From [Ruminococcus] torques ATCC 27756 (GTDB lineage: Bacteria; Bacillota; Clostridia; Lachnospirales; Lachnospiraceae), in the NCBI RefSeq assembly GCF_000153925.1, contig NZ_DS264345.1, forward strand, positions 496,001 through 560,000: a stretch of DNA of 64,000 nucleotides, given 5' to 3'. Positions within the stretch are counted from its first letter, which is position 1. Each line of letters begins with the position of its first letter. Made by a program: the position numbers and the translations under genes. Below the pieces are notes generated by a model. That model was not told the origin of the DNA. It saw only the letters and a list, made by a program, of their open reading frames with translations, and searched no databases. Shown here piece after piece: positions 1 through 64,000 of this stretch.

Positions 1-1
1 T

Positions 2-244
2 ATTGAATGTAAAGTAAAAAAAATGGAGGAGCTTGGAAGTCATCATATGTTCCTTGCAGAAGTGACTGCAGTTCAGGTGGATGATTCATATATGGATGAT
101 AACGGAAAATTTATGCTGAATAATACGGGATTGATTGCCTATTCTCACGGGGAATATTTATCTCTGGGAGAGAAGCTTGGTCAATTCGGATATAGTGTGA
201 GAAAAAAGAAAAAGCAGACAAAGAAAAAATCCGGAATGAAATAA
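2..244 (+). CDS. Flavin reductase family protein, C-terminal part (5' end outside window)
   Basis: This is the last 80 residues of a protein that begins before the window; the frame is open from base 2. The stretch with GSHHMFLAEV, followed by a conserved LIAYSHGEY segment and a closing GEKLGQFGYSV, matches the C-terminal part of the flavoredoxin/flavin reductase family. These proteins bind FMN and reduce flavin or pass electrons with NAD(P)H in the cytoplasm. The lysine-rich tail after the domain is common in clostridial members. The physiological partner cannot be read from this fragment. Family assignment is by motif recognition only. Confidence 0.75.
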   Translation: MECKVKKMEELGSHHMFLAEVTAVQVDDSYMDDNGKFMLNNTGLIAYSHGEYLSLGEKLGQFGYSVRKKKKQTKKKSGMK

Positions 245-335
245 CGTCAGGTGGACGTTCTTTGATGAATGTGGTATCCTTATTTCAGATGACAGAAAAT
301 GATAAGATTAAGATTTAAGTATGAGGTGATTTAAG

Positions 336-1256
336 ATGAAGAAACCGGTATTGGTGATTATGGCAGCGGGAATGGGAAGCAGATACGGCGGATTGAAACA
401 GATCGATCCGATCGATAAAGAAGGTCATATTATTATGGATTTTTCTATTTATGATGCAAAGCGCGCCGGATTCGAGAAAGTCGTTTTTATTATTAAAAAG
501 GAAAACGAGACGGACTTTAAAGAAGCAGTCGGAAAACGGATTGAGAAAGTAATGGATGTAGCTTATGTGTACCAGGAACTGACAAACATTCCGGACGGAT
601 TTGAGATTCCGAAAGACCGTGTAAAACCGTGGGGAACAGCTCATGCGGTGTTAAGTGCGATCGATGAGATCGACGGACCGTTTGCTGTGATCAATGCAGA
701 TGATTATTACGGACGGCATGCGTTTCAGACAATTTACGATTATTTGACGACCCATGAAGACGACGACAAGTATCGGTATACGATGGTTGCATACCGTTTG
801 AAAAATACTGTGACAGATAACGGACATGTGGCAAGAGGTATCTGCGGGTTAAACGCATCGAATGAACTTGTAAGCGTTACGGAAAGAACCCGTATTGAAA
901 AGAGAAATAACGGCATTGAATATTCGGAAGATGACGGACAGACATGGAACGAAATCGATCCGGATACACTTGTATCAATGAATATGTGGGGATTTACGAG
1001 AAGTATTCTAGAAGAGATCAAAACGGGATTTCCGGCATTTTTAGAGAAAGGATTGAAAGAAAATCCTTTAAAATGTGAATATTTTCTCCCGGCGGTTGTA
1101 AGTGATCTTTTAGCAGAAGACCGCGCTGCAGTGAAAGTACTTGAGTCCGAAGATAAGTGGCACGGAGTTACTTATAAAGAAGATAAGCCGGTCGTCGTAG
1201 AAGCGATACAGTCTCTGAAAGATTCGGGCTTATATCCGCAGCATTTGTGGGATTAG
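336..1256 (+). CDS. Sugar nucleotidyltransferase family protein
   Basis: A 306-residue protein with the N-terminal signature AAGMGSRYGGLKQ (residues about 10-22), the nucleotide-binding loop of glucose-1-phosphate nucleotidyltransferases. INADDYYGR near residue 120 provides the metal-binding aspartates. Such enzymes join a sugar 1-phosphate to an NTP and release pyrophosphate. The start has an AGGTGA ribosome-binding site at 324-329. The gene lies directly upstream of galE and ends only 4 bp before the galE regulatory motif, so a role in nucleotide-sugar supply next to UDP-galactose metabolism is plausible. The substrate is not determined by sequence; it is not a typical GalU. Confidence 0.8.
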   Translation: MKKPVLVIMAAGMGSRYGGLKQIDPIDKEGHIIMDFSIYDAKRAGFEKVVFIIKKENETDFKEAVGKRIEKVMDVAYVYQELTNIPDGFEIPKDRVKPWGTAHAVLSAIDEIDGPFAVINADDYYGRHAFQTIYDYLTTHEDDDKYRYTMVAYRLKNTVTDNGHVARGICGLNASNELVSVTERTRIEKRNNGIEYSEDDGQTWNEIDPDTLVSMNMWGFTRSILEEIKTGFPAFLEKGLKENPLKCEYFLPAVVSDLLAEDRAAVKVLESEDKWHGVTYKEDKPVVVEAIQSLKDSGLYPQHLWD

Positions 1257-1260
1257 TCTT

Positions 1261-1327
1261 AATGCAACATTTTTACTATAAGATGATATAAAAATATAAA
1301 GCTATTTTGTAGGATGAGTGGTAAGAT
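1261..1327 (+). promoter_or_regulatory. Gal motif and promoter-like region of galE
   Basis: Bases 1261-1276 read AATGCAACATTTTTAC, identical at all 16 positions to the sequence upstream of galT and at 15 of 16 to that upstream of galK. A weak -10-like hexamer TAAGAT follows at 1322-1327, 45 bp after the motif. The same spacing is seen for galK (45 bp) and galT (46 bp). I infer a binding site for the AraC-type regulator encoded at 16527-17369. Confidence 0.65.
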
Positions 1328-1418
1328 GTGCATGTAAAATAAAACGGCAGTAAAAAGGAAAACTGCAATAGACAGAACCTTGAACGGTATCTGAAATATT
1401 TACGAGGAGGAAACAGAT

Positions 1419-2435
1419 ATGTCAATCTTAGTAACAGGCGGCGCCGGATTTATCGGCAGCCATACATGTGTGGAATTGTTAAATGCAGGGTATGATGTGG
1501 TCATCGTAGATAATTTATATAACGCATCGGAAAAAGCGGTAGATCGCGTGAAAGAGATCACAGGAAAAGATCTGAAATTTTATCAAGTAGATATCCGCGA
1601 CAGAGAAGGGCTTAATGAAGTGTTCGACAAAGAAGATGTAGAGTCGGTAATTCATTTTGCCGGACTTAAAGCGGTAGGGGAGTCTGTGCAGAAGCCTCTC
1701 GAATATTATGAAAACAATATCGGAGGAACGATCACTCTTTGTGATGTGATGAGAAGTCATGGAGTAAAAAACATTATTTTCAGTTCTTCGGCAACAGTAT
1801 ACGGGGATCCGGCATTTATTCCGATCACGGAAGAGTGTCCAAAGGGTGTGTGTACAAATCCATATGGATGGACAAAATGGATGTTAGAGCAGATTTTGAC
1901 AGATCTTCATACGGCAGATCCGGAGTGGAACGTAGTGCTTCTTCGCTATTTCAATCCGATCGGAGCGCATAAAAGCGGTATGATCGGAGAAGATCCGAAA
2001 GGAATTCCGAATAACCTGATGCCATATATTACACAGGTGGCGATCGGAAAACTGGAGTGTCTTAGCGTATTTGGAGACGATTATGACACACATGACGGAA
2101 CAGGGGTGCGCGATTATATCCATGTAGTCGATCTTGCGATAGGTCATGTGCGCGCAGTAGAGAAGCTGAAGGAAAAAGACGGTGTTTCGGTATATAATCT
2201 CGGTACAGGAAACGGACAATCCGTATTAGATATGGTAAAAGCATTCGGAAAAGCGTGCGGAAAAGAGATTCCATATGTAATTAAACCGCGCCGTGCAGGC
2301 GATATTGCAACATGCTACTGCGATGCGTCCAAAGCAAAAAAGGAACTTCACTGGGAAGCAGAGCGTGGATTAGAAGAAATGTGTGAAGATTCGTGGAGAT
2401 GGCAGAGCCAGAATCCGAATGGATATGCAGAGTGA
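1419..2435 (+). CDS. galE: UDP-glucose 4-epimerase GalE
   Basis: A 338-residue extended short-chain dehydrogenase, the usual length for GalE. It interconverts UDP-galactose and UDP-glucose with tightly bound NAD in the Leloir pathway. The Rossmann loop TGGAGFIG is at residues 6-13, the catalytic serine region SSSATVYG at about 122-129, and the YxxxK pair at Tyr149 and Lys153. The conserved C-terminal RAGDIA motif is present. GAGGAGG precedes the ATG. The leader carries the motif shared with galT and galK, so it probably belongs to the same regulon although these genes are tens of kilobases away. Confidence 0.97.
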
Positions 2436-2461
2436 AAATAAGCATGATAATCAACAGAAAA

Positions 2462-2489
2462 TAGAAATAACAAGTTAGAAATAACAAGT
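2462..2489. repeat. Tandem direct repeat, 2 x 14 bp
   Basis: TAGAAATAACAAGT occurs twice without a gap (2462-2475 and 2476-2489), just after galE. The second copy runs into a long hairpin. It may be a replication-slippage duplication; no function is evident. Confidence 0.8.
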
Positions 2490-2528
2490 ATGTCCGCGGG
2501 AAATTTTTCTTTTCTGCGGACATACTTG
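2485..2528. terminator. Hairpin between convergent galE and vanZ-like gene
   Basis: A 13-bp perfect inverted repeat (CAAGTATGTCCGC at 2485-2497, its complement at 2516-2528) encloses an 18-nt loop containing a T run. It sits between converging genes, where a bidirectional terminator is expected. Neither side has a following T tract, so termination is inferred from position and stem strength only. Confidence 0.5.
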
Positions 2529-2585
2529 CATGTAGGCAAAGAAAAGCATTAAAAATACGTTTTCTTCTGATCTGATAAAATGCAT

Positions 2586-3223
2586 TTAAAATCCGTACAA
2601 CAATTTTGCAAATCCCATTTCATGGAAGAAAAAGAAACGTCCGGCAAAGAGGATGAAAATGTAGAGCGGAAGTTCCAAGACAGGATAAGAAAAATCATTT
2701 AACTTATTATGAAGTCTGGTTGGCATCAGTTTCTTGAATGATTTATATATTAAGAATCCGATAATCGCTCCTAAAGTATTCATAATAAGGTCGTCGATAT
2801 CGGTTCGTCGGTTATTTAATAACTGGCTTATTTCGATCAGTATGGAAAAAGAAAATCCTGCAAGGGCGGTTAGGTGCAGCGATCTCATTTTTTTCCAGAT
2901 TAAAGGGATCAAAAACCCAAACGGAATGAACAGGATGATATTCAAAATATATCCGACCATATCGATTCCCGCAGAAAAGGGGATAGGATTAATGTGGGAA
3001 TTTCTGTTTGGAAGCGATACAAAAATGCATCCCATAAAGTGCCGGTTCCTGTGACGTGATATACACATACGATGTAGACGGCAAAAAGAAATAAAAGCAG
3101 GCCGGGCAGAAGATGTGTTTTTTCTCCGCCCTTTTTCTGTTTGTGCGAAAGAAAAATAAAGGCAGCCGAAAAAGGAAGGATCGAAGCCGCAAATTCATAG
3201 GTATAAAAAATTAAAGTTTCCAT
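2586..3223 (-). pseudogene. VanZ family membrane protein, frameshifted
   Basis: Two minus-strand frames together make one VanZ-like protein of about 210 residues. The first part (start 3223) encodes hydrophobic helices ending near YHVTGTGTLWDAFLYRFQTE. The second, in another frame, continues with INPIPFSAGIDM, a helix-rich section and IEISQLLNNRRTDIDDL, the hallmark core of VanZ proteins. The frame changes by -1 between about 2995 and 3012, consistent with loss of one base. VanZ-type proteins are small multi-pass membrane proteins; one homologue gives low-level teicoplanin resistance, but most have no known role. It could be a sequencing error rather than decay. Confidence 0.75.
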
Positions 3224-3356
3224 AGAGTTTCTCCTTTATATATGTTTTAAAAGGCTGTTGGGAGTTGTGAAAAAGCAAGTTCGCCTAAGTGTTTGTGTTT
3301 CGTTAAAAGTATAAAATAAGTATATCATCGAAAATAAGAAGATTGTGGGAATTGCG

Positions 3357-3376
3357 GGAATATTAAGGAATATTAA
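3357..3376. repeat. Short tandem repeat in intergenic region 3224-3533
   Basis: GGAATATTAA is repeated twice head to tail (3357-3376), followed by a further GGAA. The 310-bp region holds the upstream DNA of two genes that point away from each other. I see no confident promoter or RNA gene in it. Confidence 0.6.
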
Positions 3377-3533
3377 GGAAAGCTTAAATAAAACTGGCGA
3401 ATCGGAAGTGTATATGATACACTGGATGTATTCTTGATAAAAAATGTACAGTAAAGGCGTTTGCCGCATCGGAACGAAATAGATGTAATGGGAGAAATAT
3501 TTATAGTATTCAGACGTATAAGGCAGGTGGAAC

Positions 3534-4882
3534 ATGAAAAAGAATCTTACATTTAAAGAGTTGATATTTGTTGCAAGTATGTTGTTTGGGATGTTTTTGG
3601 CGCGGGAAATTTGATCTTTCCGATATTTATGGGACAGCTTGCAGGCCATCATGTGTGGGCGGCATCGGCAGGTTTTCTGATCACAGGTGTCGGGCTTCCG
3701 CTTCTTGGTGTGGCGGCGCTTGGCGTCAGCCAGAAAGACGGACTTTTGGAATTAAGCAGTCAGATCGGCAGAAAATACGGAGTTTTCTTTACGTGTCTTT
3801 TGTATTTGACGATCGGGCCTTTTTTTGCAATCCCAAGATGCGCTACGGTTTCGTTTACAGTTGGAATAGAGCCGTTTATTTCAGACGGCGGGAAGATGGC
3901 AGGATTGGGAATATTCTCTTTTGTATTTTTTGCCGTTGTATTGTTTTTTTCATTGAAGCCGGGACAGATCTTAACGTGGATCGGGAAAATACTGAATCCT
4001 CTGTTTTTAATTTTGTTGAGTATTTTTGTTATTCGGGCGCTTTTTTCACCGGCCGGAAATATGAGTAAGATCGAGGCATCCGGCGCATATGTGTCCGGCG
4101 CCTTTTCAACCGGTCTGCTGGAAGGGTATAATACGATGGATGCTCTGGCCGGGCTTGCTTTCGGAATTATTGTTGTTAATGTAATCAGAAGCCTTGATAT
4201 AAAGGAGTCGGGAGCAGTGGCAAAAAATACGATAAAAGCAGGCGTTTTCAGCTCATTATTAATGGCGCTTATCTATGTTTTGGTTGCGGTTGTCGGTGCG
4301 CAGAGCCGCGGGGTGTTTCCTGTGGCGGCAAATGGAGGAGAGACATTTGCGATCGTTTCCGAATACTATTTCGGAAAGCCGGGTCAGATTATATTAGCGC
4401 TGATTTTTGCGGTGGCATGTTTGAAAACAGCGATCGGCCTTGTTACAAGCTGTGGGGAGACGTTTGAAAAGATATTTCCGAACGGACCTTCTTATCGTGT
4501 GTGGGCAGTGATTTTTTCTCTTCTTTCTTTCTTGATCGCAAATGTAGGACTTGATGCGATCATTGCATATTCTCTTCCTGTTTTGATGTTCTTGTATCCG
4601 CTGGCAGTGACACTTATTTTGCTTACTTTATGCGGAAAGCTGTTTGGGAATGACAGAAGAATATACAGTTGGGTGACAGCGTTTACGGCTGCAGCGGCGA
4701 TTTTAGATTTTGTGAAAGCTTTGCCAAAAAATTCGGATGTAATCGTGAAACTTCAGGAGATGCTCGGTGCGGTATCAAAGATGCTTCCGATGTCGAAGTA
4801 TGGTTTTGGATGGGTGTGTCCGGCTTTGGTTGGATTGATGATCGGTCTGGTCCTTCAAAAGATACGAAAGAATAAAAGATAA
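3534..4882 (+). pseudogene. brnQ: Branched-chain amino acid transport carrier BrnQ/LivCS family, frameshifted near the N terminus
   Basis: The family N terminus begins at 3534 after an AGGTGG site (MKKNLTFKELIFVASMLFG) but meets a stop after residue 25. The next frame resumes exactly in register with the expected NLIFPIFMGQLAG and runs about 430 residues to 4882 with the usual helices. The break is a run of five T at 3594-3598; a sixth T would restore FGMFFGAGNLIFP. The family imports leucine, isoleucine and valine with Na+ or H+ across the cytoplasmic membrane. A start at an internal ATG (3611) would lose the first helix, so a shortened functional protein is unlikely. Either a homopolymer sequencing error or a true slippage mutation. 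Confidence 0.85.
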
Positions 4883-4964
4883 GTTTTATGAAAGATAAAA
4901 AATCAAAAACCTATTCGTTAAAACTACCAAATTTCATTTGTGGATTTTGGATGTTTTGACAAAT

Positions 4965-4980
4965 ATGAAAACGATACCAA
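4965..4980. promoter_or_regulatory. LacI-family operator-like site upstream of the regulator gene
   Basis: ATGAAAACGATACCAA matches the palindromic site at 6124-6139 at 13 of 16 positions, with the right half intact. It lies upstream of the regulator promoter, suggesting autoregulation. Inferred from similarity only. Confidence 0.5.
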
Positions 4981-4988
4981 AAATGCGA

Positions 4989-5017
4989 TTGACAAATGAC
5001 GAAAGTGAGTATATTGT
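4989..5017 (+). promoter_or_regulatory. Promoter of the LacI-family regulator gene
   Basis: TTGACA at 4989-4994 and TATTGT at 5012-5017 are separated by 17 bp, a good sigma-A arrangement about 50 bp before the regulator start. Confidence 0.55.
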
Positions 5018-5064
5018 AAAGACATAAACAAGAAAACAAAGAGAAAAGTGAGGTGGAAAAAGTT

Positions 5065-6072
5065 TTGGCAACGATATCAGATGTTGCTCGGCTGTCAGGA
5101 ATGTCAGTTTCAACTGTCTCAAGAGTTATCAATAACAAACCTCATGTTTCGGAGGAAAAGAGACAGAAGATACTGGAGGCTATGGACGCTCTTGGGTATA
5201 GTCCGCTTCAGGCGGCAAGACAGTTAAGAGGTTCGGGCTCCGGGAATATAGCGGTAGTTGTTCCTACTATCACAAATAACTTTTTCGCACAACTGGTCGA
5301 TTCAATTGAGAAAACTTGCAGACAGTATCATTACCGAACATTGATCGTGCAGACTTACGGAGAAAAAGAAAGTGAAGAAAGCGCAATGAATCTTCTGAAG
5401 ATGCAGCATGCTGACGGAGTGATTTTATGTGCGATAGAGAATGACTGGGATAAGTTGAAATCATATGGCGAATATGGAAAACTTGTCGTCTGCAATGAAT
5501 ATAATCAGGACAAGGAAATTTCGATGGTATGCGGCAGACAGTATGAAGGGTTTTATAAAGCTTCGAAATATCTTTTGGAAAAAGGATATCGAAAGATTGC
5601 ATATTGTACAGGAACAAGAGCAGTGACCCTTCAGGATAAAGGAATTAATATCGACAGCGATCGCTATAGAGGATATATGGACGCGCTTGCTCAAAGCGGA
5701 ATTGCGGCAAATACGGCATGGCTGTTTTCGGGAGTGAGGGAAATGGAAGACGGGCGAAAGATTATGCGGAAGATTTTGGAACTTTCCGAAAAACCGGATG
5801 CGGTAATTGCCGGAAGTGATGAGGTTGCGGCAGGCATGGTGATGGAAGCGCTGAAGAATGGTGTAAAAATACCACAGGATATTGCGATTATGGGAGTAGA
5901 TGATCAGCCATTGGCATCCTATCTCCAGATTCCGTTAACAACGATATGGCAGCCTGTACAGGATGAAGGCCGATGTGCGGCAAAAGAAATGGTTCGTCAA
6001 TTAAAAGGCGAATCAGAAGGAATAAGAAGAAAAGAGTTGGATTTGAAGCTGATAGTCAGACAGTCGGCATAA
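5065..6072 (+). CDS. LacI family transcriptional regulator
   Basis: A 335-residue repressor with an N-terminal helix-turn-helix (residues 2-22, TISDVARLSGMSVSTVSRV) and a type I periplasmic-binding-like effector domain from about residue 60. I chose the TTG at 5065, preceded by AGGTGG at 5051-5056, because family members start M-x-T-I-x-D-V-A; a GTG at 5053 would overlap that ribosome-binding site. The gene is followed by a terminator, a palindromic operator and a PTS operon on the same strand. It is therefore the likely local regulator of that operon, with a sugar or sugar phosphate as effector. The effector cannot be named. Confidence 0.9.
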   Translation: MATISDVARLSGMSVSTVSRVINNKPHVSEEKRQKILEAMDALGYSPLQAARQLRGSGSGNIAVVVPTITNNFFAQLVDSIEKTCRQYHYRTLIVQTYGEKESEESAMNLLKMQHADGVILCAIENDWDKLKSYGEYGKLVVCNEYNQDKEISMVCGRQYEGFYKASKYLLEKGYRKIAYCTGTRAVTLQDKGINIDSDRYRGYMDALAQSGIAANTAWLFSGVREMEDGRKIMRKILELSEKPDAVIAGSDEVAAGMVMEALKNGVKIPQDIAIMGVDDQPLASYLQIPLTTIWQPVQDEGRCAAKEMVRQLKGESEGIRRKELDLKLIVRQSA

Positions 6073-6081
6073 ATCGGACAG

Positions 6082-6112
6082 AAACCGGTATGAAAATAGA
6101 ACCGGTTTTTAA
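6082..6112 (+). terminator. Rho-independent terminator after the LacI-family gene
   Basis: An 8-bp stem (AAACCGGT at 6082-6089, ACCGGTTT at 6101-6108) with an 11-nt loop is followed by T residues. It separates the regulator gene from the PTS operon. Confidence 0.75.
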
Positions 6113-6123
6113 AAACAAAAAAA

Positions 6124-6139
6124 TTGGTAACGATACCAA
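6124..6139. promoter_or_regulatory. LacI-family operator of the PTS operon
   Basis: TTGGTAACGATACCAA is a near-perfect palindrome with the central CG typical of LacI/GalR-family operators. It lies 80 bp before the first PTS gene. A related site lies upstream of the adjacent regulator gene. Confidence 0.75.
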
Positions 6140-6218
6140 ACGAAAAACAGAGACGTATTTGTAAACGAAAAACACAAATAAAGAAACTAAAAATGATTAA
6201 AAAAGAGGAGGAATAAAA

Positions 6219-6677
6219 ATGGTAGTATTAGCAAGAATTGATCAGCGTTTGATTCATGGGATTATCGTAAATCAATGGGCGCCGGCGCTTCAGGTGAAGA
6301 GATTTATGGTTGTAGACGACATTCTTTGCAGCAATGAAGAGGTAAAAGCGAGTATGAGAATGGCGAAGCCGGCAGGAACGGGAGTATCGGTGATTTCGGC
6401 AGAGACGGCGATTGCTAATTTTAAAGCAGGGAAATATGACGGTCAAAGAGTTTTTGTCCTTGTAAAAGAACCGGAAACTTTAATCCGTCTGATTGAAGGC
6501 GGCGTAGAGATACCGAAAGTTGATCTTGGGATTATGTTTAATGAAGACGGAAGAACTCCTATTTCTAAATTTATTGCATTAAATGAAAAAGAAAAAGAGG
6601 ATCTTGAAACGATCAAGGGAAAAGGAATACCGGTTGTGATTCAATATGTTCCGACAGATGCAGAAGAGGCATATTAA
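6219..6677 (+). CDS. PTS system mannose/sorbose family IIB component
   Basis: A 152-residue cytoplasmic phosphotransfer protein. The N terminus VVLARIDQRLIHG carries the conserved phospho-histidine (about residue 14) of the mannose-family IIB domain. It accepts phosphate from IIA and gives it to the incoming sugar at the IIC/IID channel. A GAGGAGG ribosome-binding site precedes the ATG. It is the first gene of a five-gene operon. The sugar is unknown, but the operon ends with an alpha-glucosidase, so a glucosyl oligosaccharide is a reasonable guess. Confidence 0.92.
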   Translation: MVVLARIDQRLIHGIIVNQWAPALQVKRFMVVDDILCSNEEVKASMRMAKPAGTGVSVISAETAIANFKAGKYDGQRVFVLVKEPETLIRLIEGGVEIPKVDLGIMFNEDGRTPISKFIALNEKEKEDLETIKGKGIPVVIQYVPTDAEEAY

Positions 6678-6765
6678 GAAACAAGAGATTCGGATAAAAG
6701 AGATATGTTTAATGTGATGAGATTTTTCGGAATCGGATTGTTAAAGAGAGATTGAGGTGAAAGAT

Positions 6766-7557
6766 ATGGAAGTAATACAAAATATTTTGATCGTGATTTT
6801 GGCAGGATATATGACGGTTGACCAGAACGGACCGGTTGTTTTGTCATGGTTTTCGGTAATTGTAGGAATGATATCAGGTTTGATCATGGGCGATATGAAT
6901 ACAGGTCTTATGATCGGAGGAACATTCCAGTTGATGTCGCTTGGCGTTGCAGCTTTGGGAGGAGCATCTGCTCCGAATTATGGTTTGGCGACGATTATAG
7001 GAACGTTTATTGCCGTGAGAACCGGAACAGGAGTCGATGCAGCGATTGCAGTCGGACTTCCGGTAGGGCTTCTGGCAATCCAGTTGGAAGTAGTTGTAAG
7101 AATTATTTTAAACTTTGTCGCTCATAAGATGCAGACAGATAATAATGAAGGAAAATGGAAAACAATGAACATGGAAGCGTGGATTGGACCGATTCTTTGT
7201 TCTTTGCAGACAATAATCCCGACAGTGATCGTAGTATGCTTCGGAGCTAATGTCGTGGAACTGATCTTGGAAGTTATTCCGGAGTGGGTGACAAACGGTC
7301 TTTCGATTGCGGCAGGTATGCTTCCTGTAGTCGGTATCGGAATGTTGATGAGATATATGCCGGTTAAGAAATTCCTTCCGTTTATTTTGGTCGGATTTGT
7401 TCTGTCCGCATATTTGGGAGTACCGGTTCTTGGAATTGCGATTATAGGATTTGCGGCAGCATTTTGGTATTTTACAACAGAGATTAATAAAGCGGATGCA
7501 GTGACGATGGCAGCAGCAGAACATGCCGATGAGATGGGAGATGATTTTGATGAGTAA
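6766..7557 (+). CDS. PTS system mannose/sorbose family IIC component
   Basis: A 263-residue multi-pass membrane protein of the sorbose-type IIC family, with the glycine-rich LMIGGTFQLMSLGVAALGGASAPN segment (split over about residues 45-70) typical of it. It forms the sugar channel with IID. I use the ATG at 6766, preceded by AGGTGA; the upstream in-frame GTG at 6757 overlaps that site. The acidic C-terminal tail overlaps the start of the IID gene, a sign of coupled translation. Confidence 0.92.
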   Translation: MEVIQNILIVILAGYMTVDQNGPVVLSWFSVIVGMISGLIMGDMNTGLMIGGTFQLMSLGVAALGGASAPNYGLATIIGTFIAVRTGTGVDAAIAVGLPVGLLAIQLEVVVRIILNFVAHKMQTDNNEGKWKTMNMEAWIGPILCSLQTIIPTVIVVCFGANVVELILEVIPEWVTNGLSIAAGMLPVVGIGMLMRYMPVKKFLPFILVGFVLSAYLGVPVLGIAIIGFAAAFWYFTTEINKADAVTMAAAEHADEMGDDFDE

Positions 7558-8404
7558 TGAAATGAACAAAGAAATGAGTCAGGGAACGGATGTACAGACA
7601 GAAGAACGTTATCAGGTGACAAAGCGTGATCTGAGAAAAACAGCTGCAAGATATAACTTTATGGCATGCAATATTTTTAATTATGAATCACAGATGGGTC
7701 CGGCAATCGCGTGGGCAATGGCGCCTGTGCTTAGAAAGATTTATAAAAAAGACGACGAATATAAAATGGCATTAAATAATCATTTTAATTACTTCAACTC
7801 TACGACAGTTATGTCCAGTATGATTCTCGGGGCAACGCTTGCGGTGGAAGAAAAAGATGGAATTGCGGCAAAAGATACGGTTCAATCTTTGAAAACGAGT
7901 TTGATGGGACCGTTTGCAGGAGTGGGCGATACTCTTGTATGGGTGTTGTGGCCGACGATCATCGGATCGATATCAGGATATATGGCACAGCAGGGGAATC
8001 CTCTTGGCGCGATTATTTGGCTTTTGTGCAATATCGCATTTTGGTTTGTAAAATCAAAGATGTTCCAGATCGGATATACGTCAGGAACAAAGTTGATCAC
8101 AAATTTAGGAAAACGTCTGACAGTATTTACAGAGGCGGCATCTATCATGGGCTTAAGCGTAGTCGGAGCGCTGATTGCTACTTCTGTAAAAATAACGACA
8201 GCTTTGAATTTTAAAGTAGGCGAAGTGGCATTGAACTTACAGACGGATATTTTGGACAAGATCATGCCGTCTCTTCTTCCGGTCCTGTTGACTCTCCTTG
8301 TATATAAATTACTTGGGAATAAAAAATGGACAGCTACAAAATTGATCCTTCTTATTATTGTAATTTCACTTGTATGTGCGTTTTTTGGGATTTTAACTGT
8401 ATAA
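7550..8404 (+). CDS. PTS system mannose/sorbose family IID component
   Basis: A 284-residue IID subunit. After a soluble N terminus it has NFMACNIFNYESQMGPA and later LKTSLMGPFAGVGD, both conserved in mannose-type IID proteins, and C-terminal hydrophobic helices. It pairs with IIC to make the membrane permease. The ATG at 7550 overlaps the IIC stop by 8 bp and follows GGGAG, so translation is coupled. An upstream in-frame ATG (7523) would only add residues read out of the IIC tail. Confidence 0.92.
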   Translation: MSNEMNKEMSQGTDVQTEERYQVTKRDLRKTAARYNFMACNIFNYESQMGPAIAWAMAPVLRKIYKKDDEYKMALNNHFNYFNSTTVMSSMILGATLAVEEKDGIAAKDTVQSLKTSLMGPFAGVGDTLVWVLWPTIIGSISGYMAQQGNPLGAIIWLLCNIAFWFVKSKMFQIGYTSGTKLITNLGKRLTVFTEAASIMGLSVVGALIATSVKITTALNFKVGEVALNLQTDILDKIMPSLLPVLLTLLVYKLLGNKKWTATKLILLIIVISLVCAFFGILTV

Positions 8405-8437
8405 AAAGTATGATGACTGGAAAGGAAGGAGAATCAT

Positions 8438-8854
8438 ATGAAACGAATTTTGATAATAGCATCTCATGAGAAGATGGCGGATGGGATGAAAGATACATTG
8501 AATTTTATTTCCGGAGGGATACAGGAAACGATCGCATTGTCAGCTTATGTGGACAATCGTCCGGTAGAAGAAGCGGTTGACGAAGTGATGGACGGATTCG
8601 AGGGGGAAGATGAAGTTGTTGTATTGACGGATTTAATGGTCGGAAGTGTAAATCAAAAGTTTTTTAAATACCGTACGAGACCGCATACACATATCGTAAG
8701 CGGTATGAATCTGCCTCTTGCATTTCAAATTGCTATGGAACCGCAAGGGAAGTATATTACGGAAGAGAGAATGAAAGAAATAATTGAGACGGCAAAAGAA
8801 GAACTGAAATACGTAAATGAGGTTTCAAATGACGAGGATGAGGAAGATGAATAA
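8438..8854 (+). CDS. PTS system mannose-type IIA component
   Basis: A 138-residue mannose-type IIA protein. ILIIASHEKMADGM near the N terminus contains the phosphorylated histidine (His10), which receives phosphate from HPr. VVLTDLMVGSVNQ is the conserved second strand-loop. It is a separate polypeptide from IIB here. The acidic C-terminal end overlaps the first bases of the downstream alpha-glucosidase gene (ATGAATAA junction), which links sugar entry and hydrolysis in one transcript. Confidence 0.9.
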   Translation: MKRILIIASHEKMADGMKDTLNFISGGIQETIALSAYVDNRPVEEAVDEVMDGFEGEDEVVVLTDLMVGSVNQKFFKYRTRPHTHIVSGMNLPLAFQIAMEPQGKYITEERMKEIIETAKEELKYVNEVSNDEDEEDE

Positions 8855-10535
8855 TCAGACAGCATGGTGGAAAAAAAGCGTGGTATATCAAATATATCCG
8901 AAAAGCTTCTATGATTCGGACGGTGATGGATTTGGGGACTTGAACGGAATCAGAGAAAAACTGTCGTATCTTGAAAAGCTGGGAGTAGATGTGATCTGGC
9001 TGAATCCGATTTATGAATCACCGCAAGTTGATAATGGGTATGATATATCGAACTATAAAAAAATAGAGCCGCAGCTTGGGACGATGGAAGATTTTGACAT
9101 GCTGCTAAAAGAGGCTCATGAAAAGGGAATCCGCATCATTTTGGATCTTGTTGTCAATCATACATCGGACAAACATCCGTGGTTTACAGAAGCAAAAAAA
9201 GGGAAAGAAAATCCATATCATGATTATTACATATGGAAAGATACGATCCCGAATAACTGGGGATCAAGCTTTGGCGGACCTGCATGGGAGTATGTAGAAG
9301 AGACAGCGCAGTATTATCTTCATCTGTTTGCAAAAGAGCAGCCTGATCTAAACTGGGAGAACCCTAAAGTCCGGAAAGAAGTACAGGAGATTCTTCGCTT
9401 TTGGCTGGAAAAAGGGATTGACGGATTTCGGATGGATGTAATCACTTTGATTTCAAAAGATCCGGCTTATCCCGATGGTCCGGTGATTCAAAACAAAGCA
9501 TACGGAAGTTATTATGCAGGCTGTGCAAGCGGTCCGCGCGTCCATGAATATCTACAGGAAATGAATCGGGAAGTGTTGAGCAAATACGATATTATGACTG
9601 TAGGAGAAGCTCCTCATACAAGTGCAGACGAGGCGGCGCCTTATACAGCTTCGGATCGGCATGAACTGAATATGGTCTTTCATTTTGATCATATGCATCT
9701 TGATTATGATGAAAATGGAAAATATGCTAAAAACCGCGTGAAATTGACAGATTTAAAAGAAGTGATGACGAAATGGCAGGATACAATGCATGAATGTGAC
9801 GGTTGGAACAGTCTTTACTGGAGCAACCATGATCAGGCAAGGGCGGTATCTCGTTTCGGAAATGAATCAGAACCGTATCGTGTTAAATCGGCGAAAATGC
9901 TGGGAACGATCCTTCATATGATGCAGGGAACTCCGTATATTTATGAGGGAGAAGAACTGGGGATGACAAATGCTCATTTTGAGTCTATAGATGAGTACAA
10001 AGATGTGGAAGCGCTTGATATTTTTCGGGATTTTACGGAAAGAAAAGGTTTTTCCGAGAAAGATACATTGGAACTTCTCGGCTTGAAATCAAGGGACAAT
10101 GCGAGAACTCCGATGCAGTGGGATAATACGGTCAATGCCGGGTTTACAGAAGGAACTCCGTGGATCGGAGTGAATAAAAACTGTAAGGAGATCAATGTGG
10201 AACAGTGTCTTGCAGATCAGGATTCGATTTTTTACTATTATCAAAAACTGATTCAGCTTCGCCATGAAATGCCGATTATTACAGATGGGGTATATGAGCT
10301 TTTGGATAAGGAAAATGAAAGCGTATATGCATATCTTAGAAAGGGAGAAAAGGAGACGCTTCTCGTAGTCGGAAACTTTACGGATAAGACGATCAATTAT
10401 CATATAGAAGAAAAGGTGCAGGCTAAGAAAAGCAGACTTTTGATTTCAAATTATAACGCGGCGGAGACGTTTGAAAGAGATTTGTCGTTAGAGCCATATG
10501 GGGCATGCGTATATTTGCTGGAAGCAGAGAAATAA
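8847..10535 (+). CDS. GH13 alpha-glucosidase, probably oligo-1,6-glucosidase type
   Basis: A 562-residue cytoplasmic glycoside hydrolase family 13 enzyme without a signal peptide. The start WWKKSVVYQIYPKSF and the DSDGDGFGD metal loop are typical of the oligo-1,6-glucosidase group. Catalytic residues are visible: nucleophile Asp197 in GFRMDVITL, acid/base Glu254 in VGEAP, and Asp329 in SNHDQ. The residue after the nucleophile is Val, the choice associated with alpha-1,6 specificity, rather than Thr of alpha-1,4 enzymes. I chose the ATG at 8847, which overlaps the IIA stop. As last gene of the PTS operon it probably splits the imported, possibly phosphorylated, glucoside. Trehalose-6-phosphate hydrolase is a less likely alternative. 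Confidence 0.9.
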   Translation: MNNQTAWWKKSVVYQIYPKSFYDSDGDGFGDLNGIREKLSYLEKLGVDVIWLNPIYESPQVDNGYDISNYKKIEPQLGTMEDFDMLLKEAHEKGIRIILDLVVNHTSDKHPWFTEAKKGKENPYHDYYIWKDTIPNNWGSSFGGPAWEYVEETAQYYLHLFAKEQPDLNWENPKVRKEVQEILRFWLEKGIDGFRMDVITLISKDPAYPDGPVIQNKAYGSYYAGCASGPRVHEYLQEMNREVLSKYDIMTVGEAPHTSADEAAPYTASDRHELNMVFHFDHMHLDYDENGKYAKNRVKLTDLKEVMTKWQDTMHECDGWNSLYWSNHDQARAVSRFGNESEPYRVKSAKMLGTILHMMQGTPYIYEGEELGMTNAHFESIDEYKDVEALDIFRDFTERKGFSEKDTLELLGLKSRDNARTPMQWDNTVNAGFTEGTPWIGVNKNCKEINVEQCLADQDSIFYYYQKLIQLRHEMPIITDGVYELLDKENESVYAYLRKGEKETLLVVGNFTDKTINYHIEEKVQAKKSRLLISNYNAAETFERDLSLEPYGACVYLLEAEK

Positions 10536-10576
10536 GGAAATAATTTTTCCTTATAATGAAAAAAATGAAAAAACTC

Positions 10577-10620
10577 TTGACGAGGTTGGTGTTAAGTGAT
10601 ATCTTAATACCAACCTTTTT
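10577..10620 (+). promoter_or_regulatory. Long palindrome overlapping a promoter upstream of metY
   Basis: TTGACG at 10577-10582 and TATCTT at 10600-10605 are 17 bp apart. Across the spacer and -10 lies an inverted repeat (AGGTTGGTGTTAAG at 10583-10596 against CTTAATACCAACCT at 10603-10616, one mismatch) followed by T residues. It can be read as the terminator of the alpha-glucosidase gene or as an operator of the sulfur genes; both may be true. Confidence 0.55.
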
Positions 10621-10651
10621 AGTAGGTAAAAAACAGAAAGGAAGATAAGAT

Positions 10652-11942
10652 ATGGCAGATTATAAATTCGACACAATTCAGTTACATGCAGGACAGGAAC
10701 GTCCGGACCCGGCGACAGATGCGAGAGCAGTTCCGATCTATGCAACGACATCATATGTTTTTCACGACTGTGCCGATGCCGCGGCAAGGTTTGGTCTTCA
10801 GGCAGAAGGAAATATTTACGGCAGGCTGACAAACTCGACGCAGGAGGTATTTGAAAAAAGGATCGCGGCGCTGGAAGGCGGTTCAGCGGCTCTGGCGGTT
10901 GCTTCGGGAGCTGCAGCGATCACATATACGCTTCAGGCATTGGCGCAGAACGGCGGTCACATCGTTTCGCAGAAAACAATTTATGGCGGAAGTTATAATC
11001 TGCTGGCGCATACGTTGCCGAATCTCGGAATTACGGCAAGTTTTGTAGATATCCATGATCTGGAAGCGGTAGAACGTGCAATTACAGAGCAGACAAAAGC
11101 GCTCTATATCGAGACGCTCGGCAATCCCAACTGTGATATTCCGGATATGGATGCACTGGCAGAATTAGCTCACAAATATCAGATCCCTCTTGTGGTGGAT
11201 AATACGTTTGGAACGCCGTATTGGATTCGGCCGATCGAACATGGAGCGGATATTGTCGTACATTCTGCCACAAAGTTTATCGGCGGGCACGGAACAACAC
11301 TTGGAGGCGTTATCGTTGATTCGGGAAGATTTGACTGGAAAGCTTCGGGAAAGTATCCGGCTATTACAGACCCAAATGACAGCTATCATGGAGTTGTGTT
11401 TTCGCAGGCGGCTCCGGGCGCGGCGTTTGTGACATATATCCGGGCGGTGATCCTGCGTGATATGGGCGCGGCAATCTCTCCTTTTGCTGCATTTCTTTTG
11501 CTTCAGGGAACAGAAACGCTCTCCCTTCGTTTGGAACGTCATGCCGAAAATACGAAAAAAGTGATCGAATACTTGAATCACCATCCCCTTGTTGAAAAAG
11601 TGAATCATCCGCTTCTGGCGGATCATCCGGATCATGATTTATACAAGAAGTTTTTCAAAAATGGCGGAGGTTCTATTTTTACATTTGAGATTAAGGGAGG
11701 AATAAAAGAAGACGCACGAGTTTATCGATCATTTGGAAATATTTTCTCTTTTGGCAAATGTTGCGGATGTCAAAAGTCTTGTGATCCATCCGGCAACAAC
11801 AACCCATTCTCAGCTTAACGCACAGGAACTGCAGGAGCAGGGAATCCGGCAGAATACGATCCGTCTTTCAATCGGAACGGAACATATCGACGATATTATC
11901 GCAGATTTGGAAAAGGGATTTGCATCTGTTGAAAAACTGTGA
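10652..11942 (+). pseudogene. metY: O-acetylhomoserine sulfhydrylase (MetY type), frameshifted near the C terminus
   Basis: The first 355 residues match a PLP-dependent O-acetylhomoserine aminocarboxypropyltransferase, which makes homocysteine from O-acetylhomoserine and sulfide. The PLP lysine is Lys208 in SATKFIGG. Shortly after GGIKEDA the frame fails, and the expected continuation [20 protein letters not shown] and the [13 protein letters not shown] tail is found in the +1 frame to 11942. The change falls at about 11714-11718 and is not at a homopolymer. The full gene would encode about 430 residues, normal for the family. It is followed by cysK and an Rrf2 regulator. Sequencing error or recent loss cannot be told apart here. 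Confidence 0.85.
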
Positions 11943-11979
11943 GAAAATAAAATTGAAACATGAAAAAGGAGATAATAAT

Positions 11980-12912
11980 ATGTCTAAGATTTATACATCA
12001 GCCGATCAGTTGATCGGAAAAACACCACTTATGGAACTGACCCATATTGAAAAAGAACATGGGCTGAAAGCAAAAATCCTGGCAAAATTGGAATATTTTA
12101 ATCCGGCAGGCTCTGTAAAGGATCGAGTAGCGAAAGCGATGATAGATGAGGCTGAAAAAAGCGGAAAATTAAAGAAAGATTCTGTTATTATCGAACCGAC
12201 GAGCGGGAATACAGGAATCGGTCTTGCGGCTGTTGCAGCGGCAAGAGGATACCGCATTATTATAGTGATGCCGGAAACGATGTCGGTAGAACGCAGGCAG
12301 ATCATGAAAGCATATGGCGCGGAACTCGTGTTAAGTGACGGAGCGAGAGGAATGAAAGGTGCGATTGAGAAGGCGGAAGAATTGGCAAAAGAACTTCCGA
12401 ACAGCTTTATCCCGGGTCAGTTTGTAAACCCGGCGAATCCACAGGCTCATCGGGACACGACGGGCCCGGAGATCTACGAAGATACAGATGCGAAGGTCGA
12501 TATCTTTGTGGCGGGAGTAGGAACAGGAGGTACCCTGACCGGAGTCGGAGAATATCTGAAATCGAAAAAGAAAGACGTGGAGATCGTGGCTGTTGAGCCG
12601 AAGTCGTCGGCAGTTCTTTCAGAAGGAATTCCGGGAGCGCATAAAATTCAGGGAATCGGGGCAGGATTTGTTCCGGAAATTTTAAATACAAATGTTTATG
12701 ACGAGATTATCGCAGTTTCGGACGAAGATGCATTTGCCACAGGAAAAATGATCGGACAAAGAGAAGGTATTCTTGTCGGCATTTCATCCGGAGCAGCGGT
12801 TTGGGCGGCAATAGAGCTTGCAAAACGCAGCGAGAATGAAGGAAAGACGATCGTAGTGCTTCTGCCTGATACGGGGGATCGCTATTTGTCGACACCGATG
12901 TTCGCGGATTGA
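11980..12912 (+). CDS. cysK: Cysteine synthase A
   Basis: A 310-residue PLP enzyme making cysteine from O-acetylserine and sulfide in the cytoplasm. The PLP lysine is Lys47 in NPAGSVKDR; the substrate loop TSGNTG is at residues 74-79; [10 protein letters not shown] binds the PLP phosphate. The ATG at 11980 follows AAGGAGAT; an upstream in-frame ATG at 11920 lies inside metY and is not needed. Position between metY and an Rrf2-family regulator indicates a sulfur-assimilation operon, possibly controlled by that regulator. Confidence 0.96.
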
Positions 12913-12945
12913 CTTTCAAAAAGCATGAGAAAGGAGAAGTGCTGA

Positions 12946-13377
12946 ATGTTGATCTCCACAAAAGGAAGATATGCTTTAAGAGTGATGATCGATCTTGCAC
13001 AGAATAAAGAGTCCGGGCATGTCGCGATGAAAATCGTGGCTGCCCGGCAAGGTATTTCTTTGAAGTATTTAGAAAGGATCTTGCCGGTGCTGACAAAAAA
13101 CGGATTAATAGAAGGCGTTCACGGAAAAGGCGGCGGGTATCGTCTCTGCCGTGAACCAAAAGAATATAAGGTCGGAGAAATCCTTCGTCTTACGGAGGGA
13201 AACCTTGCTCCGGTCTCATGCCTGGAATGCAATGCACCTGTCTGTGAAAGAAAAGATCAGTGTCACACAATTGGAATGTGGACTGATTTTCACAAAATGA
13301 TCAATGATTATTTTGATGGTATCACACTGGAAGATTTGATGCATAGAAATACAGAGTTATCAGAGGATGAGAAGTAA
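12946..13377 (+). CDS. Rrf2 family transcriptional regulator with a cysteine cluster
   Basis: A 143-residue Rrf2 protein. The N terminus MLISTKGRYALRVMIDLA and the winged helix with GVHGKGGGYRL are typical. Residues 92-107 hold Cys92, Cys95, Cys100, Cys106 and His107; IscR-type members use three cysteines and a histidine here to bind a [2Fe-2S] cluster. The CymR members that control cysteine genes through CysK lack such a cluster, so this one may sense Fe-S or redox state. It sits 34 bp after cysK and its last base overlaps the next gene start (TAATGA), so it belongs to the sulfur operon. CymR-like or IscR-like function remains open. Confidence 0.88.
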   Translation: MLISTKGRYALRVMIDLAQNKESGHVAMKIVAARQGISLKYLERILPVLTKNGLIEGVHGKGGGYRLCREPKEYKVGEILRLTEGNLAPVSCLECNAPVCERKDQCHTIGMWTDFHKMINDYFDGITLEDLMHRNTELSEDEK

Positions 13378-14061
13378 TGAAACGAAATATTGATTTGAAT
13401 GAAATATCAGACGGGCGTCTCTATTCGTCCGGAGATATGGTAAAAGCGGATTGTCATGACTGTGCGGGGTGTTCCGCATGCTGCAGAGGAATGGGTGACT
13501 CGATCAAATTAGATCCTATGGATATATGGCGGCTTAAAAAAGGGGTCGGAAAAGAATTTACGGCTTTGATGGAACAGGAAATTGAGCTGGGGATTGTAGA
13601 CGGTATGATATTGCCGAACGTGCGGATGACGCCGGAAGGAGATGTCTGTCCGTTTTTAGATGTGTATGGCAGATGCAGCATACATGCATATAGACCGGGT
13701 ATCTGCCGTCTGTTTCCTCTTGGCAGATATTATGAAGAAAACGGAATAAAATATTTTATCCAGATCCATGAATGTGCGAGAAAGGAACGTGGTAAGATAA
13801 AAAATAAAAAAATGGCTCGGAATTGCAAACTTGAAAGCGTATGAGGACTATATATGGAAGTGGCATGGATTTCTGAAAGATTGTGAAAATGCGATCTTCG
13901 GGCTGGATGATAAAAACAGAAATATATTGACTCTATATGTGCTGAGGAGCTTTTTTGAGGCGCCATATCGGGCTGATGATGAAAACGGATTTTATGAAGA
14001 GTTTTCTGTAAAAATGGAAGAAGTGAGAAAAAAACTGGATGGCTTGAAAGATTTTTCGTAA
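13377..14061 (+). pseudogene. YkgJ family cysteine-cluster protein, frameshifted
   Basis: The first frame (13377-13844) encodes the cysteine-rich YkgJ domain with CHDCAGCSACCRGMGD, CPFLDVYGRC and RPGICRLFPLG, presumably a metal or Fe-S site of unknown function. The C-terminal half typical of clostridial members (KKWLGIANLKAYEDYIWKW and a helix with YVLRSFF) is in the +1 frame and ends at 14061. The frames join at a run of seven A at 13806-13812; six would keep one frame of about 228 residues. The start overlaps the Rrf2 stop. Homopolymer error or slippage is likely. Alternatively the short first protein may be made alone. Confidence 0.75.
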
Positions 14062-14195
14062 AGCGCTTTAAAATAGAAAAAATGTTCTCTTGTAGTTTTG
14101 ATTGTAAAGAAGTATAATGGGAATAAATTTATGGATAACGCTTCCTGAAAGTATCTCATGGAAGCGATCCGGACAGGAAAACAGGAGGTTTCGAT

Positions 14196-14645
14196 ATGGC
14201 TTGGGCAATATTTTCTATGCTATTTCTCGCGATCGGAGGAGTGGTCTATGGCGCTGCGGCATTAATCTGGTTTGCGTTGACGATTCTCGCAAACTGGCTG
14301 ATGTTTATGAAAGCGGGAGAGGCCGGTTGGAAGTCTATAATTCCGGTATATAATACATATACGGCTTATAAGATCGCGTGGACTCCGAATATGTTTTGGA
14401 TTTATTTCATATTTACAGTGTTGGAAAGTATATTTTCCAGTATTTCAGGCGGAGATTTCTGGTCGTTTTCGGGATTTCTGGGAGGTCTGTGCGGACTGGT
14501 AACGATCGTTTTGTCTGTGTTTTATTGTGTGAATCTGGCGAAAAGCTTCGGAAAAGGACTTGGGTTTACGATCGGACTGATTTTCCTTGAGCCGATTTTT
14601 GTTATGATGATCGCTTTCGGATCAGCCCGATATCAGAAATATTAA
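14196..14645 (+). CDS. DUF5684-type small integral membrane protein
   Basis: A 149-residue hydrophobic protein with about four membrane segments. After the first helix the motif KAGEAGWKSIIPVYNTY, then KIAW, is characteristic of DUF5684 membrane proteins in Firmicutes. CAGGAGG precedes the ATG. The function of the family is not known. It is transcribed towards galT and is separated from it by a strong bidirectional terminator. Confidence 0.75.
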   Translation: MAWAIFSMLFLAIGGVVYGAAALIWFALTILANWLMFMKAGEAGWKSIIPVYNTYTAYKIAWTPNMFWIYFIFTVLESIFSSISGGDFWSFSGFLGGLCGLVTIVLSVFYCVNLAKSFGKGLGFTIGLIFLEPIFVMMIAFGSARYQKY

Positions 14646-14712
14646 AATGTCTTGTTTTTTATAAGTGAAAGGCGTGTTATGAAAAGAGGCTGTGAAATAA
14701 CAGTCTCTATGG

Positions 14713-14758
14713 AAAAAGAGGACCTTTCGTTCAAAATGAACGAAAGGTCCTCTTTTTT
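14713..14758. terminator. Strong bidirectional terminator between DUF5684 gene and galT
   Basis: A perfect 16-bp stem (14718-14733 with 14737-14752, loop AAA) is flanked by five A on the left and six T on the right, so it can end transcription from both converging genes. Confidence 0.93.
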
Positions 14759-14815
14759 ACTCCCTTTCCGAAGGGGATATATTGCCAAAGGAGAAGTTTA
14801 TCAGAGGTATATCCA

Positions 14816-16306
14816 TCAGAGTGTGGAAATGAAACGTTTAAAGGCTTTAATTCCTTCATCTGTGCATTTATATACACCTGCGTCTTCGAGTACTTTGCAA
14901 AATACTTTTCCGACTTCCTGTTCCAAAATCTGTTCGATATTTTCTTCTGTAACATTGTCGTACTCTGATAGAAAGGCATCTGTCCAGTCTGCGTGTTTTG
15001 CAATTTGATCATTGCTTCGGATGTCTTTTTTCTCTATGATATATTCTTTTAGAAGTTCCATCTCTCCTTTGAGTCTTGCAGGAAGAACGGCGAGACCCAT
15101 TACTTCTATCAGACCGATGTTTTCTTTTTTGATATGGTGAAGTTCTTCGTGCGGATGATATACTCCGAGAGGATGTTCTTCTGTTGTAATGTTGTTGCGA
15201 AGCGTCAGATCAAGTTCATACATACCGTCTTTTTTTCTGGCGATCGGGGTGATCGTGTTGTGTAAAACCCCGTCTGTTTCTGCAAATATAAATGCTTCCT
15301 CGTCTGTATAAGTACGCCATTTTGAAAGAATATGATCTGCAAGGTCGATAATCTGTTCCGTATTTTCTCCTCTCAGACGGATAACAGAAAGGGGCCATTT
15401 GACGATTCCCGCTTCCACGTCTTCATATCCCGGCACAGTAAAGTTTTCGATGATCGGAGCTTTGGCCATGGCGAAAGTATAATTTCCGCCCTGGAAATGA
15501 TCATGGCTTAAGATAGAGCCGCCGACGATCGGAAGGTCTGCGTTCGATCCAAGGAAGTAGTGTGGAAATAGTTTAATAAAATCAAACAGTTTGGCAAATG
15601 TATTTCTGTCTATCTTCATCGGAACATGTTCGCCGTTAAATACGATGCAGTGTTCGTTGTAATAAACGTAAGGAGAATACTGGAATCCCCAGCTGCGTCC
15701 CTGGATCGTGATCGGGATGATGCGGTGGTTCTCTCTTGCAGGATGGTTGGAACGTCCGGCATAGCCTTCGTTTTCCATGCAGAGCTGACATTTTGGATAG
15801 GAAGCGGATTTCGCTTTTCCTGCAGCGGCAATCGCTTTCGGATCTTTTTCCGGTTTGGAAAGATTGATCGTAATGTCAAGTGTGCCGTATTTGGTTTCGA
15901 CTGTCCATTTTCGATCTTTTTTGATGCGGTAGCGGCGGATATAGTCACTGTCCTGACTTAATTTATAATAGTAAGAGGTGGCTTCCTCAGGAGAAATGTT
16001 ATATTTTTCCTGAAATTCTTTTTGGATCTGTGAAGGACGCGGCATCAGACAGTTCATGATTTTTGTGTCAAAAAGATCACGGTATGTAATGCTGTCTTCT
16101 ATAATTCCCCGTTTTACGGCCTCGTCAAGAAGATCTTTGAGAATTTCCTCAAGATCACGGTTGTCGGAAGTACATTCGATGTCTTCGTAGTTGTCTTCAT
16201 GAAAGAGTTCAAGAAGAAGATTTGTTGTGTAAACACGTTCGCATTCGGGAGTAAGACCGGTATCTATCCCATATTGCACTAATTTTTTGATTGATTCATA
16301 AAGCAT
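14816..16306 (-). CDS. galT: UDP-glucose--hexose-1-phosphate uridylyltransferase, Firmicutes type
   Basis: A 496-residue GalT of the long Gram-positive class, which differs from the shorter E. coli class. It swaps UMP between UDP-glucose and galactose 1-phosphate in the Leloir pathway. The active region GGSILSHDHFQGG provides the histidine pair, and the cysteine-rich CQLCMENEGYAGR stretch lies mid-protein. The ATG at 16306 follows AAAGGAG. It is divergent from an AraC regulator gene; the intergenic region carries the gal motif shared with galE and galK. Confidence 0.96.
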   Translation of the reverse strand: MLYESIKKLVQYGIDTGLTPECERVYTTNLLLELFHEDNYEDIECTSDNRDLEEILKDLLDEAVKRGIIEDSITYRDLFDTKIMNCLMPRPSQIQKEFQEKYNISPEEATSYYYKLSQDSDYIRRYRIKKDRKWTVETKYGTLDITINLSKPEKDPKAIAAAGKAKSASYPKCQLCMENEGYAGRSNHPARENHRIIPITIQGRSWGFQYSPYVYYNEHCIVFNGEHVPMKIDRNTFAKLFDFIKLFPHYFLGSNADLPIVGGSILSHDHFQGGNYTFAMAKAPIIENFTVPGYEDVEAGIVKWPLSVIRLRGENTEQIIDLADHILSKWRTYTDEEAFIFAETDGVLHNTITPIARKKDGMYELDLTLRNNITTEEHPLGVYHPHEELHHIKKENIGLIEVMGLAVLPARLKGEMELLKEYIIEKKDIRSNDQIAKHADWTDAFLSEYDNVTEENIEQILEQEVGKVFCKVLEDAGVYKCTDEGIKAFKRFISTL

Positions 16307-16382
16307 GATCGGACTCCTTTTTTCTGTTTTTTGTTAATTAATTTGTGGAAAGTTTTTTATTTTCTCGAAATTTTCTGTCTAT

Positions 16383-16450
16383 AGTATAGGATGAAAGCAG
16401 TGAAAAGGTCTATAAAAAATCCGTGCGAATCCATGTAAAAATGTTGCATT
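16383..16450 (-). promoter_or_regulatory. Gal motif and promoter of galT, shared with the divergent AraC gene
   Basis: On the minus strand AATGCAACATTTTTAC (16450 to 16435) is identical to the galE motif. ATTCGC follows at 16430-16425, as it does near galK. A -10 hexamer TATACT lies at 16388-16383, 46 bp further. On the other strand the site borders TATAAT-like DNA (16451-16456) ahead of the AraC gene, so one site could serve both promoters. Confidence 0.7.
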
Positions 16451-16526
16451 TATAATAAGGGAAAGTTTATAATGGATATAGTTTGATGATCGGGATATGA
16501 AACGAAGGATCAAGAAAGGGGATTCT

Positions 16527-17369
16527 ATGGAAGCATCATATAAACATTCGTATAAAACAGGGGAAAATCTGCTGAATTCTTTGTCCGTATATAATGTCGG
16601 ATATCAGAAATGTGATCCCGAATATCAGTGGGGGCCCGGAGTGAGAGATCACTATTGTATTCATCACATTTTGTCGGGGAGCGGATGTTATTGTACGGGA
16701 ACTGTGTCAAAGCATTTGGAAGAAGGAGATACGTTTATTCTCTATCCGGGAGTAGAGCTTAGGTATCAGGCAGATGCGGATAAGCCGTGGGAATATGCAT
16801 GGGCAGGGTTTATGGGCGCGGATGCGGCGTCTCTTATCAGAAATACAGAATTTAGCAGGGAGACTCCGTATATTTTAAAAGGGAGGATTCCGACAGAAAA
16901 GATACGTGACGGACTGGAACGGATTTATAATGCGAAAGGAAATACATATGAGGCCGCTGTCGCTATGACAGGGGAGATGTACAGTCTGCTGGCAGTGTTT
17001 ATGCATTACGCAGAGCATGAAGAGAAAGAAAAGGCGATACAGCTGACTTACGCAGAGAAGGCGGAGAGTTATATAGAAACAAATTATTCATATCCTATTA
17101 CGGTAGAAGAGATTGCTTCCTATGTCGGGATAAGCAGAAGCCATTTGTTTCGTTCTTTTCAAAATTATATGAACAGATCGCCGAAAGAATATTTGACGGA
17201 ATACAGGATCAAGCAGGCGTGTCGACTTCTGCGAGAGACAGATCTTTCGGTCTCGGCGATTGCTTATTCGGTCGGTTTTGAAAATAATCTTTATTTTTCA
17301 AAAGCTTTTCGTAAGCAGAAAGGGGAAAGTCCGTCAGAGTACAGAAAGAGCCGTGTAAGAAAAATATGA
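16527..17369 (+). CDS. AraC family transcriptional regulator, candidate gal regulator
   Basis: A 280-residue regulator with an N-terminal cupin-like sugar-sensing domain (HHILSGSG and GDTFILYPG are typical) and a C-terminal double helix-turn-helix of about 100 residues (EIASYVGISRSHLFRSF; SVGFENNLYFSKAFRK). The ATG at 16527 follows AAAGGGG; an in-frame ATG at 16497 is less well placed. It is divergent from galT. The 16-bp sequence between them recurs ahead of galE and galK at the same distance from a -10, so I propose it as activator of the dispersed Leloir genes and possibly of itself. Effector unknown, perhaps galactose. Confidence 0.9.
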   Translation: MEASYKHSYKTGENLLNSLSVYNVGYQKCDPEYQWGPGVRDHYCIHHILSGSGCYCTGTVSKHLEEGDTFILYPGVELRYQADADKPWEYAWAGFMGADAASLIRNTEFSRETPYILKGRIPTEKIRDGLERIYNAKGNTYEAAVAMTGEMYSLLAVFMHYAEHEEKEKAIQLTYAEKAESYIETNYSYPITVEEIASYVGISRSHLFRSFQNYMNRSPKEYLTEYRIKQACRLLRETDLSVSAIAYSVGFENNLYFSKAFRKQKGESPSEYRKSRVRKI

Positions 17370-17458
17370 CGGTATATCTTGCAAAACGGAACGCTTTGCA
17401 TCTATAAGAGAAGAAGAACATATACTGGAAAGTGAAAGAAATCAAAGGCAGAGATGCA

Positions 17459-18154
17459 ATGGAGCGAAACAGAAAAATATGGATGCAGATCTTGGTGTTG
17501 GCAGCAGTGCTGCGCTTTTTTCCATTTGATTTTCAAACGGCTGTTTCAACGGCGTCAGAAGATGTTGCGGCGGAATGTGCAGGGGGAGAAGAGCAGAAAC
17601 CGAAGATTGCGCTTACGTTTGATGACGGGCCGAATATAAAGTATACTCCGATGCTTTTGGACGGTTTAAAAGAACGGGGGATCAAAGCAACATTTTTTCT
17701 GATCGGAGCAAACACAGAACAAGAAGAAAGCAAAAAAATCGTAAAAAGAATGTATGAAGAAGGTCATTTGATCGGAAATCATACATATCGTCATGTCGAT
17801 CTGTCGAAAATCAGCGGCAGAGAGGCTGAAAAAGAGATTAAAACTACAGATGAGGCGATTAAAAAGATCACAGGACATGAGACGGAATTTATCCGTCCGC
17901 CGTTTGGGGCAATGCCGGAAGGAGAAGAAGATCCCGATAAAATATATGTGAAATGGACGGTTGACTCTCTTGATTGGGTTACAAAAGACACGGAAAAAAT
18001 TGTCGAGAAAGTAACGGCGGATACAAAAGAAGGAGATGTAATCCTTATGCATGACTGTTACGGAGAGTCGGTGGAGGCCGCATTACAGATTGTTGATATT
18101 ATGGAGAAACAAGGATATGAGTTTGTGACAGCAGACGAATTGATTATTAATTGA
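17459..18154 (+). CDS. Polysaccharide deacetylase family protein
   Basis: A 231-residue exported or membrane-anchored NodB-type deacetylase. An N-terminal hydrophobic segment (residues about 8-25) is followed by the NodB motifs: TFDDGPN (metal aspartate and catalytic base), HLIGNHTYRH (metal histidines), RPPFG, SLDW and a closing MHD. These zinc-dependent enzymes remove N-acetyl groups from peptidoglycan or chitooligosaccharides, often giving lysozyme resistance. The start is uncertain: ATG at 17459 has only a weak AAAGGCAG site; a GTG at 17432 would add nine residues. The gene stands alone ahead of tcdA. Confidence 0.88.
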   Translation: MERNRKIWMQILVLAAVLRFFPFDFQTAVSTASEDVAAECAGGEEQKPKIALTFDDGPNIKYTPMLLDGLKERGIKATFFLIGANTEQEESKKIVKRMYEEGHLIGNHTYRHVDLSKISGREAEKEIKTTDEAIKKITGHETEFIRPPFGAMPEGEEDPDKIYVKWTVDSLDWVTKDTEKIVEKVTADTKEGDVILMHDCYGESVEAALQIVDIMEKQGYEFVTADELIIN

Positions 18155-18183
18155 TAGTTTGAAAGAACAGGATAGGAGAACGG

Positions 18184-18909
18184 ATGATAAACGAATATTC
18201 AAGAACAGAACTTTTAATTGGCAGTGAAAATATGGAAAAATTAAAAAAAGCATCTGTTGCCGTGTTTGGTGTAGGAGGCGTCGGATCTCACTGTATCGAA
18301 GCATTGGCAAGGTGCGGTATCGGGAGATTGATATTGATCGACAATGACGATGTATCGCTTACAAATATTAACCGGCAGTCGATTGCTTATCATAGTACGA
18401 TCGGAAGAATGAAAACGGATGTGATGAGAGAGAGAATCAAAGACATCGATCCGAATATCAAAGTGGAAACATACGAGACTTTTGTTCTGCCGGACAATGC
18501 AAAAGAACTTCTGGAACAGATCGGAACTATTCATTATATAATAGATGCGATCGATACGGTCAGTGCGAAAATTGTCCTTGCGGAACTTGCCGGGGAACGG
18601 AATATTCCGATTATAAGCAGCATGGGTACAGGAAATAAGCTTCATGCAGAAATGTTTGAGATTACAGATCTGTCAAAAACAAGTGTATGTCCTCTTTGTA
18701 AAGTGATGAGAAAGGAACTTAGAAACCGAGGCATCACACATTTGAAAGTGTTGTATTCAAAGGAAAAGCCGATCAGCGCAGAGGGGCGTACGACAGAAGA
18801 AGAGAAGGGAATGCGAAGAACCATTCCGGGAAGTGTTTCGTTTGTTCCGCCTGTTGCGGGCTTGCTGATCGCAGGAGAAGTAATCCGCAGTTTGATACAG
18901 GCAGAGTAG
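18184..18909 (+). CDS. tcdA: tRNA threonylcarbamoyladenosine dehydratase
   Basis: A 241-residue E1/ThiF-like enzyme that cyclises the t6A modification at position 37 of ANN-decoding tRNAs, using ATP. The nucleotide loop VFGVGGVGSH is at residues 26-35, with DNDDVSLTNINRQ downstream, and CPLC in the middle as in TcdA. ATAGGAG precedes the ATG. It is followed by rarA on the same strand, a common housekeeping neighbourhood. Confidence 0.93.
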   Translation: MINEYSRTELLIGSENMEKLKKASVAVFGVGGVGSHCIEALARCGIGRLILIDNDDVSLTNINRQSIAYHSTIGRMKTDVMRERIKDIDPNIKVETYETFVLPDNAKELLEQIGTIHYIIDAIDTVSAKIVLAELAGERNIPIISSMGTGNKLHAEMFEITDLSKTSVCPLCKVMRKELRNRGITHLKVLYSKEKPISAEGRTTEEEKGMRRTIPGSVSFVPPVAGLLIAGEVIRSLIQAE

Positions 18910-18951
18910 ATTTACAGAGAAAACAAGAAGAGTGACGAAAGGAAGAACCAG

Positions 18952-20268
18952 ATGGATTTATTTGATTATATGAGGGAGACAAAGAAGGAAAAAGAATCGC
19001 CGCTGGCATCCAGAATGCGCCCTAAGACTTTGGATGAAGTGGTCGGCCAACAGCATATTATAGGAAAGGATAAATTGTTATATCGGGCGATCAAGGCGGA
19101 TAAGCTTAGTTCCGTTATTTTTTACGGTCCTCCGGGAACAGGTAAAACAACTCTTGCAAAAGTGATCGCAAATACGACAAGTGCAGAATTTAAGCAGATC
19201 AATGCGACTGTTGCGGGGAAAAAGGATATGGAGGAAGTCGTAAAAGAAGCGAAAGATATGCAGGGAATGTACGGGAAACGGACGATTCTTTTTATCGATG
19301 AGATTCATAGGTTTAATAAAGGCCAGCAAGATTATCTCCTTCCGTTTGTGGAGGACGGAACAGTGATATTGATCGGGGCTACAACAGAAAATCCATATTT
19401 TGAGGTAAACGGAGCTTTGCTTTCCCGTTCTGCCGTGTTTGAATTGAAACCGCTTGAGAAAGAAGATATTAAAATATTGCTTAGACGTGCGGTGGAAGAT
19501 GAAGAAAAAGGTCTCGGAAGTTTTGGCGCCAAGATAGAAGAAGAAGCGCTTGAATTTTTAGCGGATATGTCGGGAGGAGATGCCAGAAGCGCGTTGAATG
19601 CGATTGAACTGGGCGTTTTAACGACAGAACGGTCAGAAGACGGGATTATTCATATTACTCTTGAAACAGCTTCGGAATGTATACAGAAAAGAGTGGTAAA
19701 CTATGATAAAAAAGGGGATAATCATTACGATATTATTTCGGCGTTTATCAAAAGTATGCGTGGATCAGATCCGGATGCGGCAGTGTTTTATTTGGCAAAA
19801 ATGCTGTATGCGGGAGAAGATGTCAAGTTTATTGCCCGCCGCATTATGATATGCGCAGCGGAAGATGTGGGAAATGCAGATCCGATGGCTCTGACGGTTG
19901 CCGTTTCGGCGGCACAGGCGGTAGAGCGGATCGGCATGCCGGAGTCTCAGATTATTTTATCTCAGGCAGTGACGTATGTAGCATGTGCGCCTAAAAGTAA
20001 CTCTGCGGTCAATGCGATTTTTGCGGCAAATGAAGCGGTGAGGAACTATCAGACAAGCGTGCCGGCACATCTTAGAGACGCGCATTATAAAGGGGCAAAA
20101 AAACTCGGTCATGGCACAGATTATAAGTACGCTCATGATTATCCGGATCATTATGTGAAACAGCAGTACCTTCCTGATGAAATAAAAAATGCCCGATTCT
20201 ATGAACCGGGCATACTCGGATACGAAAAAACGATAACGGAATACTTACAGAAGATTCGTAAGGAGTAA
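18952..20268 (+). CDS. rarA: Replication-associated recombination protein A
   Basis: A 438-residue AAA+ ATPase of the RarA/MgsA family, related to clamp loader subunits, which acts at stalled replication forks. Walker A GPPGTGKTT is at residues 59-67, Walker B ILFIDEIHRF near 104-113, sensor region GATTENPYF, and SGGDARSALNAIE near 205. The C-terminal tetramerisation domain is complete. Its last 24 bp overlap the end of the converging DUF4364 gene. Confidence 0.96.
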   Translation: MDLFDYMRETKKEKESPLASRMRPKTLDEVVGQQHIIGKDKLLYRAIKADKLSSVIFYGPPGTGKTTLAKVIANTTSAEFKQINATVAGKKDMEEVVKEAKDMQGMYGKRTILFIDEIHRFNKGQQDYLLPFVEDGTVILIGATTENPYFEVNGALLSRSAVFELKPLEKEDIKILLRRAVEDEEKGLGSFGAKIEEEALEFLADMSGGDARSALNAIELGVLTTERSEDGIIHITLETASECIQKRVVNYDKKGDNHYDIISAFIKSMRGSDPDAAVFYLAKMLYAGEDVKFIARRIMICAAEDVGNADPMALTVAVSAAQAVERIGMPESQIILSQAVTYVACAPKSNSAVNAIFAANEAVRNYQTSVPAHLRDAHYKGAKKLGHGTDYKYAHDYPDHYVKQQYLPDEIKNARFYEPGILGYEKTITEYLQKIRKE

Positions 20269-20757
20269 TGTGTAGATTTCCTGACTTTTTAAATTCCAGT
20301 GATTTGTGATGGCTTTAGCCTCTTTTTCAGTCGGAACAGTTAATTTTAAGTCGATCAGGCTGAAACCGTTTTCTACAATCTGACATCTTGTTTCGTATTC
20401 CTGATTTGTGTTTAGATAGTAGTCGGCTTTTACAGATACTTCTTCTTTTAAGTCATATTGTTTTTCGGTCAGAAAATCGTCGATATCCTTGCGTATGGCG
20501 GATGAAATTTTATTGCTGAAATAATGGATCGTTTCCGCACCGCTCTCTGTGAGATGATAGAGAGTCCGATTGTGGGTTGTCTCGGTGCGGATCAGCTCGG
20601 ACTGCGTCAGTTCGGAGATTGCCTCCTGCAATTTAAAATAAGTTGTGTACCCTTTATCCAGTACGAATTCCGATATCTGGGAAGTGGTGAGCGGAAAATC
20701 AACTTTGTTCAGCATATAGAGTATGATTAGTTTATACAGTGTAAATGTTTCAGACAT
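20245..20757 (-). CDS. DUF4364 family protein, winged-helix-like
   Basis: A 170-residue protein with MLNKVDFPLTTSQISEFVLDKGYTTY split over residues 14-40, typical of DUF4364. The N-terminal part resembles a PadR-like winged helix (SELTQSELIRTE, LYHLTESG), so a DNA-binding role is possible but unproven. It is conserved in Clostridia with no assigned function. Its start overlaps the end of the radical SAM gene upstream by 8 bp, and its 3' end overlaps rarA. Confidence 0.85.
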   Translation of the reverse strand: MSETFTLYKLIILYMLNKVDFPLTTSQISEFVLDKGYTTYFKLQEAISELTQSELIRTETTHNRTLYHLTESGAETIHYFSNKISSAIRKDIDDFLTEKQYDLKEEVSVKADYYLNTNQEYETRCQIVENGFSLIDLKLTVPTEKEAKAITNHWNLKSQEIYTLLLTNLL

Positions 20758-21694
20758 GATAATCCTTTCCCTGCCAAATGTCTTGTTGCTTTAAATATTG
20801 ATGAAACCGATTTAAGACGGTTCGTTTTGCGCTTGTCCATAACGGCGCGATAAGAAGTTCTTTAGGTCCGTCTCCTGTCAGTCTGTGAACAATGATATCA
20901 GGGCGCAGTTTTGCGATACATGACCCGAGCAGTTCGATATATTCTTCCATATCAGGTACGTGAAAATGTGTTTTTTCGTAAACGGCTGCGAGATCTGTTC
21001 CTTTCAATATATGAAGAAGCTGCAGTTTAATCCCCTGAATATCAAGTTTGTTCAAATGATCGATCGTATGGAACATCATTTCTTTCGTTTCGTACGGAAG
21101 AAAGAGGATGACGTGAACGATGACAGTGATTCCAAGCATACGAAGCCGGTGCACCGCATGATCAAATACATCCGTCGGATATCCGCGCCGGATGAAACGT
21201 GCCGTTTCGGAATTGACCGTCTGAAGTCCCAACTCTACCCAGACAGGTTTGATCCGGTTTAATCTGCCAAGCAGCTCAAGTACGGCAGGAGGCAGACAAT
21301 CGGGTCTGGTGGCGATTGAGAGAGCGCAGACATCGGGATCGTTTATTGCTTCGGTAAATATTTTTTCAAGATGATCTACAGGAGCGTAAGTGTTTGTAAA
21401 CGCTTGAAAATAAGCGATAAATTTGCGTACGGGGCGCTTTTTTCTGATTGCGTCTTTGCCTTCCCTTAGTTGTTCGGTAATAGAAAGCGAAGCGTTTCCC
21501 GCAAAGTCACCGGATCCCATCGCACTGCAGAAAATACATCCGCCGGTTCCGATATGTCCGTCTCTGTTCGGACATGTCATCCCTCCGTTTAAAGTGACCT
21601 TATATACTTTTTCTCCGAACAGTTTCTTAAGATAGAGATTCAGGGAACGATAACGTTCCCCATCTGGCTGAAACTGTGAAAAAACAGGCGCCAT
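20750..21694 (-). CDS. TIGR01212 family radical SAM protein (YhcC type)
   Basis: A 314-residue radical SAM protein. TCPNRDGHIGTGGCIFCSAMG carries the unusual widely spaced cysteine cluster of the YhcC group (split at residues about 35-55). The YFQAFTNTYAP and ELGLQTVN motifs match too. Its reaction is not known. I start it at 21694, where ATG overlaps the malic enzyme stop as TAATG and is preceded by AAGGAA, implying translational coupling. The open frame extends to 21739 but only inside the malic enzyme gene. Confidence 0.9.
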   Translation of the reverse strand: MAPVFSQFQPDGERYRSLNLYLKKLFGEKVYKVTLNGGMTCPNRDGHIGTGGCIFCSAMGSGDFAGNASLSITEQLREGKDAIRKKRPVRKFIAYFQAFTNTYAPVDHLEKIFTEAINDPDVCALSIATRPDCLPPAVLELLGRLNRIKPVWVELGLQTVNSETARFIRRGYPTDVFDHAVHRLRMLGITVIVHVILFLPYETKEMMFHTIDHLNKLDIQGIKLQLLHILKGTDLAAVYEKTHFHVPDMEEYIELLGSCIAKLRPDIIVHRLTGDGPKELLIAPLWTSAKRTVLNRFHQYLKQQDIWQGKDYHV

Positions 21695-22842
21695 TAAATC
21701 AATTCCTTTATTGCGCGGCTGACTGTTTCCGCAACACATGGGTCAAATGCCTGAGGTAAAATATTATCTTCGGAAAGTTCTTCATCCGGGACAAGTCCGG
21801 CGATCGCTTTTGCAGCGGCGAGTTTCATTTCTTCTGTGATCTGAGAAGCACGGCCTTCTAAAGCGCCTTTAAAGATACCCGGAAAAGCTACTACGTTATT
21901 TACCTGATTCGGAAAATCCGAACGTCCCGTTCCGACGACTTTCGCACCTGCGGCTTTGGCAAGATCAGGCATGATCTCGGGAACAGGATTCGCCATAGCG
22001 AACAAAATGGCATCTTTATTCATAGAAGCAACCATGTCTTTTGTGACGATGCCGGGAGCGGAAACACCGACAAAAATATCTGCGCCTTTTAAAGCGTCGG
22101 CCAAAGTTCCCGAAGCATTTTTTAAATTAGTCACTTTTGCCATTTCCTTTTGCATCCAGTTTAAGTTCTCTGAATCTTTTGAGATGATTCCGTTAATATC
22201 GCACATTGTAATGTCTTTGAAACCGTAATTTAAAAGAAGTTTCGTAATCGCAACTCCGGCGCTGCCGGCTCCGTTTACGACAACGCGGCATGTCTCCTTC
22301 TCTTTTTTGGTTACTTTCAGGGCGTTGATGATTCCGGCAAGTACGACGATAGCGGTTCCGTGCTGATCGTCATGGAAAACAGGAATATCAAGCAGTTCTT
22401 TTAAACGTGTTTCGATTTCAAAACAGCGGGGAGCCGAGATGTCTTCCAGATTGATTCCTCCGAATGCCGGAGCAATATTTACGACAGTACGGATGATCTC
22501 CTCTGTATCTTGGGTATCAAGACAGATCGGTACTGCATTGACACCGCCGAATTCTTTGAAAAGTACGGCCTTTCCTTCCATAACAGGCATTGCGGCAAGA
22601 GCGCCGATGTTTCCGAGGCCAAGTACGGCGCTTCCGTCGGAAACGACTGCTACAGTGTTGGATTTGATTGTATATTTGTATGCGGCTTCCGGATCTTTTG
22701 CGATAACTTTACACGGTTCCGCTACTCCCGGAGTGTAAGCGATCGCAAGATCCTCGCGGGAATTGACGTGGGCTTTTGCTGTTGTTTCCAGTTTCCCGTT
22801 CCATTGTTCATGCATCTGAAGTGCTTTTTCGCTATTTGACAT
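21694..22842 (-). CDS. NAD(P)-dependent malic enzyme
   Basis: A 382-residue short bacterial malic enzyme that decarboxylates malate to pyruvate with NAD(P)H. YTPGVAEPCK near the N terminus contains the catalytic tyrosine; the lysine and metal residues lie in EGKAVLFKEFGG and FHDDQHGTAIV; the nucleotide loop is VNGAGSAGVAI. The ATG at 22842 follows GAGGTAAT; the 12-residue upstream extension has no ribosome-binding site. It is divergent from rho, with the rho promoter in between. Confidence 0.93.
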   Translation of the reverse strand: MSNSEKALQMHEQWNGKLETTAKAHVNSREDLAIAYTPGVAEPCKVIAKDPEAAYKYTIKSNTVAVVSDGSAVLGLGNIGALAAMPVMEGKAVLFKEFGGVNAVPICLDTQDTEEIIRTVVNIAPAFGGINLEDISAPRCFEIETRLKELLDIPVFHDDQHGTAIVVLAGIINALKVTKKEKETCRVVVNGAGSAGVAITKLLLNYGFKDITMCDINGIISKDSENLNWMQKEMAKVTNLKNASGTLADALKGADIFVGVSAPGIVTKDMVASMNKDAILFAMANPVPEIMPDLAKAAGAKVVGTGRSDFPNQVNNVVAFPGIFKGALEGRASQITEEMKLAAAKAIAGLVPDEELSEDNILPQAFDPCVAETVSRAIKELI

Positions 22843-22909
22843 TTTGATTACCTCGCTTGTAATTATCGTTTTGCACATATGCTATTATCATAGCACTTCT
22901 CCCCCCGTC

Positions 22910-22938
22910 TTGACAAGGGCATGAACGAAATGTATAAT
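22910..22938 (+). promoter_or_regulatory. Consensus sigma-A promoter of rho
   Basis: TTGACA (22910-22915) and TATAAT (22933-22938) are exactly consensus with 17 bp between, and TG two bases before the -10 extends it. The long leader to rho (about 120 nt) leaves room for the autoregulation known for rho elsewhere. Confidence 0.85.
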
Positions 22939-23063
22939 AAGTACACATGTTTAGTGAATTCATCAATTTTATGTCAATTCAGACAGTGATTCCCGGAGCA
23001 TTTAGAAAAAATTGAAGAAACCGATTTGTTTATATTTCTTATATTTCATGAAAGGGTTGGATT

Positions 23064-24485
23064 ATGACAAGAGAAAAATATGAATCTCTCCCGCTGGCAA
23101 CATTAAAAGAGTTGGCAAAAGCGAGAAAAATGAAAGGCGTTTCTACATTAAAAAAAGCAGATTTGATCGAAGCGATGATCTCTCTTGACGAGCAGGAAGA
23201 TCAGGAGAAGCTTTCGGAACAAAAAGAAAGTTCGCAGGAGCATTTGAAAGAAATGCAAAATCAAAATAGAGAGGAAAAAGCAGCTTCTGAATTGAAAGAA
23301 AATAAGGAACATAGAGAGGCGAAGGATAAGAAGCCGGAGACAGATATGGAACAGCTTGACAGCGGATGCTCGGTAAGCGGAATATTAGAGGTCATGCCCG
23401 ACGGTTTTGGATTTATCAGAAGTGACAACTATCTTCCGGGAGAAAATGACGTATATGTCTCACCTGCACAGATCCGCCGGTTCGGACTTAAAACAGGAGA
23501 TATATTGTCTGGAAATACAAGGATTAAAACGCAGAGTGAAAAATTCAGCGCCCTTCTTTATGTAACTACAGTCAACGGATATCACCCGGCGGAAGCTGCG
23601 AAAAGACCGAACTTTGAAGAGTTGACGCCGATATTTCCAAAAGACAGAATCCGTCTGGAACAGCCGGGAAGCAGTACGGCGATGCGGATTATGGATTTGA
23701 TTTCGCCGATCGGAAAAGGTCAGAGAGGGATGATCGTTTCTCCGCCGAAAGCGGGAAAAACAACTCTTTTAAAAGAAGTTGCGCTTTCGGTACAGAAAAC
23801 AGAACCGGACATGCACCTTCTTATATTACTGATCGATGAACGGCCGGAGGAAGTAACTGATATTAAAGAAGCGATCGAAGGACCGAATGTAGAGGTAATA
23901 TATTCTACGTTTGACGAACTTCCGGAACATCATAAAAGGGTATCGGAGATGTTGATCGCAAGGGCAAAGCGTCTCGTAGAACATGGCCGGGATGTAATGA
24001 TCCTTTTAGATAGTATTACAAGATTATCACGGGCATATAACCTGACCGTTCCGCCATCGGGACGAACATTGTCGGGAGGTCTTGATCCGGCAGCTCTTTA
24101 CAGTCCGAAGCGCTTTTTCGGAGCAGCCCGAAAAATGCGGGAAGGCGGAAGTCTTACTATTCTGGCCACTGCTCTCGTAGAAACGGGAAGTAAGATGGAC
24201 GATGTCGTATACGAAGAGTTCAAAGGAACAGGAAATATGGAACTTATGCTTGATCGAAAACTTCAGGAGAAAAGAGTGTTTCCGGCAATCGATATTCCGC
24301 GTTCCGGAACGAGAAGAGAAGATCTTCTTCTTAATAAAGAGGAACAAGAAGCAAGTTACATTATCCGGAAGGCGTTAAACGGAATGAAAGCGGAAGAAGC
24401 CGCAGACAATCTGATCAATATGTTTTCGAGGACAAAATCAAATGCAGAATTAGTGCAGCAGGTTATTCGTCAGAAGTTTATCTAA
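23064..24485 (+). CDS. rho: Transcription termination factor Rho
   Basis: A 473-residue hexameric RNA helicase that ends transcription. The N-terminal SAP-like fold ([15 protein letters not shown]) is followed by a charged insert at about residues 40-95, rich in Glu, Lys and Gln and variable in Firmicutes. The RNA-binding cold-shock domain includes DGFGFIRS, and the ATPase has PPKAGKTTL (Walker A), LLIDERPEE and the [15 protein letters not shown]-loop region. It has a consensus promoter upstream and precedes rpmE, a common order. Confidence 0.97.
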
Positions 24486-24492
24486 AAAATAG

Positions 24493-24521
24493 TTGCAAAA
24501 GGAAATAACTTGTGATACAAT
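24493..24521 (+). promoter_or_regulatory. Promoter of rpmE
   Basis: TTGCAA (24493-24498) and TACAAT (24516-24521) with a 17-bp spacer lie just after rho and 55 bp before rpmE, giving the ribosomal gene its own promoter. Confidence 0.75.
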
Positions 24522-24575
24522 GAGGAAGCTGTTTAGAGATTATAATAACTATTTTGAAATAGAGAGGTGAAAATC

Positions 24576-24776
24576 ATGCGCGAAGGAATCCATCCAGAAT
24601 ATCATCAGGCAACTGTGACTTGCAACTGTGGAAACACATTTGTAACAGGTTCTACAAAAGAGAACATCCACGTTGAAATCTGCTCCAAATGCCATCCGTT
24701 CTATACAGGACAGCAGAAAGCAGCACAGGCACGCGGCCGTGTTGATAAGTTTAATAAAAAATACGGTATTAAATAA
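24576..24776 (+). CDS. rpmE: 50S ribosomal protein L31, zinc-binding type
   Basis: A 66-residue L31. It begins [10 protein letters not shown] and contains CNCGNTF and [12 protein letters not shown], the four cysteines of the zinc-binding form. GAGGTGA precedes the ATG at 24576. Its own promoter and a terminator bracket it. Confidence 0.97.
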
Positions 24777-24790
24777 GAAGCGAATGAAGC

Positions 24791-24825
24791 AGGCTGAGGT
24801 GGGATCATCTCAGCCTCTTTTCTTT
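24791..24825 (+). terminator. Terminator after rpmE
   Basis: An 8-bp stem (AGGCTGAG 24791-24798, CTCAGCCT 24809-24816) is followed by CTTTTCTTT. Confidence 0.88.
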
Positions 24826-24936
24826 ACTGAGAATACGTTAGTTTTTCAGTAATTAAAAATCTGTACAGGTCAGACTGAGAAAGCAATTCTCTTAGTTAAG
24901 ATTCCGGCAGACAGTAAAGGAGAAAGCAGGGAAATT

Positions 24937-25860
24937 ATGCGATCATCGAATATTGGCGGACAGGCAGTGCTGGAAGGCATTATGATGAGAAACGGCGGAA
25001 AGTATTCTGTGGCAGTACGAAAGCCGGATGGAGAGATAGAATCAGAAGTGTGGGATTATCATAGTGTGATTCCGTGGAAAGTTCTTCTGAAAATTCCTTT
25101 TATAAGAGGAATATTTAATTTTGTGGATTCTCTTGTTCTTGGAATGAAGACGTTGATGTATTCTGCTTCGTTTTTTGAGGAAGAAGAGGAAGGCGAACTT
25201 TTGACGAAAGAAGAGGCGCAAAAGAGAGAAAAGAAAGAGAAGATCATTATGAACATTACGGTAGTCATTTCGTTGCTGGCGGCTGCGGCATTGTTTATGA
25301 TACTGCCCTATGTGCTGAGCGGACTTTTGAAACGGGTGACGTCATCCCGTGTTGCGGTGACTGTTTTTGAAGGTGTGATCCGTGTTGCGATCTTTTTGAT
25401 TTATATTTTTCTTATTTCAAGGACAAAAGATATAAAAAGAACCTTTATGTATCACGGGGCAGAACATAAGTGTATTAACTGTATCGAACACGGATTAGAA
25501 CTGAATGTGGAAAATGTGAGGAAAAGTTCAAAACAGCACAAACGATGCGGAACAAGTTTTCTCTTTTTTGTGATGATCGTAAGTGTGATATTTTGCTTTT
25601 TTATTACGGCGCAGTCACAGGTGATGCGCATTGTTATCAGGTTGGCGCTTCTTCCCCTTATTGCAGGTGTTTCTTATGAAATCATCAAATTGGCAGGCAA
25701 CAGTGACAATCCGGTTGTGAATCTTTTGAGTAAGCCGGGAATGTGGGTTCAAAATATGACGACGAAAGAACCGGATGACAGTATGATCGAAGTGGCGATC
25801 TGTGCGGTAGAGAAAGTGTTTGACTGGCGGGAGTGGCAGGAGAAGAACAATGAATTATAA
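24937..25860 (+). CDS. DUF1385 domain membrane protein
   Basis: A 307-residue protein starting MRSSNIGGQAVLEGIMMR, the recognisable N terminus of DUF1385. It has several membrane helices after residue 105 and the conserved YHGAEHKCINCIEHG motif near 170, rich in His and Cys and suggestive of a metal site. The family is often next to prmC and prfA in Clostridia, as here, but its biochemical role is unknown. The stop overlaps the start of prmC. Confidence 0.9.
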   Translation: MRSSNIGGQAVLEGIMMRNGGKYSVAVRKPDGEIESEVWDYHSVIPWKVLLKIPFIRGIFNFVDSLVLGMKTLMYSASFFEEEEEGELLTKEEAQKREKKEKIIMNITVVISLLAAAALFMILPYVLSGLLKRVTSSRVAVTVFEGVIRVAIFLIYIFLISRTKDIKRTFMYHGAEHKCINCIEHGLELNVENVRKSSKQHKRCGTSFLFFVMIVSVIFCFFITAQSQVMRIVIRLALLPLIAGVSYEIIKLAGNSDNPVVNLLSKPGMWVQNMTTKEPDDSMIEVAICAVEKVFDWREWQEKNNEL

Positions 25861-26713
25861 AGAAGCGTATGCATGGGGCGTCGAATTGTTAGAAAAGGCA
25901 TGCGTCGAAGAGTCAAAGATCGATGCATGGTATTTATTAGAATATGTGACAAAGATCAGCAGGGCAGTATTTTATGCATACCCGGAAAAAGAATTGACTG
26001 AAGAAGAAAAAATACAGTATGAAGAGTGTATCAAAAGGCGGGCAGAGAGGATTCCGCTCCAACATATTACCGGGGTACAGGAATTTATGGGACTTCCGTT
26101 TCTGGTAAACGAACATGTACTTATTCCCCGTCAGGATACAGAAGTTCTTGTAGAACAGGCTTTGTGTCTGCTTGAAAAAGAAAAGAAACATAAGGAAATA
26201 GTCCGGATTCTTGATCTTTGTACCGGATCAGGCTGCATTCTTTTGAGTATGCTGCATTATGTAAGAAGGAAACGAAAAATAGATATTTACGGCGTCGGCT
26301 CGGATATTTCAAAAGAAGCGCTGGCTGTTGCGGTTGAAAATGCGAAAAAGCTCGGTATAGAAGCGAAGTTTGTGCAAGGAGATCTGTTTGAAAACGTAGA
26401 AGGAAGTTTTGATATGATTCTTTCAAACCCGCCTTACATACGGACATCTGAAATAGAGCGGCTCCAAGAGGAAGTCAGATTTCACGATCCTATCAAGGCA
26501 TTGGACGGAAAAGAGGACGGTCTTTATTTTTATCGGATCATCGTGAAAGAAAGCAGACAGTATTTAAAGCGCGGCGGATGGCTTATATTTGAGATCGGAA
26601 GCGATCAGGCGGAAGCGGTAAAAACGCTGCTTCAAGAGGCTGGGTATGAAAATATTGAAGTGAAAAAAGATCTTGCAGGACTTGACCGCGTCGTATATGG
26701 CATGTATAGTTGA
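25850..26713 (+). CDS. prmC: Peptide chain release factor N5-glutamine methyltransferase
   Basis: A 287-residue SAM-dependent methyltransferase that modifies the GGQ glutamine of release factors. The SAM loop is LDLCTGSGCIL, and the catalytic NPPYIRTSEI motif is present in the second half. The ATG at 25850 lies inside the DUF1385 stop region (AATGAATTATAA) and follows GGAG, so translation is coupled. Its substrate RF1 is encoded 111 bp downstream. Confidence 0.95.
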   Translation: MNYKEAYAWGVELLEKACVEESKIDAWYLLEYVTKISRAVFYAYPEKELTEEEKIQYEECIKRRAERIPLQHITGVQEFMGLPFLVNEHVLIPRQDTEVLVEQALCLLEKEKKHKEIVRILDLCTGSGCILLSMLHYVRRKRKIDIYGVGSDISKEALAVAVENAKKLGIEAKFVQGDLFENVEGSFDMILSNPPYIRTSEIERLQEEVRFHDPIKALDGKEDGLYFYRIIVKESRQYLKRGGWLIFEIGSDQAEAVKTLLQEAGYENIEVKKDLAGLDRVVYGMYS

Positions 26714-26824
26714 AAATAAGTTTGCCGCAAGCCCATTAGCTTTAGACAGTGGGTAGTTTTACAAAGTGTATAGAAAATATACAGGACAGTATACAGATAA
26801 GGTGTACAGGAAAGGATAAGAGAA

Positions 26825-27895
26825 ATGTTTGACAGATTAGAAGATTTGTTAATTCGATATGAAGAAGTTATGGGAGAGTTACAGGAGCCGGGTGTGGCGG
26901 ACGATCCTGTAAGGTTTAGAAAACTGATGAAAGAGCAAAGTGATCTTGCGCCGATCGTAGAGGCTTACAATGAGTACAAGCAGTGCAGGCAGAACATCGA
27001 AGACAGTCTGGCGATGCTTGAGGAAGAGTCTGACGAAGAGATGAGAGAACTTGCGAAAGAAGAGTTGAGCGATTCGAGAAAACGTGTAGAAGAATTGGAA
27101 CAGGAGCTGAAGATCCTTCTGCTCCCGAAAGATCCGAATGATGATAAGAACGTTATCGTTGAGATCCGGGCAGGCGCAGGCGGTGATGAAGCGGCGCTTT
27201 TTGCGGCTGAGATCTACCGTATGTATGTTCATTATGCGGACAGCCGAAGATGGAAGACAGAGATGATCTCTTTGAACGAAAACGGAATCGGAGGATTCAA
27301 AGAGTGCGTATTCATGATAACAGGTCAGGGAGCTTATTCCAGATTGAAATATGAAAGCGGAGTTCACAGGGTTCAGCGCGTTCCGGAAACAGAGAGCGGC
27401 GGGCGTATCCATACATCTACGATTACCGTTGCAATCATGCCGGAGGCAGAAGAAGTTGACGTAGTGATCGATGAGAAAGATATTCGTATCGACGTTATGC
27501 GTGCGTCGGGAAACGGAGGACAGTGTGTCAATACAACCGATTCCGCAGTCCGTCTTACTCATTATCCCACGGGAATTGTAATTTACAGCCAGACGGAGAA
27601 GTCTCAGCTTCAAAATAAAGAAAAAGCATTCCGTCTGCTTCGTTCAAAACTCTACGATCTGGAATTGGAAAAACAACAGGCTTCAGAAGCGGAGGCTAGA
27701 AGAAGTCAGATCGGTACGGGAGACCGTTCCGAAAAGATCAGAACATATAATTTCCCGCAGGGACGTGTTACAGATCACAGGATCAAGCTGACTCTTCATA
27801 AGTTAGATACAATACTGAACGGAGATTTGGATGAAATTATCGACAGTCTGATAGCAGCAGATCAAACAGCGAAGCTTGCAAAAATGGAGGGATAA
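26825..27895 (+). CDS. prfA: Peptide chain release factor 1
   Basis: A 356-residue RF1 that reads UAA and UAG. The GGQ loop appears as [16 protein letters not shown], and [18 protein letters not shown] precedes it. The N-terminal coiled-coil domain spans about residues 1-105. Cys after GGQ instead of the usual His or Ser is a small deviation. Upstream are prmC and DUF1385; five bases after the stop the DUF2156 gene begins. Confidence 0.96.
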
Positions 27896-27900
27896 GATTT

Positions 27901-28800
27901 ATGACAGAACCTACGTTTAAACGGCCGGAACTGGAAGATAAAGAAATTATTTCCTCTTATTTTGAAAAAGCTCAAAGCAGAAGCTGTGAAAGAACATTTG
28001 TGAATGTATATCTATGGTCAAGACATTACAAAGTACAGTATGCAATCATCGAAGATACACTTGTTTTTAGAGACAGCGGGAAAAATCTTTCGTTTACTTA
28101 TCCGGCGGGAGAACCGGAGAATGTTAAGAAAGCGCTTGAATTTCTTATGGAATATTGCAAAGAGAAAGACGTTCCTTTTATATTGTATAATGTAACGCCG
28201 CATATGTTTGCACAGCTTGACAAGTGGTATCCGAAAAAGTTTTTTATCGAGTATAACCGAGATCTGGCAGATTATGTGTATGAGACGGAGAAACTTGCTT
28301 CTCTGGCAGGAAAAAAGCTTCATGGGAAGCGGAATCATATCAATAAATTCAAGGCTCTTTATCCGGATTGGAGCTATGAGCCGTTAAATGACGATAATGT
28401 GGAAGACTGCTTCCAGATGGCTCTAAAATGGAGAAATAAAAACGGATGTGAAGATGATCCGGAAAAAAATGCAGAGATGTGCGTGACGCTGAATTCTTTG
28501 CGCTTATATAAAGAGTTGGGATTAAAAGGCGGCGTTTTAAAAGCAGACGGAAAGATCGTAGCCTTTACAGTCGGAGAACCGGTCAGCGACGACACATTTG
28601 TCGTGCATATTGAAAAAGCGTTTGCGGAAGTAGACGGGGCGTATCCGATGATCAATCAGCAGTTTGTACAGCATGAATGTATGGAGTATGAATATGTGAA
28701 TCGTGAGGAGGACACCGGAGCCGAGGGACTTCGCAAGGCGAAACTTTCTTATAGACCGGCTTTTCTTGAGGAAAAAGGAATTGTAAAAGAAATGGAGTGA
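27901..28800 (+). CDS. DUF2156 (GNAT-like aminoacyl transferase) family protein
   Basis: A 299-residue soluble protein of the DUF2156 family, whose tandem GNAT folds also form the catalytic part of phosphatidylglycerol lysyltransferase MprF. LAGKKLHGKRNHINKF and YPMINQQFVQHE are typical. No membrane helices are present, unlike MprF, so it is not a complete lysyl-PG synthase. A role in transfer from aminoacyl-tRNA is a family-level inference. It begins five bases after prfA. Confidence 0.85.
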   Translation: MTEPTFKRPELEDKEIISSYFEKAQSRSCERTFVNVYLWSRHYKVQYAIIEDTLVFRDSGKNLSFTYPAGEPENVKKALEFLMEYCKEKDVPFILYNVTPHMFAQLDKWYPKKFFIEYNRDLADYVYETEKLASLAGKKLHGKRNHINKFKALYPDWSYEPLNDDNVEDCFQMALKWRNKNGCEDDPEKNAEMCVTLNSLRLYKELGLKGGVLKADGKIVAFTVGEPVSDDTFVVHIEKAFAEVDGAYPMINQQFVQHECMEYEYVNREEDTGAEGLRKAKLSYRPAFLEEKGIVKEME

Positions 28801-28805
28801 CAGCT

Positions 28806-29993
28806 ATGATATCAAAAAAAATGGAAAATATGGTGGCAAACAGTTCTGCGATCCGAGCGATGTTCGAGGAGGGAAACCGTCTCGCAAAGATTTACGGTGC
28901 GGAAAACGTATTTGATTTCAGTCTCGGCAATCCGAACGTTCCGGCGCCGGAAGAGGTGAAAAATGCGATCATCGAACTTCTGAATGAGGAAGATCCGATC
29001 GCGCTTCACGGTTATACAAACAGTAACGCAGGTTATGCGGATGTGCGCGAAGCGGTGGCGCAGTCTTTGAACGAACGGTTCGGCACAGAATTTGAAGGAA
29101 AAAATATCGTCATGACTGTCGGAGCGGCAGGAGGATTAAATGTTATTTTAAAATCTTTGCTGAATCCGGCAGATGAAGTGATCGTATTTGCACCGTATTT
29201 CGGAGAATACAGAAGTTATGTCAGCAATTATGACGGTGTGCTTGTCGAAGTGTCACCTGATACAGAGACATTTCAGCCGAAACTTGCAGAGTTTGAAGAA
29301 AAGATCACGGCAAAGACGAAAGCGGTGATCGTCAATACGCCGAATAATCCGACAGGAGTTGTATATTCGGAAGAGACGATTGAAAAAATGGCGGAAATTT
29401 TAGAGAAGAAACAGAAAGAATTCGGAACGGATATTTATCTTATTTCGGACGAGCCGTATAGAGAGCTGGCATATGACGGAGTGGAAGTTCCTTATCTGAC
29501 GAAGTATTATGCGAATACGATCGTTGGATATTCTTACAGTAAATCGCTTTCTCTTCCGGGAGAACGAATCGGTTATCTTGTGATCCCAAGTGAAGCTTCA
29601 GACAGCGAAGATTTGATTTCGGCAGCAAGTGTAGCGACGCGTATTCTTGGATTTGTCAATGCCCCGACACTTCAGCAGAAAGTAGTAAAGGCATGTTTGA
29701 ATGCGAAAACAGATATTTCTTATTATGACAGAAACAGAGAGGCGCTTTATAACGGGTTAAAAGAGCTCGGATTTGAATGTGTCAGACCGGAAGGCGCATT
29801 TTATCTCTTTGTCAAATCTCCGGTTGAAGATGAAAAGGCGTTTTGCGCAGCGGCAAAGAAATATAACATATTGATCGTTCCGGGAAGTTCGTTCGGATGT
29901 CCGGGATATGTGCGTATCGCATATTGTGTGGCTTACGAGACAATCGTAAATTCATTGCCGAAATTTAAAGAACTTGCCGGAGAATATAAATAG
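28806..29993 (+). CDS. PLP-dependent aminotransferase, class I
   Basis: A 395-residue fold-type I aminotransferase. FSLGNPNVPAP, VNTPNNPTG and the PLP lysine region YSYSKSLSLPGERIGY are present. It is of the aspartate/aromatic aminotransferase superfamily and the amino acid substrate cannot be read. The ATG at 28806 follows GGAGTG, six bases after the DUF2156 stop. A second aminotransferase follows, but the two need not act together. Confidence 0.88.
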   Translation: MISKKMENMVANSSAIRAMFEEGNRLAKIYGAENVFDFSLGNPNVPAPEEVKNAIIELLNEEDPIALHGYTNSNAGYADVREAVAQSLNERFGTEFEGKNIVMTVGAAGGLNVILKSLLNPADEVIVFAPYFGEYRSYVSNYDGVLVEVSPDTETFQPKLAEFEEKITAKTKAVIVNTPNNPTGVVYSEETIEKMAEILEKKQKEFGTDIYLISDEPYRELAYDGVEVPYLTKYYANTIVGYSYSKSLSLPGERIGYLVIPSEASDSEDLISAASVATRILGFVNAPTLQQKVVKACLNAKTDISYYDRNREALYNGLKELGFECVRPEGAFYLFVKSPVEDEKAFCAAAKKYNILIVPGSSFGCPGYVRIAYCVAYETIVNSLPKFKELAGEYK

Positions 29994-30029
29994 TAAGAAT
30001 GTAAAAAGCCATGTGCGGGAGAAGAGACA

Positions 30030-31094
30030 ATGACGGTCAGAAAAGAACTTTTAAATAATATACGTATAGTGGATCCGTATGTTCCGGGAGAACAGCCGCG
30101 GCAAAAGGTAGTGAAACTGAATACAAATGAGAACCCATACCCCCCGGCGCCCGAAGTGAAAGCGGTTTTTGATGAACTGAAAGAGGATGAATTTCGTCTT
30201 TATCCGGATCCGACCTCAGGGAAGCTTATAAAAGCGCTCGCGGATCAATTAAAAGTAGGAGAAGATCAGATTTTTGTGGGAGTCGGATCAGACGATGTGC
30301 TTTCGCTTTGCTTCCTTACGTTTTTTAATTCGGAAAAACCGATATTATTTCCTGATATTACATATTCTTTTTATCAGGTATGGGCAAATTTGTACAGGAT
30401 TCCGTATGTCTGCCCGAAATTAGATGGAAAGTTTAGAATTGTAAAAGAAGATTATTACAAAGTAAACGGAGGAATCATTTTTCCGAATCCAAATGCCCCG
30501 ACGGCGATTTATGAGGAAGTGGATTTCATCGAAGACATTTTGCGTCATAACAGAGACAATATTGTGATCATAGATGAAGCGTATGTTGATTTTGCAGGAA
30601 AGTCAGCGATCAGCTTGATTGACCGTTACGATAATCTGATCGTTACGCAGACGTTTTCAAAGTCTAGAAGTATGGCGGGAATGCGAATAGGATATGCAGT
30701 TTCCAATCCGGAATTGATCCGTTGTTTAAATGATGTAAAATATTCGTTTAATTCTTATACAATGAGCTGTGCGGCAATCTCATGTGGAGCGGCAGCTTTG
30801 GAAAATACGGAATATTTTAAAACAAATATAAGTAAAATAGTACAAACGCGGGAAAATGTAAAAGAGCAACTCAGAGATCTCGGATTTGAATGTACAGATT
30901 CAAAGGCAAATTTTTTGTTTGTGACTCATCCGAGATATGATGCGCTTAAATTGTTTGAAGAATTAAAAGAAGCGGGAATTTATGTGCGGCATTGGAATGA
31001 TCCTAAGATAAAAGATTATCTTAGAATCACAATAGGCACAGATGAGGAGATGAAGATATTTCTTGATTTCCTGAAAAAGAAAATAGGAGCATAG
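30030..31094 (+). CDS. hisC: Histidinol-phosphate aminotransferase family protein
   Basis: A 354-residue PLP enzyme of the HisC family. VKLNTNENPYPPAP at the N terminus, LYPDPTSGKL, IIDEAYVDF and the PLP lysine in TFSKSRSMAGMRIGY are the family hallmarks. The family converts imidazole-acetol phosphate to histidinol phosphate with glutamate and may also serve aromatic amino acid synthesis. It is not in a his operon here. GGAG precedes the ATG with some distance. The next gene begins three bases after the stop. Confidence 0.85.
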   Translation: MTVRKELLNNIRIVDPYVPGEQPRQKVVKLNTNENPYPPAPEVKAVFDELKEDEFRLYPDPTSGKLIKALADQLKVGEDQIFVGVGSDDVLSLCFLTFFNSEKPILFPDITYSFYQVWANLYRIPYVCPKLDGKFRIVKEDYYKVNGGIIFPNPNAPTAIYEEVDFIEDILRHNRDNIVIIDEAYVDFAGKSAISLIDRYDNLIVTQTFSKSRSMAGMRIGYAVSNPELIRCLNDVKYSFNSYTMSCAAISCGAAALENTEYFKTNISKIVQTRENVKEQLRDLGFECTDSKANFLFVTHPRYDALKLFEELKEAGIYVRHWNDPKIKDYLRITIGTDEEMKIFLDFLKKKIGA

Positions 31095-31097
31095 AAA

Positions 31098-31946
31098 ATG
31101 ATAAAAAAATTGTTACAAGGTATGGTTGTCGGAATTGCGAATATTATTCCCGGAGTGAGCGGGGGAACAATGATGGTCGCAATGGGACTTTACGATAAAC
31201 TGATTCATGCGATCACGCATCTGAAATCAGAATTTAAGAACAGCATGAAACTGCTTATTCCGATTTTCATAGGAGCGGGAGCGGCAATCGTTATTCTTTC
31301 AAGGTTGTTTGAGTTTCTTTTGGAAAATTATCCGATTCCGACAAATTTTGCTTTCTGCGGATTGATCGCGGGCAGTCTTCCGTTTATTTTTAATAAAGTG
31401 AAAGGTCACTCGGTTTCAACAGGGAAGATCGCCGCATTTTTGATCTTTTTCGGAATAGTGATACTGATGGCTTTGCTTGGGGATACAAACGGAAAAGCGG
31501 CAGATGTAAGTTTCGGAATTATAAATATGATCAAGTTGTTCAGCGTTGGTATCATTGCGGCTGCAACGATGGTCGTTCCCGGAGTAAGCGGATCTATGAT
31601 GCTTATGCTTCTCGGATATTATGATACGATTCTGAAAACAATCAATCAATTTATTGACGCTGTTGTAGCTTTTGATATAAATGGTATTTTGACGCAGTGT
31701 AAAGTTTTGATACCGTTCGGAATCGGGATCGTGATCGGGATCTTCCTGATTGCAAAGCTGATCGAATTTATTTTTTCAAAAGCGGAGATCCATGCATATT
31801 ATGCGATCATCGGTCTGATCATCGCATCGCCGATCGCAATTTTGTTAAAGACAGACTGGAGTGCGTTCTCTGTTGTGACATTGCTGATCGGAGTGGTGAC
31901 ATTTGCGGCAGGATGGTTTGCGGCATCAAAATTAGGCGGAGAATGA
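31098..31946 (+). CDS. DUF368 family membrane protein, PopT-like polyprenyl-phosphate transporter
   Basis: A 282-residue integral membrane protein of DUF368. The near-repeated motifs IIPGVSGGTM (residues about 15-24) and VVPGVSGSMM (about 157-166) mark its two inverted halves. Members of this family have been shown to recycle undecaprenyl phosphate across the membrane for wall synthesis. It follows hisC by three bases, so they share a transcript. Assignment as PopT is by family, not by test. Confidence 0.88.
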   Translation: MIKKLLQGMVVGIANIIPGVSGGTMMVAMGLYDKLIHAITHLKSEFKNSMKLLIPIFIGAGAAIVILSRLFEFLLENYPIPTNFAFCGLIAGSLPFIFNKVKGHSVSTGKIAAFLIFFGIVILMALLGDTNGKAADVSFGIINMIKLFSVGIIAAATMVVPGVSGSMMLMLLGYYDTILKTINQFIDAVVAFDINGILTQCKVLIPFGIGIVIGIFLIAKLIEFIFSKAEIHAYYAIIGLIIASPIAILLKTDWSAFSVVTLLIGVVTFAAGWFAASKLGGE

Positions 31947-32079
31947 TTTTATAGCAGATGTGCGTTGAATTGGCAATACGAAGGATTGAAAAACAACAAA
32001 TTTTCTGATAAATTATATATAAACATATAATTAATCTGTAACAGTTGTGCTCTGTAGTAAAGCCGAGGAGGTGCATCGT

Positions 32080-32703
32080 ATGAAATTAGAGGTTGCAATA
32101 ATAGAAAGAAAAGAGCAGTTGGATGATCTGATTCCGTTTCGTGTGGAAAATGCATTATGGGGAACTGAGAAATTTCCTCCTATGTATGGATATATCGGAT
32201 TTATTCCTCAAGATGCATTCTATTTGAAGCTGATCTGTGAAGAAAAGAATCCTCTTCGTGTTTATACGGAGATCAATGACCCGATTTACAGAGACAGCGT
32301 GATGGAAGCTTATCTTATGTTCGAGCCGGTTTCTTCGAGAGCGAATGAAGAAAATTATTTGAATTTTGCAGTAAATGCAAACGGAGTCCTGCATGCGGAA
32401 TATGGTTCCAGACGGATGTACCGTTCTTATTTTACAGAGGCGGAACGGGTGGGATTTGAATGTCATGCAGAAGTGCATGAAAATGACTGGACGGCAGAAT
32501 TGAAAGTTCCCGTTAAAATTTTGGAAAAGATTTACGGACCGCTGAATTTAGGAGAAGGAAGCTATTTTACATGCAATTTTTATAAAATTTCAGAGTCAAA
32601 AGAAGCCGAACATTATGCATCTTATTCCCCTATCTTATCGAGTGTGCCGAGTTTCCATGTACCGGAATTTTTTGCCGACGCTAAGATTGTCAGACAGAAA
32701 TGA
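32080..32703 (+). CDS. Carbohydrate-binding family 9-like protein
   Basis: A 207-residue protein resembling the CBM9-like fold: LPF-like start, FKLICEEKNP-type strand, DPIYRDSVMEAYLMFEP, NFAVNANGVLHAEYGS and a closing FHVPEFFADAKI. I see no signal peptide, which is unusual for a carbohydrate-binding module; it may be cytoplasmic. GAGGAGG precedes the ATG at 32080. It stands alone. Ligand and role are unknown. Confidence 0.7.
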   Translation: MKLEVAIIERKEQLDDLIPFRVENALWGTEKFPPMYGYIGFIPQDAFYLKLICEEKNPLRVYTEINDPIYRDSVMEAYLMFEPVSSRANEENYLNFAVNANGVLHAEYGSRRMYRSYFTEAERVGFECHAEVHENDWTAELKVPVKILEKIYGPLNLGEGSYFTCNFYKISESKEAEHYASYSPILSSVPSFHVPEFFADAKIVRQK

Positions 32704-32787
32704 AAAAAGAAAATAAATTATGCAGAACAGAGTGCTTTGGTGCAAAACCCGAAGCGAGACAGAAAAAGAAGGGAAACGAAATAATCT

Positions 32788-33186
32788 ATGATTTTAGAAA
32801 ATAATGAAGAGAAAAGAAGTACGCTTTGGAGAACGATTGTTGCAATATCATCAATACTTATAGTTATCGTAGCGGTCTTTTTTGTGACGAGACTCTTTGT
32901 CGGAAATCCACTTGTGGGAACTTGGGTCAGTGAAGACAGCGGAGAAGTGATCAAGATAGAAAGTAACGGAAAAGTTACGCTGACAGACGAGGATAAAAAG
33001 TCTTTTGAGACGGTGCAATCAGAAGTGGATACAAAAACGAAGGTTTTTACGATTCACACTGAGGATACACAGGCGGAAGGACTTCTCTCAGGAACATATG
33101 ATTACAGTATAGAGAAAGATACGCTTACATTAACAGAGCGTGAATATGGCGATCAGCTTGTATTTGTCAAAAGAGAAAAGAAGTAA
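32788..33186 (+). CDS. Membrane-anchored DUF5640-like hypothetical protein
   Basis: A 132-residue protein with a single N-terminal membrane helix (residues about 15-38) and an extracellular beta-rich part beginning NPLVGTWVSEDSGEVIKI and containing GTYDYSIEKDTLTLT. This layout is common in small clostridial surface proteins of the DUF5640 type. Function unknown. A hairpin follows. Confidence 0.65.
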   Translation: MILENNEEKRSTLWRTIVAISSILIVIVAVFFVTRLFVGNPLVGTWVSEDSGEVIKIESNGKVTLTDEDKKSFETVQSEVDTKTKVFTIHTEDTQAEGLLSGTYDYSIEKDTLTLTEREYGDQLVFVKREKK

Positions 33187-33201
33187 CAGCAAATCAGATG
33201 A

Positions 33202-33229
33202 AGAAGAGTTCCGTTTACGGAACTCTTCT
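33202..33229 (+). terminator. Hairpin between hypothetical gene and ispG
   Basis: A 12-bp stem (AGAAGAGTTCCG, loop TTTA, then its complement) lies 16 bp after the stop. Only GTTATAATAAAA follows, not a true T tract, so termination is likely but not certain; TATAAT here may be part of the ispG promoter. Confidence 0.55.
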
Positions 33230-33273
33230 GTTATAATAAAACGATAAGACAGTTCGGAAAAAGGAGAAACAGA

Positions 33274-34329
33274 ATGTACAGGGAAAACACAAAAGAAATT
33301 GCGATCGGCAATGTGAAGATCGGAGGAACTCATCCGGTAACGATCCAGTCGATGACAAATACAAAGACAGAAAATGTGAAAGAAACAGTAGATCAGATAC
33401 TGCGTTTGGAGGCGGCAGGATGTGAAATCATTCGTTGTGCGGTTCCGACAATGGAAGCGGCAGAGGCGTTGAAAGAAATAAAAAAACAAATTCATATTCC
33501 TCTTGTGGCAGATATTCATTTCGATTACAGGCTGGCGATCGCCGCGATCGAAAACGGAGCGGATAAGATTAGGATCAATCCGGGAAATATCGGCTCGGAA
33601 GAAAAGGTTCAGGCTGTTGTAGATAAGGCAAAAGAGTACAATGTACCAATCCGTGTCGGTGTGAACAGCGGTTCTTTGGAAAAGCATATTTTGGAAAAAT
33701 ACAACGGTGTAACGGCAGAAGGGATCGTGGAGAGTGCTCTTGACAAAGTGCATATGATCGAAAAAATGGGATATGACAATCTTGTTGTGAGTATTAAATC
33801 TTCCGATGTGCTGATGTGCGTGAAAGCTCACGAATTGATCGCAAAGGCATGTCCTTATCCGCTTCATGTCGGTATTACAGAATCGGGAACGGTTTATTCG
33901 GGAAATATAAAATCTTCGATAGGTCTTGGGATCATCCTCAACGAGGGGATAGGAAATACGATCCGGGTTTCTTTGACCGGAGATCCGGCAGAAGAGATTC
34001 GAAGCGCAAAGCTTATATTAAAAACACTTGGTTTGCGAAAAGGCGGGATCGAAGTTGTATCCTGTCCTACTTGCGGCAGGACGAAGATCGATCTGATCGG
34101 TCTGGCAAACGAAGTGGAGAAGATGGTTCAGGATATTCCTCTTGATATCAAAGTTGCCGTTATGGGATGTGTAGTGAACGGTCCGGGAGAGGCAAGAGAA
34201 GCTGATATCGGAATCGCCGGAGGGATCGGAGAAGGTCTTCTGATCAAAAAAGGCGAGATCATAAAAAAAGTAAAAGAAGAAAAACTTTTGGAAACATTGC
34301 GGCAGGAACTTTTAAACTGGAAAAAGTGA
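33274..34329 (+). CDS. ispG: (E)-4-hydroxy-3-methylbut-2-enyl-diphosphate synthase
   Basis: A 351-residue IspG/GcpE of the non-mevalonate isoprenoid pathway, which converts MEcPP to HMBPP using a [4Fe-4S] cluster. The N-terminal TIM-barrel part has GGTHPVTIQSMTNT. The cluster ligands are in SCPTCGRT and MGCVVNGPGEA near the C terminus. AAAGGAG precedes the ATG. polC follows 86 bp downstream, a common clostridial order. Confidence 0.96.
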   Translation: MYRENTKEIAIGNVKIGGTHPVTIQSMTNTKTENVKETVDQILRLEAAGCEIIRCAVPTMEAAEALKEIKKQIHIPLVADIHFDYRLAIAAIENGADKIRINPGNIGSEEKVQAVVDKAKEYNVPIRVGVNSGSLEKHILEKYNGVTAEGIVESALDKVHMIEKMGYDNLVVSIKSSDVLMCVKAHELIAKACPYPLHVGITESGTVYSGNIKSSIGLGIILNEGIGNTIRVSLTGDPAEEIRSAKLILKTLGLRKGGIEVVSCPTCGRTKIDLIGLANEVEKMVQDIPLDIKVAVMGCVVNGPGEAREADIGIAGGIGEGLLIKKGEIIKKVKEEKLLETLRQELLNWKK

Positions 34330-34415
34330 CAGATTCGGATCATGCCGGATGAAGAGAGCTAAAAAGAATACGTATTACTGTTATCAGTGTAAAAGAATAT
34401 ATAGGAGCTGTTGAT

Positions 34416-37400
34416 TTGGAACAGGTAAAAGACGATAAAAAATTTTTTCATGTATTTCCGACGTTGAGAGCAGACGATGATGTCCGTTTGCTGTTTTCAG
34501 ATGTGGAAGTTAAGAAGATCACGACGAACTCGCGACGTGATTTTCTTAACATATATATTTTCAGCAGACATCTCATTCAGAAGAAGCAGATTTTTCAGAT
34601 GGAACAATGTATCAAAGATCAGTTATTTGCCAAAACGGCTGTTGCGGTGCATATTGTGGAGGAATATATGCTCTCGGGACAGTATACTGCAGAAGCGCTT
34701 ATGAATGAATACAGGGAGAGTATCATCCTCGAATTGAAAGAAAAAAGTATGCTTGCATCTAATATGTTTGCACAGGCAGATATCCGCTATGAAGCGGAAA
34801 ATGTAGTCTGCCTGGAACTGCTCGATACGATTGTTTCGGCAGGGCGAAAAGAAGAGATAGTGGATCTGTTAAAGGAAGTGTATTCAGAAAGATTTCATAT
34901 TCCGGCAGAGATCCGTGTAGATTACAAAGAGCCTGACAGAACAGGAAGCAGGGAATATGATGAACAGAGAATCCAACAGGAGATCAATGCGATCTTTGAG
35001 AGACGGGCAAGACAGCGCGGGGAAACGCCTCAGGCAGAAGGAGAAGAGAAGAAAGATCAGATAAAAAGAACTTCATCTGAAAATGCGGCGGATAAAGCAT
35101 CGGTATCATCCCGAGACGGGAAAGGAACATCGGCGGCAATATCAGGAGGAGTGAAAAAGGGAGAATTTAAAAAAGGTGAATTCCGAAAGAAAGATTTTTA
35201 CCGTCCTGTTAAGATCGGTGACGATCCGAATCTGATTTACGGGCGTAATTTTGAAGATGAGCCTATTTCTTTAGAGCAGGTGATCACAGAAATGGGAGAG
35301 ATCACAGTACACGGTAAGATTATCAGTTTTGATACAAGAGAAATCCGGAATGAAAAGACGATCATTATATTTTCTGTGACAGACTTTACAGACACGATCA
35401 CAGTGAAAATGTTTGCGAAAAACGAACAACTTCCTGAAATCTTAGGGGAATTAAAAAAAGGAGCGTTCGTAAAAGTCAAAGGAGTTACGATGATTGATAA
35501 ATTTGACGGAGAACTTACGATAGCTTCTGTAACAGGAATTAAAAAGATCGGTGATTTTACGGTTCAAAGGGAAGATTTAAGTCCAATCAAGCGGGTAGAA
35601 CTTCATTGTCATACGAAAATGAGCGATATGGACGGTGTGTCGGAAGTAAAAGATATCGTAAAACGTGCGCATGACTGGGGACATCCTGCAATCGCGATCA
35701 CAGATCACGGTGTGGCTCAGGCGTTTCCGGACGCCAATCATTATATTGAAACACTTGATAAAGACGACCCGTTTAAAGTTCTTTACGGTGTGGAAGGATA
35801 TGTTGTGGACGATCTGACGGAGATTGCAGTAAACGCAGGCAATCAGACGCTTGACGATACTTATATTGTCTTTGACATCGAGACTACAGGGTTTAGTTCA
35901 ATCAAAGATGCGATCATAGAGATCGGAGCCGTAAAAGTGACGGACGGAAAGATCACGGATCGTTTTAGTACGTTTGTGAATCCGAAACGGCCGATTCCGT
36001 TTGAGATCACAAACCTGACAAGCATCACAGACGAAATGGTGATGGATTCACCGACAATAGACGTTGTTTTACCTCAGTTCCTTGAGTTTGCAGGAGACGG
36101 TGTGCTTGTCGCGCACAATGCCGGGTTTGATGTTGGATTTATCGAACAGAATTGCCGGTCGCTTGGACTTTCGGATGAGTTTGTATATCTGGATACAGTA
36201 GCGCTGGCACGTGTACTTTTGCCGACGTTGTCAAAATATAAATTAAATATCGTGGCGAAAGCGTTGAATATTTCCCTTGAGAATCATCACCGTGCAGTGG
36301 ATGATGCAGAGGCAACTGCGGAAATATTTGTTAAATTTACAGAAATGCTGAAAAAGGATCAGGTCGGAACTTTAAAAGAAGTGAATCGTTACGGGGACCG
36401 GAATGTCAATGCGATTCGGAAAATGCCGACACATCATATTATTATTTTGGCGAAAAATGATATCGGCCGATATAATCTGTACCAGTTGATCTCTCAATCT
36501 CATATGACTTACTACGCAAGAAGACCGAGAATACCGAAAAGTCTTTTGAACGAGCACAGGGAAGGGCTGCTGATCGGAAGCGCCTGCGAGGCGGGAGAAT
36601 TATATCAGGCAGTGCATGAAAAGCGCTCTGCCCAACAGATTGCGAGGCTGGCGGAATTCTATGATTATTATGAGATACAGCCTGTCGGAAACAATCAGTT
36701 TATGATCGAGAGTGAACGTATAGCGGATGTAAATTCAATAGAAGATCTGCAAAATATCAACAGGGAGATCGTGGAGCTCGGAGAAAAATTCGGAAAGCCG
36801 GTAGTGGCAACATGCGACGTACATTTTTTAAATCCTGACGATGAAGTGTACCGAAGGATTATTATGGCGGGAAAAGGATTTGACGACGCGGATCGTCAGC
36901 CTCCGTTGTTTCTTCGCACGACAGATGAGATGCTGGAAGAGTTTTCCTACCTCGGCGCGGCGAAAGCGAGAGAGATTGTTATAGATAATCCGGTGAAGAT
37001 CGCGGGTATGATTGAAAAGATCTCTCCGGTCAATCCGAACAAATGTCCTCCGGTTATCGAAAATTCAGATCAGGAACTAAGGGATATCTGTTACAGGAAA
37101 GCTCATGAGATGTATGGAGAAGATCTTCCGAAGCAAGTTTCCGCACGTCTGGAAAAAGAACTGAATTCCATTATTTCAAATGGGTATGCGGTTATGTATA
37201 TCATTGCGCAAAAGCTTGTTTGGAAGTCAAATGCGGACGGATATCTTGTAGGTTCGCGAGGATCGGTCGGATCTTCCTTTGTTGCGACAATGGCGGGAAT
37301 TACAGAGGTAAATCCGTTAAGTCCGCATTATTATTGTTCAAAATGCCATTATAGTGATTTTGAGTCGGATGAAGTGCGTTCATTTGCCGGCGGATGCGGG

Positions 37401-38978
37401 TATGATATGCCGGATAAGAAGTGTCCGGTATGCGGAGAACAGCTTGTGAAAGCGGGATTTGATATTCCGTTTGAGACATTCCTAGGATTCAAAGGAGACA
37501 AAGAACCGGATATCGACTTGAACTTTTCCGGAGATTATCAGGCAAAGGCTCATAAATATACAGAAGTTCTTTTCGGTGAAGGACATACATTTAAGGCTGG
37601 AACGATCGGTACTCTGGCAGATAAGACAGCGTATGGATTTGTCCGGAACTACTATGAGGAACATGAGCAAAGAAAACGAAAATGTGAGATAGAAAGAGTG
37701 ACCGAAGGGTGTACGGGAATCCGAAGAAGCACAGGTCAGCATCCGGGAGGTATCGTCGTTCTTCCTCACGGGCATGATATCAATGAATTTACTCCGGTTC
37801 AACATCCGGCAAATGATATGGAATGTGGAATTACAACGACACATTTTGATTATCATTCCATCGATCATAACTTGTTGAAGTTAGATATTCTGGGACATGA
37901 CGATCCGACGATGATCCGTACACTGGAGGACTATATTACATCGGATGCTATGGAAAATGAATACAATGCAGATCATCCGTTTATTGCGACCGAAATTCCT
38001 CTTGATGATAAGGATGTGATCGAACTGTTTCATGGAACAGAAGTGTTGGGGATTAAGCCGGAAGATATTGACGGATGTAAGATCGGAAGTCTCGGAATAC
38101 CGGAATTCGGAACGGACTTTGTTATTCAAATGGTTCAGGATACGAAACCGCAGACACTTTCGGATCTGATCCGTATTTCCGGATTATCGCACGGAACGAA
38201 TGTGTGGCTTGGAAATGCACAGGAGCTTGTGAAGTCGGGAAAGGCGACGATTTCGACGGCGATTTGTACGAGAGACGATATTATGATCTATCTTATCAAC
38301 AAAGGAGTAGAAAGTGCTCTTGCGTTTACGATTATGGAAAGTGTGCGAAAAGGAAAAGGACTGAAACCGGAATGGGAAGAGGCGATGAAAGCACAGGATG
38401 TGCCGGATTGGTATATTTGGTCATGTAAAAAAATTAGCTACATGTTCCCGAAAGCACATGCCGCCGCTTATGTTATGATGGCATATCGGATCGCATACTG
38501 TAAGATCAACTATCCTCTTGCATATTATGCGGCGTATTTCGGCATCAGGGCGGATGCGTTTTCGTATGCGCTTATGTGTCAGGGAAAAGAAACGTTGAAT
38601 TATCATATAAAACAGTATAAAAGTAAAGGGGATCAGCTAAGCAAGAAAGAGCAGGACGTGCTAAAAGACATGAAGATCGTTCAGGAAATGTATGCCCGTG
38701 GATTTGAGTTTGTTCCGATTGATATTTATAGGGCGAAGGCAAAGATGTTTCAGATCGTAGACGGAAAGCTGATGCCGTCGCTTGCAAGCATTGAAGGAAT
38801 GGGGGATAAAGCTGCCGAGGCAGTGGAAGAGGCGGCGAAAGACGGGGCGTATCTGTCGCTTGACGACTTCAGGCAAAGAACAAAAGTCAGCAAGACTGTG
38901 ATTGATCTGATGGCGGAGCTTGGATTGTTTGGAGATCTTCCGCAGAGTAATCAGTTATCGCTGTTTGATTTTACATGA
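34416..38978 (+). CDS. polC: DNA polymerase III PolC-type alpha subunit
   Basis: A 1520-residue replicative polymerase of low-GC Gram-positives. In order: N-terminal region, an OB-fold at about 285-370 (ITVHGKIISF), PHP domain opening ELHCHTKMSDMDG near 395, a DnaQ-like proofreading exonuclease with FDIETTGF near 487, the rest of PHP, then the palm and fingers. CSKCHYSDF and CPVCGEQ around 973-1010 form a predicted zinc site. The start is a TTG at 34416 preceded by TAGGAG; no ATG fits the N terminus. An additional charged linker at 190-265 is low-complexity. Confidence 0.96.
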   Translation: MEQVKDDKKFFHVFPTLRADDDVRLLFSDVEVKKITTNSRRDFLNIYIFSRHLIQKKQIFQMEQCIKDQLFAKTAVAVHIVEEYMLSGQYTAEALMNEYRESIILELKEKSMLASNMFAQADIRYEAENVVCLELLDTIVSAGRKEEIVDLLKEVYSERFHIPAEIRVDYKEPDRTGSREYDEQRIQQEINAIFERRARQRGETPQAEGEEKKDQIKRTSSENAADKASVSSRDGKGTSAAISGGVKKGEFKKGEFRKKDFYRPVKIGDDPNLIYGRNFEDEPISLEQVITEMGEITVHGKIISFDTREIRNEKTIIIFSVTDFTDTITVKMFAKNEQLPEILGELKKGAFVKVKGVTMIDKFDGELTIASVTGIKKIGDFTVQREDLSPIKRVELHCHTKMSDMDGVSEVKDIVKRAHDWGHPAIAITDHGVAQAFPDANHYIETLDKDDPFKVLYGVEGYVVDDLTEIAVNAGNQTLDDTYIVFDIETTGFSSIKDAIIEIGAVKVTDGKITDRFSTFVNPKRPIPFEITNLTSITDEMVMDSPTIDVVLPQFLEFAGDGVLVAHNAGFDVGFIEQNCRSLGLSDEFVYLDTVALARVLLPTLSKYKLNIVAKALNISLENHHRAVDDAEATAEIFVKFTEMLKKDQVGTLKEVNRYGDRNVNAIRKMPTHHIIILAKNDIGRYNLYQLISQSHMTYYARRPRIPKSLLNEHREGLLIGSACEAGELYQAVHEKRSAQQIARLAEFYDYYEIQPVGNNQFMIESERIADVNSIEDLQNINREIVELGEKFGKPVVATCDVHFLNPDDEVYRRIIMAGKGFDDADRQPPLFLRTTDEMLEEFSYLGAAKAREIVIDNPVKIAGMIEKISPVNPNKCPPVIENSDQELRDICYRKAHEMYGEDLPKQVSARLEKELNSIISNGYAVMYIIAQKLVWKSNADGYLVGSRGSVGSSFVATMAGITEVNPLSPHYYCSKCHYSDFESDEVRSFAGGCGYDMPDKKCPVCGEQLVKAGFDIPFETFLGFKGDKEPDIDLNFSGDYQAKAHKYTEVLFGEGHTFKAGTIGTLADKTAYGFVRNYYEEHEQRKRKCEIERVTEGCTGIRRSTGQHPGGIVVLPHGHDINEFTPVQHPANDMECGITTTHFDYHSIDHNLLKLDILGHDDPTMIRTLEDYITSDAMENEYNADHPFIATEIPLDDKDVIELFHGTEVLGIKPEDIDGCKIGSLGIPEFGTDFVIQMVQDTKPQTLSDLIRISGLSHGTNVWLGNAQELVKSGKATISTAICTRDDIMIYLINKGVESALAFTIMESVRKGKGLKPEWEEAMKAQDVPDWYIWSCKKISYMFPKAHAAAYVMMAYRIAYCKINYPLAYYAAYFGIRADAFSYALMCQGKETLNYHIKQYKSKGDQLSKKEQDVLKDMKIVQEMYARGFEFVPIDIYRAKAKMFQIVDGKLMPSLASIEGMGDKAAEAVEEAAKDGAYLSLDDFRQRTKVSKTVIDLMAELGLFGDLPQSNQLSLFDFT

Positions 38979-39044
38979 TGGCAGAAACTTTTTAAACGCC
39001 GCGGAATGCGGAGAATAAAAAGATAAGATGCAGGAGAGAAAGAC

Positions 39045-39497
39045 GTGATCAGAAAATTTCAAAGACAGGATCTGGAAGCGGCAGTGAAAATCTGGCTTGC
39101 CGCGAATAAAGAAGCGCATGATTTTATTGATCCGTGTTATTGGGAAGGTTACAAAGATGCGGTTAAAGAGATGTTTTTGCAGGCGGAAATCTATGTTTTC
39201 GAGACAGAAGACATGATGGAAGAGATATTTGATGAAACAGGCGGAATTCTCGGCTTTATCGGATTAGATAAAGATTATGTGGAGGGGATTTTTGTCAGAG
39301 GAGACGTTCGCTCCCAAAGTATCGGAAAGCAGCTTCTTGATTTTGTAAAACAAAAGAGAAAAAGATTAGAATTAAACGTATATGTAAAAAATAAAAGGGC
39401 AGTACAATTTTATGAAAGGGAAGGATTTTGTATTCAAAGAGAAGGAAAAGATGCGGAAACCGGAGAAAAAGAATATTGTATGCTATGGATAAAATAA
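39045..39497 (+). CDS. GNAT family N-acetyltransferase
   Basis: A 150-residue acetyltransferase with the acetyl-CoA loop in GIFVRGDVRSQSIGKQLLDF and the late YEREGF motif. It acetylates an unknown small molecule or protein using acetyl-CoA. It starts at GTG (39045) after CAGGAG. It stands between polC and a response regulator without clear linkage to either. Confidence 0.88.
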   Translation: MIRKFQRQDLEAAVKIWLAANKEAHDFIDPCYWEGYKDAVKEMFLQAEIYVFETEDMMEEIFDETGGILGFIGLDKDYVEGIFVRGDVRSQSIGKQLLDFVKQKRKRLELNVYVKNKRAVQFYEREGFCIQREGKDAETGEKEYCMLWIK

Positions 39498-39585
39498 ATG
39501 ACTTTTATATGAATCCGGAGAAAATATAAACAAGGCGTATGAAAACAGAGGAATAAAAACATCTGTTACATAAATGAGGATGGAG

Positions 39586-40278
39586 ATGGAACATAGAAAT
39601 TCAGTATTAATCGTAGAAGATGATGTAAATATTAACGGACTTTTAAAAGAAGCATTAGAAAAAGAAGGGTATATATGTACGCAGGCGTTCTCAGGTACGG
39701 AAGCAAGAATGATTTTACAGGGGGAAAGATATTCGGTTATACTTCTTGATTTAATGCTTCCGGGAATTCCGGGGGAAGAAGTACTTAGAGATATTCGAAA
39801 GAAAGGAAATACCCCGGTGATCATTCTAACAGCAAAAGATACGATTGATGATAAAGTGGAATTTTTGCGCGGCGGAGCGGATGATTATGTGACAAAGCCG
39901 TTTGATATTAAAGAAGTAACTGCCAGAGTGGAAGTGCAGATCAGAAGGGCAGAAACAACAGGGAGAAAAGAGGAGGAACACCGATTTACTTATCAGGAGC
40001 TGGAACTTAATAAGGGTGATTTTACTGTAAAAGTGGGAAATACAGAATTGCCTCATATTACAAAACAGGAATTTTCAATATTGGAGCTGTTGTTAAAACA
40101 TCCGAAAAAAGTATTCAGCAAAGAAGAAATGTTTGAATATGCGTGGGAAGAGCAATATATGGGAGAGACAAAGACGCTAGACGTACATATAAGTAATATC
40201 CGCAAGAAGATCAAGGCTGTGACAGATAAAGAATATATTGAAACTGTATGGGGGATCGGGTACAGGCTTCATCCGTAA
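39586..40278 (+). CDS. OmpR/PhoB-type response regulator
   Basis: A 230-residue response regulator: receiver domain with acidic pocket VEDD and phospho-accepting Asp55 in LLDLMLPG, switch lysine in DDYVTKPFD, and a C-terminal winged helix ending TVWGIGYRLHP. The ATG at 39586 follows GAGGATGGAG. It heads a four-gene set with an ABC ATPase, permease and histidine kinase, a layout used for sensing and expelling peptide antibiotics. It probably binds the 11-bp direct repeats just downstream. Confidence 0.93.
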   Translation: MEHRNSVLIVEDDVNINGLLKEALEKEGYICTQAFSGTEARMILQGERYSVILLDLMLPGIPGEEVLRDIRKKGNTPVIILTAKDTIDDKVEFLRGGADDYVTKPFDIKEVTARVEVQIRRAETTGRKEEEHRFTYQELELNKGDFTVKVGNTELPHITKQEFSILELLLKHPKKVFSKEEMFEYAWEEQYMGETKTLDVHISNIRKKIKAVTDKEYIETVWGIGYRLHP

Positions 40279-40280
40279 TC

Positions 40281-40332
40281 TTTACTCTTTTTTTACTTTT
40301 TATTTGCGATTGATTAGCAATTTGTTTATAGA
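40281..40332 (+). promoter_or_regulatory. Direct-repeat operator and -10 ahead of the ABC genes
   Basis: TTTACT occurs at 40281-40286 and 40292-40297, exactly 11 bp apart, followed by a -10-like TATAGA at 40327-40332. OmpR-type regulators commonly bind such helical-phase repeats; the regulator gene ends three bases upstream. Confidence 0.5.
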
Positions 40333-40368
40333 ATGAGAGCAGATAAAGAAAAGAAAAGGAGAAAAAAG

Positions 40369-41286
40369 ATGAGTGAATATTTATTGGCTACACACGGATT
40401 GACAAAACAATTCGGTCATCATAAGGCGGTAGATCATGTTGATCTTCATGTGAAAAAAGGTTCGATTTACGGCTTTATCGGAAGAAACGGAGCTGGGAAA
40501 ACGACATTTTTGAAAATGATAAGCGGTTTATCACAACCGACTTCGGGTGAGATTGAAATGTTCGGATATAAGAATGCTCAGTTGAAAAACGTACGTTCAA
40601 GGATCAGCTGTCTGATTGAGTCGCCGGGACTATACGGAAATATGTCTGCTTATGATAATCTGGCGGTAAAATGCCGATTGTTTGGGATCAATGACAAAAG
40701 ATACATTGAAAATATATTAAAAACAGTTGGCCTGTCTAATGTGGGAAAGAAAAAGACAAAACATTTTTCGCTCGGAATGAAGCAAAGACTCGGGATCGGT
40801 ATGGCTCTTGTCGGAGAGCCGGATCTGCTGCTGCTCGATGAACCGATTAACGGATTAGACCCACAGGGAATCGCGGAAATCCGGGATATGATCTTCAAAC
40901 TTCGAGATGAGCAGAATATGACGATCATTATTTCCAGTCATATTTTAGAAGAGTTGTCTAAAATCGCAACCCATTATGGAATTATTCATAACGGAACTCT
41001 CGTACAGGAAATTACGAAAGAAGAGTTGATGCAGCGCTGTGGAGAAAGGATGGAGATTTTTCTCGATGACCCAAAACAGGCGCTGCCGGTGCTGGATCAG
41101 ATGGGATTTAAGAACTATCAGGTGACAGACAAGAATACGATCCACATATACGAAAGGCTGGATGAAAGCGCAGCTGTGAATATGGAACTTGCAAAAGCAG
41201 GTGTCAGTGTGAGAGGGATTGGAATTACAAGCGAAGAACTTGAAAATTATTTTCTGAATCTGACAGGAGGTGCCTGCAATGCTTAA
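40369..41286 (+). CDS. ABC transporter ATP-binding protein
   Basis: A 305-residue ATPase. Walker A GRNGAGKTT is near residue 40, the signature SLGMKQRLG near 135, Walker B LLLLDEPINGLDP near 155. It has the extra C-terminal region of ABC-2 type drug or lantibiotic exporters. AAAGGAG precedes the ATG at 40369; the upstream in-frame ATG has none. The last codons overlap the permease start. With the two-component pair around it, a peptide-antibiotic resistance pump is likely. Confidence 0.92.
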   Translation: MSEYLLATHGLTKQFGHHKAVDHVDLHVKKGSIYGFIGRNGAGKTTFLKMISGLSQPTSGEIEMFGYKNAQLKNVRSRISCLIESPGLYGNMSAYDNLAVKCRLFGINDKRYIENILKTVGLSNVGKKKTKHFSLGMKQRLGIGMALVGEPDLLLLDEPINGLDPQGIAEIRDMIFKLRDEQNMTIIISSHILEELSKIATHYGIIHNGTLVQEITKEELMQRCGERMEIFLDDPKQALPVLDQMGFKNYQVTDKNTIHIYERLDESAAVNMELAKAGVSVRGIGITSEELENYFLNLTGGACNA

Positions 41287-42130
41287 TATGATACGAATGG
41301 AATTGTTCCGTATGTTTAAAACAAAAAGCCTCTATGTAATCTGGACAATTTTTGCTGTTCTTATGATTGTGACAACAGCGCTTACAGCGGGTGAAATGGA
41401 TGCATATTCGCTTGAGGATCGGCAGCAGAATTATGAATATGCAATGGAAGAACAAGAAAGCGGTCAGGTGAATCTTGGAATGGATGTGACGCCTCCGACA
41501 AAACCGGGGGAACAGGTTTCTGTTTTCGATATGTTTTTTGCAAATATAAAAGGAAAGGCCGTTGCGGTGTTTATGATCATCTTTACAATCCTGTATTCTA
41601 CGGCAGATGTAACGAGCGGATTTGTGAAAAATATAGCAGGTCAAGTGAAAAACAGAGGTTTGATCGTATGTGCCAAAGCCGTATGTTTGTTCCTTTATAC
41701 AGTATTGACGATGATGTTGTTCTTCATTGTACAGGCAGTGGCAAACAAATTGTTTTTCCATGAAGTTATACTGGGAGATAAAAGAGCATTTGCGCTTTAT
41801 TTTCTTCTTCAGACGATACTGCATTTTGCTCTTTTGATGATCGTAATGTGTATTGCGCTTGTGATCAGAAATAATGTAGTCAGCATTGTGATAGGTATTT
41901 GTCTGTGTATGAATGCACTTATTATTTTTTATAGTTTTATTGATCGTATGCTTGCAAAAGTCGGACTGGAAAATTTTCATATGATCAATTATACTGTGAG
42001 CGGGAAGATTACGCTTCTTGGAACAGAGATTACATCGGAAATGGCGGTTACTTCTTTGCTGGTTGGATTTGCATTTGTGGCAGCCGCAGTCTGTTTGGGA
42101 AGTTTTGTGTTTAAGAAACGAGATATTTAA
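41279..42130 (+). CDS. ABC-2 type transporter permease
   Basis: A 283-residue membrane protein with about six helices: one at residues 18-38, a large extracytoplasmic loop to about 85, then helices through to the C terminus. Sequence conservation is low, as usual for this class; identity rests on hydropathy and on its position directly after the ATPase, whose last 8 bp it overlaps. ACAGGAGG precedes the ATG. Confidence 0.88.
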   Translation: MLNMIRMELFRMFKTKSLYVIWTIFAVLMIVTTALTAGEMDAYSLEDRQQNYEYAMEEQESGQVNLGMDVTPPTKPGEQVSVFDMFFANIKGKAVAVFMIIFTILYSTADVTSGFVKNIAGQVKNRGLIVCAKAVCLFLYTVLTMMLFFIVQAVANKLFFHEVILGDKRAFALYFLLQTILHFALLMIVMCIALVIRNNVVSIVIGICLCMNALIIFYSFIDRMLAKVGLENFHMINYTVSGKITLLGTEITSEMAVTSLLVGFAFVAAAVCLGSFVFKKRDI

Positions 42131-42131
42131 C

Positions 42132-43028
42132 ATGTATGTTATAGTTGGGATTTTGGTCGGAGTTATTATTACATTGATTTGTATATTGGGTAGTTATATG
42201 CGGCAGGTAAAAGATATCTGCCGCCAATTGCGTTTTCTGAGAGAGCATGAGAGCAATATGCTCATCACAAAAGAAATTAAGCTGGGAAATATTAAAGAGT
42301 TGACAGATCTTCTGAACGAGATGATTAAAGAACGAAAAGAAGAAGCTGCACAATATGTAAAAAAAGAACGGATGATTGCTGATACATATACGAATTTATC
42401 GCATGATATAAGGACGCCCCTGACATCAATGGACGGATATTTTCAACTGCTGGAAACCTGTTCGTCTGAAGCGGACAGGAAGCGTTATATCGAAATCATA
42501 GAGGAACGAATCGAAAGCCTTAAAGAGATGCTGGAAGAGCTGTTTACTTATACAAAGTTAAAAAATGAAACGTATGAATTGAAAAAAGAACGACAAAACT
42601 TAACTCAGATTCTGAAAGAAACAGTGTTTTCATATTATGATGAATGGGCAGAAAGGGGAATTGTTCCGGAATTTGACTTGACAGATACGCCTGTTTGGAT
42701 CATGGGGAATGGACAGGCGCTTAGAAGGATTATACAAAACATTGTGAAAAACGGGTTGGATCATGGAAATAAAGAATTGAAGATTCAACTGAAAAAGAAG
42801 GAAAACAGAGCGAAGCTAGTGTTTAAAAATAGAGTGGAATATCCGGATCGGATCGATCTTCAAAGAGTCTTTGAACGTTTCTATAAAGCAGATGAAGCAA
42901 GAAGCAAAAATTCGACAGGACTCGGCCTTTCTATTACAAAAGGGTTTGTACTGAAAATGAATGGAGAAATCAGCGCGCAGATGAAGGGTGACTGGTTTAG
43001 TATTCATATCAGTTTTCCGTTAATATGA
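42132..43028 (+). CDS. Sensor histidine kinase of the ABC-linked module
   Basis: A 298-residue kinase with one N-terminal membrane helix (residues 2-22) and almost no external sensing domain, like the intramembrane-sensing kinases paired with antibiotic ABC pumps. The phospho-histidine is His91 in LSHDIRTPL; the ATPase has NIVKNGLDHG (N box), and STGLGLSITKGF (G box). It follows the permease by one base. The likely partner is the regulator at 39586-40278. Confidence 0.92.
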   Translation: MYVIVGILVGVIITLICILGSYMRQVKDICRQLRFLREHESNMLITKEIKLGNIKELTDLLNEMIKERKEEAAQYVKKERMIADTYTNLSHDIRTPLTSMDGYFQLLETCSSEADRKRYIEIIEERIESLKEMLEELFTYTKLKNETYELKKERQNLTQILKETVFSYYDEWAERGIVPEFDLTDTPVWIMGNGQALRRIIQNIVKNGLDHGNKELKIQLKKKENRAKLVFKNRVEYPDRIDLQRVFERFYKADEARSKNSTGLGLSITKGFVLKMNGEISAQMKGDWFSIHISFPLI

Positions 43029-43076
43029 AGTTAAAACGGATGAGAGAGACTTTGTTTTTTCTTTCTTGATATCCTC

Positions 43077-43105
43077 TTGCTATCGGAACATGCTGACTAT
43101 ATAAT
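43077..43105 (+). promoter_or_regulatory. Promoter of galM
   Basis: TTGCTA (43077-43082) and TATAAT (43100-43105) are 17 bp apart, about 90 bp before galM. The 16-bp gal motif is not present here. Confidence 0.65.
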
Positions 43106-43195
43106 GAAAACAGAAGAATGCGGGGCAGAATACTATAAACATCCATATAAAGTGAAGCGGATGAAAGTAACGAAAACGCAGCAGAAAGGAAGGAA

Positions 43196-44239
43196 ATGGA
43201 AATGACGAGAAATTTTGGGTGTACGAAGGAAGGAAATCAGGCGAGTCTCTATGTGATAAGAAATGAAAACGGGATGGAGGCAGCAGTGACTGACTTAGGA
43301 GCGACACTGGTCAGTTTGAAGGTGAAAAATAAAGAGGGAAGCATGGCGGACGTTGTTCTGGGATATGAAAACGCGGCCGGTTATGAGGCAGGTACGTGCT
43401 TTTTCGGAACGATTGTAGGAAGAAATGCAAACCGGATTGGCGGCGCGCAATTTGAATTAAACGGAAAAACATATCATTTGACGGGGAATGATAACGGAAA
43501 TAATCTGCACAGCGGTATGGATTTCTACAATATAAGGATATGGGAGACGGAAGAGGTGACGGAGACGTCTGTTCGTTTTAAACTTCATAGTCCGGATGGA
43601 GATCAGGGATATCCGGGAACGGCAGATATATACGTGACATACAGCCTTGATAAAGATGATAAGCTTGATATCTTTTATGAAGCTTTGTCGGACAAAGATA
43701 CGATTCTGAATATGACAAATCATAGTTATTTTAATTTAGATGGACATAACAGCGGAAGTGTACTGCAGCATACGCTTACTCTGGAGGCGGATTATTTTAC
43801 TCCGGGGGATGCACAGTCAATACCGACAGGAGAGATTCTTCCGGTGGAGAATACACCTATGGATTTTCGGGAAGGAAGAAAAATAGGAGAGAGGATCGAG
43901 GAAGAGTACGAACCGCTTCGATTCGGAAACGGATATGATCACAACTGGGTTTTGAAAAACAAAGGAAACTTTGAGAAAGTGGCGGAACTTATGGCTGAGG
44001 AAAGCGGAATCGTGATGGAAACTTACACGGATCGTCCGGGAATGCAGATTTATACGGCGAACTTTGTAGAAAATGAAGTAGGTAAAGAGGGCGTCGTATA
44101 TGGGAAAAGAAGCGCAGTTTGTTTAGAAACACAGTGTTATCCTGATGCGGTTCACCATGAGAATTTCCCAAGTCCTGTATACCGTGCAGGTGAAAAATAT
44201 ACCGCACATACTGCATTTCGTTTTTTGATAAAGAAGTAA
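43196..44239 (+). CDS. galM: Aldose 1-epimerase (galactose mutarotase)
   Basis: A 347-residue mutarotase interconverting alpha and beta anomers of galactose before GalK. Substrate-binding GRNANRIGGAQF, LHSGMDFYN with the first histidine, NMTNHSYFNLDGH with the catalytic histidine, and a late VCLETQCYPDAVHH glutamate region are in the usual order. GAAAGGAAGG lies just upstream; the start may be 43196 or the ATG two codons later. It precedes the mgl genes but is separated from them by a terminator. Confidence 0.95.
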   Translation: MEMTRNFGCTKEGNQASLYVIRNENGMEAAVTDLGATLVSLKVKNKEGSMADVVLGYENAAGYEAGTCFFGTIVGRNANRIGGAQFELNGKTYHLTGNDNGNNLHSGMDFYNIRIWETEEVTETSVRFKLHSPDGDQGYPGTADIYVTYSLDKDDKLDIFYEALSDKDTILNMTNHSYFNLDGHNSGSVLQHTLTLEADYFTPGDAQSIPTGEILPVENTPMDFREGRKIGERIEEEYEPLRFGNGYDHNWVLKNKGNFEKVAELMAEESGIVMETYTDRPGMQIYTANFVENEVGKEGVVYGKRSAVCLETQCYPDAVHHENFPSPVYRAGEKYTAHTAFRFLIKK

Positions 44240-44263
44240 AAACAGATTGAAAAGACAGATATG

Positions 44264-44308
44264 AAACAGAAAGCTGCCAAGGGGTATATCAGCGGCTTTC
44301 TGTTTTTT
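44264..44308 (+). terminator. Terminator after galM
   Basis: An 11-bp stem (AAACAGAAAGC at 44264-44274 with its complement at 44295-44305) runs into T residues. Confidence 0.88.
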
Positions 44309-44324
44309 GCATTAGTGGAGAATG

Positions 44325-44385
44325 TAATCCGGGAATGTGCCTTTTAAAAATTTCGATGATTGTGTCTGACTGAAAAAGGATGGGT
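44325..44385. repeat. mgl-flanking repeat element, copy C (partial)
   Basis: Part of the 324-bp gap between galM and mglB. It resembles the right half of copy B: the block GGAATGTGC is exact and the following TTTCG-ATGATT and AAAAAGGA sections align with small changes. Left half absent. A weak -10-like TATATT lies further on at 44485-44490 with no good -35, as expected for an activator-dependent mglB promoter. Confidence 0.5.
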
Positions 44386-44563
44386 ACAAAATGACGGGAA
44401 AATAAGAGCTAAAATGACAAATATTATAAGACATGACTAATAAAATCTTAAAAAATTCAATATAAACAGAAAAATATTCTATGTTATATTTAAAAGAATT
44501 CATATAAACTGTCACTATCAACAAAAAATATCTGTGCGAAAAAGAGCAGAAGGGAGAAAATGT

Positions 44564-45838
44564 ATGAAGAGAAAAATAGCTTTAATCACAATGGCGGCGG
44601 TAATGGCACTGTCAGTTACTGCGTGTGGAGGAGGATCTGACAGCGGAAAGTCAGCGTCAAATAATTCTTCCGGATCGGAAGTGGCAAATAAGGACAAACC
44701 GTTGGTATGGTTCAACAGACAGCCGTCAAACAGTTCCACGGGAGAATTGGACATGACAGCATTGAACTTCAATAAAGATACATATTATGTAGGATTTGAT
44801 GCAAATCAGGGTGCTGAACTTCAGGGAACTATGGTAAAAGACTATATCGAAAAAAATATAGATAAAATTGACCGTAACGGTGACGGAGTGATCGGATATG
44901 TTCTGGCTATCGGAGATATCGGACATAACGATTCTATCGCACGTACAAGAGGTGTCCGTAAAGCTCTTGGTACAGGCGTAGAGAAAGACGGAGATATCGA
45001 CAGCGCTCCGATCGGAACAAATGCAGACGGAACTGCAACTGCTGTAAAGGACGGAACGATTGAAGCCGGCGGAAAGAAATATGTAGTAAGAGAACTTGCT
45101 TCTCAGGAGATGAAGAACTCTGCAGGAGCAACATGGGATGCGGCTACAGCAGGAAATTCAATCGGCACATGGTCCTCTTCATTTGGGGAAAACATAGACG
45201 TTGTAGTTTCCAACAATGACGGAATGGGAATGTCAATGTTTAATGCATGGTCAAAAGATAATAAAGTACCTACTTTCGGATACGATGCAAATAATGACGC
45301 GGTAGCTGCTATTGCAGAAGGTTACGGCGGAACGATCAGCCAACATGCAGACGTACAGGCATATTTGACATTGCGTGTTATCCGTAATGCACTTGATGGC
45401 GTAGATATTGATACAGGTATCGGTACAGAAGATGAAGCAGGCAATGTTTTGTCTGAAGATGTATATACATACAATGAAGAGCAGCGTTCTTACTATGCGT
45501 TGAATGTAGCGGTTACAGCTGATAACTATCAGGAATTTACAGATTCTACAAAAGTATATGAGCCGGTATCCAAACAGCTGGATGAGAAAGAACATGCGAA
45601 AAAGAAAGTATGGCTGAACATTTACAATGCTTCCGATAACTTCTTAAGTTCTACATACCAGCCGCTTCTTAAGAACTATGATGATCTTCTTAATTTAGAC
45701 GTTGAGTATATCGGCGGTGACGGACAGACAGAGTCCAATATTACAAACCGTCTTGGAAATCCTAGCCAGTATGATGCGTTTGCGATTAACATGGTAAAAA
45801 CAGATAATGCGGCTTCCTATACATCATTACTTCAGTAA
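44564..45838 (+). CDS. mglB: Galactose ABC transporter substrate-binding lipoprotein, circularly permuted
   Basis: A 424-residue lipoprotein (lipobox ending VTAC, Cys21). Residues 45-140 match the middle of canonical galactose/glucose-binding protein: PLVWFNRQP with the ligand Asn51, TYYVGFDANQGAELQG, the calcium loop DRNGDGVIG (103-111), and GHNDSIAR with His121, Asp123, Arg127. Trp191, the SNND pair at 217-218 and Asp241 follow. The section that opens canonical proteins lies at the end: VWLNIYNASDNFLSS (349-363, with Tyr354, Asp358, Phe360) through AFAINMVKTDNAAS. The order of the two halves is thus swapped, joined by a linker at about 328-347. The canonical Asn of GTVLN is replaced (GTISQ). 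It feeds the MglA/MglC transporter downstream. Confidence 0.9.
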   Translation: MKRKIALITMAAVMALSVTACGGGSDSGKSASNNSSGSEVANKDKPLVWFNRQPSNSSTGELDMTALNFNKDTYYVGFDANQGAELQGTMVKDYIEKNIDKIDRNGDGVIGYVLAIGDIGHNDSIARTRGVRKALGTGVEKDGDIDSAPIGTNADGTATAVKDGTIEAGGKKYVVRELASQEMKNSAGATWDAATAGNSIGTWSSSFGENIDVVVSNNDGMGMSMFNAWSKDNKVPTFGYDANNDAVAAIAEGYGGTISQHADVQAYLTLRVIRNALDGVDIDTGIGTEDEAGNVLSEDVYTYNEEQRSYYALNVAVTADNYQEFTDSTKVYEPVSKQLDEKEHAKKKVWLNIYNASDNFLSSTYQPLLKNYDDLLNLDVEYIGGDGQTESNITNRLGNPSQYDAFAINMVKTDNAASYTSLLQ

Positions 45839-45859
45839 TAATGAGGATAAGCAGGTCTA

Positions 45860-45890
45860 TTAGGGAGAAGGAATTCTCCCTAATATTTTT
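45860..45890 (+). terminator. Hairpin between mglB and mglA
   Basis: TTAGGGAGAA and its complement form a 10-bp stem closed by a GGAA tetraloop, then TATTTTT. It should end many transcripts after mglB, so the binding protein is made in excess of the transporter, as in many sugar ABC operons. Confidence 0.8.
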
Positions 45891-45906
45891 GCGGCGGCGA
45901 TAAGCT

Positions 45907-45993
45907 AAAGTCCGGGTTTGCCTGAGACTATGGCGGCTGCCTGCGATCTCGGAGAGTACCTTTTGGTGATTTCGGTAATTGAGATCAGGCAGT
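45907..45993. repeat. mgl-flanking repeat element, copy A
   Basis: About 85 bp between the mglB hairpin and mglA that resemble copy B after mglC. Exact shared blocks include TGCCTGAGA, TTTGGTG and TCGGT in the same order and spacing, with AAAG at the left end. GCCTGA near the left and TCAGGC near the right can pair, so the element could fold. Role unknown. Confidence 0.6.
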
Positions 45994-46076
45994 CAGAGAA
46001 AGTTGTCTGTGGGAAAAGGACTGCAACCGTTTGGGTAAAGATAGAAAAATTCTAAAGTATAATAGGAGTAAAAAGC

Positions 46077-47585
46077 ATGGCAGATAAGAAAGATAATATC
46101 GTCTTATCGATACGGGATATGAGTAAGTCCTTTGGAAGAAACAGAGTTCTCACTCGCATCAATCTGGATGTGAAAGCGGGAACAGTTATGGGGCTTATGG
46201 GGGAAAACGGCGCTGGAAAATCAACGATGATGAAGTGTCTTTTCGGTACCTATCAAAAAGACGAAGGAAATATCTTCCTGGATGGGAAAGAGGTAAGTTT
46301 TTCCGGACCGAGGGAGGCGTTGGAAAACGGTATCGCTATGGTTCACCAGGAATTGAATCAGTGTCTGGAGAGAAATGTAGTTGACAATTTGTTTCTTGGA
46401 CGGTATCCGGTGAATGCGGTCGGTGTAATAGATGAAGGCCGGATGAAAAAAGAGGCGTCTGAACTTTTCAGAAAATTGGGAATGACAGTCAACTTGTCTC
46501 AGCCGATGCGTAATATGTCGGTTTCTCAGCGGCAGATGTGCGAGATTGCAAAAGCAATCTCTTATAATTCCAAGGTGATCGTTTTGGATGAGCCTACCTC
46601 TTCATTGACGGTGCAGGAAGTAGAAAAACTTTTTGAAATGATGAGAATGCTGAAAGAGCAGGGAATTGCTTTGATTTATATTTCTCATAAAATGGATGAA
46701 ATTTTTGAAATTTGTGATGAAATATCGGTGCTTCGAGACGGAAATCTGGTTATGACAAAGAGCACGGAAGATACAGATATGAATGAACTGATTACGGCAA
46801 TGGTAGGACGTTCTCTTGAAAACCGTTTTCCGGAAGTGGATAATACGCCGGGAGATGTGGTTTTGTCCGTGCAGCATTTATCTACAAAATTCGAGCCTTA
46901 TCTTAAAGATGTGTCTTTTGATGTGAGAAAAGGAGAAATCTTCGGATTGTATGGTCTGGTAGGAGCCGGACGAACAGAGCTTATGGAGACGATTTTCGGA
47001 GTGCGCACCAGGGCGGCAGGACGAGTATACTTTAATAATCATCTTATGAACTTTGAAAGTGCGAAAGATGCGATGGAACATGGCTTTGCTATGATCACGG
47101 AGGAACGTAAGGCAAACGGATTATTTTTGAAGGGAGATCTTACGTTTAATACAACGATAGCAAACTTGAAACAGTATAAATCAGGGATCGCTCTTTCTGA
47201 TTCGAAAATGGAAAAAGCGACTGCGGAAGAAATCAAGACTATGCGGACAAAATGTATGGGACCAAATGATATGATTTCAAATCTTTCCGGAGGAAACCAG
47301 CAAAAAGTTATTTTTGGAAAATGGCTGGAAAGAGAACCGCAGGTATTTATGATGGATGAACCGACAAGAGGAATTGATGTCGGCGCAAAATATGAGATAT
47401 ATGAACTGATTATCAACATGGCAAAGCAGGGCAGGACGATCATTGTTGTCTCGTCTGAAATGCCTGAAATTCTGGGAATTACAAATCGCATTGGCGTTAT
47501 GTCAAATGGATATCTTTCTGGAATTGTTAATACAAAAGAGACAAATCAGGAAGAACTATTAAGACTTAGCGCAAAATACCTATAA
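46077..47585 (+). CDS. mglA: Galactose/methylgalactoside ABC transporter ATP-binding protein
   Basis: A 502-residue tandem ATPase of the MglA/RbsA class. The first half has Walker A GENGAGKST, signature VSQRQMCEIAKA and Walker B VIVLDEPTSSL. The second half has the degenerate loop GLVGAGRTE, signature LSGGNQQKVIF and MMDEPTRGIDVG, as is normal for the class. It energises import through MglC. It follows mglB after a hairpin and a repeat element, with AGGAG before the ATG. Confidence 0.95.
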   Translation: MADKKDNIVLSIRDMSKSFGRNRVLTRINLDVKAGTVMGLMGENGAGKSTMMKCLFGTYQKDEGNIFLDGKEVSFSGPREALENGIAMVHQELNQCLERNVVDNLFLGRYPVNAVGVIDEGRMKKEASELFRKLGMTVNLSQPMRNMSVSQRQMCEIAKAISYNSKVIVLDEPTSSLTVQEVEKLFEMMRMLKEQGIALIYISHKMDEIFEICDEISVLRDGNLVMTKSTEDTDMNELITAMVGRSLENRFPEVDNTPGDVVLSVQHLSTKFEPYLKDVSFDVRKGEIFGLYGLVGAGRTELMETIFGVRTRAAGRVYFNNHLMNFESAKDAMEHGFAMITEERKANGLFLKGDLTFNTTIANLKQYKSGIALSDSKMEKATAEEIKTMRTKCMGPNDMISNLSGGNQQKVIFGKWLEREPQVFMMDEPTRGIDVGAKYEIYELIINMAKQGRTIIVVSSEMPEILGITNRIGVMSNGYLSGIVNTKETNQEELLRLSAKYL

Positions 47586-47596
47586 AATGAGGGAGA

Positions 47597-49261
47597 ATGA
47601 TGAATATGGCTAATGGAAACAGTAAGGTTCTGACGGCGGAACAGGAAATGCAGATTCGCCGTCCGATAGAAGAATACGTCGGTGCAATTCAAAAACAGAT
47701 TGACGGTCTCCGGGTGGACGGCACGGATAAAGTGTTGTCGCTGCAAAACACAATGGACGGAGTAAAGAGAGATCGCACTCTTACAAAAGGTGAAAAAGAG
47801 GATAGACTTACGAGAATGCGCAGGGAACTGCAGCAGGCAAAAGCGGTAGAGTCTAAGAATAAAGACAGGATTTCAAAACTGATTGCAGATGCGGAAGCAT
47901 ATTTGAAAGAACATTTCGACAAGGAATATTATGTGCCTGTTAAAGAAAGCTGCGCACAGGAAAAAGTCCTTGCGAAAGAGAAATATCAAAAAAGAGTAGA
48001 AGAACTGAAGAAAGAGCATCAGCAGATTCTTTCCAAACTTTCAGAACATCAGGAAATAAAGGATGAAAAATATGTTTATAAGAACAGGCTGTTCGATGCG
48101 AAAATGGAACTGCAAAAAGATTATCAGACTATAAAGGACAGACGGCATGCGGCGTATTCTTATAAGTATCATCTGATTGATTTGCTGCGTATGTCAAAAT
48201 TTACTTTTCTTGAAACGCGGGCGCAGAAATGGGAGAATTATAAATATACGTTCAGTAAAAGAAATTTCTTCCTTCAGAACGGATTATATATCGCTATTCT
48301 CTTGATATTTATTGTGCTTTGTATTATTACGCCGATGATTAAGGGAGCGCCTTTGCTCACTTATAATAACGTGCTGAACGTACTTCAGCAGGCATCTCCG
48401 AAGATGTTCCTTGCATTAGGTGTTGCAGGTTTGATTCTTCTTGCAGGCACAGACCTTTCAATCGGGCGAATGGTAGGTATGGGAATGACGACGGCAACGA
48501 TTATTATGCATCAGGGAATTAATACGGGTGGAGTTTTTGGACATATATTTGATTTCACGTCAACACCTATCATTGTGCGTGTAATCTTGTCATTGGTTAT
48601 ATGTATACTTTTGTGTACATTCTTTACAATGATCGCCGGATTTTTTACTGCCAAGTTTAAGATGCACCCGTTTATCTCGACAATGGCAAACATGCTCGTG
48701 ATCTTCGGACTTGTTACATATGCTACAAAAGGAGTATCTTTCGGAGCTATCGAACCGACGATTCCGAATATGATTATTCCAAAGATAAACGGATTCCCTA
48801 CAATTATCATATGGGCAGCAGCCGCAGTCTTTATTGTGTGGTTTATTTGGAATAAAACAACTTTTGGTAAGAATTTGTATGCGGTCGGCGGAAATGCAGA
48901 AGCGGCGTCGGTGTCAGGTATTTCAGTATTTGCCGTTACGGTAGGAGCATTTATTCTGGCAGGTATTCTTTACGGATTCGGCTCCTGGCTGGAATGTATA
49001 AGAATGGTCGGTTCAGGTTCTGCCGCATACGGACAAGGATGGGAAATGGATGCGATTGCAGCCTGCGTAGTAGGCGGCGTGTCATTTACCGGAGGTATCG
49101 GAAAAATCTCGGGAGTAGTAGTCGGTGTGTTTATTTTCACAGCGCTTACATATTCCCTTACGATCCTCGGAATTGACACAAACCTTCAGTTTGTATTCTC
49201 AGGTATTATCATTCTTGTTGCGGTAGCGCTGGATTGTCTGAAATATGTACAGAAAAAATAA
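47597..49261 (+). CDS. mglC: Galactose/methylgalactoside ABC permease with a long N-terminal extension
   Basis: A 554-residue permease; MglC is usually near 330-350 residues. The C-terminal part from about 228 has the expected helices and the motifs GVAGLILLAGTDLSIGRMVG and GGNAEAASVSGI. The first 225 residues are hydrophilic, rich in Glu, Lys, Gln and Arg, and predicted helical, with heptad-like stretches at about 45-105 and 125-185. Being before the first helix it should lie in the cytoplasm near MglA. GGGAG precedes a group of three in-frame ATG codons, so the exact start is uncertain by a few residues. Base composition is even across the junction, so there is no sign of mis-assembly. Confidence 0.92.
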   Translation: MMNMANGNSKVLTAEQEMQIRRPIEEYVGAIQKQIDGLRVDGTDKVLSLQNTMDGVKRDRTLTKGEKEDRLTRMRRELQQAKAVESKNKDRISKLIADAEAYLKEHFDKEYYVPVKESCAQEKVLAKEKYQKRVEELKKEHQQILSKLSEHQEIKDEKYVYKNRLFDAKMELQKDYQTIKDRRHAAYSYKYHLIDLLRMSKFTFLETRAQKWENYKYTFSKRNFFLQNGLYIAILLIFIVLCIITPMIKGAPLLTYNNVLNVLQQASPKMFLALGVAGLILLAGTDLSIGRMVGMGMTTATIIMHQGINTGGVFGHIFDFTSTPIIVRVILSLVICILLCTFFTMIAGFFTAKFKMHPFISTMANMLVIFGLVTYATKGVSFGAIEPTIPNMIIPKINGFPTIIIWAAAAVFIVWFIWNKTTFGKNLYAVGGNAEAASVSGISVFAVTVGAFILAGILYGFGSWLECIRMVGSGSAAYGQGWEMDAIAACVVGGVSFTGGIGKISGVVVGVFIFTALTYSLTILGIDTNLQFVFSGIIILVAVALDCLKYVQKK

Positions 49262-49274
49262 AGATAAATCAAGG

Positions 49275-49308
49275 AAAGAGCCGACATTATGTCGGCTCTT
49301 TCTGCTTT
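49275..49308 (+). terminator. Terminator after mglC
   Basis: A perfect 12-bp stem (AAAGAGCCGACA with its complement, loop TTA) followed by T-rich DNA, 13 bp after the mglC stop. Confidence 0.88.
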
Positions 49309-49325
49309 AGGATAGGTGATGAGCC

Positions 49326-49412
49326 AAAGCCGGAGTCTGCCTGAGATCCCGGCGATCGCTTATAATTCCGGAATGTGCTCTTTGGTGTTCTCGGTGATTC
49401 TGAGCCGGTTTA
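49326..49412. repeat. mgl-flanking repeat element, copy B
   Basis: Lies between the mglC terminator and the promoter of the next operon. It aligns over its length with copy A and over its right half with copy C (see those entries for the shared blocks). All three copies follow a transcription terminator. Confidence 0.6.
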
Positions 49413-49455
49413 AAAAGACAGAAAGAACAGACGACGGATAAAATATGAGGTCGTA

Positions 49456-49484
49456 TTTACAGGCATGTATGTCTTTGTTATAAT
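49456..49484 (+). promoter_or_regulatory. Promoter of the YesN/YesM sensor operon
   Basis: TTTACA (49456-49461) and TATAAT (49479-49484) with a 17-bp spacer, 39 bp before the response regulator start. Confidence 0.75.
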
Positions 49485-49522
49485 GAGGAAAAATAAAACG
49501 GAATAATATATATGGAGACAAG

Positions 49523-51148
49523 ATGGATAAATATACAATACTTTTGGTTGATGATGAAGAGGAAGTAATACAGGCTATTATCCGAAAAATTAATTGGGAA
49601 GAGTTGGGATTTTCTGTAGTCGGATATGCCGATAATGGAATCAAGGCGCTGGAAATGATAGAGGAGAGTCAGCCGGATGTTGTTATGACAGATATTAAAA
49701 TGCCGTATATGGACGGCATGGAGCTGTGCAGTCATATCAGAAGAGAGTATCCGGCGATGAAGATCGTACTTTTTACAGGTTTTGATGAGTTTGAATATGC
49801 AAAGGAAGCGGTTCATCTGGAAGTGGAGGAATATATTTTAAAGCCGGTTAATTCTGTGGAATTGATCAATATATTCACAAAGTTAAAAATAAAGCTGGAT
49901 CAGGAGATAAGTGAAAGAAGAAGCATGGAAAAGCTGGAACATTATTATACGGAGTCCCTTCCTCTTTTGCAGGCAAATTTTTGTTCTACTCTGATAGAGG
50001 GAAGGATTCATGAGGATGAACTTCAGAAATACCTGTCGGATTATCAGATTTCTCTTCCGGGTCCATTATACTGCTGTCTGGTCATTCATATGTCGTCCAG
50101 TCAGATTCCGGAAAATATGAATTCCTTATTTTTAGCCGCGTCTGTACAAAAACAGGCAGAAGACCGTCTGGGGAAAAGATGGAAGGCAAAATGTTTTCCC
50201 TACCTTGGAAACAGCGTTCTGTTTGCCCAGATAAACAATGAAAATGAGATTGCGGAGCTGACAGATGACTGCGACCGCTTTTGTAAGTATGTAAACCGCA
50301 TGATGGGAACTGTTGTCACGGTAGGAATAGGCCAGGTCTGCAGTCAGATTTTGGATTTGGCACAATCGTATAACGCAGCGCGTGAAGCGGTTTCATATCG
50401 TGCCGTCTACGGCGCTTCCAGGGCGATTAACATTAAGGAAATCGCGCCTAAAGAGTCGGGAGAGCCCTGTTTTACAAATGATATGGAATTGTTGAATTTA
50501 TTTAAAAAGATTCGTTTGAATTCGGAAGAAGAGATTGTAGAAGCGGTAGATCAGTATATAGAAAGCATTTCATTTCCGCTGAAATCATTGCAGCAGCATC
50601 ATGTGGTGATCATGGAGTTGGTAACCGCCTTGTTTCGGTTTTCTGTAAATAATGATATTGCAGCGGAGGGGGTAGGCGGAGATATCGGAATACTCTATGG
50701 AAAGCTGCTTGAGCTTGAACCCGATGCGCTGCGAAAATGGCTTACGGATATCAGCCTTTGCTTCAGCGAAAATTTGGTTACGGCAAGGAGCAGATCAACT
50801 CAGTCCTTTGTATCAAAAGCGAAGGAGCATGTCCGCAGTCAATATGCAGATGTACAGTTGTCTCTGGCTCAGATTTGTGAAAGACTTGGGGTGTCTAATT
50901 CCTATTTTTCTACAGTGTTTAAAAAGGAAACAGGAAAATCTTTTGTCAGTTATGTGACAGATTACCGTATGGAACAGGCTGCGCGCCTGCTGATTGAAAC
51001 AAATGAAAAGAGTTATGTCATAGCGCAGAAAGTAGGATACACAGATCCTAATTATTTTAGCTATGTATTTAAAAGGAAGTTTGGCGTATCACCGTCAAAA
51101 TACAGAGCGGAGCATATAAAAAGTGAAAAACAAGTATTTGAAAAGTAA
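49523..51148 (+). CDS. YesN-type response regulator with AraC DNA-binding domain
   Basis: A 541-residue regulator. The receiver domain has LLVDDEEEV and phospho-accepting Asp57 in VVMTDIKMPYMDG. A long middle region resembles the GGDEF-related linker found in YesN proteins. The C-terminal AraC domain (about 430-535) has RLGVSNSYFSTVFKKETG and GYTDPNYFSYVFKRKFG. It opens an operon with a YesM/LytS-type kinase and two sugar-binding proteins, just downstream of mgl. The likely target is the mgl promoter, whose weak core fits an activated promoter. Confidence 0.93.
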   Translation: MDKYTILLVDDEEEVIQAIIRKINWEELGFSVVGYADNGIKALEMIEESQPDVVMTDIKMPYMDGMELCSHIRREYPAMKIVLFTGFDEFEYAKEAVHLEVEEYILKPVNSVELINIFTKLKIKLDQEISERRSMEKLEHYYTESLPLLQANFCSTLIEGRIHEDELQKYLSDYQISLPGPLYCCLVIHMSSSQIPENMNSLFLAASVQKQAEDRLGKRWKAKCFPYLGNSVLFAQINNENEIAELTDDCDRFCKYVNRMMGTVVTVGIGQVCSQILDLAQSYNAAREAVSYRAVYGASRAINIKEIAPKESGEPCFTNDMELLNLFKKIRLNSEEEIVEAVDQYIESISFPLKSLQQHHVVIMELVTALFRFSVNNDIAAEGVGGDIGILYGKLLELEPDALRKWLTDISLCFSENLVTARSRSTQSFVSKAKEHVRSQYADVQLSLAQICERLGVSNSYFSTVFKKETGKSFVSYVTDYRMEQAARLLIETNEKSYVIAQKVGYTDPNYFSYVFKRKFGVSPSKYRAEHIKSEKQVFEK

Positions 51149-53066
51149 ATGCGGGTATGATATGCAAGGAGAAAACCAAAATACGGAAAAAAGCCGCATT
51201 ACGGAACGGGTGAGAAGCTGGGAAAAATATGGGGGATGGACAAATTTAAAACCAAAAGGGATACAAACGACTCTGATGGGAGTGTTTTCGCTTGTTTCCA
51301 TCACTATCATGTTGATTTCCGGGTTTGTTATGTATATATGGTTTTCTACGTTATCAAGGGAAGAGACTGTGCAGAGTACCCAAAAGCTGATGGAACAGAC
51401 GGGGGAGAGTCTGGAAGATTATCTTGTCAGTATGAGACAGGTGTCTGATACCGTTTACTACAATATTATAAAAGAGAGCGATTTCTCCAAACAAAAACAG
51501 GAGATTCAAAGCAGGATGAATCTTTTGTATGAGGCAAATAAAGATAATCTTCGAAGTATCGCAATTTATAATCATTATGGAAGTTTATTGGCGGCAGAAC
51601 CGGTAGCGTCTCAAAAAGAAGATCCGGACGTAACCCAGCAGGACTGGTACATACAGGCGTTGGATGAAGTGGAAAATATGCATTTTTCCACACCTCATAT
51701 TCAAAATTTGTTTGATGATGGAACGCAGCATTATTATTGGGTTACTTCTTTAAGCCGTATGATCGAAATTACAGACAGCGGAGTGTCTAACTGGGGGGTT
51801 CTGCTTGTGGATATGGATTATGCGGATATTTCAAGAATGATGAATCAGATCAATACTTTGAACAATGGAGAGTATTATTATCTGTGCGACAGTAATGGGG
51901 AAATCATCTATCATCCGAGGCAGATACAGATCAGTAACGGTCTTAGCGGAGAAAACAGCAGTCTGGCAGCCTCCCACAAGGACGGTGTGTACGAAGATGA
52001 TTTTAAAGGCGAGAGGCGGAAAGTAATAGTCAATACTATCAGTTATACCGGATGGAAGCTGGTGGGGGTAATTCCTTATTCGGCATTTATACACGGGATG
52101 ATCGACGTGCGATATTTTATTATTTTGTTGATGCTTCTGACGGTAATGGTACTTGTAGCGCTTAATCGTGTCGTTTCAGCGAGAATCTCAAGCCCGATTT
52201 TGAAATTAAACGCATCAGTACTGGAGTATGAAGCGGGTGAAAAGCCGGAGGTATATATTGGAGGAGCGGAAGAAATCCGGTATCTCGGATATTCTATCCA
52301 AAAATCTTATGAGCAGATAGATGAGCTTATGAAGGAGATTATTATCGAACAAAACGAACGTAGAAAAAGCGAGTTGGATGCATTGCAAAGCCAGATTAAT
52401 CCTCATTTTCTTTATAACACGCTGGATTCTATCACGTGGATGATCGAGGATGGACGCAACGACGAGGCGGCGTTTATGATTTCACAGCTTGCAAAATTGT
52501 TCCGTATAAGTTTATCAAAAGGGCATACTGTGATTAATATCCGGGATGAGCTGCAGCATGCCCGAAGTTATATGAATATACAGAAGATACGATATAAAAA
52601 TGCCTTTTCAGTTACTTTCGATGTAGATGATTCTCTTTATGCATTTTGTATTGTAAAACTGGTTTTACAGCCGATCTTGGAAAATGCGATCAATTACGGA
52701 ATCAATGGGACAGATGACTGCGGTGAAATAAAAATCAGCGGTAAGATGGAGAATGGGCTTATTATTCTTTCGGTGACAGATAACGGGATCGGTATGTGCA
52801 GTGAGGAAGTGAGCCGGCTTTTGACAGATGAGAAAAGAGTACATAAGCATGGTTCGGGAGTAGGACTTGTGAATGTTAATAACCGCATTAAGATTGTATT
52901 TGGAAAAGAATATGGTATAGTCGTGGAAAGCGAGCCGGATGAAGGAACAACTGTCTCGATCTGCATCCCGGCGGTTTTGTATACAGAAGAGAACCGCAAG
53001 GCTTTGGAAGGAGGAAACCTTCACGAAAAAGAGAATGAACAGAAAAAGGAACCGCAGAGGGAATAA
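51123..53066 (+). CDS. YesM/LytS-family sensor histidine kinase
   Basis: A kinase of up to 647 residues. Two membrane helices (about 55-80 and 325-350) enclose an extracellular Cache-like sensor domain containing DPDVTQQDWYIQA. A HAMP-like region and the HisKA_7 signature follow with His428 in QINPHFLYNTLD, then an ATPase with LVLQPILENAINYG and GSGVGLVNVNNR. The start is uncertain: GTG at 51123 overlaps the regulator gene; ATG at 51162 is an alternative that keeps all domains. It probably senses sugar through one of the binding proteins encoded next. Confidence 0.92.
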   Translation: MKNKYLKSKCGYDMQGENQNTEKSRITERVRSWEKYGGWTNLKPKGIQTTLMGVFSLVSITIMLISGFVMYIWFSTLSREETVQSTQKLMEQTGESLEDYLVSMRQVSDTVYYNIIKESDFSKQKQEIQSRMNLLYEANKDNLRSIAIYNHYGSLLAAEPVASQKEDPDVTQQDWYIQALDEVENMHFSTPHIQNLFDDGTQHYYWVTSLSRMIEITDSGVSNWGVLLVDMDYADISRMMNQINTLNNGEYYYLCDSNGEIIYHPRQIQISNGLSGENSSLAASHKDGVYEDDFKGERRKVIVNTISYTGWKLVGVIPYSAFIHGMIDVRYFIILLMLLTVMVLVALNRVVSARISSPILKLNASVLEYEAGEKPEVYIGGAEEIRYLGYSIQKSYEQIDELMKEIIIEQNERRKSELDALQSQINPHFLYNTLDSITWMIEDGRNDEAAFMISQLAKLFRISLSKGHTVINIRDELQHARSYMNIQKIRYKNAFSVTFDVDDSLYAFCIVKLVLQPILENAINYGINGTDDCGEIKISGKMENGLIILSVTDNGIGMCSEEVSRLLTDEKRVHKHGSGVGLVNVNNRIKIVFGKEYGIVVESEPDEGTTVSICIPAVLYTEENRKALEGGNLHEKENEQKKEPQRE

Positions 53067-53068
53067 GG

Positions 53069-54046
53069 ATGAAGAATGGCAAAAAGATATTTATTTTGGT
53101 AGAAACATTTCTGGGGCTTATGGTTTTTGTGTTGGTCATGTTCATGTTTTTGGAAAAAAATGAAAAAAAGCAAGAAAAAATTTCCGTGATCATCCAGAAT
53201 TCAGATGATAGTCAGTGGGCAGCATTTAAGTATGGGGCAAAAATGGCGGCGGCAGATAAAAAGACAGAGGTATTTGTGGTAAGTACAGCGGGAAGTCTGA
53301 GTGTACAGGAAGAAGAGAACTTAATAGAAAGAGAAATTGCAAACGGCGCATCCGGAATTATTGTAGAGCCTGCCAATGGAGAGAAAACAGAAAAGATGCT
53401 AAAAGAAGTCGAAAAGAAAGTGCCTGTTGTGCTTGTGGAAAGCCTTGCGTCTTCTGATGGAACAGAAACGAAAATGCCGGTTACGGGAGCGGATAATTAT
53501 GCCATGGGAAAAGCGTTGGCAGAGGAATTATTAAAAGACTGCGGCGGAAATATAAAAGGGAAAAAGATAGGGCTCGTTTCGGGAGAAGAAAACGCAGAAG
53601 CTATAAGTGAACGGGCAGAGGGGGTTCGAGCGGTTTTGGAAGAAAAACAGGCGGATATTCTATGGCAGATATCGGATTCTTTTGCGGAAGACAAGGAAAA
53701 AAATTCAATGGAACAAAGCGAAAAAGTGGATTTTATAATGACATTAGATAATATAAGTCTGGTGGCAGCCGGGGAATGTTCTTCGACAAATAATCTGCAT
53801 GGGGCGGTTCTGTATGGAATCGGACATTCTATGGAAGCTTTCTATTATTTAGATACAGGAGAGATACAATGTCTCGTAGTGCCGGATGAGTTTAACAGAG
53901 GATATCAGAGTGTGGCAGAACTATCAGACAGTTTGCGGCGCTTCATGAAAAAGCCGGAACGAAACACGGTTTCATATTCGACTGTTCGCAGAGAGACACT
54001 GTTTTCAAAAGAAAATCAAGAAGTTTTGTTCACTATGAGTCAGTAA
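53069..54046 (+). CDS. Membrane-anchored sugar-binding-protein homologue, probable sensor subunit
   Basis: A 325-residue type I periplasmic-binding fold with an uncleaved-looking N-terminal helix (residues about 7-28) and no lipobox. ISVIIQNSDDSQWAAFKYG and ASGIIVEPANGEKTEKM match the N-terminal lobe; GADNYAMGKALAEELLKDCGG begins the second. The C-terminal lobe is shorter and less conserved. In Clostridium beijerinckii an anchored protein of this kind (XylFII) binds xylose and controls a LytS kinase, a useful precedent. Two bases separate it from the kinase gene, so a sensor complex is likely. Ligand unknown. Confidence 0.85.
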   Translation: MKNGKKIFILVETFLGLMVFVLVMFMFLEKNEKKQEKISVIIQNSDDSQWAAFKYGAKMAAADKKTEVFVVSTAGSLSVQEEENLIEREIANGASGIIVEPANGEKTEKMLKEVEKKVPVVLVESLASSDGTETKMPVTGADNYAMGKALAEELLKDCGGNIKGKKIGLVSGEENAEAISERAEGVRAVLEEKQADILWQISDSFAEDKEKNSMEQSEKVDFIMTLDNISLVAAGECSSTNNLHGAVLYGIGHSMEAFYYLDTGEIQCLVVPDEFNRGYQSVAELSDSLRRFMKKPERNTVSYSTVRRETLFSKENQEVLFTMSQ

Positions 54047-54086
54047 GGCGTATAGAGTACATGAGGATTATAACAGAGGTGGAGGA

Positions 54087-55118
54087 ATGAAAAAAAAGAA
54101 ACTATTAGCGGCAGCGATTGTTTTATGTATGGTGATACAACTCTTGTGTGCCTGCGGTAAGCAGAAAATATCCATGTCAGACAAGGTTTATGTCGGAGTT
54201 ACCTGTTACGATCAAAACGATACCTTTTTAAGCGAACTTCTTGTCTGTTTTAAAGAAGAACTTAATCATCTCAACAAGAATGGAGTTGAGACGACTGTGA
54301 CAGTTAAAAATGCTGCCGGATCTCAGCGCACGCAGAATGACCAGGTGAAAGAGCTGATAAATGCAGGATGCAACGTCCTTTGTGTGAATCTGGTAGATCG
54401 GGCAGATCCGTCGGAAATTATAGATGTTGCAAAAGAACATGATGTGCCGATTATATTTTTTAACAGAGAACCGGTTGCGGAAGATATGAGGCAGTGGGAC
54501 AGGCTTTATTACGTTGGCGCAGATGCAAAGCAGTCCGGTGTGCTGCAAGGAGAGCTGGCTGTTGAAATGATACGGCAAAACAGTCAGATAGATCACAATA
54601 AGGACGGAAAAATTCAGTATGTAGTTCTGGAAGGGGAAGCGGGACATCAGGATGCGATCATTCGTACAGAAAATGCGGTAGATACGCTTAACAAAAATGG
54701 GATTGAACTGGAAAAGTTAAGTTACCAGATTGCGAACTGGAACCGGGCGCAGGCGCAGAACCGGATGGAGCAGATGCTGGGGCAGTATAAAAATAAGATA
54801 GAACTTGTGTTGGCAAATAATGATGACATGGCTCTGGGAGCGTTGGACGCTTATAAAAATTTGAATTATACAGAGGCCCTTCTTCCGGTATTTATAGGAA
54901 TAGACGGCACGGATATGGGGTTGAAGGCAGTGGAAGATTCAAGTATGGCGGGAACGGTATATAATGATAAAGAGGGACAGGCGAGAGCGATAGCAAAGCT
55001 TTCAGCTGCATTGGTAATCGGAAAAGAAGCGGAGGAAATAAAATTTACTAATGAAAATTACATTTATCTGCCCTATTCCAAAGTCACAAAAGAAAATGTC
55101 CATGAATATCTGAAGTGA
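54087..55118 (+). CDS. Galactose/glucose-binding lipoprotein, canonical order
   Basis: A 343-residue lipoprotein (signal ending LLCAC, Cys23) of the MglB type in its usual order. Binding residues are all visible: VGVTCYDQNDTF (Tyr, Asp, Phe), FFNREPV (Asn), GHQDAIIRT (His, Asp, Arg), NWNRAQA (Trp), LANNDDM (Asn), GIDGTD (Asp), GTVYND (Asn). The calcium loop is DHNKDGKIQY. It is not beside an ATPase or permease but ends the sensor operon, so it may deliver ligand to the kinase complex or share the MglA/MglC transporter. The contrast with the permuted mglB product is notable. Confidence 0.92.
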   Translation: MKKKKLLAAAIVLCMVIQLLCACGKQKISMSDKVYVGVTCYDQNDTFLSELLVCFKEELNHLNKNGVETTVTVKNAAGSQRTQNDQVKELINAGCNVLCVNLVDRADPSEIIDVAKEHDVPIIFFNREPVAEDMRQWDRLYYVGADAKQSGVLQGELAVEMIRQNSQIDHNKDGKIQYVVLEGEAGHQDAIIRTENAVDTLNKNGIELEKLSYQIANWNRAQAQNRMEQMLGQYKNKIELVLANNDDMALGALDAYKNLNYTEALLPVFIGIDGTDMGLKAVEDSSMAGTVYNDKEGQARAIAKLSAALVIGKEAEEIKFTNENYIYLPYSKVTKENVHEYLK

Positions 55119-55149
55119 CGGATGATCCGCTGAGCAAGGTGAAAGGCAG

Positions 55150-55210
55150 AAAAAACACACCGGGTAAAAGAGTTTTGGTATCTTGTACAAGGTGTGTTTT
55201 TTGTGTTTTT
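55150..55210. terminator. Bidirectional terminator between sensor operon and galK
   Basis: A 12-bp stem (AAAAAACACACC at 55150-55161, its complement at 55191-55202) with A on one side and T on the other, between converging genes. Confidence 0.85.
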
Positions 55211-55231
55211 AAAAGTTTGTTTTACGGAAGA

Positions 55232-56404
55232 TTATACATCTAATCTGGAAGCGCCGACACCGATGTCTACTACATAAAATTCAGCTTCATATCCGAATTT
55301 TTCTTTATAGGCCTCTCCGACATTTTTAATAAAATTGTCTACGGCTTCATTTTTTACAATGCTGACGGTACAGCCGCCGAATCCGCCTCCGGTGATACGA
55401 GAGCCGATGACTCCCGGGGTATTCCATGAAAGATCAACGAGCAGATCGATTTCTTTACATGATACTTCATAATCATCGCGCAGAGAAACATGGGATTGAT
55501 TCATTAATTCTCCGAACTTTGTAATATCGCCTTCTTTCAGAGCTTTGACGGCGGCGATAGTGCGCTGATTCTCGTAAACAGCATGTTTGGCACGTTTTAC
55601 ACGAACTTCATCCCGGATCAGGTGCTTTGCCTCTTCAAATTCTTCTGGAGTAAGCTCGCCGAGAGAAGAAATGGACAGTTCCTTTTGCAGATCGCTAAGC
55701 GCATCCGCACATTCCTGACGTCGGACATTGTATTCAGAAGTGACAAGGCTGTGCTTTACTTTACTGTTTGTAATGATGATCTTGGAGTCCTCAAGAAGAA
55801 TGGGTGCATATTCATATTGCAAAGTGTTTGTGTCAAGAAATATTGCGTTGTCTTTTTTCCCGACAGCTACTGTAAACTGATCCATAATTCCACAGTTACA
55901 GCCGTTAAAATTATTTTCGGAGTATTGTCCGAATAAAGCAAGATCTATTGGACTTAGATCGGTAATTCCATATAAATCAGTCAGGATCACTCCGGTCAGC
56001 ACTTCCAGAGAAGCAGAAGAGGAAAGACCTGCACCGTTAGGAATATTCCCCCATATTACCATGTCAAATCCGGTATCAAGTTTGTAGCCTTTTTCGGAGA
56101 ATGTCCATACAACTCCGAGCGGATAGTTTGCCCAGTCGTAACAATCCTTGTTAGTAAGGTCGTCCAGAGATGTTTCTACTACGCCGATCTCGTCAAGGTT
56201 GCAGGAATAAAAGTGCATAAGCCGGTCTTCTCTTTTTCTTGCAACGCCATATGTACCAAGTGTCAGGGCACAGGGGAATACATGACCGCCGTTATAGTCG
56301 GTGTGCTCTCCGATAAGGTTGACGCGGCCGGGAGCAAAATAAAAATGTGCATCATCCGTAGCGCCGAAAAGTTCTGCAAATTTGTCATATAGTTTTTGTT
56401 TCAT
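55232..56404 (-). CDS. galK: Galactokinase
   Basis: A 390-residue GHMP kinase phosphorylating galactose at C1. The galactokinase signature GRVNLIGEHTDYNGG is near residue 27, the GHMP ATP loop PNGAGLSSSASLE near 120, and GSRITGGGFGGCTVSIV near the C terminus. GAGGAAA precedes the ATG at 56404. The upstream region carries the gal motif and a TATAAT box. It converges with the sensor operon. Confidence 0.97.
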   Translation of the reverse strand: MKQKLYDKFAELFGATDDAHFYFAPGRVNLIGEHTDYNGGHVFPCALTLGTYGVARKREDRLMHFYSCNLDEIGVVETSLDDLTNKDCYDWANYPLGVVWTFSEKGYKLDTGFDMVIWGNIPNGAGLSSSASLEVLTGVILTDLYGITDLSPIDLALFGQYSENNFNGCNCGIMDQFTVAVGKKDNAIFLDTNTLQYEYAPILLEDSKIIITNSKVKHSLVTSEYNVRRQECADALSDLQKELSISSLGELTPEEFEEAKHLIRDEVRVKRAKHAVYENQRTIAAVKALKEGDITKFGELMNQSHVSLRDDYEVSCKEIDLLVDLSWNTPGVIGSRITGGGFGGCTVSIVKNEAVDNFIKNVGEAYKEKFGYEAEFYVVDIGVGASRLDV

Positions 56405-56462
56405 ACGTGGTTTCCTCCTACATAAAATATTGAAATAATAAATTCAAAACATCTTGCCTTTT

Positions 56463-56529
56463 ATTATAATCTATAGCGGAAGAAATGTATAGAAAAAATG
56501 AGCGCGAATATAGGTAAAAATGTTGTATT
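56463..56529 (-). promoter_or_regulatory. Gal motif and promoter of galK
   Basis: On the minus strand AATACAACATTTTTAC (56529 to 56514) differs from the galE and galT motif at one base. ATTCGC follows, as upstream of galT. A consensus -10 TATAAT is at 56468-56463, 45 bp beyond the motif. No good -35 is evident, which fits an activator that acts from a site further upstream. Confidence 0.7.
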
Positions 56530-56530
56530 T

Positions 56531-57010
56531 TTAGCTTTTATAAGACAAAAGTATCCCAACACCGGAGGAGGGGATACTTTTGCCGGAATATTTAAATTGC
56601 ATAAGCTGTTTCAGCATTTTTGTACGATTTCTTATGACGGCTATATATCTGTTGACTGTTTCACTTTTTTCTTCCTGTTCAAGTAAATCTAAGTAGCCGT
56701 ATATTGCGGTTAGCGGTGTGCGTAAATCATGAGAAATATTTGTAACAGCATTCTTCAATTCTAAATCACCTTTTTGAAATTTTCTGCGTTCAGCTTGGAG
56801 TTTTCGTAACTGGATATTTATTTCATTTGCTAAATGGCGCATATATTTATCATTGCTTGAAATATCAATTAAAGTATTACTATCGGTTATGAGCTTTTCG
56901 GAAAATGAACTTTCTATTTCTTGTGCAGATTTTCGCAATAAATGTATTTTGATGAGTAGCAAGATAATTATTAAGATCAATCCACTTATGAAAAGCCATA
57001 ACCATAACAT
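56531..57010 (-). pseudogene. Truncated sensor histidine kinase
   Basis: A 159-residue remnant. One membrane helix (residues 3-22), a HAMP-like stretch and the phospho-acceptor region with His94 in ISHDLRTPL are present, but the frame leaves the family after RTKMLKQLMQF and the ATPase domain is missing. The end falls in a hairpin (56546-56582) next to the galK upstream region, so the 3' part was probably deleted. GGAG precedes the start. It follows a broken permease, indicating a decayed ABC/two-component module of the kind seen intact elsewhere in the window. Confidence 0.8.
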
Positions 57011-57025
57011 AATGTGTTCGCTCCT

Positions 57026-57840
57026 TTATTTTAAATCTTTTTTCTTGAAAATCCAAACACCTGCACCGGTTGTAAGGACAATTATTGCTAAGGAATATAT
57101 AGGTAATCGTGTTAAATTGACAGGCTGCATTGTTGAACATTGAATTGCCTGACCACCTGGATTGACATCATAAAAGAATTGTACAATTTCTCGTTTTGTT
57201 CCGTCCGAATATTTTGGGTTTTCTGTTTCCTGAGCTGTTGTTTCGCCATTTTCTCCTATTGAGTAAGCCGGAATAGTTGGCGGAGCATCTAACATTCTAT
57301 TACATATTGCCCCTGCAAGTAATAGTCCGAATGAAAGCAGAATACAAGACACTGCAATAATAGCTTTATTTTGAAAGAGCATTGTTATAAGTGTGAAAAG
57401 TGAAGCAAATGTAATTGATAAAACAAGGACGGTTACGCCTATGAGCATAATCAATTTCACATCAGCAGTAAAAAACAAGCAAAGGTATTCCAACACTAAG
57501 GTATGGAACAAAAAACACAATGCACATAGTAATCGCGATAACAGAACAAGTTATCATATTTGATAAATAGATCGTTTCTCTTTTTGTCCTACGATAATTT
57601 TGTTTCTGATCGTTCCATCATTATGTTCTGTACCGATAAAAAGGCTGCAAAATACAGCAAGAATAATTCCTATGAACAAAGCGCGCGCAAAAAATCCATT
57701 GTCAAGATTATTGATATATCCGGACTGCTTCATATCCTTATATCTTAACAGCGGAAAAGCCAGTCCGACTATAAACATAAAAGCTAATGAACCCCATAAA
57801 CATTTATTTTTCTTTAATCGAAAGAAATTGGAAAAGGCAA
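57026..57840 (-). pseudogene. ABC-2 type permease, broken
   Basis: Two frames give parts of one membrane protein. The 5' part, from about 57840, reads FRLKKNKCLWGSLAFMFIVGLAF and ends near HNDGTIRNKIIVGQ; the next frame continues with helices, an extracellular loop with VNPGGQAIQ, and a final helix followed by KKKDLK at 57026. At least one frameshift lies between 57520 and 57600, and no intact start is seen because the 5' end abuts unrelated plus-strand sequence at about 57840. The ATPase gene expected upstream is absent. Confidence 0.75.
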
Positions 57841-58081
57841 TGGAAAAAGAACTGTTGAGAGTAGCAGATTATAGTGCTGTAGATGCAGCGATTGCGAAAG
57901 CGAACGGTTTGGAGAAAAAGGATGTAAATTAAACATCAAAACCGAATAATCATACGAATAATAAAGAAAAAGCGCCAACTACGGCTGATACAAATGATGT
58001 AATGGGATATATGATTGTTTGATAAGTGCATTACTGATGACAGGTTTGTTATATAGTAAAAGAAAACAACGGACAAGTAAT
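57841..58081 (+). pseudogene. C-terminal remnant of an LPXTG-type surface protein
   Basis: Plus-strand sequence reads EKELLRVADYSAVDAAIAKANGL, the FIVAR-type repeat of clostridial surface proteins, then a stop. After it the pieces KEKAPTTADTND (a sorting-signal-like motif), ISALLMTGLLYSK (hydrophobic) and KRKQR (basic tail) appear in two frames. The order matches the end of a cell-wall-anchored protein. Only this end is left, and it is fused to the truncated permease, so a deletion joined two unrelated genes. No complete gene lies between 58082 and 58262. Confidence 0.6.
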
Positions 58082-58262
58082 TAGATAGCAATATTTGAAA
58101 AAAATAGAAAATAATTCAATGAACAATCCATTGCAACTGAACAGATAAAAAGGTAATATTACTTATTAAGTAATAGAATTATTTATCGGGAAAAGAATGC
58201 GTATTCTTTGTCAGAGAACGAAAGAATGATTTTTATGTTTTATATCAGTTTGAGGTGATCAA

Positions 58263-58979
58263 ATGAATCAACAATTTATACAAAGCCTGTCGATAGATTG
58301 GAATAAGATTGAGGACGATAGTTATTTACGAGAAATTGAAGCTATAAATAAATTAAAAGAAGTTGTTTTTGAAAAACCAATTACCTTTTTTGTCGGAGAA
58401 AATGGTAGTGGTAAATCGACGCTTTTAGAAGCTCTTGCAGTATCATACGGTTTTAATCCGGAAGGCGGCACTAAAAATTATTCTTTTTCGACTTTTGATT
58501 CACATTCTGAATTGTATAATGCTATCAGAATTTCAAAAGGATTTCGTAAAGCAAAATGGGGATATTTTCTTAGAGCAGAAAGCTTTTATAATGTTGCAAC
58601 AAAAGAACTGGAGTATTCGGATTGGGCTCATCCATCAGAGAAATACCATGAAAAATCACACGGAGAGAGCTTTCTTGCGCTCACACAGAATCACCTGCGA
58701 CCAAATGGGTTATATTTATTTGATGAGCCGGAAGCAGCATTATCTCCTCAAAGACAATTAACATTGCTTATGGAAATATATTCATGTGCAAAAGAAGGAT
58801 CACAATTTATTATAGTTACGCATTCCCCTATTTTGTTAGGAATACCAGATGCACAGATTTTATCATTTGACGATGGAATAGTACACAAATGTGAATATGA
58901 AGATACGCAGAGTTATAAAGTTACCGAAATGTTTATTAATAACCGAAAGATTTTACTTGAAAGATTGCTTTCCGAGTAA
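58263..58979 (+). CDS. AAA family ATPase of ABC type (predicted ATPase, COG3910-like)
   Basis: A 238-residue soluble ATPase. Walker A GENGSGKST is at residues 45-53, a signature-like SHGESFLA near 132, Walker B LYLFDEPEAALS near 151, and an H-loop VTHSPIL near 188. It has no membrane partner gene nearby, as usual for this stand-alone group, whose role is unknown. GAGGTGATCAA precedes the ATG. It lies in the more AT-rich accessory stretch. Confidence 0.85.
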   Translation: MNQQFIQSLSIDWNKIEDDSYLREIEAINKLKEVVFEKPITFFVGENGSGKSTLLEALAVSYGFNPEGGTKNYSFSTFDSHSELYNAIRISKGFRKAKWGYFLRAESFYNVATKELEYSDWAHPSEKYHEKSHGESFLALTQNHLRPNGLYLFDEPEAALSPQRQLTLLMEIYSCAKEGSQFIIVTHSPILLGIPDAQILSFDDGIVHKCEYEDTQSYKVTEMFINNRKILLERLLSE

Positions 58980-59039
58980 GAGATAGATTTGTAACTTGTA
59001 AAGTAACGGAAGATATGAATTTGAAAGCGAGATATGTAA

Positions 59040-59483
59040 ATGGAATTTTTTGCAAAAACATTTGATGAATTAACAACAAAAGAATTATATGAAATTTTGA
59101 AATCAAGGTCGCAAATTTTTACTATAGAACAAAATATTCATTGTCAGGATATGGATGATATAGATTATAATTCTTTACACTGCTATATTATGGATGATAA
59201 TAAAGTGGTTGCTTATTTAAGAGCGTTTAGTCAAGATGATAATAAATATATAGTTCGGGTTGGCAGAGTTTTGACATTAGTGCATGGTAACGGGCTTGGA
59301 AAAGAATTGATGCAAAAAAGTATTGTTGCTATTAAAGAAAAGCTGAAGTGTAAAAAAATATGTATAGATGCACAAAAGCACGCAGTAGGTTTCTATAAAA
59401 AATTTGGGTTTAGAGTTTCATCCGATGATTTTTTAGAAGAAGGTATAGTTCATCAAAAAATGGAATTATGCACACATTTTTGA
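59040..59483 (+). CDS. GNAT family acetyltransferase, ElaA-like
   Basis: A 147-residue acetyltransferase. FDELTTKELYEILKSRSQIFTIEQN and the later GRVLTLVHGNGLGKELM (acetyl-CoA loop, with R-x-x-G relaxed) match ElaA-type proteins, and FYKKFGF is the usual late motif. Substrate unknown. No strong ribosome-binding site is visible. Codon use is AT-rich, like its neighbours. From 59484 to 59716 I see only an 18-codon open frame at 59531 that may be a gene remnant. Confidence 0.82.
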   Translation: MEFFAKTFDELTTKELYEILKSRSQIFTIEQNIHCQDMDDIDYNSLHCYIMDDNKVVAYLRAFSQDDNKYIVRVGRVLTLVHGNGLGKELMQKSIVAIKEKLKCKKICIDAQKHAVGFYKKFGFRVSSDDFLEEGIVHQKMELCTHF

Positions 59484-59716
59484 AAAAATGATTTTAAATA
59501 TAGTTGAATCATACCAGGGAGAAAAAATAAATGATTGAAGATACAATAGAAATTAAATATCCCGTTGAAAAGTTATGGATAGTTTAGCTATGCTCAGTGA
59601 AACTTATTAAATATAAAGCTTAAATTATGTGATATAATCTTATAAATCTGAAGTATAAACGAGAATTTGTTTGGTGTTGGTAATACGAAAATTTGAAGTT
59701 GTAAAGGAGAAAAATT

Positions 59717-59860
59717 ATGGGCGAAAATTATTTGGATATGGCTACCGTTATAGTAATATTTTTTGCTCTCGGCATTTTATTATCAAGGCTGGGAGGTATT
59801 GGAGGAATTGTTGTAAGAATTAAAAGAATTATTTGCAAGCTAATGGGACATAGCGACTGA
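59717..59860 (+). CDS. Small membrane protein, 47 residues
   Basis: An ATG preceded by AAAGGAG opens a 47-residue frame with one hydrophobic helix (about residues 8-25), a glycine-rich turn and a basic C-terminal part. The good ribosome-binding site and helix favour a real gene. I do not recognise a family. Confidence 0.55.
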   Translation: MGENYLDMATVIVIFFALGILLSRLGGIGGIVVRIKRIICKLMGHSD

Positions 59861-60019
59861 GAGAAGCGGTATAAATATTAGAATTTATGGAGGCTTTCTT
59901 ATTTCATTGGGATTTTTGTTTTTCTTTTGATTGTAAGATTGATTTTTTCATAAAGAAATAGAGTTGTAAATTCCGGTAACACGAAAAATTTAAATTTAGG
60001 AATGATATAAATGATATAA

Positions 60020-60400
60020 ATGATTAAAGATTTAATGTATATTGAACTGAAAACAGGATATTCTGATGATGGTCCAGCATGGATTGGGTATGTGAAAACT
60101 TCAAAAACCAAGAAAACCATTTATTTTAACAACCATGCATTTCAGAAATATAACGGTAATTACGCAAATTATATAGACATTGAAAATGGTGATGAATACT
60201 GGATTTCTGGTTTGAAAAAGAAGGAGAGTAATCGACATTGGGCTGGTCATGGAAAAATTATGATTGACCGTAGAGCTGTTAATGAATATCTTACTCTAAT
60301 TGATGAAAAAGAATTGCCACTAAATTTGTTTGAAATAATTGATATTGAAGACAGATTTCCAGTTGAAAGAGTAAATAAACTTTTGAACGATAAAGAATAA
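60020..60400 (+). CDS. Conserved hypothetical protein, 126 residues
   Basis: A soluble protein starting MIKDLMYIELKTG, with GPAWIGYVKTSKTKKTIYFNN and a DEYWISGLKK segment, and a C-terminal acidic helix. Similar short proteins occur across Firmicutes, but I can name no function. AGGAATG lies 15 bp upstream of the start. The region 59861-60019 before it holds no gene that I can support. Confidence 0.6.
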   Translation: MIKDLMYIELKTGYSDDGPAWIGYVKTSKTKKTIYFNNHAFQKYNGNYANYIDIENGDEYWISGLKKKESNRHWAGHGKIMIDRRAVNEYLTLIDEKELPLNLFEIIDIEDRFPVERVNKLLNDKE

Positions 60401-60431
60401 AATCCCAGTTTGTGAATTTAAAGGAGGATCT

Positions 60432-60954
60432 ATGAAAAAAGTCAGTTTGTTTATAGCAATGAGCCTTGACGGATATATCGCAGACAGTGAAGGCAGTGTT
60501 GAATGGTTGGTTGGACAGGGTGATGACGCTGATAACATTGATACATATTCTGAATTTGCAAAAGATATTGATACTGTGATAATGGGGTGGAATACTTATC
60601 ATCAAATTGTTACTGAACTTTCGCCAAATGAATGGGTTTATAATGATTTTACAACCTATGTAGTAACACATAATCAAAAAACATCTTCTGATAAAATTAA
60701 TTTTACCAATGAAAGCTCTGTTGATCTGGTAAAAAAACTACGAGAGGAAAGTGGGAAAGATATTTGGATATGTGGTGGTGCAACCCTTATCCAACAGGGA
60801 AGATATAATTGATTGTTATTATATTACTGTTATTCCAACTATTTTAGGGTCAGGCATTCGACTTTTTGAAAAGACTGACCATGAAATTAAGTTAAGGCTG
60901 CTCAAAACACAATCGTATAATGGAATGACGGATTTGATTTATACAAAGCGATAA
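60432..60954 (+). pseudogene. Dihydrofolate reductase family (RibD C-terminal-like) protein, frameshifted
   Basis: The first frame starts MKKVSLFIAMSLDGYIAD after AAGGAGG and runs to IWICGGATLIQQ, matching the small DHFR-like reductases related to the RibD C-terminal domain. The expected C-terminal part (EDIIDCYYITVIPTILGSGIRLF, then a closing beta strand) is in the +1 frame and ends at 60954. The change is between about 60793 and 60799. One or a few bases seem lost where the loop GGA-LIQQ-x-REDIID should be. The native protein would be about 172 residues. Confidence 0.8.
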
Positions 60955-61030
60955 CTCTTAAACGTACATTATAGGGTGGGATCGCGGATATGTATTTACA
61001 AAAGGGAAATCCGGTATAAAAGTTTTGAAA

Positions 61031-61966
61031 CTAACAAGAAGGTAATGCCAAAGTAAATGAGATGAGAAGAGAGTTATTTCCGTTTGACTTTTTGGAAGAA
61101 ACAGAAAGCTCTCCGCCGATCTCTTCTGCAAGTGATCTGGCAATCGTAAGACCAAGTCCGGTTCCACCCTGACTGCGCGCCGATTCCTGAATATAGAAGC
61201 GGTCGAACAGATGAGAAATATCTTCGGATGAAAGAGAACATGTGTCATTAGCGAACAAGATTTTAATGGAATTTTGTTCGTTTTTTATTGTTATATGAAA
61301 AAAGGTATGTGCGTATCTTCCGGCATTTTGAAACAAATTAAAAAAGATTCGTTCTAAAGCTGTTTTGTCAGCAAGCACATATATTGGGCGATCCGGCAAA
61401 TCAAGCGAAACGTTTAAATGTGTCTCTTCGAGTATGTGGCAGTTGTCTGCAAAAGATTCTCTCAGTAATTTTACAGTATCAATTTTAATGAGATTTACTG
61501 TATAGTCATGAGCTGTAAGTCGGGAAAAATCATAAAACTGCGTAATCAGGTTTTTCAGTGATTCTGATTTTCGTTCAATGACATCTAGTGTATCTGAAAG
61601 CTCAGCGTTTTGTGAGATATAGGAAGACTGGGATTTTTTATATAGTCTAACATATCCGAGAAGGGATGTTAAAGGAGTACGCAGGTCATGACTGATATTT
61701 TCAATCTGTTTTTGAAATTCTTTTTCCTGTTTTGTATAACGCGCGCGCTCATGGTGAAGCTCATCTAAAAAAGAGTTGATTGTGATGAGAAGTTCCTTTA
61801 ACCGATTGTTCGGAACGGGAAGATGTATCATCTGATTTTTGGAGAGATCCTGCTGTATGACATCGAGCTCTTTTTGTATCTGTTTTAATGCACGGAGAAG
61901 GGAAATGTAGCGAAACGCAACATATCCTCCTGCGATACTGATAAGAAATAGAATGATATACAACAT
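61031..61966 (-). CDS. Sensor histidine kinase of the second ABC-linked module
   Basis: A 311-residue kinase with one N-terminal membrane helix (residues 2-22) and a HAMP-like linker. Phospho-histidine His93 is in ISHDLRTPL; the ATPase has NLFQNAGRYAH and TGLGLTIARSLAEE. The ATG at 61966 follows GGAGGG. It ends a minus-strand set of response regulator, ATPase, permease and kinase. This parallels the module at 39586-43028, but the proteins are clearly distinct. Confidence 0.92.
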   Translation of the reverse strand: MLYIILFLISIAGGYVAFRYISLLRALKQIQKELDVIQQDLSKNQMIHLPVPNNRLKELLITINSFLDELHHERARYTKQEKEFQKQIENISHDLRTPLTSLLGYVRLYKKSQSSYISQNAELSDTLDVIERKSESLKNLITQFYDFSRLTAHDYTVNLIKIDTVKLLRESFADNCHILEETHLNVSLDLPDRPIYVLADKTALERIFFNLFQNAGRYAHTFFHITIKNEQNSIKILFANDTCSLSSEDISHLFDRFYIQESARSQGGTGLGLTIARSLAEEIGGELSVSSKKSNGNNSLLISFTLALPSC

Positions 61967-61989
61967 ATGTGATCCCTCCATATTTATGT

Positions 61990-62769
61990 TTATAAGTCTG
62001 CTTTTCGGATGTGCCTGAATCCGATTGCCATGAAAATAATAATTCCTGAAATTCCTGCAATTATGCAGCGCAGCATACCGCCGGTTGTATCCCATGCGGT
62101 AATGCATGAACTCATATTGACGTTTGCGGTGTTGATCTGAAAAAAGTTCGATGGCATCCACATGGCGATGTTGTAGATAAAATCTGTTTTAAAATGGGCT
62201 GAAACTGCTATTCCGAATTTAAGTAAAATTGTCGGAAAAATGAAAAAGACAAAAAGCCATGTAAAAAATATGAATGCGCCGTTTTGAAAACACAGGCAAA
62301 GTACGATTGTTAAAACAATACTGGATACGGCAATCAAATAAATAGCCGGAATTTCCATTAGCAGATCGGTCATATGAACCGGACCGGTTTTATCAAGAAA
62401 CAGTTCGGTCATGAAAATCCAGAGGGTGAGAACAATCGTCATAATGACAGTAGCAGTGGTGATACTGACGATACATTGGCTGAAGAACACCTTTCCTCTG
62501 GGAATTCCGTTTGCTATCGAATTTTTTATAATCCCGTTTCTTTTGCTGTCTTCATAGAGAACCGAAGCGGTCAGCATTCCCATCAACGTGAAAAACATAG
62601 GACTCGATACAAGGATGGAATAAGAAAAAGAGGTTGTATGGTACTGTGTTTCAACAATCGAAATACCTGATATCAGTAAAATGGTCAAAACAGAGAGAAT
62701 TCCGAAGAAGACACGGATTCCGGTTGTATGGATCATACGGTAGTACTCACTTTTAATAAAATTCAACAT
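61990..62769 (-). CDS. ABC-2 type transporter permease
   Basis: A 259-residue membrane protein with about six helices, beginning MLNFIKSEYYRM and ending in a helix followed by RHIRKADL. The segment YEDSKRNGIIKNSIANGIPRGK (residues about 70-91) is the usual cytoplasmic coupling loop of this class. Its ATG overlaps the ATPase stop. It should form a pump with the ATPase at 62763-63698. Confidence 0.88.
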   Translation of the reverse strand: MLNFIKSEYYRMIHTTGIRVFFGILSVLTILLISGISIVETQYHTTSFSYSILVSSPMFFTLMGMLTASVLYEDSKRNGIIKNSIANGIPRGKVFFSQCIVSITTATVIMTIVLTLWIFMTELFLDKTGPVHMTDLLMEIPAIYLIAVSSIVLTIVLCLCFQNGAFIFFTWLFVFFIFPTILLKFGIAVSAHFKTDFIYNIAMWMPSNFFQINTANVNMSSCITAWDTTGGMLRCIIAGISGIIIFMAIGFRHIRKADL

Positions 62770-63698
62770 TTTACAGCACCTCTTTTCTTCAGTTCCATAT
62801 AATAATCTTCCAATGATGTCTGGAGTGTCTGCATTTTTGTAATGTAAACATCATTTTTTGCGGCAAGTCTGCTGAAGCTTTCGGCTGTCTCGTGCGGTTT
62901 ATAAATGCGAATCGTATTTCCCGGAAGCACTTTATAGTTTTCTTCAGGAAAGATTTTTTCGAGCAGAACGGTATATTTTTCAGCATCAGAAACAGTCAGT
63001 TCGATACAGTTGGCGCATTTTGCGTGTAAAGCTTCAGAACTGATCTCTTCAAGTAAGATTCCTTTATTTAGGAAGCCGTAAACTGTGGCAAGGTGTTGTA
63101 ATTCTGATAAAATATGGCTTGATAAAAGGATCGTGATGTTTTTCTGTTCATTTAATTGTTGAAGGATACTGCGAAATTCGACAATACCGCTCGGATCAAG
63201 TCCGTTGATCGGTTCGTCCAAAATGAGAATCTGCGGTTCACCCAGCAGGGCAACTGCAAGTCCGAGCCGTTGTTTTTGCCCGAGCGAAAGCGTTTTACAT
63301 TTTGCATGTTGCTTTTCGGATAGACCGGTCAGTTGAATTGCTTCGCCGATTTTTTTGTTGTCTGGAACTCCCTTTTGAATGGCATAATAATGCAGAGTTT
63401 GCTCAACAGTCATGCCTGGAACAAAGCATGGATATTCGATCAGGCAGCCGATATTTTTGCGTATATTGCAAAGTGCTTTTTCTTCTGTTTCGCCAAAAAG
63501 GCATAGTTCTCCGTTTGTTGGAAAGATGTGTCCGGCAAGTAATTTGAGTAATGTGCTTTTTCCCGCGCCATTATCTCCGATCAGTCCGTAAATGCAGCCT
63601 TCGCTTACATGAAGATCCACATGATCCAGTGCGATAAAGGGAGAACGCGGATTGTATGTTTTTGTGATTTGTTTTGTCTCTATGACATATCTGTTCAT
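62763..63698 (-). CDS. ABC transporter ATP-binding protein
   Basis: A 311-residue ATPase with Walker A GDNGAGKST near residue 42, signature SLGQKQRLG near 140 and Walker B ILILDEPINGLDP near 160. It is of the ABC-2 exporter class used in peptide-antibiotic self-protection and resistance. It begins about 190 bp after the response regulator, with its own predicted promoter between. The permease gene overlaps its end by 7 bp. Confidence 0.92.
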   Translation of the reverse strand: MNRYVIETKQITKTYNPRSPFIALDHVDLHVSEGCIYGLIGDNGAGKSTLLKLLAGHIFPTNGELCLFGETEEKALCNIRKNIGCLIEYPCFVPGMTVEQTLHYYAIQKGVPDNKKIGEAIQLTGLSEKQHAKCKTLSLGQKQRLGLAVALLGEPQILILDEPINGLDPSGIVEFRSILQQLNEQKNITILLSSHILSELQHLATVYGFLNKGILLEEISSEALHAKCANCIELTVSDAEKYTVLLEKIFPEENYKVLPGNTIRIYKPHETAESFSRLAAKNDVYITKMQTLQTSLEDYYMELKKRGAVKC

Positions 63699-63765
63699 AT
63701 CTGTTCACTCCGTATGGATTTTATTTTATGCAGCAGGTTTTTGAATAAAAGCTGTTACGATGCCA

Positions 63766-63815
63766 ATTATATCTGAATCTGTTTTAATAAGTCATAAAGA
63801 ACTTTTAAAGAACTT
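63766..63815 (-). promoter_or_regulatory. Promoter and direct-repeat operator of the second ABC module
   Basis: On the minus strand AAGTTCTTT occurs twice, 11 bp apart (63815-63807 and 63804-63796), ahead of a consensus TATAAT at 63771-63766. This resembles the arrangement ahead of the other module and suits OmpR-type regulator binding near the -35. Confidence 0.6.
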
Positions 63816-63885
63816 ATAAAATCGTACTGATTAGGTTTATCAAAGTTTAAATCTATAATTTTTGAATCAGTTCAGTTATTAAATG

Positions 63886-64000
63886 CTAAATCACTGCTTC
63901 AAATTTTGTTTTATTTGAATGAAGAACAAGTTTGAATCCAATTCCGTATACAGTACGGATATATTCGTTTTCAGGATCGGCTTCTTTTATTTTTTTTCGG
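63886..64000 (-). CDS. OmpR-type response regulator, C-terminal part (5' end outside window)
   Basis: Only the last 37 residues are in the window, reading in from base 63999. They include DPENEYIRTVYGIGFKL, the end of the winged-helix domain of OmpR/PhoB regulators, followed by a 15-residue tail. It is the expected regulator for the ABC and kinase genes downstream on the same strand. Confidence 0.85.
   Translation of the reverse strand, partial: RKKIKEADPENEYIRTVYGIGFKLVLHSNKTKFEAVI

Follow-up and report, generated by a model that had tools for sequence, protein, structure and literature searches.

The closest described system is MglB-2 (Tp0684), a lipoprotein of the syphilis spirochaete Treponema pallidum whose structures are 5jx2, 6bgd and 6bgc and whose permuted topology was published in 2016 (PMC4990184, cited throughout from the part of the article available to us). 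The article describes a hinge that the chain crosses a fourth time and measured both the binding of glucose and closure on it; an N-lobe sheet in the strand order 5-4-6-1-2-3 characterizes the permuted subfamily. The same article proposed the name "Type Ic / Cluster Bc" for permuted ligand-binding proteins, with Tp0684 as the founder, and described homologues in spirochaetes and among bacteria that are largely Gram-positive and often gut commensals; its subfamily criterion was coverage over 90% with N-termini matching that of Tp0684. In the literature we searched, no natural circular permutant among binding proteins was recognized besides Tp0684, and the available part of PMC5583593 mentions neither MglB nor permutation.

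Here we analyze a window (the whole stretch of DNA considered, 64,000 nt) from [Ruminococcus] torques ATCC 27756 (GCF_000153925.1, NZ_DS264345.1, positions 496,001-560,000, forward strand). An open frame at 44564-45838 codes for a protein of 424 amino acids. Our favored reading, at a probability of roughly 0.93, assigns this protein to an Mgl-type (CUT2) ABC importer for glucose/galactose, as the lipoprotein that binds the substrate, and counts it among the Firmicute members of the permuted MglB-2 subfamily, of which Tp0684 is the founder. The permuted MglB is real, well conserved and known in kind, and just its details are new: a sequence-only reading of the window knew of no description of such a protein, but the same permuted order is that of Tp0684 in PMC4990184. 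What goes beyond the available part of that article is the homology of the head by sequence, the single clade and the pairing with an extended MglC.

Chain order of the permuted protein

The translation begins with a signal peptide that matches a lipobox pattern (residues 1-21, 44564-44626; VTAC, with Cys21) and continues into a low-complexity tether (residues 22-43, 44627-44692) that is mostly variable in alignments. The body, residues 44-325 (44693-45538), corresponds by Pfam, hhalign and profile to everything in canonical MglB from the FFN(K/R)EP strand onwards. It is followed by a linker (residues 326-345, 45539-45598, placed by alignment and profile) that leads from where a canonical chain stops to where it begins, and which by position would correspond to the fourth hinge and the extended structure described for Tp0684 in the available part of PMC4990184. 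The relocated head, found by Pfam, hhalign and profile and carrying Y354, D358 and F360, spans residues 346-424 (45599-45835); all of these features lie on the plus strand. The sequence-only reading had drawn the two blocks at residues 45-325 and 348-424; the canonical end near 325 stands, but the relocated piece starts near 346 rather than 348.

Domain searches return the same two blocks. Profile positions 93-256 of the 258 in Peripla_BP_4 align at residues 70-279, and residues 346-416 match all 71 positions of PF18610 (Peripla_BP_7) at 145.5 bits, where the cut-off is 36.8. On this match the protein is a PF18610 member, and no difference from the family was found. The equivalog for canonical MglB, NF011924, matches the permuted protein in two pieces (93.8 bits) and the protein SBP2, encoded at 54087-55118 on the plus strand and carrying a lipobox pattern, in one piece (254.7 bits). 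Both lie under the cut-off of 420, a strict one: among 245 genomes of the class, just 3 encode a protein that exceeds it. The single-piece match, together with the translation and Pfam, bears out the earlier suggestion that SBP2 is an MglB-type protein in canonical order.

A structure search found residues 42-423 collinear with 5jx2 (E 2.6e-91), 6bgd (1.5e-89) and 6bgc (2.1e-89). These residues aligned in one stretch that covers 90% of the precursor and almost the entire mature protein. Full-length collinearity including the N-terminus, the C-terminal head and a shared clade place the protein in the permuted MglB-2 subfamily.

We assessed chain order against a canonical profile built from 48 canonical-order MglB-type proteins, namely SBP2 and those relatives from the fetched loci that BLAST matched best to it, scoring >90 bits and measuring 300-410 aa. 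L074, which is among the 48, grouped with other types in the tree; it was kept in the profile for the order-restoration and doubled-sequence tests and for the hhalign comparisons with canonical heads and bodies, and omitted from the comparison with 20 other binding proteins given below. In a permutation-aware alignment, the doubled sequence produced one uninterrupted domain that spans the C-to-N join and covers profile positions 3-294 of 311 at 151.5 bits, versus 122.5 bits for the top-scoring domain in the linear sequence. Moving the head to the front gave 154.4 bits, versus 123.7 for the body alone. The maximum was 131.7 bits for 500 shuffled heads, 132.1 for 127 slices (83 residues) of six other window proteins and 125.7 for 22 slices of the permuted protein itself; 25 slices of the related protein SBP1 reached 144.1 bits, at SBP1's own head. 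Restoring the order gained bits in 88/88 permuted sequences, which are not all independent (the window gene and several others are present more than once), with gains from 14.7 (Tp0684) up to 31.9 (the window protein). Comparison of the body with the canonical body by hhalign returned a probability of 100%. The unbroken match across the join, the gain on restoring the order and the end-to-end homology to a solved and published permutant support the sequence-only reading's view of the protein as a natural circular permutation of an MglB-type protein.

Structure prediction was less informative. The AF2 model of the permuted protein was poor (mean pLDDT 55.5, pTM 0.47) and came from an alignment of 54 sequences, in which the others were 80-89% identical to the window protein. 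Foldseek ranked the Tp0684 structures first for this model; the match to 5jx2 adds little beyond sequence because the rmsd was high (14.7 A) and TM about 0.5.

Origin of the relocated head

Between the last part of Tp0684 and the first part of E. coli MglB, PMC4990184 (in its available part) found just 13% identity, and it allowed that the moved piece might stem from some other gene and have reached the same structure by convergence. The piece has indeed diverged out of proportion: against a canonical-head profile the permuted heads scored a median of 18.3 bits (n=56), whereas 20 other binding proteins (two of them, L167 and L168, identical) reached 40.7 with their heads, and with the bodies the ranking was reversed (124.7 versus 101.5 bits). 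However, four of the 20 (L163-L165 and SBP1) have unpermuted heads that score about as low, at 15.2-21.3 bits. The tail also aligned end to end with canonical heads in hhalign (probability 90%, P 1.5e-6) but not with the canonical body (0.4%), MglB-type heads were preferred over those of the 20 other binding proteins (90% versus 19%), and the gain on restoring the order lies far above shuffled heads and unrelated slices. Single sequences show the head-to-head match only weakly: with a profile of the tail run against the 48 canonical proteins, E was <0.01 in 7 of the 15 best matches listed (the best about 1e-6), and among these seven L074 matched elsewhere.

We consider an origin from a different gene quite unlikely, although in a variant of it the donor head may have come from a distant relative. 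The profile comparisons suggest instead that the relocated piece is detectably homologous to the canonical N-terminus and unusually diverged, and we read this as one ancestral gene whose head changed fast after the move. The answer to the question of same gene versus convergence leans to homology. Duplication followed by trimming, which the sequence-only reading proposed as the source of the swap, is compatible with the data.

A tree of the shared body retained 56/88 permuted and 45/48 canonical sequences, rows at least 88% identical to a kept row having been dropped. All 56 permuted sequences, including Tp0684, form one clade with support of 100/100, in which Tp0684 branches first; 44/45 canonical sequences lie next to this clade and do not enclose it. 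Support for the root of this tree is weak (86/63) and the outgroup is not clean; there are several long branches, one of them the stem of the permuted clade. One origin of the permuted lineage would be the simplest reading.

Distribution and operon partners

The permuted protein occurs in the same order in at least 80 named loci. These are the best 80 of 552 relatives, so all counts are lower bounds, and Firmicute matches filled the named-genome scan. Most of the 80 locus titles read Lachnospiraceae or name genera that we take to belong there; others read, for example, Bacteroidales (L028), Erysipelotrichaceae (L094) or Oscillospiraceae (L102). Of 25 genomes from the window's own genus, several of which are incomplete, 6 gave near-full-length matches. 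Across the family (one genome per genus) PF18610 is present in 21 of 200 genomes, and at the level of the phylum the permuted protein is present in 2 of 398. The distribution is patchy.

Nothing was found in favor of an assembly or frame artefact in which two genes were misjoined. The same order in those named loci, an open frame of 418-511 codons around PF18610 in 21/21 matches among the 200 family genomes and the solved structure of Tp0684 refute such a wrong join, and we regard it as having a vanishingly small chance of being correct.

The gene shares its operon with genes for an ATPase and a permease of the CUT2 type, as expected for an Mgl/CUT2 importer. The ATPase gene mglA (46077-47585, plus strand, identified by profile) follows within 600 bases in 79 of the best 80 loci (from 552 relatives); whether homologues of the same order occur beside mglA was a check that the sequence-only reading had suggested. 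Between the permuted mglB and mglA, a consensus scan marks a terminator-like hairpin of 12 pairs with a T-rich tail (45858-45885, plus strand), a feature that would be expected if the cell makes more binding protein than transporter. The MglC permease domain is encoded at 48245-49261 (plus strand; NF007014 over residues 221-554, PF02653), and MglC was found in 73 of 74 loci with room among the same best 80 of 552. In two of the records genes are split into several frames, mglC at L051:9020-10674 and both mglA and mglC at L063:7529-10707.

Downstream on the plus strand lie a response regulator with a receiver and an AraC-type HTH (49523-51148) and a histidine kinase with a dCache sensor domain (51123-53066), both identified by domain matches and here named YesN-type and YesM-type, followed by SBP1 (53069-54046), a periplasmic-binding-type protein with weakly TorT-like profile matches, and SBP2. 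Kinase, regulator, SBP1 and SBP2 probably constitute the sensor side of the locus. The YesN/YesM pair or part of it lies downstream in 55 of 70 loci with room among the best 80 of 552; seven more of the 70 have weaker kinase, regulator or binding-protein relatives upstream, and eight have neither. A strong promoter-like site (49456-49484; 11/12, with TG before the second hexamer) precedes the YesN-like gene. Between 42900 and 56500, all Rfam families stay below their cut-offs. An aldose epimerase (43196-44239) neighbors the permuted mglB, and a galactokinase is encoded nearby at 55232-56404 on the minus strand; both fit galactose use.

The whole MglC (47597-49261) carries about 216 residues before its permease domain, the match to NF007014 beginning at residue 221. 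This N-terminal extension (residues 1-216, 47597-48244, plus strand) is helical according to profiles and AF2, and a weak helix-rich match (E 0.0045) is the one that it has in NCBIfam. AF2 confidently predicts long helices at residues 14-40, 43-58, 64-147 and 151-198; ten-residue blocks from 11 to 190 score 82-92 and the whole model 59.5 (pTM 0.40), with confidence in the extension only and the membrane part poorly modelled. Our search of the literature on such an MglC extension found nothing relevant.

The extension keeps company with the permuted protein. It occurs in 21 of the 200 family genomes (those without the extension or PF18610 are named in part), the same 21 that have PF18610; in 20 of the 21 they share a contig and are at most a few kilobases apart, and in G666 they lie on two contigs. 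Among 245 genomes of the class the extension is present in two, the window's genome and G069, both PF18610-positive. Sixteen of 19 regions around canonical MglB-type genes hold an MglC that, at 328-367 residues, must be without the extension, and the other three gave no MglC match. Because the carriers seen are all in one clade, common descent is enough to account for the pairing. That the permuted protein and the extension are two halves of one functional change of the transporter, beyond co-inheritance, is a long shot; it could take the form, for example, of a regulated or scaffolded importer that works solely with a permuted, differently tethered binding protein.

Sugar contacts, lipid anchoring and proposed working

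The window protein retains N51, H121, D123, R127, W191, N218, D241, Y354, D358 and F360, as well as N217. All ten contacts named by the sequence-only reading are present in the translation and conserved in at least 87/88 permuted sequences: N51, H121, D123, R127, W191, N218, D241 and F360, along with Q260, are kept in 88/88, and Y354 and D358 in 87/88, Tp0684 being the exception. The asparagine of the GTVLN motif is changed, as that reading also noted; it is Gln260 here, Gln in 88/88, and E. coli Asn256 is likewise Gln215 in Tp0684 (PMC4990184). Of the ten contacts in Table 2 of that article, 9/10 are kept in the window protein and 8/10 in Tp0684, with equivalence to E. coli positions counted by hand along the structure-search alignment and that table.

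Altogether the window protein and Tp0684 share the permuted order, 47% identity and, in our own mapping of positions from the available part of PMC4990184, Gln for Asn256, Gly for Gln142 of the Ca loop and Asp at D166. They differ in host, the window protein belonging to a Lachnospiraceae-type gut bacterium, in a longer loop around 140-170 of the window protein, and at Asp358 and Tyr354, where the window protein resembles E. coli and Tp0684 has Asn and His. Binding has been measured for Tp0684. With MglB of E. coli and Salmonella (GGBP; 2gbp, 2fvy, 1gca) the protein shares a homologous body and, by profile, a head that appears homologous; unlike them it has the head at its C-terminus, an extra linker, Gln260 for Asn256 and the extended loop.

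The available part of PMC4990184 also put forward the hypothesis that the permuted order adapts the protein to lipid anchoring. Tp0684 is itself a lipoprotein, and a lipobox pattern is found in 79/87 permuted proteins (residues 11-130, scanned without a shuffle control). However, 36/48 canonical-order MglB-type proteins, including the window's SBP2, match the same pattern (residues 11-75; 12% in shuffled N-termini). A stricter first pattern, replaced by this wider one, had matched 55/87 and 28/48. Since canonical-order proteins also match the lipobox pattern, anchoring needs no permutation and alone does not explain it; we consider this hypothesis unlikely. In three loci the start of SBP2 resembles a membrane anchor, not a lipobox (L068:4796-5848, L087:4769-5839 and L091:4796-5848).

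We envision that the preprotein is lipidated at Cys21 and would be held by its flexible tether at the outer face of the membrane. The tether would lead straight into the equivalent of N-lobe strand 4 of an ordinary MglB, and the chain would run through the rest of the N-lobe, the whole C-lobe, an extra fourth hinge crossing and finally the first three strands of the N-lobe. As the permuted chain would complete both lobes, these could close on glucose or galactose through the usual contacts, and the sugar-loaded protein would feed MglA/MglC, while SBP2 and the kinase/regulator pair may sense sugar and regulate the operon. Beyond the order, homology, conserved contacts and operon observed here, the fold, the binding of glucose in preference to galactose and closure on binding would carry over by analogy with Tp0684, as described in the available part of PMC4990184. 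The substrate is probably glucose or galactose; the Gln260 change and the adjoining galactose genes do not decide between the two.

Because no other natural permutant among binding proteins was recognized besides Tp0684 in the literature we searched, the permuted lineage is a useful natural experiment. Within one cell, the transporter is accompanied by an MglB-type protein in permuted order and a two-component sensor by one in canonical order. With so many sequences from Lachnospiraceae, the question raised in 2016, same gene or convergence, can be tested by sequence, and the pairing with an extended MglC provides a testable lead.
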